From positions 8,335,114-8,399,113 of the forward strand of contig CM067302.1 of the NCBI GenBank assembly GCA_034231615.1: DNA of 64,000 bases, read 5' to 3'. Shown here piece by piece: positions 1 to 64,000 of this stretch (the first letter of the stretch is position 1; each line of letters begins with the position of its first letter). Source of the DNA: Meghimatium bilineatum (Eukaryota > Mollusca > Gastropoda > Stylommatophora > Philomycidae). Both the position numbers and the translations under genes were made by a program. The notes below the pieces were generated by a model. The model was not told the DNA's origin and made no database searches. It saw only the letters and a list, made by a program, of their open reading frames with translations.

Positions 1-3000
1 AGAAACACATCCTACTTGGAAATCTAGCAGAAACATCCTACTGGAAATCTAACAGAAACATCCTACTGGAAATCTAGCAGAAACATCCTACTGGAAATCT
101 AGCAGAAACACATCCTACAGGAAATCTAACAGAAACATCCTACAGGAAATCTAGCAGAAACACATCCTACTGGAAATCTAGCAGAAACATCCTACTGGAA
201 ATCTAGCAGAAACACATCCTACTGGAAATCTAGCAGAAACACATCATACAGGAAATCTAACAGAAACATCCTACTGGAAATCTAGCAGAAACATCCTACT
301 GGAAATCTAGCAGAAACATCCTACTGGAAATCTAGCAGAAACACATCCTACTGGAAATCTAGCAGAAACACATCATACAGGAAATCTAACAGAAACATCC
401 TACTGGAAATCTAGCAGAAACACATCATACAGGAAATCTAACAGAAACATCCTACAGGAAATCTAGCAGAAACACATCCTACTGGAAATCTAGCAGAAAC
501 ACATCCTACTTGGAAATCTAGCAGAAACACATCATACAGGAAATCTAACAGAAACATCCTACTGGAAATCTAGCAGAAACACATCCTACTGGAAATCTAG
601 CAGAAACACATCCTACTGGAAATCTAGCAGAAACACATCCTACTGGAAATCTAGCAGAAACATCCTACTTGGAAATCTAGCAGAAACATCCTACTGGAAA
701 TCTAACAGAAACATCCTACTGGAAATCTAGCAGAAACACATCCTACTGGAAATCTAGCAGAAACATCCTACTGGAAATCTAGCAGAAACACATCCTACAG
801 GAAATCTAACAGAAACATCCTACTGGAAATCTAGCAGAAACACATCCTACTGGAAATCTAGCAGAAACACATCCTACTGGAAATCTAGCAGAAACATCCT
901 ACTGGAAATCTAGCAGAAACACATCATACAGGAAATCTAACAGAAACATCCTACTGGAAATCTAGCAGAAACACATCCTACTGGAAATCTAGCAGAAACA
1001 TCCTACTGGAAATCTAGCAGAAACACATCATACAGGAAATCTAACAGAAACATCCTACTGGAAATCTAGCAGAAACACATCATACAGGAAATCTAGCAGA
1101 AACACATCCTACTGGAAATCTAGCAGAAACACATCCTACTGGAAATCTAGCAGAAACATCCTACTGGAAATCTAGCAGAAACACATCCTACAGGAAATCT
1201 AGCAGAAACACATCCTACTGGAAATCTAGCAGAAACACATCCTACTGGAAATCTAGCAGAAACATCCTACTGGAAATCTAGCAGAAACACATCATACAGG
1301 AAATCTAACAGAAACATCCTACTGGAAATCTAGTAGAAACATCCTACTGGAAATCTAGCAGAAACACATCATACAGGAAATCTAGCAGAAACATCCTACT
1401 GGAAATCTAGCAGAAACATCCTACTGGAAATCTAGCAGAAACACATCATACAGGAAATCTAACAGAAACATCCTACTGGAAATCTAGCAGAAACACATCA
1501 TACAGGAAATCTAACAGAAACATCCTACTGGAAATCTAGCAGAAACATCCTACTGGAAATCTAGCAGAAACACATCATACAGGAAATCTAACAGAAACAT
1601 CCTACTGGAAATCTAGCAGAAACATCCTACTGGAAATCTAGCAGAAACACATCATACAGGAAATCTAACAGAAACATCCTACTGGAAATCTAGCAGAAAC
1701 ATCCTACTGGAAATCTAGCAGAAACACATCATACAGGAAATCTAACAGAAACATCCTACTGGAAATCTAGCAGAAACATCCTACTGGAAATCTAGCAGAA
1801 ACACATCCTACTGGAAATCTAGCAGAAACACATCCTACTGGAAATCTAGCAGAAACACATCCTACTGGAAATCTAGCAGAAACACATCATACAGGAAATC
1901 TAACAGAAACATCCTACTGGAAATCTAGCAGAAACATCCTACTGGAAATCTAGCAGAAACACATCCTACTGGAAATCTAGCAGAAACATCCTACTGGAAA
2001 TCTAGCAGAAACACATCATACAGGAAATCTAGCAGAAACATCCTACTGGAAATCTAGCAGAAACACATCATACAGGAAATCTAACAGAAACATCCTACTG
2101 GAAATCTAGCAGAAACACATCATACAGGAAATCTAACAGAAACATCCTACTGGAAATCTAGCAGAAACACATCATACAGGAAATCTAACAGAAACATCCT
2201 ACTGGAAATCTAGCAGAAACATCCTACTGGAAATCTAGCAGAAACATCCTACTGGAAATCTAGCAGAAACACATCATACAGGAAATCTAGCAGAAACATC
2301 CTACTGGAAATCTAGCAGAAACACATCATACAGGAAATCTAACAGAAACATCCTACTGGAAATCTAGCAGAAACACATCATACAGGAAATCTAACAGAAA
2401 CATCCTACTGGAAATCTAGCAGAAACATCCTACTGGAAATCTAGCAGAAACACATCATACAGGAAATCTAACAGAAACATCCTACTGGAAATCTAGCAGA
2501 AACATCCTACTGGAAATCTAGCAGAAACACATCCTACTGGAAATCTAGCAGAAACATCCTACTGGAAATCTAGCAGAAACACATCATACAGGAAATCTAA
2601 CAGAAACATCCTACTGGAAATCTAGCAGAAACACATCATACAGGAAATCTAACAGAAACATCCTACTGGAAATCTAGCAGAAACATCCTACTGGAAATCT
2701 AGCAGAAACACATCATACAGGAAATCTAACAGAAACATCCTACTGGAAATCTAGCAGAAACATCCTACTGGAAATCTAGCAGAAACACATCATACAGGAA
2801 ATCTAACAGAAACATCCTACTGGAAATCTAGCAGAAACATCCTACTGGAAATCTAGCAGAAACACATCCTACTGGAAATCTAGCAGAAACATCCTACTGG
2901 AAATCTAGCAGAAACACATCATACAGGAAATCTAACAGAAACATCCTACTGGAAATCTAGCAGAAACATCCTACTGGAAATCTAGCAGAAACACATCCTA

Positions 3001-6000
3001 CTGGAAATCTAGCAGAAACACATCATACAGGAAATCTAACAGAAACATCCTACTGGAAATCTAGCAGAAACATCCTACTGGAAATCTAGCAGAAACACAT
3101 CCTACTGGAAATCTAGCAGAAACACATCATACTGGAAATCTAACAGAAACATCCTACTGGAAATCTAGCAGAAACATCCTACTGGAAATCTAGCAGAAAC
3201 ATCCTACTGGAAATCTAGCAGAAACATCCTACTGGAAATCTAGCAGAAACACATCCTACTGGAAATCTAGCAGAAACACATCATACAGGAAATCTAACAG
3301 AAACATCCTACTGGAAATCTAGCAGAAACATCCTACTGGAAATCTAGCAGAAACATCCTACTGGAAATCTAGCAGAAACATCCTACAGGAAATCTAGCAG
3401 AAACATCCTACTGGAAATCTAGCAGAAACACATCCTACTGGAAATCTAGCAGAAACACATCCTACTGGAAATCTAGCAGAAACATCCTACTGGAAATCTA
3501 GCAGAAACACATCATACAGGAAATCTAACAGAAACATCCTACTGGAAATCTAGCAGAAACATCCTACTGGAAATCTAGCAGAAACACATCATACAGGAAA
3601 TCTAGCAGAAACACATCATACAGGAAATCTAACAGAAACATCCTACTGGAAATCTAGCAGAAACATCCTACTGGAAATCTAGCAGAAACACATCCTACTG
3701 GAAATCTAGCAGAAACATCCTACTGGAAATCTAGCAGAAACACATCCTACTGGAAATCTAACAGAAACACATCCTACTGGAAATCTAGCAGAAACATCCT
3801 ACTGGAAATCTAGCAGAAACACATCCTACAGGAAATCTAGCAGAAACATCCTACTGGAAATCTAGCAGAAACACATCCTACTGGAAATCTAACAGAAACA
3901 TCCTACTGGAAATCTAGCAGAAACATCCTACTGGAAATCTAGCAGAAACATCCTACTGGAAATCTAACAGAAACATCCTACTGGAAATCTAGCAGAAACA
4001 CATCCTACAGGAAATCTAACAGAAACATCCTACTGGAAATCTAGCAGAAACATCCTACTGGAAATCTAGCAGAAACACATCCTACTGGAAATCTAACAGA
4101 AACATCCTACTGGAAATCTAGCAGAAACACATCCTACTTGGAAATCTAGCAGAAACACATCCTACTGGAAATCTAGCAGAAACACATCATACAGGAAATC
4201 TAACAGAAACATCCTACTGGAAATCTAGCAGAAACATCCTACTGGAAATCTAGCAGAAACACATCATACAGGAAATCTAACAGAAACATCCTACTGGAAA
4301 TCTAGCAGAAACACATCCTACTGGAAATCTAACAGAAACATCCTACTGGAAATCTAGCAGAAACATCCTACTGGAAATCTAGCAGAAACACATCATACAG
4401 GAAATCTAACAGAAACATCCTACTGGAAATCTAGCAGAAACATCCTACTGGAAATCTAGCAGAAACACATCATACAGGAAATCTAACAGAAACATCCTAC
4501 TGGAAATCTAGCAGAAACATCCTACTGGAAATCTAGCAGAAACACATCATACAGGAAATCTAACAGAAACATCCTACTGGAAATCTAGCAGAAACACATC
4601 ATACAGGAAATCTAACAGAAACATCCTACTGGAAATCTAGCAGAAACACATCCTACAGGAAATCTAACAGAAACATCCTACTGGAAATCTAGCAGAAACA
4701 TCCTACTGGAAATCTAGCAGAAACACATCCTACAGGAAATCTAACAGAAACATCCTACTGGAAATCTAGCAGAAACACATCCTACAGGAAATCTAACAGA
4801 AACATCCTACTGGAAATCTAACAGAAACATCCTACTGGAAATCTAGCAGAAACACATCCTACAGGAAATCTAACAGAAACATCCTACTGGAAATCTAGCA
4901 GAAACATCCTACTGGAAATCTAGCAGAAACACATCATACAGGAAATCTAACAGAAACATCCTACTGGAAATCTAGCAGAAACACATCCTACTGGAAATCT
5001 AACAGAAACATCCTACTGGAAATCTAGCAGAAACATCCTACTGGAAATCTAGCAGAAACACATCATACAGGAAATCTAACAGAAACATCCTACTGGAAAT
5101 CTAGCAGAAACATCCTACTGGAAATCTAGCAGAAACACATCATACAGGAAATCTAACAGAAACATCCTACTGGAAATCTAGCAGAAACACATCCTACAGG
5201 AAATCTAACAGAAACATCCTACTGGAAATCTAGCAGAAACATCCTACTGGAAATCTAGCAGAAACACATCATACAGGAAATCTAACAGAAACATCCTACT
5301 GGAAATCTAGCAGAAACATCCTACTGGAAATCTAGCAGAAACACATCCTACAGGAAATCTAGCAGAAACACATCCTACAGGAAATCTAGCAGAAACACAT
5401 CATACAGGAAATCTAACAGAAACATCCTACAGGAAATCTAGCAGAAACACATCCTACTGGAAATCTAGCAGAAACACATCATACAGGAAATCTAACAGAA
5501 ACATCCTACTGGAAATCTAGCAGAAACATCCTACTGGAAATCTAGCAGAAACACATCATACAGGAAATCTAACAGAAACATCCTACTGGAAATCTAGCAG
5601 AAACATCCTACTGGAAATCTAGCAGAAACACATCATACAGGAAATCTAGCAGAAACATCCTAATGGAAATCTAGCAGAAATATCCTACTGGAAATCTAGC
5701 AGAAACACATCATACAGGAAATCTAGCAGAAATATCCTACTACAAATCTAGCAGAAACACATCCTACTGGAAATCTAGCAGAAACATCCTACTGGAAATC
5801 TAGCAGAAATATCCTACTGGAAATCTAGCAGAAACATCCTAATGGAAATCTAGCAGAAATATCCTACTGGAAATCTAGCAGAAACACATCATACAGGAAA
5901 TCTAGCAGAAATATCCTACTACAAATCTAGCAGAAACACATCCTACAGGAAATCTAGCAGAAACATCCTAATGGAAATCTAGCAGAAATATCCTACAGGA

Positions 6001-7535
6001 AATCTAGCAGAAATATCCTACTGGAAATCTAACAGAAACATCCTACTGGAAATCTAACAGAAACACATCCTACTGGAAATCTAGGAGAAACATCCTACTG
6101 GAAATCTAGCAGAAACACATCCTACAGGAAATCTAACAGAAACATCCTACTGGAAATCTAACAGAAACATCCTACTGGAAATCTAGCAGAAACACATCCT
6201 ACTGGAAATCTAGCAGAAACACATCATACAGGAAATCTAACAGAAACATCCTACTGGAAATCTAGCAGAAACATCCTACTGGAAATCTAGCAGAAACACA
6301 TCATACAGGAAATCTAACAGAAACATCCTACTGGAAATCTAACAGAAACATCCTACTGGAAATCTAGCAGAAACACATCCTACAGGAAATCTAACAGAAA
6401 CATCCTACTGGAAATCTAACAGAAACATCCTACTGGAAATCTAGCAGAAACATCCTACTGGAAATCTAGCAGAAACATCCTACTGGAAATCTAACAGAAA
6501 CATCCTACTGGAAATCTAGCAGAAACACATCATACAGGAAATCTAACAGAAACATCCTACTGGAAATCTAGCAGAAACATCCTACTGGAAATCTAGCAGA
6601 AACATCATACTGGAAATCTAACAGAAACATCCTACTGGAAATCTAGCAGAAACACATCATACAGGAAATCTAACAGAAACATCATACTGGAAATCTAGCA
6701 GAAACATCCTACTGGAAATCTAGCAGAAACATCCTACTGGAAATCTAGCAGAAACACATCATACAGGAAATCTAACAGAAACATCCTACTGGAAATCTAG
6801 CAGAAACATCCTACTGGAAATCTAGCAGAAACATCATACTGGAAATCTAGCAGAAACATCCTACTGGAAATCTAGCAGAAACATCCTACTGGAAATCTAA
6901 CAGAAACATCCTACTGGAAATCTAGCAGAAACACATCATACAGGAAATCTAACAGAAACATCCTACTGGAAATCTAGCAGAAACATCCTACTGGAAATCT
7001 AACAGAAACATCCTACTGGAAATCTAGCAGAAACACATCATACAGGAAATCTAACAGAAACATCCTACTGGAAATCTAGCAGAAACATCCTACTGGAAAT
7101 CTAGCAGAAACATCCTACTGGAAATCTAGCAGAAACATCCTACTGGAAATCTAGCAGAAACATCCTACTGGAAATCTAGCAGAAACATCATACTGGAAAT
7201 CTAACAGAAACATCCTACTGGAAATCTAACAGAAACATCCTACTGGAAATCTAAAAGAAACACATCCTACTGGAAATCTAACAGAAACATCCTACTGGAA
7301 ATCTAGCAGAAACACATCCTACTGGAAATCTAGCAGAAACACATCATACAGGAAATCTAACAGAAACATCCTACTGGAAATCTAGCAGAAACATCCTACT
7401 GGAAATCTAGCAGAAACACATCCTACAGGAAATCTAACAGAAACATCCTACAGGAAATCTAGCAGAAACATCCTAATGGAAATCTAGCAGAAATATCCTA
7501 CAGGAAATCTAGCAGAAATATCCTACTGGAAATCT
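1..7535. repeat. Satellite array, 25/27-bp units with 77-bp higher-order repeat
   Basis: The array runs without a break from the left window edge. Every unit shares the core TGGAAATCTAG or CAGGAAATCTAA, and two unit lengths alternate: 25 bp (AGAAACATCC...) and 27 bp (AGAAACACATC...). A 27-bp CACATCATACAGG unit followed by two 25-bp units recurs as a 77-bp block; CACATCATACAGG starts at 1571, 1648 and 1725, exactly 77 bp apart. Variant units (AATATCC, CTACAAATC, CCTAATGG) collect near 5650-6010 and at 7440-7530, so the array is not homogeneous. There are roughly 290 units. It has no reading frame of note. The left boundary is outside the window. Confidence 0.98.
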
Positions 7536-7549
7536 AGAAATAAAACTTA

Positions 7550-7775
7550 TGTTTCGGGAAATAACCGAAACTGGAAATCCAAAAGCTGGAGGATACACAA
7601 GGCAAATATCAAAATAAACAGAAATATGTTTTAAGTCTTTCCGATATTAGTATCATATATTACTCTTCTATATCAATATTGGTAAGACTTGTACATATTT
7701 TATGTTTATTTATTTTCATATTTACCTTGTGTTTCCCCCATCTTCGGGGTTTCCAGTTTCCCAAATAATTTCATT
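7550..7775. mobile_element. Foldback (inverted-repeat) element, MITE-like
   Basis: Two arms of about 95 bp are imperfect reverse complements. The left arm holds GAAACTGGAAATCC, ACACAAGGCAAATAT and AAGTCTTTCCGATATT. The right arm holds AATATTGGTAAGACTT, ATATTTACCTTGTGTTT and GGTTTCCAGTTTCCC. Only about 15 bp separates them. It has no coding capacity. The class is unknown: it could be a non-autonomous DNA transposon or a simple inverted duplication. It directly abuts the end of the large satellite, and its arm tip (AAACTGGAAATCC) resembles the satellite core. Confidence 0.7.
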
Positions 7776-7839
7776 TCATTTAATAATTTCAATTATTTCA
7801 ATTAATTAGACTGACTAAACAGACTGAACATTTCAAAAC

Positions 7840-9135
7840 AAGATCTGAATAAGACAAGGTTGCATGTTTTCGCTGCTACAAAGAGTAAATGTTGAAAGCA
7901 ACATATACATGGACAAAATAATTAAAGAAACTGATATAAAAAAAAACAACAACAACAACATTGTAAATAAAACTGGTGAGGAATTAAATAATGAAATCGT
8001 GAACTACTTTTTTCCAAATATCACAGTCTATTAAATGAAAATGAGGAAAATTTGCGGAAACCACATTAATTCATTGCTATTAGCATATACGAAGAAGAAC
8101 ATGAAAATTAAAGTACAAAAAAAAAACAAACCAACCCACCAAACCACAGAGGATATAACAATAAACAAGTTTGCAACACCAATGGGCATAACAATATTTA
8201 ATACCAAAGTGAAACAAGCCAAAGAATTTAAATATCTAAAAACCATTTTTTTTCGTAAAAATGAAAAACTAGACAGAGAAAAGGACACAAGTTATCTAAA
8301 AACAAACACAGTGACTTTCACCATTATCTTCATCCAAAGATAAAGAAGGAAATCAAAAGATAGAAAATATCTTTTATACCAGCTTTTATAGCCCAAGGAA
8401 AGCCTCCTTGCACTGCTTTACAGGAAAACATGCAGTAACGAAAGTTTTTATACCAACACTTTGTTTACAATACCAAACATGATCTTTAAAAGTCTGACAG
8501 CAGAGGAAAATCGTTACATGTGAAATGAAGTGTCTGAGTAAATCTGAAATGGTTACTAAAAATAGACAAAATAGTAAATGAAGAAAATAGGGTAAGAGAT
8601 GGTATAATATCATATAGTGAACTTATCGAAAGACATCCGGAGTTACATCGGACATGCGCTACGAATGGATACTGAAAGACTCCCCTGTCAAGCTTTAATG
8701 TGGTCACCAAAAGGCAAGAGAAAACGAGGAAGAACAAAAGAAACTTTACGTAGAACTACTACAAGAGAACGTTTCACCATCGGTATCAGAAACAATGAAT
8801 ATCTAAAACTAATTGCAATGAAACGAGAGACATGGAAATATATGACATCTGCCTTTGGCCCTAGAGAAATAAACCAACTAAACGAAACAATCGAAAGCCA
8901 ATCGAAAGACAGCAAGTAAAATGGTTCGGTCACCTTATGAGAATAAATGCAAACCAAATACCAATAATAACATAAAATAAAATATATCAGGACATAAAGC
9001 TAAAGGTAGACAAAGAAAACTGGATAGAAAACATCTAGATAATTGTGAACACACTTGGACTCAACGAAACCAAGGCGACACGTCTGGCCTTGGAGCGACA
9101 ACTGAACCTCCCAATATTAAGCTCAACCAGAAGTG
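7840..9135 (+). pseudogene. LINE-A reverse transcriptase 3' region, decayed and interrupted
   Basis: This is a remnant of a non-LTR retrotransposon polyprotein (endonuclease-reverse transcriptase type). At about 7855 the sequence still reads like the RT segment RQGCMFS, then YMDKII. At 8205-8250 it reads KVKQAKEFKYL, the conserved block after the catalytic palm. Near 8920-9000 it reads WFGHLMRINANQI, typical of the C-terminal tail. There are many stops and frame changes. A second copy of the same family lies at 58025-58740 and aligns along its length, which supports treating this as one element. It is split by an unrelated LINE fragment at 8636-8900. It is non-functional. Confidence 0.75.
8636..8900 (+). 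mobile_element. LINE-J 3' end nested inside LINE-A, 11-bp TSD
   Basis: Translation gives GHALRMDTERLPCQALMWSP then GKRKRGRTKETLRRT. This is the usual C-terminal tail of endonuclease-RT LINEs (GH..RM...RLP.QAL.W.P.GKR.RGR.K.T.RR). The fragment interrupts LINE-A: the sequence on both sides resumes colinearly with the uninterrupted copy at 58025. It is bracketed by the perfect direct repeat ATCGAAAGACA at 8625-8635 and 8901-8911, as expected for target-primed insertion of a severely 5'-truncated copy. The frame is open over about 100 codons but is only a tail fragment. Confidence 0.8.
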
Positions 9136-9299
9136 TGGATAATAACATCTGTCATTCACCTGGGAAAAAACAAAAGGCAATTATTCTTGCCAGAAAATCG
9201 TAAGGTTAATGGGAAAGATATAAGAATAGTAAGAAATATGTAGCACCCCCCCCCCATTGGAAACAAACAGCTGCGATGCGAGTAACAGCACTATATGAA

Positions 9300-10233
9300 G
9301 ATTTCAAATAATAGAAATGAGTATCAGGCAAGGTTGTGTAATGTCACCGGATCTTTCCTCCCTGTATACAGAATACATTGTGAGAAATATAGAAAATATG
9401 TCAGGAATAAATGTGGTAGGATGCTATATAAATAACTTGAGATATGCTGACGACACAGAACTGATCGCAGGAAGCGAACAAGAACTGCAAGCCCTATTAG
9501 ATAAAGTAGTGAAGGAAAGTGAAAACAAAGGCCTCAGTTTAAAGAAAAAGAAAACAGAAATAATTGTTGTAACGAAGAGACAAACACCACGAAGATGCAA
9601 CATAATAATTAATGACACAAAATTAGCACAAGTTGAAAAGGTGAAATATCTTGGCACCCTGTTAGCATCAGAAGGTAGATGCTCAAGTGAGATAAAGAGC
9701 CGAACAGCACAAACCAAATCAGAATCCCCCCCCCAAATAAAATTAAAAAAAAATAAATAAATTAGAACCATTTTTTACAATTGAAGACTACAAATGCAGA
9801 CCCGAATTTGAGTGCTGAGATATTATATCGAACCAAGTCTTTTGCATGGACTGTAAACACAAAATTTCAAAACGAATTAGAGGCTACAGAGATGTGGTTT
9901 CTGAGAAGAATGATGAAAATACCATGGGCAGCTAAGAAAACTAATACAGAGGTTCTCCTTGATGCTAGTGTAAAAATATCAGTCGTATCAAACATTAGGG
10001 GCAGACAGTCAAGATTTCTAGGGCATGTGCTGAGAAGAACACAGCTTGAATACTTAATAACCACTGGGAAAATCAAGAGGAGAAGAGATCGGGGGCGACA
10101 ATGAGAAAAGTTGCTAGATGAACTTGTATTATGGTACGGTAGAAGTTCACCAACCGAGCTTATTGACAACACAAGAGACAGAGAATCGTGGAGAAACATG
10201 ATCGAAAACGCCATTGGCATGACACTTCATTGA
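9300..10233 (+). pseudogene. LINE-B reverse transcriptase and C-terminal tail, broken
   Basis: The first frame (9317-9760) carries RT motifs in order: IRQGCVMSPDL, LRYADDTELIAG (the YADD catalytic box) and KVKYLGTLLASEG. The second (9781-10104) has LEATEMWFLRRMMKIPWAAK and FLGHVLRRTQLEYL. The match then continues past a stop at 10102-10104 as KLLDELVLWYG to about 10233. The gap between the frames is filled by C- and A-runs (9727-9760), so the element is clearly broken. The upstream endonuclease domain is missing (5' truncation). A minus-strand copy of the same family lies at 40200-40750. Confidence 0.88.
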
Positions 10234-11014
10234 TTCAATTTTTCCTGTAACACTGATATCTGTTATAAGATAACAGCTGGTGACCCACTGTACAACTTTG
10301 ACGTCCAATCGGAATTTCTGGAGTTATCAGAACAATTATAGAATGGCTGAATCCATGGTTAGATATTAGATCACATCCTGTAACCCGTTCTATCAGCGGT
10401 TCTCAGTGTGGGTTATATGTCCTCCCTGGGTATCATGGAGAATTGCATGTGGTGGGAAGCACGGAAAAAATCGTTTTGAAATATGGGAGAGATGGCACAG
10501 ACCTTTCAAGGAAGTACACACCAAGGTAGTTACTTGAAAGATAAACAACAAGAATTATTGGGATAAAGTTTAACGCATTCCGTCCACTAGAAGTGACTAC
10601 ATGGTTACACCCGTAATCGCGAAACTTATTTACATGGAAAGGGTGTCAGGTAACCGCTTCCTCCATAAGTGTAAGAGATCTGCCGCTCAAGGTCATTTAT
10701 AGAGCTGAGTAATATGTTCTGCACAGGAGGCGGTACCGCAGCACCATTTACATTTTGATCAGTCACACGTATACAATACGCCCGTATTCTCGCAGTCACT
10801 TGTAATCGATTCCAGAGACGGGTGTTTTAAGAAGTATTGGTCCACTGTACAGAAGGTCAATGACCTTTAATTAGGCACCAGAGAAGGAGTATGGGGGGGG
10901 GGGGGACGAAAGGAAATTTATTCAAAAATGGAGACACAAAAGAAAAATTTATTAAAATAGTACATTAGGCAACCGTTTATAAGCCACCGCGTTGTATAAC
11001 TAAATTTGTGATTC
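10234..11014. other. Non-coding stretch, no gene recognised
   Basis: No supported reading frame was found. It contains CAGCGGTTCTCAGTGTGG near 10395, which resembles hAT-type terminal sequence, but no partner end was found. A G-run of about 14 bases sits near 10892-10906. The rest is unclassified single-copy-looking sequence. Confidence 0.5.
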
Positions 11015-11476
11015 AGATGTTTCTGAATGTTTAGTTATCACACTGGAAGGTAGTATAGATGTTTCTGAATGTTTAGTTATCTCACTCGTATGTAGTATAG
11101 ATGTTTCTGAATGTTTAGTTATCTCACTGGAAGGTAGTATAGATGTTTCTGAATGTTTAGTTATCTCACTGGAAGGTAGTATAGATGTTTCTGAATGTTT
11201 AGTTATCTTACTGGAAGGTAGTATAGATGTTTCTGAATGTTTAGTTATCTTACTGGAAGGTAGTATAGATGTTTCTGAATGTTTAGTTATCTTACTGGAA
11301 GGTAGTATAGATGTTTCTGAATGTTTAGTTATCTTACTGGAAGGTAGTATAGATGTTTCTGAATGTTTAGTTATCTTACTGGAAGGTAGTATAGATGTTT
11401 CTGAATGTTTAGTTATCTTACTGGAAGGTAGTATAGATGTTTCTGAATGTTTAGTTATCTTACTGGAAAGTAGTAT
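11015..11476. repeat. 42-bp tandem array, 11 copies
   Basis: The period is exactly 42 bp and the 462-bp array is exactly 11 units. Each unit contains AGATGTTTCTGAATG then TTTAGTTATC and ACTGGAAGGTAGTAT. The first units carry CACTGG or CTCACTCG variants and the later ones are homogenised to TTACTGG. The reverse complement shares GATAACTAAACAT and CTATACT with the 40-bp array at 19818-20930, so the two appear related. Confidence 0.97.
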
Positions 11477-11534
11477 AGTTTGCCGTTGCTAGATTTTCTA
11501 ATTTATTTTGAAGTTCTTATCTTACCAGTCTGAA

Positions 11535-12566
11535 AGACATGCACGACAGCATGGGCCTCTTTTCTTTGGCATGTGATGCGTTCGGTCTCACCATCAGCAA
11601 CGCGAAGACTTTAGTAATGTATCAACCAGCGCCAGGTGTCCCCTACACAGAGCCAGTGATCACAGTAAAGGGACAAAAACTTAATACTGCCAATAAGTTT
11701 GTATATCGCGGCAGCACACTATCACAAACTGCGACAATTGATGAGGATGTTGCCCTGCGTATTACTCGTGCCAGTACAGCATTCGGGAGCCTTCGTGCCA
11801 ACGTCTGGATCAGGCGTGTTCTTAGTCTGACAACTAAGTTGGACGTGTGGTTCTACCAACACTGCTTTATGCTGCGTCATCCTGGACTGTCTATGTGAGA
11901 CACGCTCGACAGCTTAACTCTTTTCATCTTCGGTGCCTACGAAACCTCATGGGAGTACGTTGGCAGGATCGTGTACCAGATACGGAAATTCTTCAGAAGT
12001 CCCGTATGCAAAGCATTCATGCAATGCTGACTAGGTCCAAACTCAGCTGGACTGGCTACATCGTCCGTATGCCAGACAAGCACCTTCCAAAGAGATTATT
12101 CTATGGGGAATTGTGCGAAGGTAAACGTTCAAGTGGAGGGCAGAAAAAGCGCTTAAATGATCGCATAAAAAGCTCTCTCAAGCACTGCAGCATCGATCCT
12201 AGATCTTGGGAGACTACAGCACTTTATTTCTCAGCCTGGCACACTCAGATCACTGCTGGCATCACGAAATTTGAAAAAGAAAGAAAACTGCGGGCAATCC
12301 ACAAGCGCAAGAAGCGGAAGGACAAATCCGTAAATTCTCCTACCCCGAACCTTCAGCACTCCTGCAAGCACTGCAATAGAACTTTCCGTGCACGAATCGG
12401 ACTCATCGGGCATCTACGAACTCACAAACTAAATTAGTTGATTACCAATTTTAATTATATATATATATATATATTTTTTTCCCCCATCTCATTTAATATT
12501 TTTTTTCATTCCATGCTCATCTTCGCTTGCGAAGAAGGAACACCATCATCATCATCATCATCATCT
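11535..12566 (+). pseudogene. LINE-C RT C-terminus with terminal C2H2 zinc finger and 3' UTR
   Basis: The first frame (11539-11898) reads FGLTISNAKTLVMYQPAPG, the RT segment after the palm. The second (11847-12434) reads LLYAASSWTVYVRHARQLN, MGVRWQDRVPDTEIL and LSWTGYIVRMPDKHLPKRL. It ends in a zinc finger, CKHCNRTFRARIGLIGH then LRTH (C-x2-C-x12-H-x3-H), typical of this LINE group. One frame change near 11845 joins the two parts, and the product stops at 12435. The 3' UTR holds an AT run, the small hairpin TTCGCTTGCGAA and a (CAT)n tail at 12541-12566. The copy is 5'-truncated, and the second frame is otherwise well kept. Confidence 0.9.
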
Positions 12567-12897
12567 GTTATCGCTAAATATAAATAACGAACTAAACGCT
12601 AAACCGTCATTCAAAGTACTGGTAGAGCAAAGGTCCTATATCCTCCTCTGTTCACAAACTGCAGCTGCAGATTTCACGTCGTACAGTGTGTCCTCAGTGT
12701 CATTTCTTGAAAAGGCAGATATTTTCTTCCATCAAGCGTGTTCATTATCATTTCTGTTACTCTGTGTATACGCTGACACACCTTCTTTCACAAGATCTAG
12801 CTGTCACTTTGACACTCTATAGGCCAAAGTTCCTGAATCGCCTATTACGACATATCTGCCAGCTGATAAAACCAGGAATTGTTACGAACAATTAACG
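12567..12897. other. Non-coding stretch
   Basis: No recognisable domain was found. The 69-codon frame at 12686-12895 shows no motif and is not supported. Confidence 0.5.
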
Positions 12898-13165
12898 TAC
12901 AGGAAGGCTGGCGTCTGAACACTATATTAAAGAAAAAGCTAGTTTTTTTCAGTCATATTAAGAGACACGACGGCATGGAGAGATTGTTAATGGAGGGGAT
13001 GATAGAAGGCAACAGGGGCAAAGGCTGACCAAGACGCCGTTGGACAAAAGACATTCAAGAATGCCTGCGCATGTCACTGGAAGATGCAGAGCAACTTTCT
13101 CAAGACTGCGGAGAATTCAAGAAATCCATAGGAAAGACTATGTTCTGGAAAGAATATGTCACTTG
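12898..13165 (+). pseudogene. LINE-D C-terminal tail
   Basis: The sequence reads WRLNTILKKKLVFFSHIKRH, then PRRRWTKDIQECLRMSLEDA and TMFWKEYVT before stops. This is the same tail as in the copies at 31050-31966 and 53098-53460. The frame has at least one internal stop just before PRRRW. It is 5'-truncated and non-functional. Confidence 0.85.
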
Positions 13166-13223
13166 ATGATAATACCAACTGTTATCTGTCTGTCTAATCT
13201 AAATCTTAATCCACTCTAATCGT

Positions 13224-13306
13224 ATCCATCCATCCATCCATCCATCCATCCATCCATCCATCCATCCATCCATCCATCCATCCATCCATCCATCCATCCA
13301 TCCAAG
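13224..13306. repeat. (CCAT)n microsatellite
   Basis: About 20 uninterrupted CCAT tetranucleotides. On the other strand they give the repetitive peptide WMDG in one frame, which is not a gene. Confidence 0.99.
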
Positions 13307-13339
13307 AGTATTTCGTCCTCTGTTGTTTCTCTTGGTCAG

Positions 13340-13622
13340 TGTATTTACCGTAGAATTTCATATTCCTGAAGAATATGTTTTGTTGTCTGAATTGCTTGTC
13401 CATATGTACACATGGCAGTGTTGTCAATCTTGAACTTTGTCAATCTTGAAATATGATAGCGGAGTCGGTTGTGAACTGTTCTAATGCGCGGAAAGACAAC
13501 TTGTTCTGGTCTGTTCATAATTTGGTGGTCATCTTGTGTTGCATTTCTAATAGATGAACGGTTTTTTCCCCATGTTAATTTATTGGAAACATCTGGATGA
13601 TCGTTATAGGCATCGTTTCTGA
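13340..13622 (-). pseudogene. LINE-E C-terminal (post-RNase H) fragment
   Basis: The minus-strand reading is RPEQVVFPRIRTVHNRLRYH, then [20 protein letters not shown] and [10 protein letters not shown]. This matches the tail found in RNase H-bearing LINEs (R..Q....RLRTGH.RL......C.CG...QT..HILQ.C). A better copy of the same segment lies at 29380-29560 (VVIFRLRTGHNRLNSHMY). It abuts a 22-bp array on its 5' side (higher coordinates), and the reading frame runs straight into the array. Confidence 0.85.
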
Positions 13623-14107
13623 GCAAGATGATATACTTGCCATGACAAGATGATATACTTGCCATGACAAGATGATATACTTGCCATGACAAGATGATAT
13701 ACTTGCCATGACAAGATGATATACTTGCCATGACAAGATGATATACTTGCCATGACAAGATGATATACTTGCCATGACAAGATGATATACTTGCCATGAC
13801 AAGATGATATACTTGCCATGACAAGATGATATACTTGCCATGACAAGATGATATACTTGCCATGACAAGATGATATACTTGCCATGACAAGATGATATAC
13901 TTGCCATGACAAGATGATATACTTGCCATGACAAGATGATATACTTGCCATGACAAGATGATATACTTGCCATGACAAGATGATATACTTGCCATGACAA
14001 GATGATATACTTGCCATGACAAGATGATATACTTGCCATGACAAGATGATATACTTGCCATGACAAGATGATATACTTGCCACAACAAGATGATATACTT
14101 GCCATGC
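13623..14107. repeat. 22-bp tandem array, about 22 copies
   Basis: The repeating core is CAAGATGATATACTTGCCAT. The units are almost identical, so the array is recently amplified. All three minus-strand frames are open and give a 22-residue peptide repeat (MASISSCHGKYIILS...). That follows from a stop-free unit and is not evidence of coding. Both flanks carry GCATCGTTT, so the array sits inside a short duplicated or split LINE segment. Confidence 0.98.
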
Positions 14108-14299
14108 CATGATGATACAGCATCGTTTCCATGACATCATGCCTGCTACATGTACTATCATAGAAGATCTGGTTTACTTGGGCTGAGTCAACAGGGATGT
14201 GCTAGGTAGTCGGTAGGTAGTTAATGTTTACCTCATTTTGTGGGAGGCCCTGCCCTTTCAAACAGCGTACAACAAAGTCCGGTTAGGTTTTATCAGGAT

Positions 14300-14470
14300 G
14301 CACTACCATAAAATAGTAGGGGTACCAAAGACTCCACGTTTTGACGGACTACGTTTTTAATTTCCATCTTCAACGATGCTGATGAGTGAGGAAAAATCTT
14401 GTCCTTTCCATTTCTTGATGTTGTCTGTCCAAAACTTTATTTGCCCTACGACTCTGCTCTACTTCTCCAA
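14300..14470 (-). pseudogene. LINE-F C-terminal fragment, old
   Basis: The minus-strand reading VGQIKFWTDNIKKWKGQDF matches GGQIKTWTDNIKEWTGLDI of the well-preserved LINE-F copy at 43239-44033. It is diverged and interrupted, with a C-run at one end. Confidence 0.75.
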
Positions 14471-14587
14471 CCCCCCCCTTTCTATGGTTCCCAGCACATC
14501 AGGTGATTAGAGTTGCTGGTTTAAGGATATTTCCGGTTGAACTGAAAACTTAACCTTGGATCGCACGACTAGGAAGCCAGTTAAATG

Positions 14588-14625
14588 GGGAGGGGGGGGG
14601 GGGGGGTAACAAAAGTTACTCTGAA
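14588..14625. repeat. G-run next to a dispersed G-rich repeat
   Basis: A poly-G tract of about 18 is followed by TAACAAAAGTTACTCTG. Similar G-rich blocks occur near 16000-16130, 44840-45110 and 59735-59770. The class is unknown. Confidence 0.6.
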
Positions 14626-14665
14626 AAATAATTTGAAAAGAAAATTCTCACCAAAGACTGATCTG

Positions 14666-14815
14666 TTGGGCCATTGGACAAAATACAACGGCGACACAAA
14701 GCATTTCCATTTTATGGATTATATCCTGCTGGAAATCTAGTTGGACCATTGTCCTACTACAAGAGAGATTCAGTGGGAGTTTGAGAATGAATACTCAGGA
14801 AGAAGAAGAAGAAAG
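14666..14815 (+). mobile_element. SINE 3' portion (variant S2)
   Basis: It contains GGGCCATTGGACAAAATA, ACGGCGACACAAAGCATTTC, ATCCTGCTGGAAATCTAG and GGGAGTTTGAGAATGAA, and ends in a (GAA)n tail. The same order of blocks occurs in reverse at 46747-46872 and 54938-55090. It is non-coding and 5'-truncated, and the 36-bp array begins directly at its tail. Confidence 0.8.
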
Positions 14816-14817
14816 TT

Positions 14818-15978
14818 CTAAAAGTATTACAAAATATTGCACAATTTCACAGTTTTTAAGTATGAAAACATATTGTGTTATTTCACAGTTTTTAAGTATG
14901 AAAACATATTGTGTTATTTCACAGTTTTTAAGTATGAAAACATATTGTGTTATTTCACAGGTTTTAAGTAGGAAAACATATTGTGTTATTTCACAGGTTT
15001 TAAGAATGAAAACATATTGTGTTATTTCACAGTTATTAAGTATGAAAACATATTGTGTTATTTCACAGTTTTTAAGTATGAAAACATATTGTGTTATTTC
15101 ACAGTTTTTAAGTATGAAAACATATTGTGTTATTTCACAGTTTTTAAGTATGAAAACATATTGTGTTATTTCACAGTTTTTAAGTATGAAAACATATTGT
15201 GTTATTTCACAGGTTTTAAGTAGGAAAACATATTGTGTTATTTCACAGTTTTAAGTATGAAAACATATTGTGTTATTTCACAGTTTTTAAGTATGAAAAC
15301 ATATTGTGTTATTTCACAGGTTTTAAGTAGGAAAACATATTGTGTTATTTCACAGTTTTTAAGTATGAAAACATATTGTGTTATTTCACAGGTTTTAAGT
15401 ATGAAAACATATTGTGTTATTTCACAGGTTTTAAGTATGAAAACATACTGTGTTATTTCACAGGTGGTTTTAAGTATGAAAACATATTGTGCTATTTCAC
15501 AGGTTTTAAGTATGAAAACATATTGTGTTATTTCACAGGTTTTAAGTATGAAAACATATTGTGTTATTTCACAGGTGGTTTTAAGTATGAAAACATATTG
15601 TGCTATTTCACAGGTTTTAAGTATGAAAACATATTGTGTTATTTCACAGGTTTTAAGTATGAAAACATATTGTGTTATTTCACAGGTTTTAAGTATGAAA
15701 ACATATTGTGTTATTTCACAGGTTTTAAGTATGAAAACATATTGTGTTATTTCACAGTTTTTAAGTATGAAAACATATTGTGTTATTTCACAGGTTTTAA
15801 GTAGGAAAACATATTGTGTTATTTCACAGTTTTTAAGTATGAAAACATATTGTGTTATTTCACAGTTTTTAAGTATGAAAACATATTGTGTTATTTCACA
15901 GTTTTTAAGTATGAAAACAAATTGTGTTATTTCACAGGTTTTAAGTATGAAAACATATTGTGTTATTTCACAGTTTTG
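14818..15978. repeat. 36-bp tandem array, about 32 copies
   Basis: Each unit contains TTTTAAGTATGAAAACATAT then TGTGTTATTTCACAG. The period is 36 bp, with occasional 35- and 39-bp units (an extra GTG). The period is a multiple of three and the unit is stop-free, so 12-residue peptide repeats (SMKTYCVISQFL) result in long frames. I regard these as spurious. The array is bounded by a SINE tail on the left and a G-rich repeat on the right. Confidence 0.98.
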
Positions 15979-15984
15979 AAAAAA

Positions 15985-16145
15985 AGTTTATTTTAGGGTT
16001 GTGGGGTGGATTTTTGTTGACATCAGATAGGAAAGGCGGGGGGGGGGGGGGCGTTTCCATGAATTATGAATACGTTTGATGACAACAAAGAAGGGGAGGG
16101 GGGATAGAAGAGGGTGAGGGAATAACAAATTGTGTAGGTGTAATT
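15985..16145. repeat. G-rich dispersed repeat
   Basis: It contains GGGTTGTGGGGTGGATTTTT, a G13 run, GTTTCCATGAATTATGAA and AGGGGAGGGGGGATAG. Related wording (GTTTCCATAAATTA, GAGGGGGAGGGGG) occurs at 44850-44950. No coding content is seen and the origin is unknown. Confidence 0.6.
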
Positions 16146-16198
16146 TATGGACAGCCCGGAACATATTCAGTTCTTGAAGTATATATGCTATAGTCTGT
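16146..16198 (-). pseudogene. LINE-E C-terminal stub bordering the 29-bp array
   Basis: The minus-strand reading TQTIAYILQELNMFRAVHK corresponds to [14 protein letters not shown] at 13345-13400 and QTSEHFLQECANYD at 29510-29550. It lies immediately beyond the array in the same frame, so the array ends inside a LINE-E tail. Confidence 0.75.
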
Positions 16199-18260
16199 GT
16201 GTCTGTACACATGTACACGTGGGAGTGTTGTCTGTACACATGTACACGTGGGAGTCTTGTCTGTACACATGTACACGTGGGAGTCTTGTCTGTACACATG
16301 TACACGTGGGAGTCTTGTCTGTACACATGTACACGTGGGAGTGTTGTCTGTACACATGTACACGTGGGAGTGTTGTCTGTACACATGTACACGTGGGAGT
16401 GTTGTCTGTACACATGTACACGTGGGAGTGTTGTTTGTACACATGTACACGAGGGAGTGTTGTCTGTACACATGTACACGTGGGAGTGTTGTCTGTACAC
16501 ATGTACACGTGGGAGTGTTGTCTGTACACATGTACACGTGGGAGTGTTGTCTGTACACATGTACACGTGGGAGTGTTGTCTGTACACATGTACACGTGGG
16601 AGTCTTGTCTGTACACATGTACACGTGGGAGTCTTGTCTGTACACATGTACACGAGGGAGTGTTGTCTGTACACATGTACACGTGGGAGTCTTGTCTGTA
16701 CACATGTACACGTGGGAGTGTTGTCTGTACACATGTACACGTGGGAGTGTTGTCTGTACACATGTACACGAGGGAGTGTTGTCTGTACACATGTACACGT
16801 GGGAGTGTTGTCTGTACACATGTACACGAGGGAGTGTTGTCTGTACACATGTACACGAGGGAGTGTTGTCTGTACACATGTACACGTGGGAGTGTTGTCT
16901 GTACACATGTACACGAGGGAGTGTTGTCTGTACACATGTACACGTGGGAGTGTTGTCTGTACACATGTACACGTGGGAGTGTTGTCTGTACACATGTACA
17001 CGTGGGAGTGTTGTCTGTACACATGTACACGAGGGAGTGTTGTCTGTACACATGTACACGTGGGAGTCTTGTCTGTACACATGTACACATTGGAGTGTTG
17101 TCTGTACACATGTACACGTGGGAGTCTTGTCTGTACACATGTACACGAGGGAGTGTTGTCTGTACACATGTACACGTGGGAGTGTTGTCTGTACACATGT
17201 ACACGTGGGAGTGTTGTCTGTACACATGTACACGTGGGAGTCTTGTCTGTACACATGTACACGTGGGAGTCTTGTCTGTACACATGTACACGTGGGAGTG
17301 TTGTCTGTACACATGTACACGTGGGAGTCTTGTCTGTACACATGTACACGTGGGAGTCTTGTCTGTACACATGTACACGTGGGAGTGTTGTCTGTACACA
17401 TGTACACGTGGGAGTGTTGTCTGTACACATGTACACGTGGGAGTCTTGTCTGTACACATGTACACGTGGGAGTGTTGTCTGTACACATGTACACGTGGGA
17501 GTGTTGTCTGTACACATGTACACGTGGCAGTGTTGTCTGTACACATGTACACGTGGCAGTCTTGTCTGTACACATGTACACGTGGGAGTCTTGTCTGTAC
17601 ACATGTACACGTGGCAGTGTTGTCTGTACACATGTACACGTGGGAGTGTTGTCTGTACACATGTACACGTGGGAGTGTTGTCTGTACACATGTACACGTG
17701 GGAGTCTTGTCTGTACACATGTACACGTGGGAGTGTTGTCTGTACACATGTACACGTGGGAGTGTTGTCTGTACACATGTACACATGGCAGTGTTGTTTG
17801 TACACATGTACACATAGCAGTGTTGTTTGTACACATGTACACGTGGGAGTCTTGTCTGTACACATGTACACGAGGGAGTGTTGTCTGTACACATGTACAC
17901 ATGGCAGTGTTGTTTGTACACATGTACACATAGCAGTGTTGTTTGTACACATGTACACGTGGTAGTCTTGTCTGTACACATGTACACGAGGGAGTGTTGT
18001 CTGTACACATGTACACGTGGGAGTGTTGTCTGTACACATGTACACATGGCAGTGTTGTTTGTACACATGTACACATAGCAGTGTTGTTTGTACACATGTA
18101 CACGTGGGAGTCTTGTCTGTACACATGTACACATGACAGTGTTGTCTGTACACATGTACACATTGGAGTGTTGTCTGTACACATGTGAGGGTTGTCTGTA
18201 CACATGGGAGTGTTGTTTGTACAGATGACAGTGTTGTCTGTGCACACTGCCCATGTGGCT
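16197..18260. repeat. 29-bp tandem array, about 68 copies, derived from LINE-E
   Basis: Units contain GTCTGTACACATGTACACGT then GGGAGTGTT or GGGAGTCTT; the last 500 bp carry CATGGCAGTGTT and CATAGCAGTGTT variants. Because 29 is not a multiple of three and the unit has no stop on either strand, all six frames stay open for about 2 kb and give apparent proteins of 550-790 residues (repeating CTDNTPTCTCVQTTLPRVHV). The variant CATGGCAGTGTTGT also occurs in the LINE-E tail at 13410-13424. The left flank continues as LINE-E, so the unit seems to derive from the codons for NTAMCTYGQ. Confidence 0.97.
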
Positions 18261-18264
18261 GCGT

Positions 18265-18860
18265 CGCAAATCCTAAATTCTGTATAGATGTGATTGCAGA
18301 GTCGGCTGCGACCTTTTCTGAGGAGTATAAGTGCAACACTATCAGCCGCAATCTCCCTAGATGCTACACCTGTCCGTATGTTACCCAGACTCGGTCCGTC
18401 ACATTCCCATATGCCACTTTCTCCATTGAGGAGACTTTGTCCTGTGTATCCCGGAATGTCATCTATGCCATCATCTGCAAGCGCTGCACAATGAAGTACA
18501 CAGGTGAGACTCGTAGGAGACTTGATAACCGTTTCTGCGAGCCCCTACACAGCATCAAACACCATTCGGGCTATCCCGTGGACGTTCATTTTAACGGCAC
18601 AGGCCATTGGTGGCCCAGGATATTCAGGTGACGGCCATCAAATCATGCTTCTCCGACGACCGAACCCGTCTGGCGCTTGAGAACCGCTATATATATGAAT
18701 GTGGCACTCTGAAACCCTTGGGAATGAATGAGCGCTTGACATACGCATACTATCGGGTTGTTCCGTCATTTCTCGGTCTTGTTACAACATGTATTCAGTT
18801 TTCTTTATTTCCTATTTCTGTACATTTCCTGTTTGTGTCACCTTTGACCTCATAACTATC
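18265..18860 (+). pseudogene. Penelope-like element C-terminus (GIY-YIG endonuclease), broken
   Basis: The reading has PRCYTCPYV, then NVIYAIICKRCTMKYTGETR (the GIY-YIG core with its CxxC finger), RRLDNRF, PVDVHFNGTGH, and in a second frame ALENRYIYECGTLKPLGMNE. This is the order expected of the endonuclease at the end of Penelope-like polyproteins. The frame changes near 18610 and the RT domain is absent, so only the 3' end remains. The downstream 18860-19090 looks like its untranslated tail and includes a ribozyme-like motif at 18942. Confidence 0.88.
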
Positions 18861-18941
18861 ACTTCAGCCAACTTACTGGACACGTGAACGCAAGTTGTGC
18901 CGTACTTACTTGTTGTCTTTGATTTATATGTGTTTGTGATC

Positions 18942-18972
18942 CTTGATAAAGGCCTTTCGGTCGAAACGTCGA
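18942..18972 (+). ncRNA. Hammerhead-like motif in PLE tail, degenerate
   Basis: The sequence CTTGATAAAGGCC is followed by TTTC and GGTCGAAACGTCG. It matches CTGATGA-stem-GAAAC with two departures in the first core block. It sits about 100 bp after the GIY-YIG remnant, where Penelope-like elements are known to carry type I hammerhead ribozymes. Probably inactive. Confidence 0.6.
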
Positions 18973-19089
18973 TTTGTGTGTGCCTATGTGTGTTTCGTGT
19001 TATTAGCAAAACTGTATTACCCCATTTGAAGCTTTACCTGTCGGATTTCAGTTTTGCGCAGTCAGTACATATTTTCGATAATTGCAACA

Positions 19090-19560
19090 ACTGTGCTGTT
19101 TGTTGTGTAGAATCGATACAGCGTTTCCATATTGTTTCTTAGTATAGTAAATATTGGCTACACAATTATGCCCAAATATCAATGCCCAAAACACACCTAT
19201 TCGCCTCACAGCTTGGGTCAACAATGTTCTGAATTCGGTTAGTTAGATAAAAGTAGCACAGAGTACGTCTTGTAGATAAAGTGTTCGTTTCTTGTACATT
19301 CGTCGTGTTAACATAGAACGTATGAAGATATTATCTGTACATGAAAGATAGCAAAATTAAATCACAGATTTGTTCTTGACTGTCAAGTAGTCTTATTAAA
19401 TATTGTTGTTTTTCCTGTCCTTCAACAGATACATATCTGTCATATCAATTTACACGATATTGGATATTTAATGTCAAGCATATGACATCTGTCATTCAAG
19501 GTTCATTAGTTTTCTTCGCATTTTCCCCCATATATATATATATACAGAGTATATACAAGG
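19090..19560. other. Non-coding stretch
   Basis: AT-rich with no supported gene. It includes a short (AT)n at about 19533-19545. Confidence 0.5.
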
Positions 19561-19571
19561 GCCAATAGGTC

Positions 19572-19715
19572 TTCTTGTAAACATAAATAACATAGAGACA
19601 GAACAATGTTGCTTCAAATAATATCTTAAACAAGTAAATTCAAGTAGGAAGCATGAGGATAAATGAAAATATTTCTTACAGATGTCAGTCTCTATGTTAT
19701 TTATGTTTACAAGAA
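19572..19715. repeat. Perfect 28-bp inverted repeat with 88-bp spacer
   Basis: The left arm (19572-19599) begins TTCTTGTAAACATAAATAAC and the right arm (19688-19715) is its exact reverse complement. The spacer is AT-rich and carries no gene. A perfect 28-bp match suggests a recent element, such as a MITE with terminal repeats or a foldback structure. No clear target duplication was seen outside the arms. Confidence 0.9.
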
Positions 19716-19817
19716 AGCTATATCTTCTCCGAGTACTTTCATTGATTGTTTAACATTCTGTTCGTCATTTATACTTAGAGATAACAGAGTAGAACTTCAA
19801 AAGAGATTAGAGAATTG

Positions 19818-20930
19818 AACAACATCAAGCTATAATGCAAGTCAGATAACTAAACATAATAACGTCAAGCTATACTGCAAGTCAGATAACTAAACATAAT
19901 AACGTCAAGCTATACTGCAAGTCAGATAACTAAACATAACAACATCAAGTTATATTGCAAGTCAGATAACTAAACATAACAACGTCAAGCTATACTGCAA
20001 GTCATATAACTAAACATAACAACATCAAGCTATTCTACAAGTCAGATAACTAAACATAACACCATAAAGCTATACTGACATAACAACATCAAGCTATACT
20101 GACATAACAACATCAAGCTATACTGACATAACAACATCAAGCTATACTGCAAGTCAGATAACTAAACATAACAACGTCAAGCTATACTGCAAGTCAGATA
20201 ACTAAACATAACAACGTCAAGCTATACTGCAAGTCATATAACTAAACATAACAACATCAAGCTATACTGCAAGTGAGATAACTAAACATAACAACATCAA
20301 GCTATACTGCAAGTCAGATAACTCAATATAACAACGTCAAGCTCTTCTGCAAGTCAGATAACTAAACATAACAACATCAAGCTATACTGACATAACAACA
20401 TCAAGCTATACTGACATAACAACATCAAGCTATACTGACATAACAACATCAAGCTATACTGACATAACAACATCAAGCTATACTGACATAACAACATCAA
20501 GCTCTTCTGCAAGTCAGATAACTAAACATAACAACATCAAGCTATACTGACATAACAACATCAAGCTATACTGCAAGTGAGATAACTAAACATAACAACA
20601 TCAAGCTATACTGCAAGTGAGATAACTAAACATAACAACATCAAGCTATACTAAAAGTGAGATAACGAAACATAACAACATCAAGCTATACTGCAAGTCA
20701 GATAACTCAATATAACAACGTCAAGCTCTTCTGCAAGTCAGATAACTAAACATAACAACATCAAGCTATACTGCAAGTGAGATAACTAAACATAACAGCG
20801 TCAAGCTATACAGCAAGCCATAAAAATAAATATAACAACGTCAAGCTATACTACAAGTGAGATAACTAAACATAACAACATCAAGCTATACTGTTATAAC
20901 AACATCAAACTATACTGCAAGTGAGATAAT
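19818..20930. repeat. Tandem array with interleaved 40-bp and 24-bp units
   Basis: The full unit (40 bp) reads AGATAACTAAACATAACAAC then ATCAAGCTATACTGCAAGTC. The short unit (24 bp) is ATAACAACATCAAGCTATAC then TGAC, and lacks the 16-bp AGTC-GATAACTAAAC part. Short units come in runs (20075-20130, 20390-20490), which suggests local amplification after an internal deletion. It is related to the 42-bp array at 11015 when reversed. Confidence 0.97.
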
Positions 20931-21786
20931 TAATTTTTCATAAACATCTTGAAAAAATCAAAACTTCACTTACACATTACAGTAACTGAGATGGAGATAG
21001 GCCAACTTTGTTAACATATTGTGTCAAGTGGACTACTCTTTATCACATTTTCTTTTGTGGCCCTATTTTTGGACATCTTCTTTCATGGACCCATTTTTGG
21101 ACAATACTTTCATAATCTCTTTTGTGAGAAAATCTTTGCTCAAGTAACTGTCTTGCTGTTGACGCCCCTGGCCTGTCTGTGCCATCCCTCCCGAATTTCC
21201 AAACATTGTTTACTTTACCACTTCCCTATCCCCTGCATATCTCCGTAGTAACTAAGGAGGCTATATGACCCACATCGTGAACCAGTGACAGAACAGGTTA
21301 CGTGATGTGATCTAGTATTTATCGTGACCATTGACAAATATAGAAGACCTAACTGCTAACCTTAAACATGTCTTCATTCTGTACGTTTTTGATTAATGTC
21401 ACGTTTTCCATTGGTTACCATTTATATACTTAGAGTGTCCGTGGCTATTTTTGGCATGTGATTCCAATTACATAAATATTAGCCAACGGAAAGCTTGGGA
21501 ATAATCAAGAAAAGCAACGAATGAATACCTCATTAATTCTGCTAGAATGCATATAGTAGTACTCTGTCGATAGCTATGATACAACGATTCTATAATTGCT
21601 CTCATTCACATAGAAATACTGATTAGACGTCAGAGTTCAACAGTGACCCGAGTCACAAGATGTTATCAGAAAACAGATATCAGTATGAGATACTAATAAA
21701 GAGTGAAAATCCAAGACCGTAATACAAACTATTTGCACATCAGAATGACAACACACTGTTGATAAGATATTTGTACTGGATGTGTT
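20931..21786. other. Non-coding stretch
   Basis: No domain was recognised. Short reading frames here show no motif. CATTGGTTACCATTTATATA near 21412 resembles other dispersed short repeats of the window but is not classified. Confidence 0.45.
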
Positions 21787-22218
21787 TTGACCTACTGTGA
21801 ATTGAACATCATAACCAACACAACATCTGAAAATAAAAAAGAATAATACATTATAAGAATACATAAATTAAAAGAATACATAAGAATACATAAAGAATAC
21901 ATAAGAATACATAAATTAAAAGAATACATAAGAATACATAAGAATACATAAAGAATACATAAGAATACATAAAGAATACATAAGAATACATAAATTAAAA
22001 CAATACATAAGAATACATAAAGAATACATAAGAATACATAAGAATACATAAAGAATACATAAGAATACATAAGAATACATAAGTAATACATAAGAATACA
22101 CAAGAATACATAAAGAATATAAAGAATACATAAGAATACATAAATTAAAAGAATACATAAATACATATTTCTAGTGGATGTTATTTGACCTACTGTGAAT
22201 TGAACATCATAACCAACA
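21787..22218. repeat. 10/11-bp array bracketed by a 34-bp exact direct repeat
   Basis: The central array (about 21853-22164) repeats AGAATACATA(A), with interspersed AATTAAA. The flanks at 21787-21820 and 22185-22218 are identical over 34 bp, starting TTGACCTACTGTGAATTGAA. The array may therefore lie between copies of a larger duplicated block. Open minus-strand frames (MYSYVF...) are repeat artefacts. Confidence 0.93.
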
Positions 22219-22319
22219 TCGGAAAATCAAACAGAATACGTAAATATAGCAAATTGTGACCAGTTTAGCTCTATACAACTTAGTACATGTATTAACATAT
22301 GGATGCGAAAGTTGGAAAA

Positions 22320-23290
22320 TAACAAATTTAATGGAGAGAGGCCTGTTCTGGGCTGAGATGGAAAGAGGCCTATTCTGTGGTTGAGATGGAAATAGGCATG
22401 TATGTTGGTTGAGATGGATAGAGGCCTGTTCTGTGGTTGAGATGGAAAGAAGCCCGCAAGTTGGTTGAGAGGGAGAGAGGCCTGTTCTGTTGGTTGAGAT
22501 GGACAGAGGCATGTTCTGTGGTTGAGATGGAAGTAAGCATGTATGTTGGTTGAGATGGAAGTAGGCATGTATGTTGGTTGAGATGGAGAGAGACCTGTTA
22601 TGTGGTTGAGATGGAAAGACGTCGGCAAGGGGATTGAGATGGAGAGAGGCATGTTCTGTGGTTGAGATGGAAAGAAGCCCGCAAGTTGGTTGAGAGGGAG
22701 AGAGGCCTGTTCTGTTGGTTGAGATGGACAGAGGCATGTTCTGTGGTTGAGATGGAAGTAAGCATGTATGTTGGTTGAGATGGAAGTAGGCATGTATGTT
22801 GGTTGAGATGGAGAGAGACCTGTTATGTGGTTGAGATGGAAAGACGTCGGCAAGGGGATTGAGATGGAGAGAGGCATGTTCTGTGGTTGAGATGGACAGA
22901 GGCATGTTCTGTGGTTGAGATGGACAGAGGCATGTTCTGTGGTTGAGATGGAAAGACGTCGGCAAGGGGATTGAGATGGAGAGAGGCATGGTCTGTGGTT
23001 GAGATGGACAGAGGCATGTTCTGTGGTTGAGATGGACAGAGGAATGTTCTGTGGTTGAGATGGACAGAGGCATGTTCTGTGGTTGAGATGGACAGAGGCA
23101 TATTCTGTGGTTGTGATGGAAAGACGTCGGCAAGGGGATTGAGATGGAGAGAGGCCGGCTCTGTAGCTGAGTGGAAGAGAGGCCAGCTCTGTAGCTGAGT
23201 GGAAAAGAGGCCGGCTCTGTAGCTGAGTGGAAGAGAGGCCGGCTCTGTAGCTGAGTGGAAGAGAGGTCGGCTGTGTAGTTCATATGGAGA
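22320..23290. repeat. ~29-bp array with a 225-bp higher-order duplication
   Basis: Units share GGTTGAGATGGA plus AGAGGCATGTTCTGT or variants, and drift at the right end to GTAGCTGAGTGGAAGAGAGG. A block of about eight units is present twice, 225 bp apart (AGCCCGCAAG at 22451 and again at 22676), and is nearly identical over its length. Long minus-strand frames (SISTTEHASLHLNP...) follow from stop-free units and are not genes. Confidence 0.96.
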
Positions 23291-23299
23291 GAGGCTGGC

Positions 23300-23829
23300 T
23301 TTGTGGCTGAGATGTGAAGAAGCCGTCTATATGGCTAAGATGGAGAGAGTGTGTCTCGTTCAACAAAATTACCATGTTCAACTTTCGCCACTGGAAACTG
23401 TACTTTCTGACAGTCTAGAAAGAAATAGCATCACACTGAACGTATTTATATTTCCTAGAAAATCACTGCAACCAAAACATGATTTCCATGTCATGAAATA
23501 GCACAAATAACCGGAGACAATATTGAAAATTAGTTATTTGAGAAGTTTTTTGAAAATAAACGTATTAGAAAATCCAGCAATTGTAATTATATAAATCAAG
23601 TTGTAAATATAGCTGTAATATGATTAATTAGAGGCGAGTGTCTCGTCAAGTATACGACATGTGGACACATCTGGGTTCATCCGTAAAAAGTGACGACATT
23701 TTACTTTTCCGTTATTCTAGATTGACTGTCGATACAAAGTATACAGGTTGACCAATGAAAATCACTGAAAAAATCGAATAGCATTGCTTCTGAAGGATGA
23801 ATACTGATTCATCTTTCAGACAAATGACG
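23300..23829. other. Non-coding stretch
   Basis: It is AT-rich. Near 23750 GACCAATGAAAATCACTGAA belongs to a short dispersed motif also seen near 57036, 62205 and 62490. No gene is supported. Confidence 0.45.
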
Positions 23830-24450
23830 TAAACAAGTGACAAAATTCATATACCTAGGAAGTAATATAACAACAGACGGCAAGAGCGGCAAAGAAATAC
23901 ACAATAGATATAGTAAAACATACAAAACCCTAGGGCAAATGACACCAACTTCAGGAACAAAAACGTAGATTTAAACACCAAAATAACACTATTCAAAACG
24001 ATTATTATGCCAACACAGAGCTACCGTTTTTAAACATAGACAACGACAGCACAAGACAAACGTAAACTTGTGACAGCTGAAATGGCATGCTTACGCAAAA
24101 AAAATAGAAATATCGCTAAGAGACAAAGTGAGGAGTGAAGACATTAGACAAAGATTCGGCACCGCCCCAATCTTCTAATATATTAAGAGACATCAGATCA
24201 AATGGTGTGCACACATCAGCAGACTACCATCAGACCGCATAGGACTACCACAGCAAGCTATGCTACACAGATACAGTGAAGGCATGCCTAGAGGCCGACC
24301 ACGAAAACGTTGGACCACCGAAATAAAAGAGGCGACAAATTCCACAATATACTCAGCACATACGACGGCCATCTCCAGAAAACTCTTCTACCCCTGACGC
24401 TGAAAGGCAACAAATGGTTTAGCGAAAAGATAGAATCAATTTAGGGATAA
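23830..24450 (+). pseudogene. LINE-G RT C-terminus, heavily decayed
   Basis: The reading is KFIYLGSNITTDGKSGKEIH, ISLRDKVRSEDIRQRFG, then RHQIKWCAHISRLPSDRIG and PRGRPRKRWTTEIKEATNST. These blocks match the other LINE-G copies at 35942-36660 (FKYLGSTLRYDN, VSLRDKIRNEALRKQLG, GRPRKRW). It has many stops and frame changes, and it is older than the 35942 copy. Confidence 0.85.
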
Positions 24451-24729
24451 AATCATAAGAGTATCAAGATTAACGTAAAAAACAGAAAATATATGGGCTC
24501 AGGTAACATACAGCAAATGCAATAATGAACGGAAAAAATAAACTGTCGTATTATCTATGGTATAGAAATCTGTATAAAGACAAGACAATATAACCAGTAC
24601 AATAATTTCCGTAAATGTTACAATTTACAAAATATATTTAGCAAAATATGAAAGAAAGTGACACCGCGGCATTAGAAATAGGCATAAAGTCTACGAAGAC
24701 AGCGGAATGATTCACTAGACCAACAACCA

Positions 24730-24990
24730 GTGTGTTGCCAAGGACTACAGGGGTGGGGGTGGGAAGAATATTGACACTTACCAGGCAGGCTTGTTTTTAG
24801 TAGGATACTAAGCAGGTGCAGTTGGTAGTTCCATCCCATGTAGGATCAAAACTCATGCCGTAGTCGAGTGTGTCAGACTGTGCGGCGCAGAGTTCGCATC
24901 TAATATGTAATGATTGGAATAACACAACGAATTATTTTCTTCGAACTATATCCTGCTCATTTCTAGAAGAAATTTTTGAAGAATTTTCTT
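24730..24990 (+). mobile_element. SINE S1, old diverged copy
   Basis: Colinear matches to the better copy at 36808-37089 include GTGTTGCCAAGGACTAC, TTCCATCCCATGTAGGATCA, CTCATGCCGTAGTCGAGTGT, GGCGCAGAGTTCGCA and ATCCTGCTCATTTCTAG. It has substantial divergence and no clear TSD. Confidence 0.7.
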
Positions 24991-25279
24991 TCAAAGCACA
25001 AGAGCACGAGAATAGACCAGGTTTTTCTTCTTGATTAGAAACTAGCCTCACAGCACGTGGGGAATTCCCATAAGTGCTCCGCCCTCTGTTTCAGTAGTTA
25101 TCACAATGGTGTTTCGAGTCTAATGCCGCTGAAACAGACGTTGACATCAGGGCACAACTCCGGCCCTTGTGACATGTTTCGCTGTTGTTCCACACTCCCA
25201 CGCCGTGCCCGCAACTAGTCCAAGCACAACGTCGACCTGCTCGAACAATATGGTAACTGTTATCGAATGTTACGACTAT

Positions 25280-25407
25280 AGTAACGGAACTATCACTTTC
25301 TTTTCTCTACAGGAACACGAACTATCGCTTCTTTTTCTCTACAGAAGCGGAACTATCGCTTTCTTTTCTCTTAAGTAATAGAACTATCGCTTCCTTTTCT
25401 CTACCCA
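25280..25407. repeat. Short degenerate repeat
   Basis: About four copies of GGAACTATCGCTTTCTTTTC with varying spacers (about 33-36 bp). Confidence 0.8.
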
Positions 25408-25429
25408 CACTTAACTCCTCCGTTTATAA

Positions 25430-26155
25430 ATTCCCTTTTCTCACCCACGTATATAACTTCTTTCCATTTCTCTACGCACATATGTAACTCCTCCCCTTTT
25501 TCTCCACCCTAATATGTAACTCCTCCCCTTGTCTCCACGCACATATGTAACTCCTCCCCTTTTCTCCACTCACATATGTAACTCCTCCCCTCTTCTCCAC
25601 TCACATATGTTACTCCTCCCCTTGTCTCCACGCACATATGTAACTCCTCCCCTTGTCTCCACGCACGTATGTAACTCCTCCCCTCTTCTCCACTCACATA
25701 TGTAACTCCTCCCCTCTTCTCCACTCACATATGTAACTCCTCCCCTTAAAAATCACCGTTTCTCCACGTACAAATGCAACCTAGCCTCTTCTCCACTCAC
25801 ATATGTAACTCCTCCCCTCTTCTCCACTCACATATGTAACTCCTCCCCTTAAAAATCACCGTTTCTCCACGTACAAATGCAACCTAGCCTTTTCTCCACT
25901 CACATATGTAACTCCTCCCCTTGTCTCCACGCACATATGTAACTCCTCCCCTTGTCTCCACGCACATATGTAACTCCTTCCATTGTCTCCACGCACATAT
26001 GTAACTCATCCCCTTGTCTCCACGCACATATGTAACTCCTCCCCTTGTCTCCACGCACATATGTAACTCCTCCCCTTGTCTCCACGCACATATGTAACTC
26101 CTCCCCTTGTCTCCACGCACATATGTAACTCCTCCCCTTGTCTCCACGCACATAT
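25430..26155. repeat. 31-bp tandem array abutting a LINE tail
   Basis: Units contain GCACATATGTAACTCCTCCC then CTTGTCTCCAC. The right part is homogeneous. The left part has CACTC and TCTTCTCC variants and two copies of a longer insert (AAAATCACCGTTTCTCCACG...). The minus-strand frame of LINE-D at 26155 runs directly into the repeat (NMTLDRTYVRGDKGRSY), so the array starts at the LINE edge. Repeat peptides on the minus strand are spurious. Confidence 0.95.
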
Positions 26156-26450
26156 GTACGATCTAGTGTCATGTTCAGAACGTTTTCGATGCCATGTGTC
26201 CATCGTTGTCTTGGTGGTCCTCTTGAACCTTTCCCTCCATGATTATTCTTTCTAAACCACTGTGTCACTTTATATGTTTAAAGTATTTTAGTTTGCATTT
26301 TTTTAAATAGTTCTGATGAGTCAGTCATCTTCAGTCCTGGTATTTGCGGACATCTGCGTTAGTTCATCTTTCTTGCCATAATATTCTTAGGACTTTTGTA
26401 TAACATTTCATTTTGAATGCCAATATCTTTATTTCCACCGCAGATGTCAT
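26155..26450 (-). pseudogene. LINE-D-like RT C-terminus
   Basis: The minus-strand reading is ILAFKMKCYTKVLRILWQER, IPGLKMT (frame-shifted context), LKYF, then IIMEGKGSRGPPRQRWTHGI and ENVLNMTL. These match the conserved AFE.KCYR.ILRI and GKR.RGRPR.RWT blocks of the group. It is broken by frame changes. Confidence 0.8.
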
Positions 26451-27249
26451 TGCACACGTCACACAAACATATGTTACAACTGAAAATATATAACATTTTA
26501 TAGTTGTAACTTTGTGTTTATGTTTGCCCCTTGCTAGAGATTATCCAATTGTGAAATTATTTTGTGTAGTGACATTGCTAAATTATATATCGTACATCAG
26601 CAGGATACAATAATATATCTAGTGTGACTTGACAACAGCCTCGGTATGAGTCACAAATACATTGAACAGGAGAAGAATTGATTGCTTCATTGTCTTAAAA
26701 TAATCCCAGATTCTGCCACGTCGATATCATTGAATGATATAAAGAAATGCCCCCAGATAAGTCAGATAAAGAATATCTTGAAATGAAACGATTAATGGGT
26801 TATCACGGTCACTCTTAAAGACTGCACGAGATTGAAATATTGGACAGGCCCGTCACGAGAAACACGACAGATGTACTAGGGAACTGATAAATCAACATCG
26901 ACATCGGATGTTGTGGTTCACCAAATGAAAACCTCTATTATTTCTTATAGTAAAAAGCTCTGGTATAATCAAATTGGATTAAAATTCGTGGTTGATAGAA
27001 GCGGTCATTACAATACGAGGTACTTCTATTTCAATAATAATCAATACCGATCTGCAACTGTCAGCCACTTACATTCTATATTTATTGTGTAGCGTATCAG
27101 ATAGTAACAATCGATTACATTTAAATTTCAACTAAAGTATAGCCAAGCAATAAAATATAGTAATGAATATTCGAACTCGATGATACATATTCGAAGTGAT
27201 TGAAAATATGGAAATTACCACAACTGAATTTTCATGTCTGTATTTAACG
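26451..27249. other. Non-coding stretch
   Basis: AT-rich sequence without a recognisable gene, repeat array or transposon domain. Confidence 0.5.
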
Positions 27250-27302
27250 AAATAAAACTTTTGACATTTGGCCAGAACATGGTCAAACTCTGGCAACCCT
27301 GA
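27250..27302. mobile_element. Isolated terminal sequence of a small DNA transposon
   Basis: GACATTTGGCCAGAACATGG then CAAACTCTGGCAACCCTG resembles the right ends of the elements at 48141-48364 and 57320-57528 (ATTCTGGCAACCCTG, ATCTGGCAACTCTG). No matching left end was found nearby, so it is probably a truncated copy. Confidence 0.5.
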
Positions 27303-27539
27303 GCTGGGGTTTAGGCTCACACAACAGAACTGTCGCGTGTGCGCTGATAACCTGCATATAACTACACTGACCAACACAAAATTATTTGTTTGTCCGTCTG
27401 TCTATAACATGTCTATGTTTTCTTGTCACTTTAAATGCGCTGTTTTTAAATCTGCAAGCGGTTTTTCTTTATGGGGTCGGGATATCTAGAAATATGCAGT
27501 TGAAGTTTTTAATCACCACCTACAGTATTACAACATCAC

Positions 27540-28075
27540 CCGTAACAGAAGAACAGTTATGTAGGCTTGAATTTCTTTACAGTAGAATTCTATTGGTGAA
27601 TGACATGTGGTACATGTCAATGAAGCATCCAACAGTAATTGGCAAGCAGGGTCACACGCCACCATCCTTGATAACGTGACTATATCAGGGCGATATCTCG
27701 ATGGAATCCTCCATGTTCACCGCTGACTTCGCAAATGTTGTCAGCGAAAAAGTCACCATGCGAATCAAGGATTCTGAGGGACATGTTACAGCCCATATTT
27801 CTGTATGCATCTATGCACTGCTTGCCAATATGCACATAGTCGATAGATTTATGATTTCCCTGAAAGTTTGTGACAATAGATTTGAACGCAGTCCATGCGC
27901 GAAGTTCACAACCATGCAACAAGTTCTCGAAATACCTTCCTTTATCTTTGCATCGCTAACCTTGAGGAAACGTTTCTCGAAGATAAATGATAGTTTTGCT
28001 CGTTTTATTTAACGTTTGTACAAATTTCTTCATGATCCCCACCTTTATATGTAACGGTAGTAAAATAATGTTGTC
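27540..28075 (-). pseudogene. Decayed copy of a multicopy invertebrate protein of unknown function
   Basis: Minus-strand readings in order are LLPLHIKVGIMKKFVQTLNK, KVSDAKIKEGI, then AWTAFKSIVTNFQGNHKS, GCNMSLRILDSHGDFFADNI, CEVSGEHGGFHRDIALI, and after a stop RYQGWWRVTLLANYCWMLH. From memory this matches a family common in arthropod and mollusc genomes with the motif set PLHIKLGLMK, SDAKIKEG, FLGNHKS, MSLKIHFLHSHLDFFPENLG, GERFHQDI and RYQG.W...LADYCW. That family is usually multicopy and may belong to a mobile element. At least two frame changes and a stop make this copy a pseudogene. I do not know its biochemical role. Confidence 0.75.
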
Positions 28076-28566
28076 TTAGTTAACTAATGGCTGGTGGATT
28101 ACATTTTTTGCCCCAGCTGCACACGGCGACTCGAATTGATGAAAATAAATTTCCATCAGATACATGTGGCCCTCTTACATGAGACAATACACATGGACAC
28201 TGACCCATATCTGTCAGGATATACCAGCAATGCCTGTAAGTGTATCAACTGCCGTGGCATAATTACTTATATCAGGAATGACATTCAAGGACACGGCACC
28301 CAAGTAGCATCTCTCCCAACAGATGTGCAGAATGTGACCATCTGGCATACTGGAGGAAAATACACAATCTACAATATATACAGGCCATCTCAAACAACAT
28401 ATACAGCCCATCTCAAACAACATATAGAGCCCATCTCAAACAACATGCAAATTACTCGAAATCCATGCAACACAATTTCTCAAAATAATACTTGCTGGTG
28501 ACTTTAATGGTCACTCACACCATTGGGGTTACCAAAACCACAATTAGACAGGAAGATATATAGAGA

Positions 28567-28795
28567 TATATATTATTCCTTGTCAAAAACAATACTGTAT
28601 GGAACTGTCGAGGGTGGAAGAATCAGAGGAGGACAAATAAAGACATGGACAGACAACATCAAGGAATGGACAGGGCTAGATATTTCCACACTCATCCGCA
28701 TCGCTGAGGATAGAATTCTCTGGAGGACTCTGTGTACTGAAGCTTCCAATGTGGTACCCCTACGACCCTGAAGGGTTATGGGTTTTATTGAATTG
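28567..28795 (+). mobile_element. LINE-F 3' end nested in LINE-E, 9-bp TSD
   Basis: The translation SLSKTILYGTVEGGRIRGG, QIKTWTDNIKEWTGLDIST and LCTEASNVVPLRP is nearly identical to the C-terminus of the LINE-F copy at 43239-44033. It ends with a short TTGA-type tail. Direct repeats ATATAGAGA at 28558-28566 and 28796-28804 bracket it. Removing one repeat and the insert restores LINE-E colinearity at GRYIE-FCETKNL. The short length indicates strong 5' truncation. Confidence 0.85.
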
Positions 28796-29148
28796 ATATA
28801 GAGAAGTTCTGTGAAACAAAAAACCTGTCAGTCCTTCAAGATGCGAAGTATGTACCAACACATTTGCATAGGAGCCATCTATCTCTCAGTCGACCTGACT
28901 TGGCTATCTGTTCATCTGATATAAAAGACTCTTGTTCTCTAGAAAACCTAGTAAGATGACATCGGAAGTAATTACTGCAACAACTATGACTCTAAAGTCA
29001 ATTGTTAACATTGGACAGGACGACACACCCTATTGAAATACTTACAGATGCAAGGTCAGTACTAGAAGCACTACAATCCAATAAACTTCAAGAGTTAAAA
29101 GAGGTATTGCCCATGGTGCAAAATATGTGTAGAATTATACTGCAATGG

Positions 29149-29150
29149 TG

Positions 29151-29235
<85 letters not shown>
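29149..29235. repeat. (AT)n microsatellite inside LINE-E RNase H
   Basis: More than 40 uninterrupted AT dinucleotides. They lie between codons reading LQW and SHCGIA, which is where RNase H LINEs encode QWIPSHCGI, so the repeat grew within that motif. Confidence 0.97.
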
Positions 29236-29238
<3 letters not shown>

Positions 29239-29689
29239 CACACTGTGGAATAGCAGTCATCAATTCGCCAAGGAAGGTGCTAACATGCAGCAACCGGATG
29301 TACCAATCAGCTATCAGCAAAAGAAATCCACGATAAAGGCACATCGAAAGCCTAATTTACCTTCACGGGACGACTATAGCCTTCTTAACAGACAAGAACA
29401 GGTCGTCATATTTCGGCTCAGAACTGGACACAATAGACTAAACAGCCATATGTATACAAAATTTAAAATTGGCTCAACAGCAAAGTGTATTTCTGGGCAA
29501 GCCAACCAGACTTCAGAACATTTCCTTCAAGAATGTGCAAACTATGACACTTTAAGATGCACATACTGACCTTCTGATACACCAATGAATGTTAAACTCT
29601 ATGGTACAAAACAAGAAATGGAAAACACTGTCCAATTTATACAATAAACAACACTGCAGATATAGACATTTTTAGCGAACTAAAGAAGA

Positions 29690-30535
29690 AGACATCGGAA
29701 GTGAACATAGACCTCATCAACATAACTACACTCAACAAAGCATAATTCAAGCACAAAACGCAATGGAATATTGGCAAGGCAGATTGGAAACTATTCCAAG
29801 AAACATCTGATTTCCTGCTATCTAATATCAAAAGCAATGACATAGAAACATTTACTGATGAGGTGACAACAGCTATCCTCCTCAATTCAGCATCACAACA
29901 TTCCAACGGGCAGTTGGAAATCTTACAAACTATTCTACAATAAAGAAATGCAGGCTGGAATCATTGAGAAGAAAAAATCAAGAGACGGCCTTGATATTGC
30001 ACATTCACAGGAATCAAACACCCTTTAGAATAAAACAACCGCTAAAACAAAACTAATTGTGAAGAAGGCCAAACATGATAAATGGGCAAAATCATGCACT
30101 AATTTAAATCTAAGGAAAAATGGTAGAAATGCTTGGGCGCTGATCAACAATTTGTCTGCGAAAATAAGAACAAACGATAAACCTGTGATAGATAGAAACA
30201 GAACAATCACCACAGATCAGAAAAAGGCAGAACACTTTAACCACTTTTTTGCCAGTGTGAACAGAGTAGGGAAGCTGTCAGAGGCTGACAAGTAGTGTCT
30301 GTACCTACTGAAGCAACAAGAAAAAAGTCCACATTTCTAGCTCATCAATATTTGAAGATGACTTCAATATTCAGGAACTCCAACAAGGGCTGAAGAAACT
30401 AAAGCCAAGAAAGTCTCCTAGACCAGATACAATTTCTAATGAAATGTTAACACACGTGGGCACACCAGGGAAAGAAGTACTCCTTAAACTAATAAATATG
30501 ACATTGATTGTCTCCTGGTGGGGCAGTAACATCAG
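29690..30535 (+). pseudogene. LINE-E: linker and RT N-terminal part, separate fragment
   Basis: The readings WNIGKADWKLFQETSDFLL, KKAKHDKWAKSCTNLNL, GRNAWALINNLSAKIRTND, KKAEHFNHFFASVNRVGKL and LQQGLKKLKPRKSPRPDTIS are the region between endonuclease and RT palm (fingers, with the K.RKSPGPD box) of this LINE type. It should precede RNase H, yet it lies after the C-terminus of the previous copy. It is therefore a second truncated copy or a rearrangement. It has several stops. The match is lost after TLIVSWW near 30525. Confidence 0.82.
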
Positions 30536-30639
30536 CTGCAATAGGAAACCATGAATCATTGTCTCAGTGAAGGAATACTGATATGGGCGAGACGTGAGGT
30601 AACTCTATCACTTTCACACAACTTCTCTCAGTGAAGGAA

Positions 30640-30975
30640 TACTGACATTAAGGTACTTTTAAAATGACACTCTCATGCACAATATTAACTTTGTACAGAT
30701 AAAAACATGTTAACTTTGTACTGATACAAAATAATAAATTAAAACTGGACAAAAATGTTAATATTTTGTCGAACAAGAATGTTAACTTTGCAGTAATGTG
30801 ATTAGCAAAGTTAAAATATTCAATTGATGATGAAATATAAATTTTGAATTGATAAAAAATGCTAACTTTGTACTGATCAAGCATATTTATTTTGTAATGA
30901 TCAAGCCCTGTCAACTTGTAATTATTACGTCTGTTAACTTTGTAATAATAAAGAGTGTTAACTTTGTAATTTCGG
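30640..30975. repeat. Degenerate repeat of TTAACTTTGTA
   Basis: About ten spaced copies of GTTAACTTTGTAnTGAT at irregular intervals (25-40 bp). It looks like an ancient decayed tandem array. Confidence 0.75.
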
Positions 30976-31049
30976 CATCATGCTTAATACATACTTGTGA
31001 CAGTATTATAATGAAAGGTGATGACTAATACTGTGACAGTATCCTAAAT

Positions 31050-31966
31050 TGATGCTGGGAGGCAGGGATGCACACTCTCCCCATACCTGTTCAACATCTA
31101 TGCAGAAAGTATAATGAGGAACGTGAGAGAAGACATACACAACACTGACTACCACGCTTTAAACATAGGTGGATTCCTAATCCCGGAACTACGCTACGCA
31201 GACGACACAGTTCTTCTTTCAAATGATATAAAGGGATTGGAACAACTAATCAAGAATACAAAGAAATATAGCTAAGCACAAAATGTGTATTTAAACACGC
31301 AGAAAACAAAAATCATGTCAACAGATATAACAACACAACCAACAAAAAATCAGAATAGACAATACCGAGATAGAATGTGTGGATAAATTTGAATACTTAG
31401 GAGCAAACATCAACGGTGCAGGAGACTGCATGGCAGAAATAAGGAAGAGATTGGCAATGGCATATTGCAAAATAACATGGCTGAAAAACATATGGAAAAA
31501 CAACAAAATAGAAACGAAAGTGCTAATGTTACGAACTTTTCTTTTTCCGGTTGCAACATACGGCTGTGAAACATGGACCCTAAGTAAAACCGCGGCAAAG
31601 AAGATCGACGCCTTCGAGCTGAAATGCCACAGGAAGATACTTAGAATATCATGGAAGGATAAAATCAGAAACTCAGATATTATAAATACACTGAATATTC
31701 CAGAGTGTTGGTTTCTAAACACAATAAGAAAAAGAAAACTACGCCTGTTTGGTCATATAAAGCGACACAACTGTTTCTAGAGACAAATAATGGAGGGAAG
31801 AGTCCCTTGGAATAGGAGAAAGGGCAGACCAAGAAGACGATGGACTGACGACATTAAAGATAACATGAATACATCGCTAGAAAATGCAAGCCACATCGCC
31901 TAAGACAGAGAGAGGTTCAGAGAGTTCATTGGGAAGACAACGTTCTGGAAGGAATACGTCACATGA
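31050..31966 (+). pseudogene. LINE-D RT palm to C-terminus
   Basis: RT blocks in order: GRQGCTLSPYLFNIYAESIM (domain 4), ELRYADDTVLLSNDIKGLEQ (YADD catalytic box), then in another frame KFEYLGANINGAGDCMAEIR, TYGCETWTLSKTAAKKIDAF, KCHRKILRISWKDKIRNSD and FGHIKRHN, and after a stop RRKGRPRRRWTDDIKDNMN and TTFWKEYVT. The longest open part is 31379-31777. It has at least three breaks and a 5' truncation at the RT. This is the longest LINE-D copy in the window and anchors the fragments at 12898, 26155 and 53098. The 30-bp array begins about 70 bp after its end. Confidence 0.9.
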
Positions 31967-32038
31967 CATCCTAAATGATGGTTGACTATTTAAAATATGA
32001 TTAGTCGCATAAGGCGCGTGAAATGCTTTATCACCGTT

Positions 32039-32338
32039 GATCATATAGTGGTATCCTCTCCTGAAGTTAATCATATAGTGGTACCCTCTCATGAAGTTAC
32101 TCCTATAGTGGTATCCTCTCCTGAAGTTACTCCTATAGTGGTACCCTCTCATGAAGTTAATCATATAGTGGTATCCTCTCCTGAAGTTACGCCTACAGTG
32201 GTATCCTCTCCTGAAGTTAATCATATAGTGGTACCCTCTCATGAAGTTAATCATATAGTGGTACCCTCTCATGAAGTTAATCATATAGTGGTATCCTCTC
32301 CTGAAGTTACTCCTATAGTGGTACCCTCTCCTGAAGTT
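32039..32338. repeat. 30-bp tandem array, 10 copies
   Basis: Units contain ATCATATAGTGGTATCCTCT then CCTGAAGTTA, alternating with GTACCCTCTCATGAAGTTA and ACTCCTATAG variants. The period is exactly 30 bp, so both strands give 10-residue peptide repeats (spurious). Confidence 0.97.
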
Positions 32339-32459
32339 CAGATGAGCTAAACACTCCGGCTGTCTATGTCAAAAAGGCACGTGATGTGTTTAGTATTCTC
32401 ACGTATAGTTGTGGTCAGCCAGATTTCGCTGACTGTAATTGCATTTAACATAAATCTTT

Positions 32460-33245
32460 GAACCATAAACACACACCAACGTAATAAACTCCAAACACTG
32501 AAAATAAATTTATTCAGCGCAAACCTCAAACAATGACTAAAATCCGAAGTACTAAATTCCACTCGTTGACAATAAATACATTCAATTCCAGTCACATAGA
32601 CTTCACGTATGAAACTCCAACATATAAAAAAAACCAATCGATGACAATAATTAGTAACTCCAACGTAATACTCCAATCGTTGACAGTAAATAGTAACTCC
32701 AACGTAATACTCCAATCGTTGACAGAAAATAGTAACTCCAACGTAATACTCCAATCGTTGACAGAAAATAGTAACTCCAACGTAATACTCCAATCGTTGA
32801 CAGTAAATAGTAACTCTAACGTAATGCTCCAATCGCTGACAGTAAATAGTAACTCCAACGTGTTACTGCAATCGTTGACAGTAAATAGTAACTCCAACGT
32901 AATGCTCCAATCGTTGACAGTAAATAGTAACTCCAACGTGTTACTCCAATCGTTGACAGTAAGTAGTAACTCCAACGTATTAGTAGTAACTACAACGTAT
33001 TACTCCAATCGTTGAGAATAAATAGTAACTCCAACGTATTACTTCAATCGTTGAGAATGAATAGTAACTCCAACGTATTACTCCCATCGTTGAGAATAAA
33101 TAGTAACTCCAACGTATTACTCCAATCGTTGACAGTAAGTAGTAACTCCGACGTGTTACTCCAATCGTTGACAGTAAATAGTACCTCCAACGTATTACTC
33201 CAATCGTTGAAAGTACCTCCAACGATTTACTCCAATCGTTGAGTA
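32460..33245. repeat. 39-bp tandem array, degenerate on its left
   Basis: The homogeneous part (about 32640-33200) repeats AATAGTAACTCCAACGTAAT then ACTCCAATCGTTGACAGTA. To the left (32460-32640) the same words appear in decayed form (CTCCAAACACTG, CTCGTTGACAATAAATAC). It shifts to GAGAATAAATAG variants on the right. The period is a multiple of three, and the open frames are spurious. Degenerate edges around a clean core are typical of an old array re-amplified in its centre. Confidence 0.95.
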
Positions 33246-33319
33246 TAAATTCACTCAGTCACAGTCACACACACTACAACTTGATTTCTCTCTCTAAACT
33301 CCATAACTCAAACTGTTCT

Positions 33320-33598
33320 TCTTCTTCTTCTACGTTCGTTCTCAAACTCCTGCAGATTAGCAAGATGTAGTCCGGAGAACGGAATGCGTTGAGCCATGGT
33401 TTACAGCATTGCGGCAATATCTGCGCCTTTCGGCCTGACACATCCGACTTCAGCATGGCTTTGGGTCACTGACCCTATATGGGATGGGACAGCCAACTCC
33501 ATCCCATAACCTTCTTAGTCGCCTTTTACGACATGTGTGGAAGGTAAACCGTGTTGCTATACTTTGCTCCCCTTTCGGGCCCCGGCAACACACGGACG
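33320..33598 (-). mobile_element. SINE S1 copy with perfect 14-bp TSD
   Basis: It is flanked by ACTCAAACTGTTCT at 33306-33319 and 33599-33612. On the minus strand it starts with GTGTTGCCGGGGCCCGAAAG, continues with CGTAAAAGGCGACTAAGAAG, GGGATGGAGTTGGCTGTCCC and GGCCGAAAGGCGCAGATATT, and ends GAGTTTGAGAACGAACGTAG with a (GAA)n tail. No clear A/B box pair was seen, so the origin of the 5' head is uncertain. The copy at 36808 is its closest relative here. The perfect TSD suggests a fairly recent insertion. It lies about 340 bp downstream of the LicD stop. Confidence 0.92.
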
Positions 33599-33828
33599 AC
33601 TCAAACTGTTCTAAAACTAATCTATCTCTTATTAAAGCTGCACTCCAACTGACTGTCCTAAAACTAAACTGACCAAAAATACAACCGCGTGCAAAAAACT
33701 GAACTGTCCGCTCTTCAAACAACCAACTTCTCACTCACTCAATCCCTCACAGGCTGTCTCAAGACTATAACTATGACTTAACTAGTAATTGAATAAGTAG
33801 GGGGAAGGGACGTCTTGGTGCAATTATT

Positions 33829-33880
33829 GCAGATCAGACAACAGGAGGACGAACGAACAGTAGCCTGGTGTCTGATCTGC
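33829..33880. other. 17-bp-arm hairpin downstream of the LicD gene
   Basis: The left arm GCAGATCAGACAACAGG (33829-33845) and right arm CCTGGTGTCTGATCTGC (33864-33880) pair at 16 of 17 positions with an 18-base loop. It lies 61-112 bases beyond the LicD stop, so it is inside the 3' UTR if transcription runs that far. It could be a 3' UTR structure or the relic of a terminal inverted repeat. Confidence 0.75.
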
Positions 33881-33940
33881 CACATACTGTCATTTCTTTA
33901 AACGGAATTCTAATCATGTCTTCTAACTGTATATCTGCTG

Positions 33941-34969
33941 TCAGGATTCGTCCAAGTGTGACATGTTGTAGATATAAGAAAGCTCATGACATTGTACGTG
34001 ATGAACCGTAAATCCACACGGGTATTCCTGCATAAGACTCCGGTTCTTTGGCTCGATGTGACCGTGGTAAGCATTACAAGTGTTGTAATCATAAATCCTC
34101 TTAACGATGCTAAGAGCATCATTTGGTATTGGTACCTGAATACCTTCGAATATGCCTGTTCTTAAAGGAAAGACGTACTTGGTTGGATAGATGTATGTTC
34201 TTCTTATGTAATAAGTTAGAGACCAGACATACGTATGGTCCATCTGGTAGAAAAATATGTCAATGAAAGGATAATCTGACTCCGTGTAATGAAACTTCCA
34301 TTGAAGGTAATGGCTAACATTGAGAGTAAACCCTCGAATACAAGCTAATGTCTGTTTCACAAGTTCCCACTGCGAGTAGCTAACGGAGATATCAATATCA
34401 TCATCCCATGGAACGAATCCGCCATGTCTGACTAACCCCAACAAGGATCCCGCCACCAGAAAATGATCTACATTTACAGAGTTCAGGGCATCTACAAGTA
34501 CTGAATATAGATACAGTTGATCGATTTTTTGTGTGACATTCAATACAGGAAGAAAGTTGCCATGTCGTTCCGTTATAATATCCATCAATGTACCCGATTT
34601 CTCTAAAATAGAATAACTCAAAATCCTAGCGGCACTGATATTATTTTTGGATTTAGTTGGTAAGATGAATTCTGAACAGTCAATTGTTCGGAAAACTCCA
34701 TCAGGAATAACATCCTGCGAATAATGAATTCGTAACAAACTTGCTGTTGGTATGTCCCGCCAGGCGTATTGCAATGCTGGGTAAAATACTACATTACGAA
34801 TAGGTATAACAAACACTGTACACAACAGAAACACCAGCAGAGATGCAAGTATGAAGATAATCTTGAGTTTTCCTAAACAAACACGTCTGTAGGCAGACAA
34901 TACCATGTAAGTTATCTTCATTTCTGTGTCTTGTACAGATGCCGTGTCATGAGGTGAAATACGTCGCAT
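33941..34969 (-). CDS. LicD/fukutin-type phosphotransferase-like membrane protein
   Basis: This 342-codon intact single-exon frame is the only convincing host gene in the window. A hydrophobic segment at residues 36-56 (KIIFILASLLVFLLCTVF) follows a short basic N-terminus and predicts a type II, probably Golgi-lumenal, topology. The LicD core is at 174-195: GSLLGLVRHGG then WDDDIDIS (residues 188-195), followed by FIDIFFY at 235-241. LicD relatives transfer phosphorylated groups: phosphocholine in bacteria, ribitol phosphate for the fukutin group. The Asp cluster is the expected metal or nucleotide site. The substrate here cannot be told. Five sequons (N110, N144, N217, N309, N335) all lie on the predicted lumenal side. 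Met1 has a weak context; Met17 (about 34921) has a better one and would still keep the membrane segment. The length is near that of short animal LicD proteins. No poly(A) signal is obvious. Confidence 0.88.
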   Translation of the reverse strand: MRRISPHDTASVQDTEMKITYMVLSAYRRVCLGKLKIIFILASLLVFLLCTVFVIPIRNVVFYPALQYAWRDIPTASLLRIHYSQDVIPDGVFRTIDCSEFILPTKSKNNISAARILSYSILEKSGTLMDIITERHGNFLPVLNVTQKIDQLYLYSVLVDALNSVNVDHFLVAGSLLGLVRHGGFVPWDDDIDISVSYSQWELVKQTLACIRGFTLNVSHYLQWKFHYTESDYPFIDIFFYQMDHTYVWSLTYYIRRTYIYPTKYVFPLRTGIFEGIQVPIPNDALSIVKRIYDYNTCNAYHGHIEPKNRSLMQEYPCGFTVHHVQCHELSYIYNMSHLDES

Positions 34970-35435
34970 GCAGTATCACGTACGACAATGCAGTCAGAAA
35001 TCGATTTACCAATTCACATAATTCCAACATTTTGCTGCGATACAAAGCTTCCAATAATTCGTGTAATTTTACAAGATTATAAAAATAATTATCAATATAC
35101 AAAACTCTTTTTAATCTGTACCGATTCTGAAACGCATATATTGTGCGGTCTCACAAGGTTGTAAAATTATTGCCAGTTAGCAATAATTTATTAATAACCC
35201 CAGTTTATAGTCTTCAAACAATTTGTGTCAATTTACGTGAAAAAAAGCATCTTGCAGATTCACAAGGAGCGCATTTTTGCTGATGGGTAGCTACCCATTA
35301 TTGTCATCCATTTTACTCGCATCCAATTTACGTCTCATTCACAAATGAATACAGTTTGTCGATTCTTCTTCTTTTAATACTGTCTTAGAATTCAGAAGCG
35401 TGTAAAACTGTGTGTCCATTAACAAGCACGTACAA
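34970..35435. other. Upstream flank of the LicD gene
   Basis: AT-rich non-coding sequence. A TATA-like TTTATAAT (minus strand) lies about 110 bases upstream of the first Met codon, but such words are common in this AT-rich DNA. No splice signals can be assigned with confidence. Confidence 0.4.
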
Positions 35436-35575
35436 CTGCATTCAGATTCACAACTGCGTACAACTTTATGCAGATTCACAAGTGCGTACAACTTTATGTT
35501 GATTCACAAGCGTGTAAAAACTGTGTGCTGACTGACAAAACTGAACAGCTGTGTACCGACTCACAATTGTCAGCG
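35436..35575. repeat. Degenerate ~30-bp repeat
   Basis: About four copies of GATTCACAAGTGCGTACAAC with drift, extending weakly to the left (AGCGTGTAAAACTGTG). Confidence 0.75.
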
Positions 35576-35885
35576 TTCGTTAGTTTTCTTCTTTCTGTTT
35601 TGAAGATTCTAAACAGAAACCACGGATCTACTAAAACTTCTTCTTACATTTCTGTTGCTACTTGAGCGTATCATGAGACCAGCTGCACACTGAACATGGA
35701 AGTTACACAGAACGTGTGCACGATGTCACCAGGAGTGTCCCTAAACCACATAGTCATATCTGTATACGATCTAGAAGGTAACGGTTTGAAACGCATTGTT
35801 GCCATCAGCAATATGTGAAGACCTCAAGTATTCTGTGGACATAAAAGTAAATAATGTCACAATGATGTTGCTGAAATATAATTTG

Positions 35886-35930
35886 AAGTCAATAAGTGAA
35901 GTCAATAAGTGAAGTCAATAAGTGAAGTCA
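35886..35930. repeat. 13-bp tandem repeat, target of a LINE insertion
   Basis: GAAGTCAATAAGT occurs about three and a half times. The last copy runs into the left target-site duplication of the LINE-G at 35942. Confidence 0.9.
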
Positions 35931-35941
35931 ATAAGCAAGCC

Positions 35942-36660
35942 CTTCTTCGACACAGGAGGCAAGCAATTTGGAATGAAAATCAACATAGACAAAACAGAAG
36001 TAATGAATATTGCATGAGAAAAGAAGAACATCAACATACAGATAAATAATGAACAACTAAAACAAGTAGATGAATTCAAATATCTGGGCAGCACATTGAG
36101 ATATGACAACAAACAAGAAGCAGAAATAAATGCAAGATGTAATAAGACCTGTCAGATCATTGGTCAATTAACACCTTTACTAAGAAACAAAAATATTACA
36201 CTAGAAACAAAGAAAGCGCTTTTCAACACCATTTTCTTACCAACATTGTGTTATCAGTGTCAAACTTGGACATTAGATTCTAGAACAATACATAAGATTA
36301 ACACCACTGAAATGAAATGTGTGAGACGTATGATTGGAGTTAGCTTGAGAGACAAAATCAGGAATGAAGCACTAAGGAAACAATTAGGGATCAAGCCAAC
36401 AATAGAATACATACAGAAACAATAAGTTAAATGGTACGGCCACATAACCAGACAGAAAGAGCAAAGTATTATAAAAAAAACACTTAACAAACGATACAAA
36501 AACAGGAGACCTATTGGTCGCCCTCGTAAAAGGTGGATAGATAGTGTATTAGAGACAATCGGAAATATAACAGCAGAAGAGGCAAATAGAAGGGCAAAAG
36601 ACCGTACACTCACTATCCCCTCAACACCGAAAGGTACATGAGGAAAGAAAGAAGAAGAAG
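35942..36660 (+). mobile_element. LINE-G, 5'-truncated, 12-bp TSD, (GAA)n tail
   Basis: It is bracketed by AATAAGCAAGCC at 35930-35941 and 36661-36672. The readings are MKINIDKTEVMNIA, DEFKYLGSTLRYDNKQEAEI, TLCYQCQTWTLDSRTIHKIN, MKCVRRMIGVSLRDKIRNEA, then after a stop VKWYGHITRQKEQS and RPIGRPRKRWIDSVLETIGN, ending near LTIPSTPKGT. The frame 36096-36422 is open, and two stops interrupt the whole. The 3' end is GAAAGAAGAAGAAGAA. The copy at 62964-63236 shares the same terminal 250 bases. Confidence 0.92.
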
Positions 36661-36807
36661 AATAAGCAAGCCACAAATGACTTGGGAATATAAACAAATA
36701 CATCATGAAAATGAAAACTATGTAATTAATTTTAGATTGAAATTGTTACTTTATATCTCTACATACTTGACACCAACAATTGATGCGCTTGTTTGATCTT
36801 GTTTTAT

Positions 36808-37089
36808 AGCCCGTGTGTTGCCGGGGCCCGAAAAGGGATCAAATAATAGCAACACTTTTTACCTTCCAGGCATGTCGTAAAAAGCGACTAAGGAGGTTGT
36901 GGGATGGAGTTGGCTGTCCCATTATATATAGGGCCAGTGACCCAAAGCCATGCTGAAGTCGAATGTATCAGGCCGAAAGGCGCAGATATCGCAGCAATGC
37001 TGTAAACAATGACACAACGCATTCCGTTCTCCGGACTACTTCCTGCTAATCTGTTGGAGTTTGAGAACGAACGCAGAAGAAGAAGAAGA
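36808..37089 (+). mobile_element. SINE S1 copy, 282 bp, 12-bp TSD
   Basis: It is flanked by ATCTTGTTTTAT at 36796-36807 and 37090-37101. It starts near CCCGTGTGTTGCCGGGG and contains GCATGTCGTAAAAAGCGAC, GGGATGGAGTTGGCTGTCCC, GTGACCCAAAGCCATGCTGA, GGCCGAAAGGCGCAGATAT and ACGCATTCCGTTCTCCGG. It ends with GAGTTTGAGAACGAACGCAG and (AAG)n. It serves as the reference copy for this window. Confidence 0.93.
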
Positions 37090-37139
37090 ATCTTGTTTTA
37101 TCAGTGCGGCAATACCTGCAACGTAAAGTAATCGGTACT

Positions 37140-37497
37140 CATTGTATAGATATTTCCAAAAAATTTCATTTGGACATGCATTATATTTTAGGCTCAGCCA
37201 TGCAATTATTTTATTGCAGCTTCCATCAGCTGGAATAATTTTTTCTACACGCTTATCAATTGATTTTGTAGCAATTTTGACTGGACCACAAGATCGAGCT
37301 TCATCAGCAAATGGTGTGAGTCCTTGTAAAAATTGATTTTCCTATTTAGGAACCGTTTCACACAATAAACAATTCTCAGCGTAAACTTGAATCATCTTCT
37401 TATGAATGTCATTGGTATCATTTTCCTCTTTGCCATAAAAAGAGAGCACAATTTCAGACTGTTCATTTCTTGTACACACTTGAAACACTGCAGCCAT
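37140..37497 (-). pseudogene. Mariner-type transposase N-terminal fragment
   Basis: The minus-strand reading begins MAAVFQVCTRNEQSEIVLSF, then DIHKKMIQVYAENCLLCETV, and after a stop codon (37339-37341) continues LQGLTPFADEARSCGPVKIA and KSIDKRVEKIIPADGSC. The layout matches the helix-turn-helix N-terminus of mariner transposases (IRF......IH..M...YGE.CLS...V..W...F..G......D..RSGRP). The catalytic DDE/D part and terminal repeats are not seen, and the 15-bp array lies just upstream of its start. Confidence 0.7.
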
Positions 37498-37596
37498 TTG
37501 GAGCGTGCACTGCGCAATGAGTGTGCACCAACTGACGATGCAACTATCGTCTGTCACACGAATTGATCACTTAACTGAATGTTGTAACCTTATAAT

Positions 37597-38020
37597 CAAA
37601 TTTGTCATAATCAAATCTTTCATAATCAAATCTTTCATAATCAAATCTTTCATAATCAAATCTTTCATAATCAAATCTTTCATAATCAAATCTTTCACAA
37701 TCAATTCTTTCATAATCAAATCTTTCATAATCAAATCTTTCACAATCAAATCTTTCATAATCAAATCTTTCATAATCAAATCTTTCACAATCAAATCTTT
37801 CATAATCAAATCTTTCATAATCAAATCTTTCATAATCAAATCTTTCATAATCAAATCTTTCATAATCAAATCTTTCATAATCAAATCTTTCACAATCAAA
37901 TCTTTCATAATCAAATCTTTCATAATCAAATCTTTCACAATCAAATCTTTCATAATCAAATCTTTCATAATCAAATCTTTCATAATCAAATCTTTCACAA
38001 TCAAATCTTTCATAATCAAC
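37597..38020. repeat. 15-bp tandem array, about 28 copies
   Basis: Units are ATAATCAAATCTTTC with scattered ACAATC variants. The variants recur at similar spacing, suggesting a weak higher-order pattern. The period is a multiple of three, so IIKSF and KDLIM peptide repeats arise on the two strands. Not coding. Confidence 0.98.
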
Positions 38021-38344
38021 GATGGCATCCTGGTATTTTTCACATTAGATGGTGACTTACTGACTTTCTCTCGTACAACGAGATCAGAAGATGTAAATGT
38101 ATGCAAACAATTTGATGTCTTACGTCAGGGGCGACAATTCTTTCAGCATATACTTTCCACAAAATAAAGAAATAAAAAGATTTTTCCATTTCATGTCATT
38201 TCTCACTTGTTCAGTTATTTCCCATTTTTGTGTGGCATTTCCCACTTTTCCTTGGCATTTCCCACTTTTTAGTGAGACTGGATATTTTTGTGGAGGAAAT
38301 CATTTTAAAAAGAAGAGGAAAATTTGAGAAATAATCTACACAAG

Positions 38345-38555
38345 ACAGAAGAAATCCACACAAGCAGTAGGGACGAAATCTACGCAAACAATAAAGACGA
38401 AACACATACAAGCAATAGAGACCAACACATACAAGCAATAGAGACCAAACACATACAAGCAATAAAGACCAAACACACAGAATCAATAAAGACGAAAGAT
38501 ACAGAATCAATAAAGACGAAACACACAGAATCAATAAAGACGAAACGCACAGAAT
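38345..38555. repeat. ~24-bp tandem array
   Basis: Units contain CAATAAAGACGAAACACACA then GAAT, degenerate to the left (AGCAATAGAGACC). Just to its left, at about 38215-38275, GGCATTTCCCACTTTT is repeated about three times. Confidence 0.9.
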
Positions 38556-38739
38556 TAAAAAAAATCCGGGTTGTGATTTCTCACTGGACACGACCACTCC
38601 TCCAGTCGACTCAGCTGTAAATGAGTACCTGGATAACGAGTTAGAAAAGGTAAAAAACAGCAAGGAAGGGAACTGGACACCCCACCTAATAGTTGCTGCG
38701 GCTTAGTACACGAAGAGTTATCTTCATCCCCGACGGCAG

Positions 38740-39195
38740 GTAGCTGCCATGGGCCATTCCTTTACCTTTACTTGAATAGAGCTGATGAAGTGTTTGAGAC
38801 CTGCTTGACTGTGTGCCAATAATTTTGTATCATCAGCATATCTTAGTTCTGGTTTCTCATGACCACCGACATTGAGTGGGTCGAACTTTTTTTTTCTGTT
38901 TGTCAATTCTTACATTCCTCATTATGTTCTCTGCATAAATATTGAAGAGATACGGTGATATGACACATCCTTGTCTGACTCCTTATTCCACGCTGAACAA
39001 ATAATATGTTTCACTACTCTCACGACTGCTTACTGGTCTTGATACAATGTTTTGATGAGACGAGTTAGGTTTAGCGGGAAACCTACGTTGTTCATGATAT
39101 TCCAAAAGTTTTGATGTTGTACACAATCGAACGGCGTGGTGTAGTCAATAAAGCATGTGTACATGTCGACATTAAACTCTCTGATTTTCTCTATG
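38740..39195 (-). pseudogene. LINE reverse transcriptase palm fragment
   Basis: The minus-strand readings are IREFNVDMYTCFIDYTTPFD (RT domain 3, FIDY..AFD), NNVGFPLNLTRLIKTLYQDQ, GVRQGCVISPYLFNIYAENI (domain 4) and HEKPELRYADDTKLLAHSQA (YADD box). They are spread over different frames. The group is close to LINE-D by motif, but the shared tail is not present, so family placement is open. Confidence 0.85.
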
Positions 39196-39880
39196 ATATT
39201 CTACATATTAAAAATATGATATTCGGTGCTTCTTCCCATATCACAACTATATAACAATAAATGTACAACTATATACATAACAATTCACAAATAAATAACA
39301 CTGATTTCACGGTAATATAAGAATAATTAATTCCACATTAACTCGTGATGATTCACGAAATAATGTCATAGCAGAAATCGAACAAAGCAGAAACAGTCTT
39401 TTTACCTGATGTTATTGATCATTGCTGTGATTTTGTTGGTCACTGTTTATATACTTTGTGTCGAGTCAGTGTCCCCTGCCATGGCAGACTAACGAAATGC
39501 ACAGAAATAATACAAAACATGACCTATAAGTCGTGGTTGAATTCTGTTGGTAGATTTTCTATAGGCGAAAAATATGAATGTTGATTAACATGACAAACAT
39601 GCTATACTTCATAGCTGTATTACAATAGTTATGGCGGGCCTACTCTTATCGTGTTCGGTGTGAAAACAAACTACACGTTGCGATGCGCAGTGTTATCTTG
39701 CTTGTCCATAAATCCGTCTTTCAAACAGAAATGTCAAGCACAAATTACAACTTACTTCCCTCACAAGCGAGGGGCTGGTCGCACTTCAAGATAAAATTGT
39801 TGAATAAATTAGTAGCATATCCTATCCAGGACGTGGCTATCAACCCAGAATTAGTTGGCTGTGGTGATTTCCTAGGCAAT
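39196..39880. other. Non-coding stretch
   Basis: AT-rich with no supported gene. 39425-39490 (GTTGGTCACTGTTTATATAC, then TTTGTGTCG) resembles the short dispersed motif family near 57640 on the opposite strand. Confidence 0.45.
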
Positions 39881-39929
39881 ATAAATTATGTTGAGCAGTA
39901 GGGAATTGTTTTCTGAAAGGTCCGGATGC

Positions 39930-40010
39930 ACAGTTGCCTGTATCGGGGATCGAACTCGGTACCTTGGCCGTCACAGACGCGTACTGTACAACTACGCCAC
40001 AGAGCCGGGC
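39930..40010 (-). other. tRNA-like sequence (tRNA-derived SINE head or tRNA relic)
   Basis: On the minus strand, GCTCTGTGGCGTAGTTGTAC supplies an A-box-like element and GAGTTCGATCCCC a B box, with tRNA-like spacing. The anticodon stem does not pair well and the acceptor stem is not clear, so a functional tRNA is unlikely. Confidence 0.6.
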
Positions 40011-40199
40011 GATAAGATAGGATAAGAAAGCTGCATGTAATGTGCAGCGGCTGTTGGTTCTTCATGATTGTCAACAATATAAGACATAGTGGTTAATGGG
40101 AAAAAGAGCCTTCTTAATGATTCATTTGACTATACTCGTGATTTCTATTGGTAACCATTATTATTTGTGTCACGACCAATTAAAACCAATCAGAACAGT

Positions 40200-40750
40200 C
40201 ACAGGAGTCATTTTAGAGGTCGAAATTTTTCATTGGCTTCATCATCATCATCAGATGCCATGTCGTCTGACGTAGGTGACCATGACTCTTCACAACTCTC
40301 TGCCTCCAGTATTATGTATCAGAATCGTTGTTGTTTCCATGCCGTGTCAGGTTGTTAAACTATCTAATATTTACACACGTTGTAGCCCTCTGTCTCTGTT
40401 GCCTTCAATCTTGCCCGATGTGACTATGTTCCTAAACTCTCTGTCTCATAACGTGGCCAAAAATACAGACTGTCTTTTTCATATATTATTGACTAAGCTC
40501 AATTTCGCATTTGACTCTTTCAACACCTCCACATTAGTTTTCCTGGCAGTCCATGGTATTCTTAGCATTCCTCTGTAGAACCACATCTCTATTGCTTCTA
40601 ATTTCTCAATATCCTGGTTGTTTATTATCCAAAAATCGCATCCATATTTTAGTATAGGAGTTATATAGCACTGCAGAACTCCCTTCCTCCCTTGTAATGG
40701 TAAGGTCATATTACAAAATATTTTCTTAGAAGGCATCTGCCTAAACAAGG
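40200..40750 (-). pseudogene. LINE-B C-terminal region
   Basis: The minus-strand frame 40748-40479 reads LQCYITPILKYGCDFWIINN, EKLEAIEMWFYRGMLRIPWT and ARKTNVEVLKESNAKLSLVN, matching LINE-B at 9895-9990. The tail continues in decayed form to a (GAT)n-like end near 40240. It is 5'-truncated and broken after residue 89. Confidence 0.87.
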
Positions 40751-41015
40751 CATCCGCTCATAGAAAAAATCTTCCAAAAGAGGCATTAGACCATGGGAAG
40801 CATCCACAAAGAGAAGGTATCCACACACAGAAAGCATCCGTCCATAAGGTATATGGTATCCGTACAAAAAAGGCATCAGTTCATAGAATCCATTGGCTCA
40901 TAGAAGGCATTCACGCATAGAAGGCATCTGACCATAGAAGGCATCTGACCATATAAGACATCTGACCATAGAAGGAAATAGATGTCATCCGCCTATAACA
41001 AAATCCGGCCATTGA
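40735..41015. repeat. Degenerate ~18-bp repeat
   Basis: Roughly a dozen variants of CATAGAAGGCATCTGACC with drift. It is best preserved at 40910-40980. It starts at the 5' edge of the LINE-B fragment. Confidence 0.8.
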
Positions 41016-41139
41016 AGGCATTGGCAAACCCCCCCCCCCAAAAAAAAAGGGATCCGCTCATATCGAGATGGAAGAGATAGTGAGACATGTCTCGATGTAC
41101 ATCTAAAAATCTGGGAGATGGCAGACTAATATCATCATT

Positions 41140-41420
41140 AAATCAATCACCCTTAAGTGTCGTAGCAGCGTCACCCTGGAAGCATCAATACAAAAAGCCT
41201 CTCAATTATCAGTTCTTTGTTTGAGCGTGGAGCATAATCATGTCTAGTATTTAATATTATCAATCCATACTTTTCTCCGACGTTCTCTACTTCTCCTACA
41301 CTCTACTGTTCCCTGAAGATATTTTTGGAAAGAGAATCGTGCCTTATCACGTGGCGAAACCATTCAAGTTTGCGACGACAAAAACGCTGCCATAGATTCT
41401 TGTTGGCCTGCAATATTTAC
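41140..41420 (-). pseudogene. LINE-F-like C-terminus, old
   Basis: The minus-strand readings ARFSFQKYLQGTVECRRSRE and KVWIDNIKY, then ASRVTLLRHLRVIDLMMI, correspond to SKTILQGTVEGGRSRGG and KTWTDNIKE of LINE-F. It is diverged, with several breaks. Confidence 0.75.
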
Positions 41421-41673
41421 GTCGAAATATCAATGACCGACTTAAGATTAAAGAAGAACTGTAGGATGCTCCAAGACCGGGTCACTACTCTTTGCTGATT
41501 CGACTTATTAATTGCTTGAATTAGCTGAATATGAGAAGCGACGAAGGAAAACAACGGACCGATCAAATCATCTATGTGCTGTGACGCAATCATAGGTTAG
41601 TACTCAGCTCTTATTTAATCTGAAGTTGGTCATGATAGATCAATACTGTTCAATCATCAAAACCACTTTGGTG

Positions 41674-41760
41674 TTGCCGAGCCTGAAAGGGGAGCAAAGA
41701 ATAACAACTCTGTTTACCTTCCATGCAAATCGTAAGAAAGGACTAAGGAGGTCCTATAGA
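41674..41760 (+). mobile_element. SINE S1 5' fragment
   Basis: GGTGTTGCCGAGCCTGAAAG, AATAACAACTCTGTTTACCT and TCGTAAGAAAGGACTAAGGA match the start of S1. It is lost after the GACTAAGGAGG block. Confidence 0.75.
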
Positions 41761-41824
41761 TCGTGTCGTAAAGTTCGTGTATGATCACAATTGGCGAACA
41801 AAAGTGACGGTACATCCGGTCGGG

Positions 41825-41888
41825 ATGTATGGATGGATGTATGGATGGATGTATGGATGTATGGATGGATGTATGGATGGATGTATGT
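41825..41888. repeat. (GGATGTAT / GGAT)n microsatellite
   Basis: GGATGTATGGAT words repeat for about 60 bp. Confidence 0.95.
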
Positions 41889-41899
41889 CGGGGTTTGAT

Positions 41900-42560
41900 A
41901 CAAGGAGGCATTAAAGGGGAGAAGTGCAATAATCTTGCTGGAATTCAGGGAAATGAAAGAAGCTGACGTTAAGAGCCCACGAGTCAGAACATATAACGAT
42001 GAACAGGGTGGACTTTTGCAATGATCTATGTATGCCTCGTTTGAAAGATGATACCGGTGGTGGATGAGACTGAATGAGTCTGGGAGATGTTGTCACGGCA
42101 TGTTATCTAGTCATCGATGGAAGCTAGTGCGCCTCTCGGCTTGGTATCTGTGACTTCAGCACCAGTGATTGTTTTTGCTAGACTGCGGTCCTGCTCGATG
42201 TCAGAGATGGCCTGACCAATCTGAGTTTTCAGCTTTTGTTGGTTGAACTAAGCCCCATGGCTTCAAGGATGTGGCCTCAATGACGACCTGGGAGATAATC
42301 TATTATAATTCTCTAGAACGATTAAGGGATATGACGAGACATACAATTAACCGGTTATGTGAACTATCAGAATAAATAGCATCGTCGCCGTCAAGGTGGT
42401 CACCTCGGCCTGGACTTCAATTATAGGGTGCAAACAGTAGAACCATCGTCTTCTTTTCAGGCATGTTGTTTGGGGAGGGGGGCACTAAGGAAAGCTGGGG
42501 GATAGACTGACAACCTGTCACCTGTAAATAAAATCATCATTGTCACATCATATCTTAATT
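41900..42560. other. Unclassified sequence
   Basis: GC content is higher than in the neighbours, but no reading frame shows a known motif. Near 42455-42505, CAGGCATGTTGTTT and GGGCACTAAGGAAAGC weakly echo the SINE S1 block ATGTCGTAAAAAGCGACTAA. Confidence 0.4.
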
Positions 42561-42561
42561 T

Positions 42562-42727
42562 TTAATTTTGTCTATTGTCAAATAATTTTGTCTATTGTTA
42601 AATAATTGTGTATATTGTCAAATAATTTTGTCTATTGTTAATTTTTTTTCCTATTCTCAAATAATTTTGTCTATTGACAAATAATTTTGTCTATTGTCAA
42701 ATAATTTTGTCTATTATGAAATAATTT
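42562..42727. repeat. 20-bp tandem array, about 8 copies
   Basis: Units are AAATAATTTTGTCTATTGTC with small variants. Confidence 0.95.
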
Positions 42728-42729
42728 CC

Positions 42730-43115
42730 ATGAATATAGAAGAGATGCTGGTGACCAGACATTGCATCCGTGTTCCTCTGTGGAAGACCAATATGTGACG
42801 GTAATTATGAAGATATAAGATTTAATCTGGACATTGCTGCCGAGGCTATTTCAAGTTTAGTCTTTATTTCTTACTTAGTACTTCTATCGTTGATCATATA
42901 AAATCCCAAGTATTTAAAGGTATCCACTTCTTCTAGTTTCTGTCCAGTTACCCAGATACCAACAGGAGTAGTGTTGTCATCTCTGATTATCATTGTTTTG
43001 ATTTTCTTAATGTTTATTTCCATACCATACGTTTACAAGTTCTTTTTAAATCTCGAAGTTCTTGAATCTTTCTCACCATCTGCCAAATGATCAATGTCAT
43101 TTGCATACAGCAAAT
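42730..43115 (-). pseudogene. LINE-F, older copy upstream of the young one
   Basis: The minus-strand readings YANDIDHLADGEK, TPVGIWVTGQKLEEVDTFKY and IKTKLEIASAAMSRLNLI match the RT-distal part of LINE-F (AGSEQSLQELTS, NGHKLEEVNTFKYLGSSI). It is interrupted and diverged. The young LINE-F copy sits about 120 bp further on in the same orientation. Confidence 0.8.
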
Positions 43116-43238
43116 TGTAATCAGCAAACAGCAAGTTGAAAAACAAGTTGCATTCAGCAAACAGTACGTTGCAATCAGCAAATTGCCAAATTGCACAGAG
43201 GACAACCAACAATTGTTGCACAACTATCTGTAGCGAAT

Positions 43239-44033
43239 CAATCAATCAATAAACCCACAACCCTTCAGGGTCGTAGGGGTACCACATTGGATGCTTCAGA
43301 ACACAGAGTCCTCCAGCGAATTCTATCGTCAGCGATGCGGATGAGTGTGGAAATATCTAGCCCTGTCCATTCCTTGATGTTGTCTGTCCATGTCTTTATT
43401 TGTCCTCCTCTGCTTCTTCCACCCTCGACAGTTCCCTGCAGTATTGTTTTTGACAAGGAATCGTGCCTGCATACATGTCCGAACCATGCTAGTTTTCGTC
43501 GTTTCACTATTGAAAGCAATGGCTCATGGACACCTGCACACATCTCTACTTTATTTCTTACGTACACATTGGTCTTATGTTCCCTATAGGAAATTCGTAG
43601 AATTCTTCTGTAGCATTTATACTCGAAAGCCTGTAATCTTCTCTCCATGTCCGCAGTGAGTGTCCAACTCTCACAACCATACAACACAACAGAAAGCACC
43701 AGCGACCTATACAGTTTGATTTTCACTCCAACACTGATGTTGCTTTTCCAAATCACAGTTAGCCTTGACAATGACGCTAAAGCCATCTCCAGCCTTATTT
43801 TTAGTTCTGCTTTGCATTTACCATCGCTGCATATACTGGATCCGAGGTATTTGAAGGTATTCACCTCTTCAAGCTTGTGTCCATTCATCATGATATTAGT
43901 CTGGTTTTCTGTGTCTCTGCTGTTTACCAAAATTTTGCTCTTATCTGAATTTATTTCCATTCCGTACTTGCTGGTAACTTTTTCTAACTTTGATGTTAAT
44001 TCTTGCAATGATTGTTCGGACCCAGCTATAAGA
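43239..44033 (-). mobile_element. LINE-F, 5'-truncated, uninterrupted frame, 10-bp TSD
   Basis: It is bracketed by TGTAGCGAAT at 43229-43238 and 44034-44043. The minus-strand frame is open from the truncation point to a stop at 43262-43264 (247 codons from the first Met at 44008). It carries MEINSDKSKILVNSRDTENQ, NTFKYLGSSICSDGKCKAEL, SVVLYGCESWTLTADMERRL, KCYRRILRISYREHKTNVYV, WFGHVCRHDSLSKTILQGTV and KTWTDNIKEWTGLDISTLIR. A 3' (TTGA)n tail (43239-43250) is typical of LINEs ending in short tandem repeats. The RT palm and endonuclease are absent, so it cannot move on its own. It is the best-preserved LINE copy in the window. Confidence 0.93.
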
Positions 44034-44086
44034 TGTAGCGAATATTGAACTTCAAACGTAGGTGGTTCAAGAAAAGGACTCTGTTG

Positions 44087-44206
44087 TTCACATCTCAGTC
44101 ACAGAGCCGGTTCACATCTCAGTCACAGAGCCGGTTCACATCTCCGTCACAGAGCCGGTTCACATCTCCGTCACAGAGCCGGTTCACATATCAGTCACAG
44201 AGCCGG
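44087..44206. repeat. 24-bp tandem array, 5 copies
   Basis: The period is exactly 24 bp: TTCACATCTCAGTCACAGAG then CCGG, with a CTCCGTC variant. Confidence 0.96.
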
Positions 44207-44254
44207 AGCCGAGGCAGAAGAAGAGAGAAAAAATAAAATACTGGTTATCTACCA

Positions 44255-44390
44255 TACATGTACGAGGCGACAAAGGAGGTTATGGGGTGGAGTTGGCTTT
44301 CCCATCCTATACAGGTCCAAAGTGACCCAGAAGCCACACTGAAGTGGGATGTGTCGGGGCGAAAGGCTCAGGTATGGCAGCAAATTTATA
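44255..44390 (+). mobile_element. SINE S1 middle fragment
   Basis: GAGGCGACAAAGGAGGTTAT, GGGTGGAGTTGGCTTTCCCA, AGTGACCCAGAAGCCACACT and GGGCGAAAGGCTCAGGTATG match S1 in order. The tail is missing. Confidence 0.8.
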
Positions 44391-44417
44391 AGGAATAATC
44401 CCAAGACAGAAGAAACA

Positions 44418-44482
44418 CAGCTAAGACAAACAACAAAGACAAACAACAAAGACAAACAACAAAGACAAACAACAAAGACACA
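44418..44482. repeat. 13-bp tandem repeat
   Basis: AGACAAACAACAA repeated about five times. Confidence 0.95.
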
Positions 44483-44769
44483 CTGATTCTGCACCAAATG
44501 ATCTTTATTTTTGGGAAATATAAAAAAAAATTACAAGAGACAATAAACGAATGAAAATCGCTTTCGTAAAATACAAAAAAACCCCAAAAAAATTACAAGC
44601 AAAAAAAAAAACAACCTATTACATTAAAAAAAATGTATAAATGAGAACTTGATGGAATAAATGTCAAGTTTATAAATTGACTGTTTATGAAAGAAGACAA
44701 CAGCAACCAAGACAAAGAAATGTATGCAAGTTTATAATACATGAATCTGGATTTGTAATCGTGATCCTA

Positions 44770-45160
44770 GTTATATGACTGGACACTCAGGAAAAAGGGG
44801 GATGTCCATAAATGTAGTGATGTTAGTTATATGACTGGGCACTCAGGATAAAAAAAGGGGGGTGGTTTCCATAAATTATTTCGCTAAAAATTGGGGGAGG
44901 GGGCGTCTGAAAAAGTAGAACGGTTGTTGACAAGCGAGAGGGGGAGGGGGAAATGTGACAAAAGTTGACGCCAACAATATTTTTAACATCTGAATTAAAT
45001 GGATTAAATGTGAAATATTTCAAAAAATAGTGGTGGGGGGAGGGGGGTGGGGATAAGGATTGTTGTGCACTTTGTAAAAAAACCGTAGTTACTCTGGAGT
45101 GGGGACAGGAGGGGTAAAAAATGGCAACAAAAATGTTGACTTAATTTATGGGCATTCTCC
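44770..45160. repeat. G-rich dispersed repeat with internal duplication
   Basis: GTTATATGACTGGACACTCA and GTTATATGACTGGGCACTCA occur about 55 bp apart. They are followed by GAGAGGGGGAGGGGGAAAT, GTGACAAAAGTTGACGCC and a second G-rich block. Related blocks occur at 14588, 15985 and 59735. No coding content was seen. Confidence 0.65.
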
Positions 45161-45349
45161 AAAATGGGAATACGAGCTTCAAGAATGTCTGCACAGAACA
45201 AACTGCTTTTGGAAGGCATCAATGAACTCACTTATAAATGGTTGTTAAATTTTATCCTAGCCATTTATACATTGTTGTCACATTATGTTTTAGCCCATTA
45301 TAGGATTTCGTTATAGCTTGAAACTCGGAAATATAACACGCACATATCT

Positions 45350-45570
45350 ACCACCATCATCATCATCAAATCCATAAACCGTCAGAGTCGAATGGATATC
45401 ACAATGGAAACATACACACAAATATTATGCCATGCCTCTCTGTTGTCAGTTCTGTATTTGAGCGTGGGGGGATGTTAATCCTGTCGTCTTTAATAATATC
45501 AATCCATAACTTCCTCATATCTCCTCTTCTTCTTCTACCCTTAACTGTTCCCTACAAGATATTTTTGGAT
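45350..45570 (-). pseudogene. LINE-F-like 3' terminal fragment
   Basis: The minus-strand readings LQGTVKGRRRRGDMRKLWID and IIKDDRINIPTLKYRTDN, ending RFMDLMMMM, match the LINE-F-like copy at 41140. A (GAT)n-type tail (CATCATCATCATC, plus strand) lies at 45355-45367. Confidence 0.75.
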
Positions 45571-45839
45571 ATTGTGGACACGTATTAGCTAATCGGAAAT
45601 TATAAAATCATTTGATAATTCCCTCGATTTTCATTTGCTGTCACACAATTTATAATTATAATCACCAATGAAAATCTCGGGGGGGGGGGGGGGGGGAAGT
45701 CAAATTAGCCACTAGGAAGTCATGTTTGCGCATTGGCATATTGCACATTAATACTCTACAAGTGTGTTGTTTATAGGAATGTTGGATTTGCTTAAAATTT
45801 GTAAAGAACAGAAATTTTTCTATTTAGTATTATATAACT
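45571..45839. other. Non-coding stretch with a long G-run
   Basis: It is AT-rich except for a poly-G of about 18 at 45678-45696. No gene seen. Confidence 0.5.
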
Positions 45840-45889
45840 GTACCTAAAGGTTCGGTTGTAATATTCATTTCTTGTTGTTTGTGTCTGCA

Positions 45890-45920
45890 CTGATGAAGAC
45901 ATTTTAGTCGAAACGTCGTC
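45890..45920 (+). ncRNA. Hammerhead-ribozyme-like motif, intact core
   Basis: CTGATGA (45890-45896) is followed by AGAC-ATTTTA-GTC, which can form a short helix II, then GAAACGTC and GTC. This has the invariant CUGAUGA and GAAA boxes of the hammerhead ribozyme and a GUC cleavage triplet. Helix III would be extremely short (ACG/CGT), as in the minimal type I hammerheads of Penelope-like elements. The flanking 45840-46150 resembles a PLE tail without coding sequence. Confidence 0.65.
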
Positions 45921-46169
45921 TTTTCTTATGATGTTGTTAGTGTGTTCTGTATTTGACTGCACCACTCCTTACGTATCTTTGTTTTCCCATCTCATTGCTC
46001 TGTATTGCACCAGCCCTCATATCTTTAGTACGTTAGATTGTTTACAAACAATGAGGGTTTATCCTTTTAAAGGTTCTTTACAGTGCACAGTGTGCACACG
46101 GGACTTCCGAGTTACAGTTTATTTAGAATATGTATATACGCTTGATCTAGCTGTACCAAGAGATCGTTG

Positions 46170-46704
46170 ATGAACGAGTACATCTTAATGAAGGAATGAA
46201 TGATGTACGTGTTAACCTTCAGTTTTGTACTGGTAAGGTAGCACTACCTGGGAGACAATCTTGTACACAATTTCAGGACAATAGCTATTGGCACTGACAT
46301 GAATAAATAGCTGACCCATATGCTGACCAATCGTGAGTATCGTTGTATTGGTCAGTGAAAACACATAAACATATTTTAATGAATTGTCAATTGTATCACA
46401 CAATAAGAAGGAAACTATTGCCATCTGAAACAGATCTATCTGGCCATGTTACGGGGCTGATGACCACAGTACAGTTCAGTGAAGAAATCCATATCAACGT
46501 GTGATTTCTCCGACTGGAGAACTGGGTTGGTCAGAGAAGAAATATGGAACTAGTACTTTTAAAAAAAAAGCAATTCACTGGTCAGAAGAAAACTTTATGT
46601 TGTTTTTGTTTACTTGAAAACTGTTTTGTTTACTGACAGAATTGCAAACTTAATGTACCATTTATTGCATGTTAAATAGTTTCTTCGTCTCGTTCGCAGT
46701 TTGA
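46170..46704. other. Non-coding stretch
   Basis: No supported gene or repeat array. Confidence 0.45.
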
Positions 46705-47300
46705 CACAGCAAGTCTGGTTTAACATATCTACACAGCAATTATCGTTTCTTCTTCTTCTTCAGCGTTCATTCTCAAACTCTTGTTGGTTCTCCCATGTAG
46801 CAGGACCATGGTCCTATTAGACTTCCAGCAGGATGCGTTGTGTTGCCGTTTTATTTGCGCCAATGGCCCGAAAGTCTGGTTTGACATGTCTACACATCAA
46901 GTCTGGTTTAACATGTCTACACATCAAGTCTGGCTTATCATTTCTACACATCAAGTCTGGTTTATCATGTCTACACATCAAGTCTGGCTTATCATTTCTA
47001 CACATCAAGTCTGGTTTAACATGTCTACACTTCAAGTCTGGTTTGACATGTCTACACATCAAGTCTGGTTTAAAATGTCTACACATCAAGTCTGGCTTAT
47101 CATGTCTAAAAATCAAGTCTGGCTTATCATGTCTACACATCAAGTCTGGTTTATCATGTCTACACATCAAGTCTGGTTTAACATGTCTACATATCAAGTC
47201 TGGTTTAACATGTCTACACATCAAGTCTGGTTTAACATGTCTACACATCAAGTCTGGTTTAACATGTCTACACATCAAGTCTGGTTTAACATGTCTAATT
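46705..47300. repeat. 27-bp tandem array split by a SINE
   Basis: Units contain CATCAAGTCTGGTTTAACAT then GTCTACA; most of the array is 46873-47300. One related unit (AAGTCTGGTTTAACATATCT) lies alone at 46710-46740, before the SINE at 46747-46872, so the SINE appears to have landed within the array. The period is a multiple of three, and the resulting open frames are spurious. Confidence 0.95.
46747..46872 (-). mobile_element. SINE S2 fragment inside the 27-bp array
   Basis: On the plus strand it begins with (TTC)n, then AGCGTTCATTCTCAAACTC, AGGACCATGGTCCTATTAGA, TTCCAGCAGGATGCG and TTGTGTTGCCGTTTTATTTG, ending CGCCAATGGCCCG. It matches 54938-55090 block by block. Confidence 0.87.
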
Positions 47301-47345
47301 ACATACTAATAGTATTTTTACCTAGCGTATGTCTTCTGTGCTGCT

Positions 47346-47373
47346 ACTGAAAAAGGAATCCTATCGAAACGTT
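47346..47373 (+). ncRNA. Degenerate hammerhead-like motif
   Basis: ACTGAAAAAGGAATCCTATC then GAAACGTT. AGG/CCT could pair as helix II, and GAAAC is kept, but the first box is CTGAAAA rather than CTGATGA. It is probably a decayed PLE terminal relic. Confidence 0.4.
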
Positions 47374-47806
47374 AAATAAATATGTTATGTATACATAATA
47401 TTACTTCGTGTTTTATTTCGTATATCTACCACACATTATAATATAAAACATAAGCTCAAGACTATACAATTAAAACAGATGGTTGTTAAAGAACAGAAGG
47501 AAAAACAATTTTTAATAACGTCAATTTTGGTAGATGCATCCTAATAAGTTCGCATGACTGTATTATGACGAGGGACTCACTTGTGATCCCAAGTATCAAA
47601 ATTTGAACACCCCTGGTCTAGGGTCATGGAACATTGACATAGGATAGACACTGCTAAAGCATTATATATATATATCACGCTATAGACAAATATCATACAA
47701 CATTCATAACAAATAATGAAATAGTACAAGGCAAATAACTTGGTTTAAATTTGCATATAAATTAGTTCCACCTGGTTATTATTCATCTGTTATAACTATC
47801 TACAAT
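47374..47806. other. Non-coding stretch
   Basis: AT-rich with a short (AT)n at about 47664-47675. No gene seen. Confidence 0.5.
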
Positions 47807-48118
47807 AATGGTTCTCAAACGTTTTTCGTCTTCGGCGCCTATCCAGAAAAAAAAAATTGTCTACGAGGCCCCCTAAACTCATAAAATCTAAACTGCGCTT
47901 GTCAACTAATCTTACGGCTTCTTATTATATATTTTATTAAATTTAGTATAAATCGATACATTTCTTTAGCTCGTCTAGGCGAGTGAGTGGGGCTCTATAT
48001 TTCTTTGGCCCGTCTAAACAAGTCAATGACGCTCCGAATGTCAATTTTTTCGTCACATCAACCAAAGTAAAACGCCATGGAATTCAGGGCACCAAATGGC
48101 AAACGTTGAGAACCACTG
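47807..48118. mobile_element. hAT-like non-autonomous transposon (MITE)
   Basis: The left end AATGGTTCTCAAACGTTTTT and right end CAAACGTTGAGAACCACTG are inverted repeats of the hAT type (CAGTGGTTCTCAAC...). The body is about 310 bp and non-coding. No clear 8-bp target duplication remains, so it is old. Part of its body (TTTTATTAAATTT.GT, CGATACATTTCTTT, GCCCGTCTA) recurs at about 49090-49140, a truncated sister copy. Confidence 0.78.
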
Positions 48119-48140
48119 ATTTCAAAGACAAACCAACTCC

Positions 48141-48364
48141 CGTGACAGCGCTGCCAGATTATTGAAATTGTAGTTTTTGTACTAGTAACATTTATGATAA
48201 AATATGGTCAAATATGACCAAACTTTTAACTTGGAAAAATTTAAAATTGACCAATACTGAAAAAAATTTACCAAACATACATTTCATTGCCAATTACAAT
48301 TAATAATGACAAAATTTTTAATATTTGGCGAAGAAATGACCCAAATTCTGGCAACCCTGTCATG
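48141..48364. mobile_element. Small inverted-repeat transposon, GTTGCCAGA type
   Basis: The left end CGTGACAGCGCTGCCAG and right end CTGGCAACCCTGTCATG are reverse complements with three mismatches over 17 bases. The AT-rich body is non-coding. The element at 57320-57528 has the same terminal words. It lies 22 bp from the hAT-like element. Confidence 0.72.
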
Positions 48365-50018
48365 TGCAGTTTGTCACACTTCCCAGGAAAATTATAAAAA
48401 GAAGACACCCTTCAACGGTTCTCAAAATTGAGTATCATATTTATAAAGTAAACCGGTTAAACATGACAGTATGATACATCATAATAATAATTATTATTCA
48501 TATAAAAACAATGAAAGTTTAGACCCTGTCCTACAGGGCAGGTACTCATGAACGATTAAAATGACAACATAATAATGAAGGCTCTTATTTAATGACATTT
48601 GTGAAAAGGAAAAAGGGAGACACGTATTCGTTGAAATAATACATTATTGTTTTATAGTGATGTGGCATGGGAACAAGTTGCAGGTGTTTGTTCATGTTGG
48701 AATGTTGAAATCACAAAGTGATCACCAGATTTGCGGCGGGTGATACACAGAGCACAGTCGGCTAGAGATACAAGACCATTCAACTGGAAACTCCGGTTGT
48801 CTGGGGTGAGATTTTCATTTTTCACTGTCCGTGATGATCGACTTTAGAATAAATAATATGTGGTCACTGACCGTGTCACAACATTTTGGCTGATTCTATT
48901 GATTTTGTTCTTCGGCATTTGATAGATTTTATAGCCAGCAAGTGAAAGGATAAGAAGTTGGCCCACCAATGGACAAAGTCATAGCAGTCAAAAAGTAGTG
49001 ATTTGCTGGCGTATTAGCCAATATGAAGTCAGTCATGCTCTGCGTATGTATATTGTGTGTGGTCAGTGATAATTGTCTGTTAAATATTAAATATTTTATT
49101 AAATTTCGTGTAAGTTGATACATTTCTTTGGCCCATCTAATGGTCAAAAGGAATTGATTCTCTAGTCGGATGCGCACAGAAACAATTAACAGTTATTGAA
49201 AATAATATGGAGGGACTACTTTTCTGAACTTTCACGAAAATAAAAATAAATATATTTAACACATGGATTCTACTCGTTCAAGATGCTAAAAAAAGTGTGA
49301 TCGGTTGTTTGTAACAAGTTGAAAATGTTAGCATGCTTACAACAGTAGCTAGTAACTGCAAAGTTGCAGCGAAATTCCATTATAGCTGGACCTCTAGCGT
49401 ATGAATCCTTCAAGCTCACTACAAACTGCTCGGAAGTTTACTGTTAATGGTTATATGTAGCAATAGGGTTATGATGACACGGCAAAACTGGTTTTAGCTG
49501 CAAGCTTAGCATCATGCAAGCGTAGCGTTATTAATTCTAAATTACACGTTAAAAACACATTATTCACATATTTGGTTACGTTAAAACAGAAAATAAACAG
49601 ATAGAAGACAACAAAGAAACGGTTTGCTACGACACTGTAGCAATCAATGAACAGCGTACTCTGATGAGAAAAAAAATAAAAAAGCTGTAGATTTTATTGA
49701 TTATAGTGATTTCAGGGAGAGGTATGCAATCAATTGCTATGTCTATATTTAGAAAAAACCTATGTAAACTATGATTGACTAAGATTTCATGTGTGGTCAC
49801 GTAAATTTTCTGTGAAGTGTATCATAAATGCATTTATTTTGATGATGTTCTTCTTCTTCTCTTGATTCTGGAATTCTCCTGAACTCAATTTATCCAACGT
49901 TGTTTAGCAAACATCTGCATTTTATTTAATACTATTCTTGTTATCGATAAACGCTTTGCATAATTTTTATGCCGCACTTGATATGCGTAATATACATATT
50001 CCTGAACTTTCGCTGCGG
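48365..50018. other. Long AT-rich non-coding stretch
   Basis: No gene was recognised in 1.6 kb. A fragment of the hAT-like element lies at about 49090-49140. The reading frame at 48929-49177 (minus) is a chance frame over it. Confidence 0.5.
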
Positions 50019-50112
50019 ACAATCATCACCTGTACTAGCAGACAATCATCACCTGTACTAGCAGACAATCATCACCTGTACTAGCAGACAATCATCACCT
50101 GTACTAGCAGAC
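50019..50112. repeat. 23-bp tandem array, 4 copies
   Basis: GACAATCATCACCTGTACTA then GCA, with near-identical copies. Confidence 0.96.
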
Positions 50113-50333
50113 GGTAAACAACATACTTAGTTATAGAACTGTTATTTCACTTTCTTCTGTCCAATTTCCCCTACCTACTTACTACTATCTTCTCCCCATA
50201 CTTTCTTCTCTCCTGTCATTCTGCTACATCTTTGCTTCCTCCATTACCTATCTGTTATTGTCCTCCTCTCCTCCTTATTAAAAACATATTTGTCTCCATG
50301 TAAGATTTGTTTCTTAGTGGTCGTCTGTTTGTC

Positions 50334-50364
50334 CCGATGAAGGCTTTTTAGTCGAAACGTCGTC
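50334..50364 (+). ncRNA. Hammerhead-ribozyme-like motif
   Basis: CCGATGAAGGC-TTTTTA-GTC is followed by GAAACGTCGTC. It differs from the canonical core by one base (CCGATGA for CTGATGA) and is otherwise nearly the same as the motif at 45890. Likely a PLE terminal remnant. Confidence 0.58.
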
Positions 50365-50609
50365 TGTCCCTGTATATCGTTGTTAGGTTGTTTTATATTT
50401 TATTTTTTAAACACATCTACGTGTTTTTGTATATCTTGACATTTGCTTTGTCTTACTCCAGCCACCTACTTCCTGTTTAGGGTTGTTACCCTGCACTGGA
50501 ACATTTATCCAACAGCTCGGTCAGCAGACTCTTACGCCAGTCAAAACAGTTATCATATGAACGTGCTATCTGGTACTATAAGCAACTTCAATATCGAGTT
50601 ATCTCGTCC

Positions 50610-51110
50610 AATACTCGTCAGGGTCGAAGGCGTGTTACATTAGATGCATCAACAACACAGAGACTCCTCCATGGATATCTTATATTATGGAGATGCGGTG
50701 AATGAGAAAGAATCCCGACGTGTCCAATTCTTAATATTGTCTATCCATGATTTTCTTTGGCATTCTATGCTTCTTGGAATTGTGGCTGGTTCCTGTAGTA
50801 TCGTTTTTGACAAGGAATCATGTCGGCATACATGTCCAAACCATGCAAAGTTTCGTTGTTTCACTATTAAAAGTGATGGTTATTGTGGTCCTGTATACAT
50901 CTCTATTTTATTGTGGGCCTGTATACATCTCTATTGTATTGTGGGCCTGTATACATCTCTATTGTATTGTGGGCCTGTATACATCTCTATTGTATTTCTT
51001 ACGGGCACATTTGTCTCATGTTCTATATATGCATGTGCATAATTCGTCTGTAACATTTGTATTCAAAAGCACGTAACCGTCTCTCTGTAGTGTGCGCAAA
51101 TTTCAGGCAC
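50610..51110 (-). pseudogene. LINE-F copy with an internal 24-bp minisatellite
   Basis: Plus-strand wording (CAGGGTCGAAGGCGTGTTAC, TTTTTGACAAGGAATCATGT, GTTTCGTTGTTTCACTATTA) is colinear with 43264-43560 in reverse complement, so it is the LINE-F C-terminus on the minus strand. Within it, 50881-50996 holds four to five copies of a 24-bp unit (TATTGTGGGCCTGTATACAT plus CTCT), which grew from LINE codons. It has many breaks. Confidence 0.82.
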
Positions 51111-51159
51111 CTACAAGACAATTCTCGGTACGTTCTACAGCTTTGCTATATATCTAGGC

Positions 51160-51352
51160 TTCTTACAGACAAATAATTAGCTATACATACCGTCTTACAT
51201 AGAAATAATTAGCTATACAGACCGTCTTACATAGAAATAATTAGCTATACAGACCGTCTCACAGACAAATAATTAGCTATACATACCGTCTTACATAGAA
51301 ATAATTAGCTATACAGACCGTCTTACAGACAAATATTTAGCTACACAAACCG
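51160..51352. repeat. ~32-bp tandem array, about 6 copies
   Basis: Units contain AATAATTAGCTATACAGACC then GTCTTACA, with ATAG and GACA variants. Confidence 0.94.
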
Positions 51353-51639
51353 TCTTAAAATAATATATGTATCAAAATTTCGTTGTAGATCGCGTACTAA
51401 GAATAAATATTCACAAAACGGCACACTAGCCCATAAGAAATTCTCTGCAAAACATGATGTGGGAAATCTACATCGGCCTAAAAACAAATCGTTCTATACA
51501 CGAACAATATCAGACTGGATACATGAAGAGTGATCGCAGAAGTTATGAGGTTAATGCGTGATTAATTGTAGTGCAGTAACAGCTTGATACAATCATCAAA
51601 TAGGGTATGACTATGTGTCTCAATATTAATAACTAAACA

Positions 51640-52130
51640 AATTACAAACAAGTTAAAAATGAGAATTATGCAATGCTACTTCTATTTTATGTTAATGTAT
51701 GGCTCAGAAACATGGACACTAAATAAACAATTAGTAGACAGAATGGATGCCTTTGAGATGTGGGTATATAGGAGAATAGGGAGAACATCATGGACAGAGA
51801 AGAAAACAAATAAATAGGTGCTAAAGACACTTAATATGAAGAAAGAACTACTAAGAGAAATAAAGATCAGGCAAATAAAATACTTTGGATACATTAAAAG
51901 ACATGACACCTTATTGAAGAGCTAACTTGAGGGTAAAGTCAAAGGGAAGCGAGAAAGAGGTAGGCATAGATACACGTGGGAGAGTAACATCACACGATAG
52001 ACAGATTACAGTTTACAGTCTAGCAGAGTGCACCACCAAGACAAGAGACAGGTGATGTTGGAGATCCGTTGCAGCCAACCTTCGTTGCGGAGACGGCACT
52101 TGACGATGATGTGTCTCAACAACATGCAAG
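51640..52130 (+). pseudogene. LINE-I RT C-terminus
   Basis: The readings are LMYGSETWTLNKQLVDRMDA, FEMWVYRRIGRTSWTEKKTN, KIRQIKYFGYIKRHD, VKGKREKGRHRY and, in another frame, CSQPSLRRRHLTMM. The final segment recurs at 61085-61185 on the minus strand. It has stops and frame changes throughout. Confidence 0.82.
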
Positions 52131-52134
52131 AATT

Positions 52135-52857
52135 ACACATAGAATCATCACATCGCTCGAACTGGACCGCTCTGTTTTCTGTACTATGTACCGTGTTCAG
52201 AATTGAAGGAACATAGATAGATTGATTTGTTCTTCTCTGTGCACGCGTTGCCATTGGCATGTCAAATGAAAAATATTACGTCATATTAATATATGCAGTT
52301 GATAAATAGTTCTATCTAAAAGGTACGATTATGTAATAATATAAAAACAGAAACTGCATGTCCGCTTAACAGGAAAGTACCAAAAACAAATAAATATGTA
52401 ACCATTATATTCTGCGAGTGGAATCCAGATCGTCACGATTGAATAAATCATCTCAGTAATAATATCAAATTTATGTTTGAGGCATATCCTATAAATAAAA
52501 CAATGCTTTTAACCAAAATATTGAAGTTTTAGGCCCAACTTAGACATTAAACCATATGCGACAGCACAGTGTGGATGGACGGCTTTCAAACCACCAGCAA
52601 GTTCGGGCAATTTGTGTTTTGAAACTAGTCGACTAAACACTATACCACCAAACTGCATTCTCTATTCATTTATATGCAATAGTTAATTTTACGTATCTTG
52701 TTTTCCAATATTGCTGTCAACAGGAAGATTCCATCTTCTACAGAAAGATTCCATCTTGTCTCAAATGTTTTAGTTATAGATAATTCATTTTCTTACTTTG
52801 TCAAAACTTTAATTCTTGGTTAGAAATTATTTTTTTAAGAGACGAGCAGAAATTGAA
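52135..52857. other. Non-coding stretch
   Basis: AT-rich with no recognised gene. Confidence 0.5.
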
Positions 52858-52985
52858 GGTATAGTGTAGCAATGTAAGAGTAGTGTAACAATGTAAGAGT
52901 AGTGTAGCAATGTAAGAGTAGTGTAGCAATGTAAGAGTATTGTAGCAATGCAGAAATGGAAGATATAGTGTAGCAATGTAAGAGA
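52858..52985. repeat. 19-bp tandem array
   Basis: GTGTAGCAATGTAAGAGTA repeats about six times, with one longer interruption (CAGAAATGGAAGATATA) that echoes the left flank. Confidence 0.94.
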
Positions 52986-53038
52986 ATATATCACAAAATC
53001 CGTTAGGATCGTAGTGATGCTTCATAGGATGTTTCAAA

Positions 53039-53042
<4 letters not shown>

Positions 53043-53083
<41 letters not shown>

Positions 53084-53096
53084 TATCTATATATTA
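53043..53096. repeat. AT microsatellite
   Basis: (TA)n of about 34 bp followed by imperfect ATAGATATCTATAT. It lies immediately upstream of a LINE-D fragment. Confidence 0.96.
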
Positions 53097-53097
53097 T

Positions 53098-53460
53098 AAA
53101 ATAAATTCCTTTGAAATGAAGTGCTACAGAAAGATCCTAGGAATATCACGGACAGAGAAAAAGAAGAACATTAAAGTTTTGAAATTACTGAAACTAAACA
53201 AAGGCTGGGTTCTAAATACCATCATAAGACGGAAGCTGCAATATTGTGGGAACTTGAAGCGACATGATGGTATAAAAAGACTGATTCTACAGGATAGAGT
53301 GCCAGAAAAGAGAAAAAGAGGAAGACCAAGAAGACTATGCACCATCGAAGATTATATGCACATGTCTTTGGCCAATGCAGGCTTGCTTGCCCGGAACAGA
53401 AAGGCGTTCAGAGTATCCACAACGAGGATAACGTTCTGGAAAAACATGTCACTCGATATA
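53098..53460 (+). pseudogene. LINE-D C-terminus, open frame
   Basis: An open frame reads MKCYRKILGISRTEKKKNIK, WVLNTIIRRKLQYCGNLKRH, RLILQDRVPEKRKRGRPRRL, MHMSLANAGLLARN and TRITFWKNMS. It corresponds to 31618-31966 without internal stops over about 120 codons. Strong 5' truncation leaves no RT domain. Confidence 0.87.
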
Positions 53461-53719
53461 TATATATCCATTTCTACCTGCCGACTGTGGGGTTGTCGAG
53501 TATGTAGAAGTCAATTGATTTCTTGTTTTCAATTCATGATTTTCTTTTGCCAGCCACTGCAACTTCAACCCTTCAGTGTTTCCCGCAAAATTGTTTCAGA
53601 TAGGAACCCGTGTTGATTAATACGTCTGTACCACACCAGTTTCAACCTTTTTCTGGTTATCTCCATATATGGCTTTGGCATATGAACGTCAATAATGCAG
53701 TTTTTGCATGTTGTTTTTG

Positions 53720-53860
53720 TTGTGTATGTAGTCTTGATGAAGGCCTTTTGATTGAAACGCCGATTTGCGTATGCTCTTGTGTGTTTTTCCGGAGATTCGT
53801 GAACGTTATTAACCTGTTACAAGCTTTGCATGCATATGAGATTTATTTGTTGAACTTTGA
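53720..53860 (+). mobile_element. PLE tail remnant with degenerate hammerhead-like motif
   Basis: CTTGATGAAGGCC-TTTTG-ATTGAAACGCCG lies at 53733-53762. The following words CGATTTGCGTATGCTCTTG and TGTGTTTTTC parallel 18970-19000 (CGATTTGTGTGTGCCTATG, TGTGTTTCG) downstream of the PLE coding remnant. This ties the motif to the same PLE family. Confidence 0.6.
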
Positions 53861-54395
53861 TATACGAGGACATAAATCGTTACTCGAGGGTGTATTAAAC
53901 CATCTTCAGGCATCTTGTTGATGTGATTGTTTCCAAGCTTATAGGCATTGTCTTTCCATTGAAACTTATCAAACAACAAGAGGGAGTTAGTACAAATGGA
54001 CAAGGCACTTTCTTCATGACTGCTGCCCAGGCAAGCAGTCACGTGTAAGGCGTAGTCACCATGTGTGTCGGTAATTTATTCCTGACGGTCTGTACAGACG
54101 AAAGAAATGGAATGATCACAAATAAATCTTGGAATTCTGCTCCTATATTAAAATTATTCCTGAAATGCTCGTTTGTTATGTGATCTTGATAGCAGGACCA
54201 CATAACTGTCTCCAGCATTTGTGTTCAAAGGCCTCGTTCCTTCTAGATCTACCAACTATCGCATCCACACAGCATATCAGATAATACAAATAGTTTTTAT
54301 AGTCTGACCTAAACTGCAGAACATATTTTGTTTGTCCATATGCTTGGAAGTTTTGACATATTCGTTAGGTCTGTAATCTGATCTATCGTAACATC
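53861..54395. other. Non-coding stretch
   Basis: No supported gene. Confidence 0.45.
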
Positions 54396-54546
54396 TGTGA
54401 TGAATATTAACTTTTGTGATGAATATTAACTTTTGTGATGAATATTAACTTCTGTGATGAATATTAACTTTTGTGATGAATATTAACTTTTGTGATGAAT
54501 ATTAACTTCTGTGATGAATATTAACTTTTGTGATGAATATTAACTT
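54396..54546. repeat. 19-bp tandem array, 8 copies
   Basis: TGTGATGAATATTAACTTT or its CTTC variant, with a regular period. Confidence 0.97.
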
Positions 54547-54924
54547 GTCATTTATCTCCCGTTGCTGCATAATCATAATTCTAGGTACATTAACTGCTTC
54601 TAACTTCTGGATGTGTTCTACTAAATTCCAGCTACATTTAATAATGTTATCAACAGACAATCTGCTAAACTCCCGCTACTCTCAATAATATTAACAACAC
54701 ACATTCCCCATATATACATTTCATATATGCAGCTGTACTGAAATGATTCCCCGACACAGAATATTCCCTGATAAATCATGAGTACATTTCATTTACAAGA
54801 AATTCGATTCCAACATAGCCAGATTTCGTTGCACGTGAAAAGTAACCGCAAAAAAGAGACAAAAAATCCAACATATTATTCGTACTAACAAAAAACAAAA
54901 AATATACAAATGTTAACATTGTTT
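54547..54924. other. Non-coding stretch
   Basis: No feature recognised. Confidence 0.45.
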
Positions 54925-54937
54925 AACTAATTCATTC

Positions 54938-55090
54938 TTCTTCTTCTTCAGTGTTCATTCTCAAACTCCCGCTGGATCTAGCAGGACCATGGTCCTACTA
55001 GATTTCCAATAGGATTTAGTCCAGGAATGGAAATGCGTTGTGTCGCCGTTTTATTTGCGCCAATGGCCCGACACATCCGTCTTCGGCGAA
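54938..55090 (-). mobile_element. SINE S2 copy with 13-bp TSD
   Basis: It is flanked by AACTAATTCATTC (54925-54937) and AACTAAATCATTC (55091-55103), 12 of 13 matching. On the minus strand it starts near GACGGATGTGTCGGGCCATT, then GCGCAAATAAAACGGCGACA, ATCCTATTGGAAATCTAGTA, GGACCATGGTCCTGCTAGAT and GCGGGAGTTTGAGAATGAAC, ending in (GAA)n. It shares the tail with S1 but has a different middle. Confidence 0.9.
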
Positions 55091-55103
55091 AACTAAATCA
55101 TTC

Positions 55104-55831
55104 AAGAGCTTATTCTTCTTCTAGACGATGTTGTCTATTGATATGTTTTCAAAATGTCGATTAGTCGACACAACGAGAGTTCAGAAGACAGTAGCGTCAT
55201 AGTGATTGGCTGCACCAAGTGAACACGTTAATGTGTGTAAAGCGTTAGTGTCTGCGGAAATGTAAATCATTCTGTCTTTAGCAGAAGACATAAAATATTA
55301 AGACATACAACACGGTTGTGGTTTTATGTGAAAGAAGCACATGTAATAGAATAAATCGCCGTTTCTACAAATATATATGGTTGCTGAAAATCTAGTACAA
55401 ACATCTTAGTGGGCAAGATATCTTATGGAAGTTTCATAACGAACGATAAAGTCTATTCCCGGGATTAAAATCGTTTCACTGAGAGCAAAGGACATATGTG
55501 TGTTATCTTGTTGCAACTCGTGTTAAATATTAAAGGGTGTTTTCTTCTTCCTCTGTATTCAGGATTATTTTTGGTGTCTTTACAGATTTTCGGACGAGTC
55601 ACCAGGACAAAACTCTCAGTCTTCTGCAGATCGACTGCCTCAAAGTTTTTACATCAGTTAAGTCAAGTTAAGCCATGTCTTGCCTTGCATTTCTTTGAAA
55701 TCTAAATTCTATGTTGGCAAATACTCCTCCCGCGTCTCCTTTTCGTTCGTTTCGTGAACGTGTTGCACCCACAACATCCTATTTGCCACAAAATGTTTCA
55801 TCCTTGTCATTCTTTAGTTCCTCGTTTTAGG
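55104..55831. other. Non-coding stretch
   Basis: No domain was recognised. The 69-codon frame at 55496-55705 shows no motif. Confidence 0.45.
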
Positions 55832-56060
55832 GAGCCGCGTTATCGCAGTGGTTAGCGCACTGGCTTCGCATATGAGTGGTCCTGGGTTCATTCCCCAGTT
55901 GATGTCCAGCCTTAAATGGGTACAGGGTTAATCCAGGAAGTAAAGACTGGGAGGGAGAGGAGACGACTACCTCCCTCATTTGCAGAGCCTCTGAAATGTG
56001 AGAGATCGCTAACATCTCACACCCCTACGGCATTAATAAATGCTATGGGTTACTTTACTT
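55832..56060 (+). mobile_element. tRNA-derived SINE
   Basis: The head GTTATCGCAGTGGTTAGCGC carries an A box and CTGGGTTCATTCCCC a B box, about 35 bases apart as in tRNA genes. A non-tRNA body follows (CAGCCTTAAATGGGTACAGG, GGAGACGACTACCTCCCTC) and ends with ATTAATAAATGCTATGGGTT and a T-rich tail. Poly(A) is absent. The body excludes a functional tRNA. Confidence 0.8.
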
Positions 56061-57319
56061 TTTTTTCTCGTTTTAATGCTTATAGTATGCCTTTTTGTGA
56101 GCTCCGGAACCATGAGTACATGAGGTCCAAAAATGGTTTAAGCTCGCCCAATGTGGTCCCCGAGCCATATTATGATCACCTCTGATTAATGCTAATTTTA
56201 CAGTAAATTAAAGACATCAACAATAACCATACACTCCAGAAAATCACAATTCAAAAAAGAAAAAAAAATATGTAACCAGTTGTCATAGCAAAAATATTAG
56301 CAAAATAATGAAAAACTAAGACAAGCTATCTAATGTTTTGCTGAAATTTGTCAAGAATATGAATATATTTATTTACAAGAGATCATATAATGTCAATAAA
56401 CACAACGAACACCTGGGAAACGTCTAAAACTAATTGAAAAAAGGTATATAACAATGTCTCTGTATCAATTACGCTGATCAACTAAGACTTTTACCAGAAT
56501 ATATGTCCTACCATCTGATGCAAAGACATCGGGATATTTTTACACGGTCTGAGCACGCGTCACACTTTGTTCCTTCGGGACTTCACGCTTTGGACGCATT
56601 CTCAATACTAGAAGTAAAAGTCCTTCTCCAGGATAGTTTTGATAACTGATCTCATGCAGCTGTGTTTATTTTGATATATTAGACACTTTTCGTGCTTTTC
56701 ATTAGTAGGCGATACGAAGTTTACGCAAAACGGTAAATGATCTGTAGCATCAGCCAAGATGAGTGACGCTGCTGGAGATCAGCACGCAAGTCGACTCTGT
56801 AGAAGGACTTGGTAAATACTGTGCATGAAATACCGGCTACTTTGGTAGCAACCGATCATTACAGTGACGCCCCGCGCTTCGTCCTTGTAAAATATATCTA
56901 GATGTCTGTGTAAGATTTCACGTATCGATACCGATATTGACTGTTGAAACTGATCACTAGTTACTATGTAAGATACCACGTATCGATACCGTTATTCACT
57001 GTTTAAACTGATCGTTAGTTACTGATTATGCTTTGTCCCTCAAACCAATGAAAATTACAGGAACAATACGACACAGCCAAGATAAGTGACGTTGTGAGAG
57101 GATACCCGAGTATAACCTATATTTGAGTGAGAAGTAATTGAACCAGCCATGTTTTCAAAATCGTTGTGAAAAGCGGTACATTAGAAGTAATCCTTGACCC
57201 AAAATCTGATTATTCATGTTAAAACGACTGAAAGGCAACCTATAACGGACATAACCAACGGATTATTTGTATATATATATATATATAAGTTAAAGGTATC
57301 ACGATATAACAAGATAGGC
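56061..57319. other. Non-coding stretch with short dispersed motifs
   Basis: CAGCCAAGATGAGTGACGC (near 56751) and CAGCCAAGATAAGTGACG (near 57073) are copies of a short dispersed motif. TGTAAGATTTCACGTATCGATACCG-type words occur twice (about 56910 and 56965), an internal 60-bp duplication. No gene seen. Confidence 0.5.
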
Positions 57320-57528
57320 CAGAGTTGCCAGAGACTAGACATATTTATAATCAAATTTCAGGTAAAATATATCATTAAAAAAATGACCTTATAAATTTCA
57401 AGATATTTTTAATTTTTGACCAAATATTTTGAAATGAGAAAACGTACATTTCAAGGTTATTGACATAGAAAAATATTAACAAAATGTGTGAAATTTGGCC
57501 GTGAAATGGCTAAAATCTGGCAACTCTG
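57320..57528. mobile_element. Small inverted-repeat transposon, GTTGCCAGA type
   Basis: The left end CAGAGTTGCCAGA (57320-57332) and right end TCTGGCAACTCTG (57516-57528) are exact reverse complements. The 209-bp AT-rich body is non-coding. It is a relative of the element at 48141-48364, and the body shares words with its right part (AAATTTGGCCG..GAAATG). Confidence 0.78.
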
Positions 57529-57783
57529 TGATGGTCAATTGTTATATTAAAAATGACGTTTATTATACAATTACTCTCATGCAACGTTCGTCATTGGTTC
57601 ATGACAAAATTCGTCATTCATCTTGGCTGATATGAACGATTCGATTTGTTATTGGTCACTGTGTGTGTGTACTTTGTATCTCCCGCCAATGAAATAATCA
57701 ATAATAAGTTAGTCAACTGATGTGACCAGTTGTAAGGCCTACAATCTGGAGAAAGCTGTGATTGGCAGCTGCAATTATCGCGG

Positions 57784-57846
57784 CAATATTTACTTTCAAT
57801 ATTTACTTTCAATATTTACTTTCAATATTTACTTTCAATATTTACC
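57784..57846. repeat. 13-bp tandem repeat
   Basis: AATATTTACTTTC repeated about five times, running into ATATTTACCTTGTGTTTT. The latter also occurs in the right arm of the foldback element at 7550-7775. Confidence 0.93.
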
Positions 57847-58024
57847 TTGTGTTTTTTTTTTCAGTTGTCTCCAACTAATTTCTCGCCCCATACAAATTCG
57901 ATCTCACCATTATGAGACGCAATCGATCACAGTCGAATAAGGAAAGTGTACTCTCAATTCTAAAATTATGCTGGTGTAATTATGCCTCTCTAAGTGATTA
58001 GGTACCATCTATAAGATATTTCTC

Positions 58025-58740
58025 AGTATATAGATTGTGTTACGAAAATTAACAAGTCTGCAACACCAAGTGATATAACAGTAGATAACACCAAAGTGAA
58101 ACAAGCCAAAGAGTTTAAATATCTTGGCAGCATTTTTTTCCGAAAATGGAAGACAAGACAGAGAAATAGAAACAAGGTGCCTGAAAGCAAACACAGTGAC
58201 CTACCAACTTTCACCATTACTTCACCCAAAGATCAAGATGGAAATAAAGAAAAACTAATAATATTTATAATTTTATTTACTCTGATAACAATGTCAAACA
58301 TGGTCCTTAACAGGCTCACAGCAGAGTGAAATCGTTATATGTGAAATGAAGTGTCAGAGAAAAGCAGCGTTGACTACTAAACTAGATAAAATAAGAAATA
58401 ACGAAATTAGTAAAAGAGTTGGTATAATATCATGTATTTAGCATATGGAAAGGCAGCAAGTAAAATCATTCGGTCACCTTATGAGAATTAACCCAAACCA
58501 AATAGAAATAAGAGCATATAAACACAAGAATATCTTTTACATAACGCCAAAGGTAGATTTTTAAAAATGGTGGATAGAAAATATGAAATTAGTCTTTGAA
58601 AAAAATGAACAAACATGGACTAAATGCAACCACGGTGACACATCTGGCCTGAGAACGACAGCTGAAGCTCCCACCGCTACGCTTTGCGGCAAGTGTGAAT
58701 ACGATCAACCATCGTTCACCTCGTGACAGACAAAAGAAAT
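58025..58740 (+). pseudogene. LINE-A C-terminal region, second copy
   Basis: The reading KVKQAKEFKYLGSIFFRKWK (58096-58155) has the RT-distal block. The rest aligns with 8205-9130 (CAGCAGAGTGAAATCGTTAT, AAGAGTTGGTATAATATCAT, TTCGGTCACCTTATGAGAAT) but lacks the nested insert found there. It is broken by several stops and frame changes. Confidence 0.8.
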
Positions 58741-58974
58741 AGATTTCGTTACCCGACGAAGACTATCTCAACGATACGTTGGTTATTTGTCGTTGAGAAT
58801 GTTTTGGTTACTGTTAAGAAATTAGGAGAACTGATAGTGGGTGTGGGGGAACTATACCCATGATAGATATAATTTTACGTGGTTAAAACAATCAGTTTTC
58901 AACGTGGGTCAGTTTCCTAGAAGGTCACCGCTATTTCAGGGGGATTTGAGGGAGGAGGAGGAAATATGTTTCAT

Positions 58975-59252
58975 ATATGTGTCAAGTTGGACCGAAAAGA
59001 GGATCAAAGAATAGTGACGTTGTTAATTGCCATGTATGTCGTAAGAGGCGACTAAGAACACAATGTTTTGGGTTGGAGTTCGCTGTCCCATCCCGCATAG
59101 TGTCAAGTGACCTAGAAGTCATGCTGAGGTTGGATGTGTGTGACCAGACGGTGTGTGTATCGCAACCAAGTTGTAAATCATGACACAACATATCAAGTTT
59201 TCCGGATAATATCTTTCTCATCTGCAGCAGGAGTTTAAAAATGAAAGAAGAA
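58975..59252 (+). mobile_element. SINE S1 copy, diverged
   Basis: GTCAAGTTGGACCGAAAAGA, ATGTATGTCGTAAGAGGCGA, GGGTTGGAGTTCGCTGTCCC, AAGTGACCTAGAAGTCATGC, CATGACACAACATATCAAG and CAGCAGGAGTTTAAAAATGA follow S1 from head to tail. No clear TSD was seen. An AT microsatellite follows the A/G-rich tail. Confidence 0.82.
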
Positions 59253-59263
59253 AAAGGACAATA

Positions 59264-59690
<427 letters not shown>

Positions 59691-59794
59691 ATATATATAT
59701 ATAGTAAGAGTATTTAAAAAGGTCAGCCAGCTTTTTCAGGGTTTTGGGGAGGGGGAGGGGGAGAATCCAAAGGGGTGATTGCATGCGAATTGCT
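59691..59794. other. Spacer of the inverted duplication
   Basis: About 100 bp: a short (AT)n, AAAAAGGTCAGCCAGCTTTT and a G-rich block (GGGGAGGGGGAGGGGGAGAA) related to the dispersed G-rich repeat. Confidence 0.7.
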
Positions 59795-60147
59795 CCATTA
59801 TCTACTCACCTAATATCACTGTATACACCGAACAATTATCTATTCACCTTATATCACTGTATATACCGAACAATTATGTACTCACCTTATATCACTGTAT
59901 ATACCGAACAATTATCTATTCACCTTATATCACTGTATATACCGAACAATTATCTACTCACCTTATATCACTGTATATACCGAACAATTATCTACTCACC
60001 TTATATCAATATATACACCGAACAATTATCTACTCACCTTATATCACCGTATACACCGAACAATTATCTACTCACCTTATATCACCGTATACACCGAACA
60101 ATTATCTACTCACCTTATATCACCGTATACACCGAACAATTTGAAAT
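59795..60147. repeat. 38-bp array, right arm of a large inverted duplication
   Basis: The reverse complement of the left arm: units contain ACTCACCTTATATCACTGTA then TATACCGAACAATTATCT. The outer end CACCGAACAATTTGAAAT is the exact complement of ATTTCAAATTGTTCGGTG at 59373. It has one more outer CACCGTATAC unit than the left arm. Open frames over both arms are spurious. Confidence 0.96.
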
Positions 60148-60184
60148 ACTGATGTAGCTTGGTCAGCTTATGTAACATGTCGTT

Positions 60185-60335
60185 AATATTCATTCTCAAT
60201 CTCCCATCGGATCTCTCTTACAGAGGGTGATGTTCCTACAAGATGTTCAGCAGGATATAGCACAACCAAAGGAAATACGTTGTGTTGCCGTTTAATTTCT
60301 GACAATACCTTGGCACATCCGATTTCGCCACTGTC
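60185..60335 (-). mobile_element. SINE S2 copy, old
   Basis: Plus-strand TTCATTCTCAATCTCCCAT, TCAGCAGGATATAG, GGAAATACGTTGTGTTGCCG and TTGGCACATCCGATTTCGCC match S2 blocks in reverse. It is diverged, with no TSD. Confidence 0.7.
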
Positions 60336-60527
60336 TCACATTAGACTCTTTCAGTACTTCCTCGTTAGTTATTTATGTTTCCATGGTGCACAGCATTCTC
60401 TTATAAAACTGCATCTCTGCCACACATTTTATACTTCTCTCATCAGTTATTGTCCTGAGACAGGATGACGTCATTCTAGAGGTTCATATATTTATGGTTT
60501 GGTGTTTTTTGTAGTTTTTTTGTGTTT

Positions 60528-60560
60528 CATGAAAAAAGTCCCAATAGGATCGCAACGTAG
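60528..60560 (+). ncRNA. Weak hammerhead-like relic
   Basis: CATGAAAAAAGTCCCAATAG then GATCGCAACGTAG resembles the motif at 47346 (CTGAAAAAGG..CCTATCGAAACG) with further changes in both core boxes. Only resemblance to the other copies supports it. Confidence 0.25.
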
Positions 60561-60734
60561 AAAGTTGTCCTGTTTGGTTTTATTGCATGTTCTTTTTATA
60601 TATACCTTTTCATCTACATTTATTCACAGTTGGGTATTCCCAGTAACATGTTTATCTAGTTTTGCTTTACTATTTGTGACTTTGGTTACTGTGGCACCAT
60701 CTACTTTGTCGGACATCCTCCGACCATTTGGTTA

Positions 60735-61060
60735 TTTATATATCATTTATTGTCCAAGACTCGCATACATATGTTAGACTGTGATGTGTACCTCTGTCCA
60801 AGACTCGCATACATATGTTAGACGTGGTGCTATGCAGTTCTGGCCAAGACTCGCGCACATATGGTAGACTGTGTGTTGTCATGTAGTTGTGAAGAACTCT
60901 TGTCCTCACTTCTATTGATAGGGACATATTGCACAGCATATTTTTCATGTTTAGAAATGCTGCCTTTGCCTGCCTTGTTCTGTTTCTTATTTCTGACGAA
61001 CTTCTTGTATCAGGATGTCTATATAAAAGTAAAACACAATTCATATACATATTTCTTTTT
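60735..61060 (-). pseudogene. LINE RT-distal fragment with tandemly repeated motif
   Basis: The minus-strand reading DTRSSSEIRNRTRQAKAAFL then NMKNMLCNMSLSIEVRTRVL precedes the Y.CESWT block in LINEs of this type. That block, YVRESWPE, YVCESWT and similar, then appears about three times (plus-strand CAAGACTCGCATACATATG at roughly 50-bp spacing, 60752-60862). The codons of the CESWT motif were therefore amplified in tandem. Confidence 0.78.
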
Positions 61061-61084
61061 AATGAGTCCTTTGTCATCACCATA

Positions 61085-61480
61085 ATCTGCAATTGAACCA
61101 TCATCATTATCAAGTGCCGTCTCCGCAACGAAGGTTGGCTGCAACATATCTTCAACATTATCTCTCTCTTTTTGTGGTGGTGCACTCTGCTAGACTGTAA
61201 CCTGACAATCTTGTGATGTTACTCTACCACTTGTATGTCTGCCTATCTCTCGATTACCTCTCTTTGACTTTATCCTCAAGAATGTCTTCAAAACGATGTT
61301 ATGTCTTTTAATGTGTCCAAAATATTTTATTTACTTGATCTTAAATTTCCTTTAATAATTATTTCTTCATATTACGTGCTGTTAGAACCTCATGCTGGTT
61401 TTCTTCTCTTTCCATGATGTTTCCCTATTCTTCTATATACCCACATCTAAAAGGTATCGATTCTGTCTTCTAAATTGTTC
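61085..61480 (-). pseudogene. LINE-I C-terminus, minus-strand copy
   Basis: The minus-strand readings in scattered frames are KTESIPFRCGYIEE, VKERGNREIGRHTS and CSQPSLRRRHLIMMM. They match 51730-52110 in order. It is diverged and broken. Confidence 0.75.
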
Positions 61481-61606
61481 GCTAACTCATGCAAACAAAC
61501 AATTATAAAAAAGACAAATAGGGCATACAAATTCGTAGAAGACTTACTTTATGAGAATCGGGTTTAACTATATCTACTCGTCTTCTTGCAAAGGAAAACC
61601 AGAAAG

Positions 61607-61770
61607 CATGCCGAGAGTACCCCACAAATCATGCCGAGAGTACCCCACAAACCATGCCGAGAATACCCCACAAATCATGCCGAGAGTACCCCACAAATCA
61701 TGCCGAGAGTACCCCACAAATCATGCCGAGAGTACCCCACAAATCATGTCGAAAGTTCCCCACAAACTAA
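61607..61770. repeat. 23-bp tandem array, 7 copies
   Basis: CATGCCGAGAGTACCCCACA then AAT, nearly identical. Both open frames over it are artefacts. Confidence 0.97.
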
Positions 61771-62692
61771 TTACTTAGTTACTCCAAGTAATAATCTCTA
61801 GGGATATCTGACAAAAATTCTCTTTGAACAGAACGTCGCGGCCCAGTAATTGTACTGTGAATTCCTTAACTCAAGACTAAACTGGTTGTGCCACGGAGAC
61901 CTCCAATAAGAAACAAGAACAAGAGAACTTATGATTATATATAGAAGGGCATTGGTATTCAAGAACATATGATAATGATACATTTATTGAAGGAAACAAG
62001 TTGAAGGCTCATGAAGTATAACAGGGTGAAACAGAATGCGAGGGGGTAGGTGAATAATGCTGGTAAAATGAGAAAATTCGTTGTTTTAAGTTGGAAGTTA
62101 GCCAACAAGACGTGAACATGGACTGTGTAGGTTCATTCGGAATTATCCTTCGAAAATTGACGCTGTTTGACTTCTAAGGTGAGCTTAATTGACTGTAGGC
62201 ACTTTACATACACACTGACCAATGGAAATAAAGTGGAAAGTTAGATAGCGCCACTTTTAAAAGATGAAACAGATGAGTCCACGGGACTATAATTAACGAG
62301 AGACTCGGTTCAGCTGACACCAATTCACCTCACAGTTTGTTAATTCTACAAATCATAATCCTTGAAAAAATATGATTAGCCACAACCTAGTCAGTTATAA
62401 GCCCTGCGGCTTGGTTGCACACTGTGACACTCATCTTGACTAATTCAAATTTGCGTTTATCAATTTGCGTGAACTGTGTGTCGCTAGCCAATGAAAATCA
62501 TGGATCACTCAGATGAGCCAAGAGAAGTGACGCTGTGTCTATCTTTCCGCAGACCTTTAAAGAAGACATGATTTAGCCAAGACGTGACTAGTTATTAAGG
62601 ATATTGATTGGTTGATTGAGACACAGATAAAATTTACATTGTACGTGCACGTATACTTACATTTCTCTAGGACAACAAACATTTAAAAGAGC
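61771..62692. other. Non-coding stretch with dispersed short motif
   Basis: Near 62215 (CTGACCAATGGAAATAAAGT) and 62490 (AGCCAATGAAAATCATGGAT, then AGTGACGCTGTGTC) it holds two copies of the short dispersed motif also found at 23750 and 57036. No gene seen. Confidence 0.5.
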
Positions 62693-62693
62693 A

Positions 62694-62875
62694 CGAACCA
62701 GTAGGCCTTCATGTAGGACGGAACTGCTGTTAATTGAACGAACCAGTAGGCCTTCATGTAGAGCGGAACTGCTGTTAATTGAACGAACCAGTAGGCCTTC
62801 ATGTAGAGCGGAACTGCTGTTAATTGAACGAACCAGTAGGCCTTCATGTAGGGCGGAACTGCTGTTAACTGAACA
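62694..62875. repeat. 45-bp tandem array, 4 copies
   Basis: GAACCAGTAGGCCTTCATGT then AGAGCGGAACTGCTGTTAAT, period 45 bp. Confidence 0.97.
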
Positions 62876-62963
62876 TACCAGGTTCTAATCTCGTCTATTA
62901 CCTTATGATTTTTTGATCAATAATTCATCGATGGATCATTATAATATTGTTGTTCGAATTTAA

Positions 62964-63236
62964 AGTGGTACAGAAACATCCAGAAACAACAAGTTAAATG
63001 GCTCGGACACATAACCAGACAGAAAGAGCAAAGTATTATCCAAAATACACTTAACAAACGATACAAAAACAGTCGACCTATTGGACGCCCTCGTAAAAGG
63101 TGGATAGAAAGTGTATTAGAGACACTCGGAAATATAACAGCAGAAGAGGCAATTAGAAGGGCACAAGACCGTACACTCACTCTTCCCTCAACACCGTAAG
63201 GTATATGAGGATAGAAAGAAGAAGAAGAAGAAGAAT
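62964..63236 (+). mobile_element. LINE-G 3' end, about 270 bp
   Basis: Near-identical over its length to 36400-36660 of the LINE-G copy: CACATAACCAGACAGAAAGA, ACACTTAACAAACGATACAA, CGCCCTCGTAAAAGGTGGAT, and the tail CAACACCGTAAGGTATATGA then GAAAGAAGAAGAAGAAG. It is severely 5'-truncated. No convincing TSD could be fixed. Confidence 0.88.
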
Positions 63237-63240
63237 TGAA

Positions 63241-63690
63241 AGTAGTCGGGGACTAGCTGTAGAAAAAAATTATAATATATTGAGTGACTGGACTATAAGG
63301 GCATGCTAAGTGAGTCCCTACAGAATATCTGGAAGAGACCCTAAGGCAGTTGATGGCGTATGAAATCATCTTCTGTCACCCACTGCTGTTCTGTTTGTTT
63401 CCAAGCGTATTGACATTGCCTTTCACATGGAACTAAGCAACATAGCCGAAAGAGGTTAGCGCAAATGGGAAGAGGTTAGAAACAAAAGACCATCATAACT
63501 ATTTTCATATTGAACTATAGAACAAGGACAGACAAACGCATGTTTTTTTTTTCGGTGGGTTGAAATATATTAGAAACAATAGAATCGTACACATTAAATG
63601 TTGGTCGTTGTTTTCGTACAACAGAATACATGTTTCATGTTATATATAATTGACTATAACATCTAGCATTCTAGCAATCTTGAAAACCGT
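63241..63690. other. Non-coding stretch
   Basis: No gene or repeat recognised. Confidence 0.45.
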
Positions 63691-64000
63691 GTTAGCTCAG
63701 TGAGTGCTGGCTCAGTGAGTGCTGGCTCAGTGAGTGCTGGCTCAGTGAGTGCTGGCTCAGTGAGTGCTAGCTCAGTGAGTGCTGGCTCAGTGTTTGCTGG
63801 CTGTGTTTGATAGCTCAGTGAGTGCTGGCTCAGTGTTTGCTGGCTCAGTGTTTGCTGGCTCAGTGAGTGCTGGCTCAGTGTTTGCTGGCTCAGTGAGTGC
63901 TGGCTCAGTGTTTGCTGGCTTAGTGAGTGCTGGCTCAGTGTTTGCTGGCTCAGTGTTTGCTGGCTCAGTGAGTGCTGGCTCAGTGTTTGCTGGCTCAGTG
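63691..64000. repeat. 15-bp tandem array running off the window
   Basis: GCTGGCTCAGTGAGT and GCTGGCTCAGTGTTT units alternate, and from about 63840 they tend to pair into a 30-bp pattern. The right boundary is outside the window. Confidence 0.97.

Follow-up and report, generated by a model that had tools for sequence, protein, structure and literature searches.

We assign a probability of about 0.87 to the reading that a 29-bp minisatellite of 69 units was born in place inside a decayed LINE copy, through duplication and later multiplication of a 29-bp stretch of the LINE tail, so that the array is still bordered by LINE sequence at either end. The array lies in the 64-kb part of contig C5 that we analysed (the window; the assembly, to judge from its size and its LINEs that of a eukaryote, comprises 1.61 Gb in 32 contigs). 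A preliminary description of this DNA had proposed the birth of a satellite from a LINE codon block, and this is supported by the LINE flanks of the array together with the match of its unit to the block between them. The birth is traceable, as had been suggested, but is unique neither to this LINE copy nor to this codon block. The features on which the analysis rests are collected in Table 1.

Table 1. Arrays and LINE copies in the window (window coordinates), and places elsewhere in the assembly at which the C..CG block is arrayed.
Feature	Position	Strand	Period and copies	Basis or remark
29-bp minisatellite	16200-18186	minus	29 bp, 68.5 copies, 95% matches	TRF; unit list
Degenerate units, LINE-5' end of the array and its most variable end	18155-18246	minus	about 21 bp	TRF and unit list
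LINE upstream of the block (RLCNHIYTEFRI..), right boundary of the array	18218-18338	minus		profile E 2e-17; genome search
LINE downstream of the block (QTIAYILQEL), left boundary of the array	16157-16199	minus		profile 16232-16162, E 4.1e-9, including part of a unit; placed tests
Neighbouring copy of the same LINE family	13293-13651	minus		profile 13293-13550, E 1.5e-58; to 13651 with a longer profile
Further LINE tail copy, uninterrupted through the block	29335-29641	plus		profile 29336-29640, E 2.6e-54
22-bp array, 5' end of the neighbouring LINE copy	13624-14117	minus	22 bp	first unit reached by LINE homology
Block array (L072, L073, L074)	C5 24.30-24.61 Mb		29 bp; 11.8, 17.8 and 7.8 copies	three near-identical segments, counted once
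Block array (L118)	C25:55336805-55337175		29 bp, 12.8 copies	
Block array	C1 3.506 Mb		41 bp, 14.2 copies	
Block array (L071)	C5:19256063-19256183		41 bp, 3.0 copies	
Block array (L119)	C17:2868024-2868188		41 bp, 4.0 copies	
Block array	C2 26.38 Mb		39 bp, 13.3 and 18.0 copies	some 41-bp units
Block array	C4 12.244 Mb		31-33 bp	
Block array	C16 38.42 Mb		38 bp, 5.4 copies	
Block array	C21 55.39 Mb		43 bp, 5.1 copies	
Block array	C16 52.68 and 52.77 Mb		31-33 bp	92% alike over 316 bp, counted once
Block array	C15 8.126 Mb		about 21 bp	degenerate
Block array	C2 1.930 Mb		mixed 21-29 bp and other periods	
Block array (L038)	C25 81.61 Mb		31 bp, 10.3 copies	

The array and its LINE flanks

Counted by the anchor GTACACATG, the array consists of 68 units of 29 bp and one of 21 bp. 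These fall into 12 kinds, 11 of 29 bp and one of 21 bp, and the commonest, GTACACATGTACACGTGGGAGTGTTGTCT, which carries CGTGGGAGTGTTGT, accounts for 27 of the 69. Both TRF and the anchor count confirm the array described earlier, but the span then given for it, 16146-18260, takes in both flanks. Likewise, the word CATGGCAGTGTTGT quoted from the unit is found in the LINE tail at 13411, but in only 3 of the 69 units (at 17784, 17900 and 18045). All three occurrences lie near the right end of the array, and the commonest unit differs from this 14-mer at two bases. The right third of the array is the richest in distinct units (11, with 4 in the left and 5 in the middle third), which suggests that the latest growth took place over the left two thirds and spared the right end. 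A search of the genome for the 23-base unit junction, allowing up to three mismatches, gave 10,427 matches (2,798 for the reversed pattern), and among the first 100 listed all 41 exact matches fall in this array. Among these listed matches the array does not belong to a dispersed satellite DNA family, in which one unit is arrayed at many loci; it has the appearance of a single-locus minisatellite, and nothing points to a function. Tandem repeats crowd the window as a whole, with 74 TRF rows, some of them overlapping.

The LINE family was defined from its own copies. At first look, the tail at 13320-13624 was matched at at least 40 places in the genome (40 scored of 3989 candidates), and the alignment of LINE copies gives the tail the form RLRSHMYTKFKIGNTAMCTCGQ..QT..HILQEC. 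Copy L049 combines the two domains that characterize a LINE with RNase H, a reverse transcriptase (RVT_1, E 4.4e-16) and an RNase H (RNase_H, E 1.6e-16), on two open stretches that adjoin each other and differ in frame. Since the C..CG tail follows RNase H in this copy, the earlier wording, an RNase H-side reading frame, holds. A profile was built from 66 tail stretches, with the window and the overlapping loci L009 and L039 left out. It matches the neighbouring copy on the minus strand, and the tail previously read there at 13345-13430 is real. The 22-bp array at 13624-14117 was not accepted as LINE-born on its unit match (14/22, with a shuffle maximum of 15); going by the LINE homology that reaches its first unit, it possibly has this origin.

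The LINE segment that corresponds to the unit is the C..CG block after RNase H, with the codons for NTAMCTCGQ. The 11 kinds of 29-bp unit share 23 to 25 of their 29 bases with the LINE consensus (24 for the commonest), where the best of 200 shuffles of each reached 19 to 22. For the 21-bp unit the agreement is 16/21 (best of 200 shuffles, 15), and for the TRF consensus of the 21-bp units it is 18/21 (best of 30 shuffles, 16). LINE copies carry the unit sequence between the C.CG and QT..HILQ motifs, and copies of the same segment exist that are free of any array.

Both flanks of the array match LINE copies across the genome. The right flank is absent from the preliminary description and is much the stronger of the two; it is identical to the best copy, L040, at 65 of 82 positions, with a score of 79 against a control maximum of 36. 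On the left, TQTIAYILQELNMF, reported earlier on the minus strand immediately beyond the array, is present and aligns to the LINE at the expected position. Tested unplaced (48 bp, including 5 array bases), the left flank scored 31, and the controls (200 shuffles, 400 windows) scored up to 31 and 36. Tested in place with 9 array bases included it scored 35, and none of 1000 shuffles or 1000 random windows reached its maximum or its mean. Restricted to its 43 non-array bases it scored 29, a maximum reached by 2 of 1000 shuffles and 1 of 1000 windows, while its mean over the 66 copies was reached by none of either. Because both flanks match the LINE, the right more strongly, the array interrupts a single LINE tail, whose upstream half and downstream half border it in the right order. 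It is thus inside the tail at the spot where it had been said to lie, with collinear LINE that is strong on the right and modest over the 43 bp on the left. In these respects it has the make-up of a TE-derived minisatellite, being an array within a transposon copy, with ordered transposon sequence on both sides (modest on the left) and a unit that matches a transposon segment better than every one of 200 shuffles.

Profile matches to the units by themselves (E about 1e-5 to 1e-2) are weak when taken alone, because the reversed window yields unit matches of up to E 2.6e-4. That result would suit a chance likeness of the unit to the LINE, arising through words of the GTACACATG type in an array unrelated to the element, as would loci L128 and L129, which carry the paired word CCATGTGTACA, have no LINE match and were rejected as LINE arrays. 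The collinear LINE on both sides contradicts such a chance origin, as does a unit identity above each of 200 shuffles, and we find it hardly credible.

Arrays at the same block and at other LINE blocks

The C..CG block is arrayed at 13 further places in the genome, with periods from about 21 to 43 bp. With the window this makes 14 places; ten of them have LINE sequence on both sides, and at the remaining four (C16 38.42, C21 55.39, C2 1.930 and L038) it was seen on one side in the stretch examined. The period is 29 bp at three clear places and 41 bp at four. LINE loci with few units at this position do exist, with three copies at L071 and four at L119, as does a 29-bp array of about 13 copies at L118. 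The copy number of the LINE-born 29-bp array differs between the segmental copies L072, L073 and L074.

These places were found through patterns (unit junctions or paired block words) and a sample of word sites, with locus L038 in addition. The pattern search gave 457 matches (205 for the reversed pattern); among the first 100 listed, 10 places were examined and 8 of the 10 are LINE, 7 of the 10 having been picked for their LINE-like look. The listed matches of the unit-junction search include 13 one-mismatch places outside the window, and the six that were examined comprise five arrays with LINE and one continuous LINE copy. Locus L121 is common to these six and to the 100 matches listed out of the 457. 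The paired-word search gave 11 matches at 4 places, and none with the reversed pattern. In the word sample, which covered 48 places outside the window (of 66 word matches), 34 are LINE at the word, with one array among them (L101). Two further candidates were rejected: L109 (42 bp) is LINE-like by eye and has no LINE match, and L125 is a continuous LINE copy.

To judge the independence of the births, pairwise distances between LINE flanks without the block were compared for 8 array-bearing copies and 57 copies with no array at the block, the nearest pairs on 106 to 284 columns. Each of the 8 has one of these 57 as its nearest neighbour, a result in favour of recurrent births. Neither the three 41-bp arrays that share breakpoints nor the three 29-bp arrays are one another's closest relatives. 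In a FastTree phylogeny L073 (29 bp) and L076 (33 bp) form a long-branched sister pair (support 0.79), next to which the window copy branches; these three copies may share one birth.

This tree grouping, the occurrence of period 29 at three clear places and that of period 41 at three places with the same breakpoints would all be accommodated if a source LINE that already had the duplicated block had spread by retrotransposition, the array copies then sharing one or few births. Such a history is quite improbable in our estimate, as it is at odds with the nearest relatives found by distance, which have no array at the block, with periods that vary widely among places, and with the single block array among the 34 LINE copies of the word sample. 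We retain birth in place within the individual copy for the array in the window. For the block at large, we tentatively propose, with a confidence a little short of even, that one LINE codon block is a recurrent birth site of minisatellites, with independent starts and with favoured periods of 29 and 41 bp set by the block sequence. If this is true, the recurrent births at the block document the initiation of minisatellites in replicate, starting from few copies.

Arrays were also found at other parts of the LINE. The DVPITYH block is arrayed in L023 (27 bp, 16.2 copies), L027 (44 bp, 9.3 copies) and L071 (48 bp, 2 copies), the LINE 3' end in L027 (33 bp), L018 (28 bp) and L071 (26 bp), and the DDYQIMN block in L126 (40 bp, 2 identical copies) and L127 (46 bp, 6 copies). 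Locus L126 (C19:45378095-45378174), where two identical 40-bp copies stand in an otherwise continuous LINE, is the youngest stage seen; its unit agrees with the LINE consensus at only 28 of 40 positions, and LINE continues through the array on both sides. L071 (C5:19255750-19256550) has three internal tandem duplications in one LINE copy (48 bp x 2, 41 bp x 3 and 26 bp x 9).

The fourteen places at a single block of about 45 bp could mean that the block is itself a hotspot, its self-similar ACATGTATACA and CATGTGTACATGTGGACA giving rise to arrays at a higher rate than other parts of the element. We think this rather unlikely. The C..CG block was searched harder than any other, like-for-like pair searches gave 4 places for it (word in 13 of 66 tails) and 2 for GACTACCAAATTATGAA (word in 16 of 66), and the DVPITYH block and the 3' end start arrays as well.

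LINE DNA was not enriched for arrays. Of the 48 arrays in 58 loci (183,473 bp), 4 had a LINE coverage above 20%; LINE occupies 57,053 bp of these loci, and the other 44 arrays lay in the remaining 126 kb; in this count the L038 array was missed as LINE, and the choice of loci by intact LINE tails is a bias against arrays there. On the 4 of 48 we reject LINE-specific birth as a general claim. Minisatellites are made freely in the sampled DNA, and their births are readable in LINE copies because the parent sequence is known.

Junction homology and the first duplication

In the course of events that we propose for the array in the window, the host would have been a decayed copy of a LINE that codes for reverse transcriptase and RNase H, with a C..CG...H...C tail after them. 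The 29-bp tail stretch with the NTAMCTCGQ codons would have been duplicated in place, probably by slipped-strand or unequal exchange between short direct repeats that pre-existed in the LINE, and later expansion to 69 units would have come about by ordinary minisatellite growth. For period 29 the direct repeats would be GGCAACAC and GGCAGCAC.

These two words stand exactly 29 bp apart in the LINE consensus, which is identical at 7 of 8 positions at this offset. Offset 29 ties with 42 as the best of 49 offsets around the junction, with a score that 1.5% of LINE positions match at this offset. In the same test, four other arrays gave 1.5% (period 44, GATGATCAA twice), 3.4% (period 27, ATCAA twice), 1.6% (period 28) and 13.7% (period 33), with the period ranking 1, 3, 2 and 4, respectively, among offsets. 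A short repeat spaced by the period in the parent, as expected of birth at noncontiguous direct repeats, is therefore present, and it is weak or absent in several single arrays.

Exact homology at the junctions was also compared with simulation. Of 21 arrays, 2 were dropped for low identity; over the other 19, all with a unit identity of 75% or more, the mean is 2.58 bp, against 0.81 bp simulated, and none of 5000 resamples was as high. The 19 junctions are not independent because some share breakpoints; with shared junctions merged by hand, the mean is about 2.4 bp over 14. The array in the window has an exact junction homology of 4 bp (P 0.067), which is not individually decisive, and the 44-bp array scored only 1 here because its junction was placed elsewhere. 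Since several arrays have 0 to 2 bp of homology, direct repeats appear to help without being required. We infer from the junction repeats that slipped-strand mispairing or unequal exchange was probably at work.

Relation to known repeats and neighbouring features

Minisatellites born from transposable elements are a known kind, as human TE-derived arrays and LINE-derived satellites have been reported (PMC3389668, PMC9659126, in the portions drawn on here). The human survey counts 7,276 TE-derived minisatellites and satellites (23% of all human minisatellites and satellites), with hot regions in some elements, and cites the work of Jurka and Gentles on Alu; the mechanisms postulated cover only 6% of the human TE-derived cases (Ahmed and Liang 2012, PMC3389668). 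So far as these portions go, the present array resembles the human cases in having grown in tandem within a transposon, in some cases with short direct repeats at the borders of the duplicated segment, and differs in that a LINE coding block is involved, in several copies of one family, with few to 69 units. The LINE-derived satellites listed in the review, some of them ORF2 cases, include PROsat, Pvc20 and chicken HinfI from CR1 (PMC9659126). Our array shares with these three a unit taken from LINE coding sequence, but they are listed there as satellite DNAs, whereas ours is an apparent single-locus minisatellite with its birth site visible between LINE flanks. As in the direct-repeat model, to the extent that we draw on it here, the spacing of short repeats in the parent sets the period of the array; in contrast to the 5-10 bp repeats of that model, the exact homology is often 1 to 6 bp, and several junctions have 0 to 2. 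The present array is a new and unusually traceable TE-born minisatellite; we make no claim of newness for recurrent births at one block.

The first origin of minisatellites is poorly settled. In this LINE family, with candidates in the thousands, block arrays stand at 3, 4, about 13, about 14 and 69 units; another block shows a stage of two copies. The copies that keep the starting sequence provide a reference against which the rules of initiation, among them the breakpoints, the length of homology, the period and the direction of growth, are measurable.

Several other features of the window deserve mention. A 7.5-kb array at 7-7537 has a 25-bp unit that agrees at 20 of 25 positions with an interspersed element at 14641-14820 (maximum of 100 shuffles, 16), and relatives of this element are frequent in the examined loci. 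Going by the unit match alone, the 7.5-kb array may be a second one born from a transposable element. Beyond the right LINE flank, we take the plus strand at 18338-18631 to resemble the tail of a Penelope-like element; the Pfam search of this segment gave only GIY-YIG at E 0.04, below the Pfam cut-off. Towards the right end of the window, two facing 38-bp arrays (59379-59687 and 59797-60141) have near-complementary units and look, in the TRF results, like an inverted pair spanning 59379-60141.
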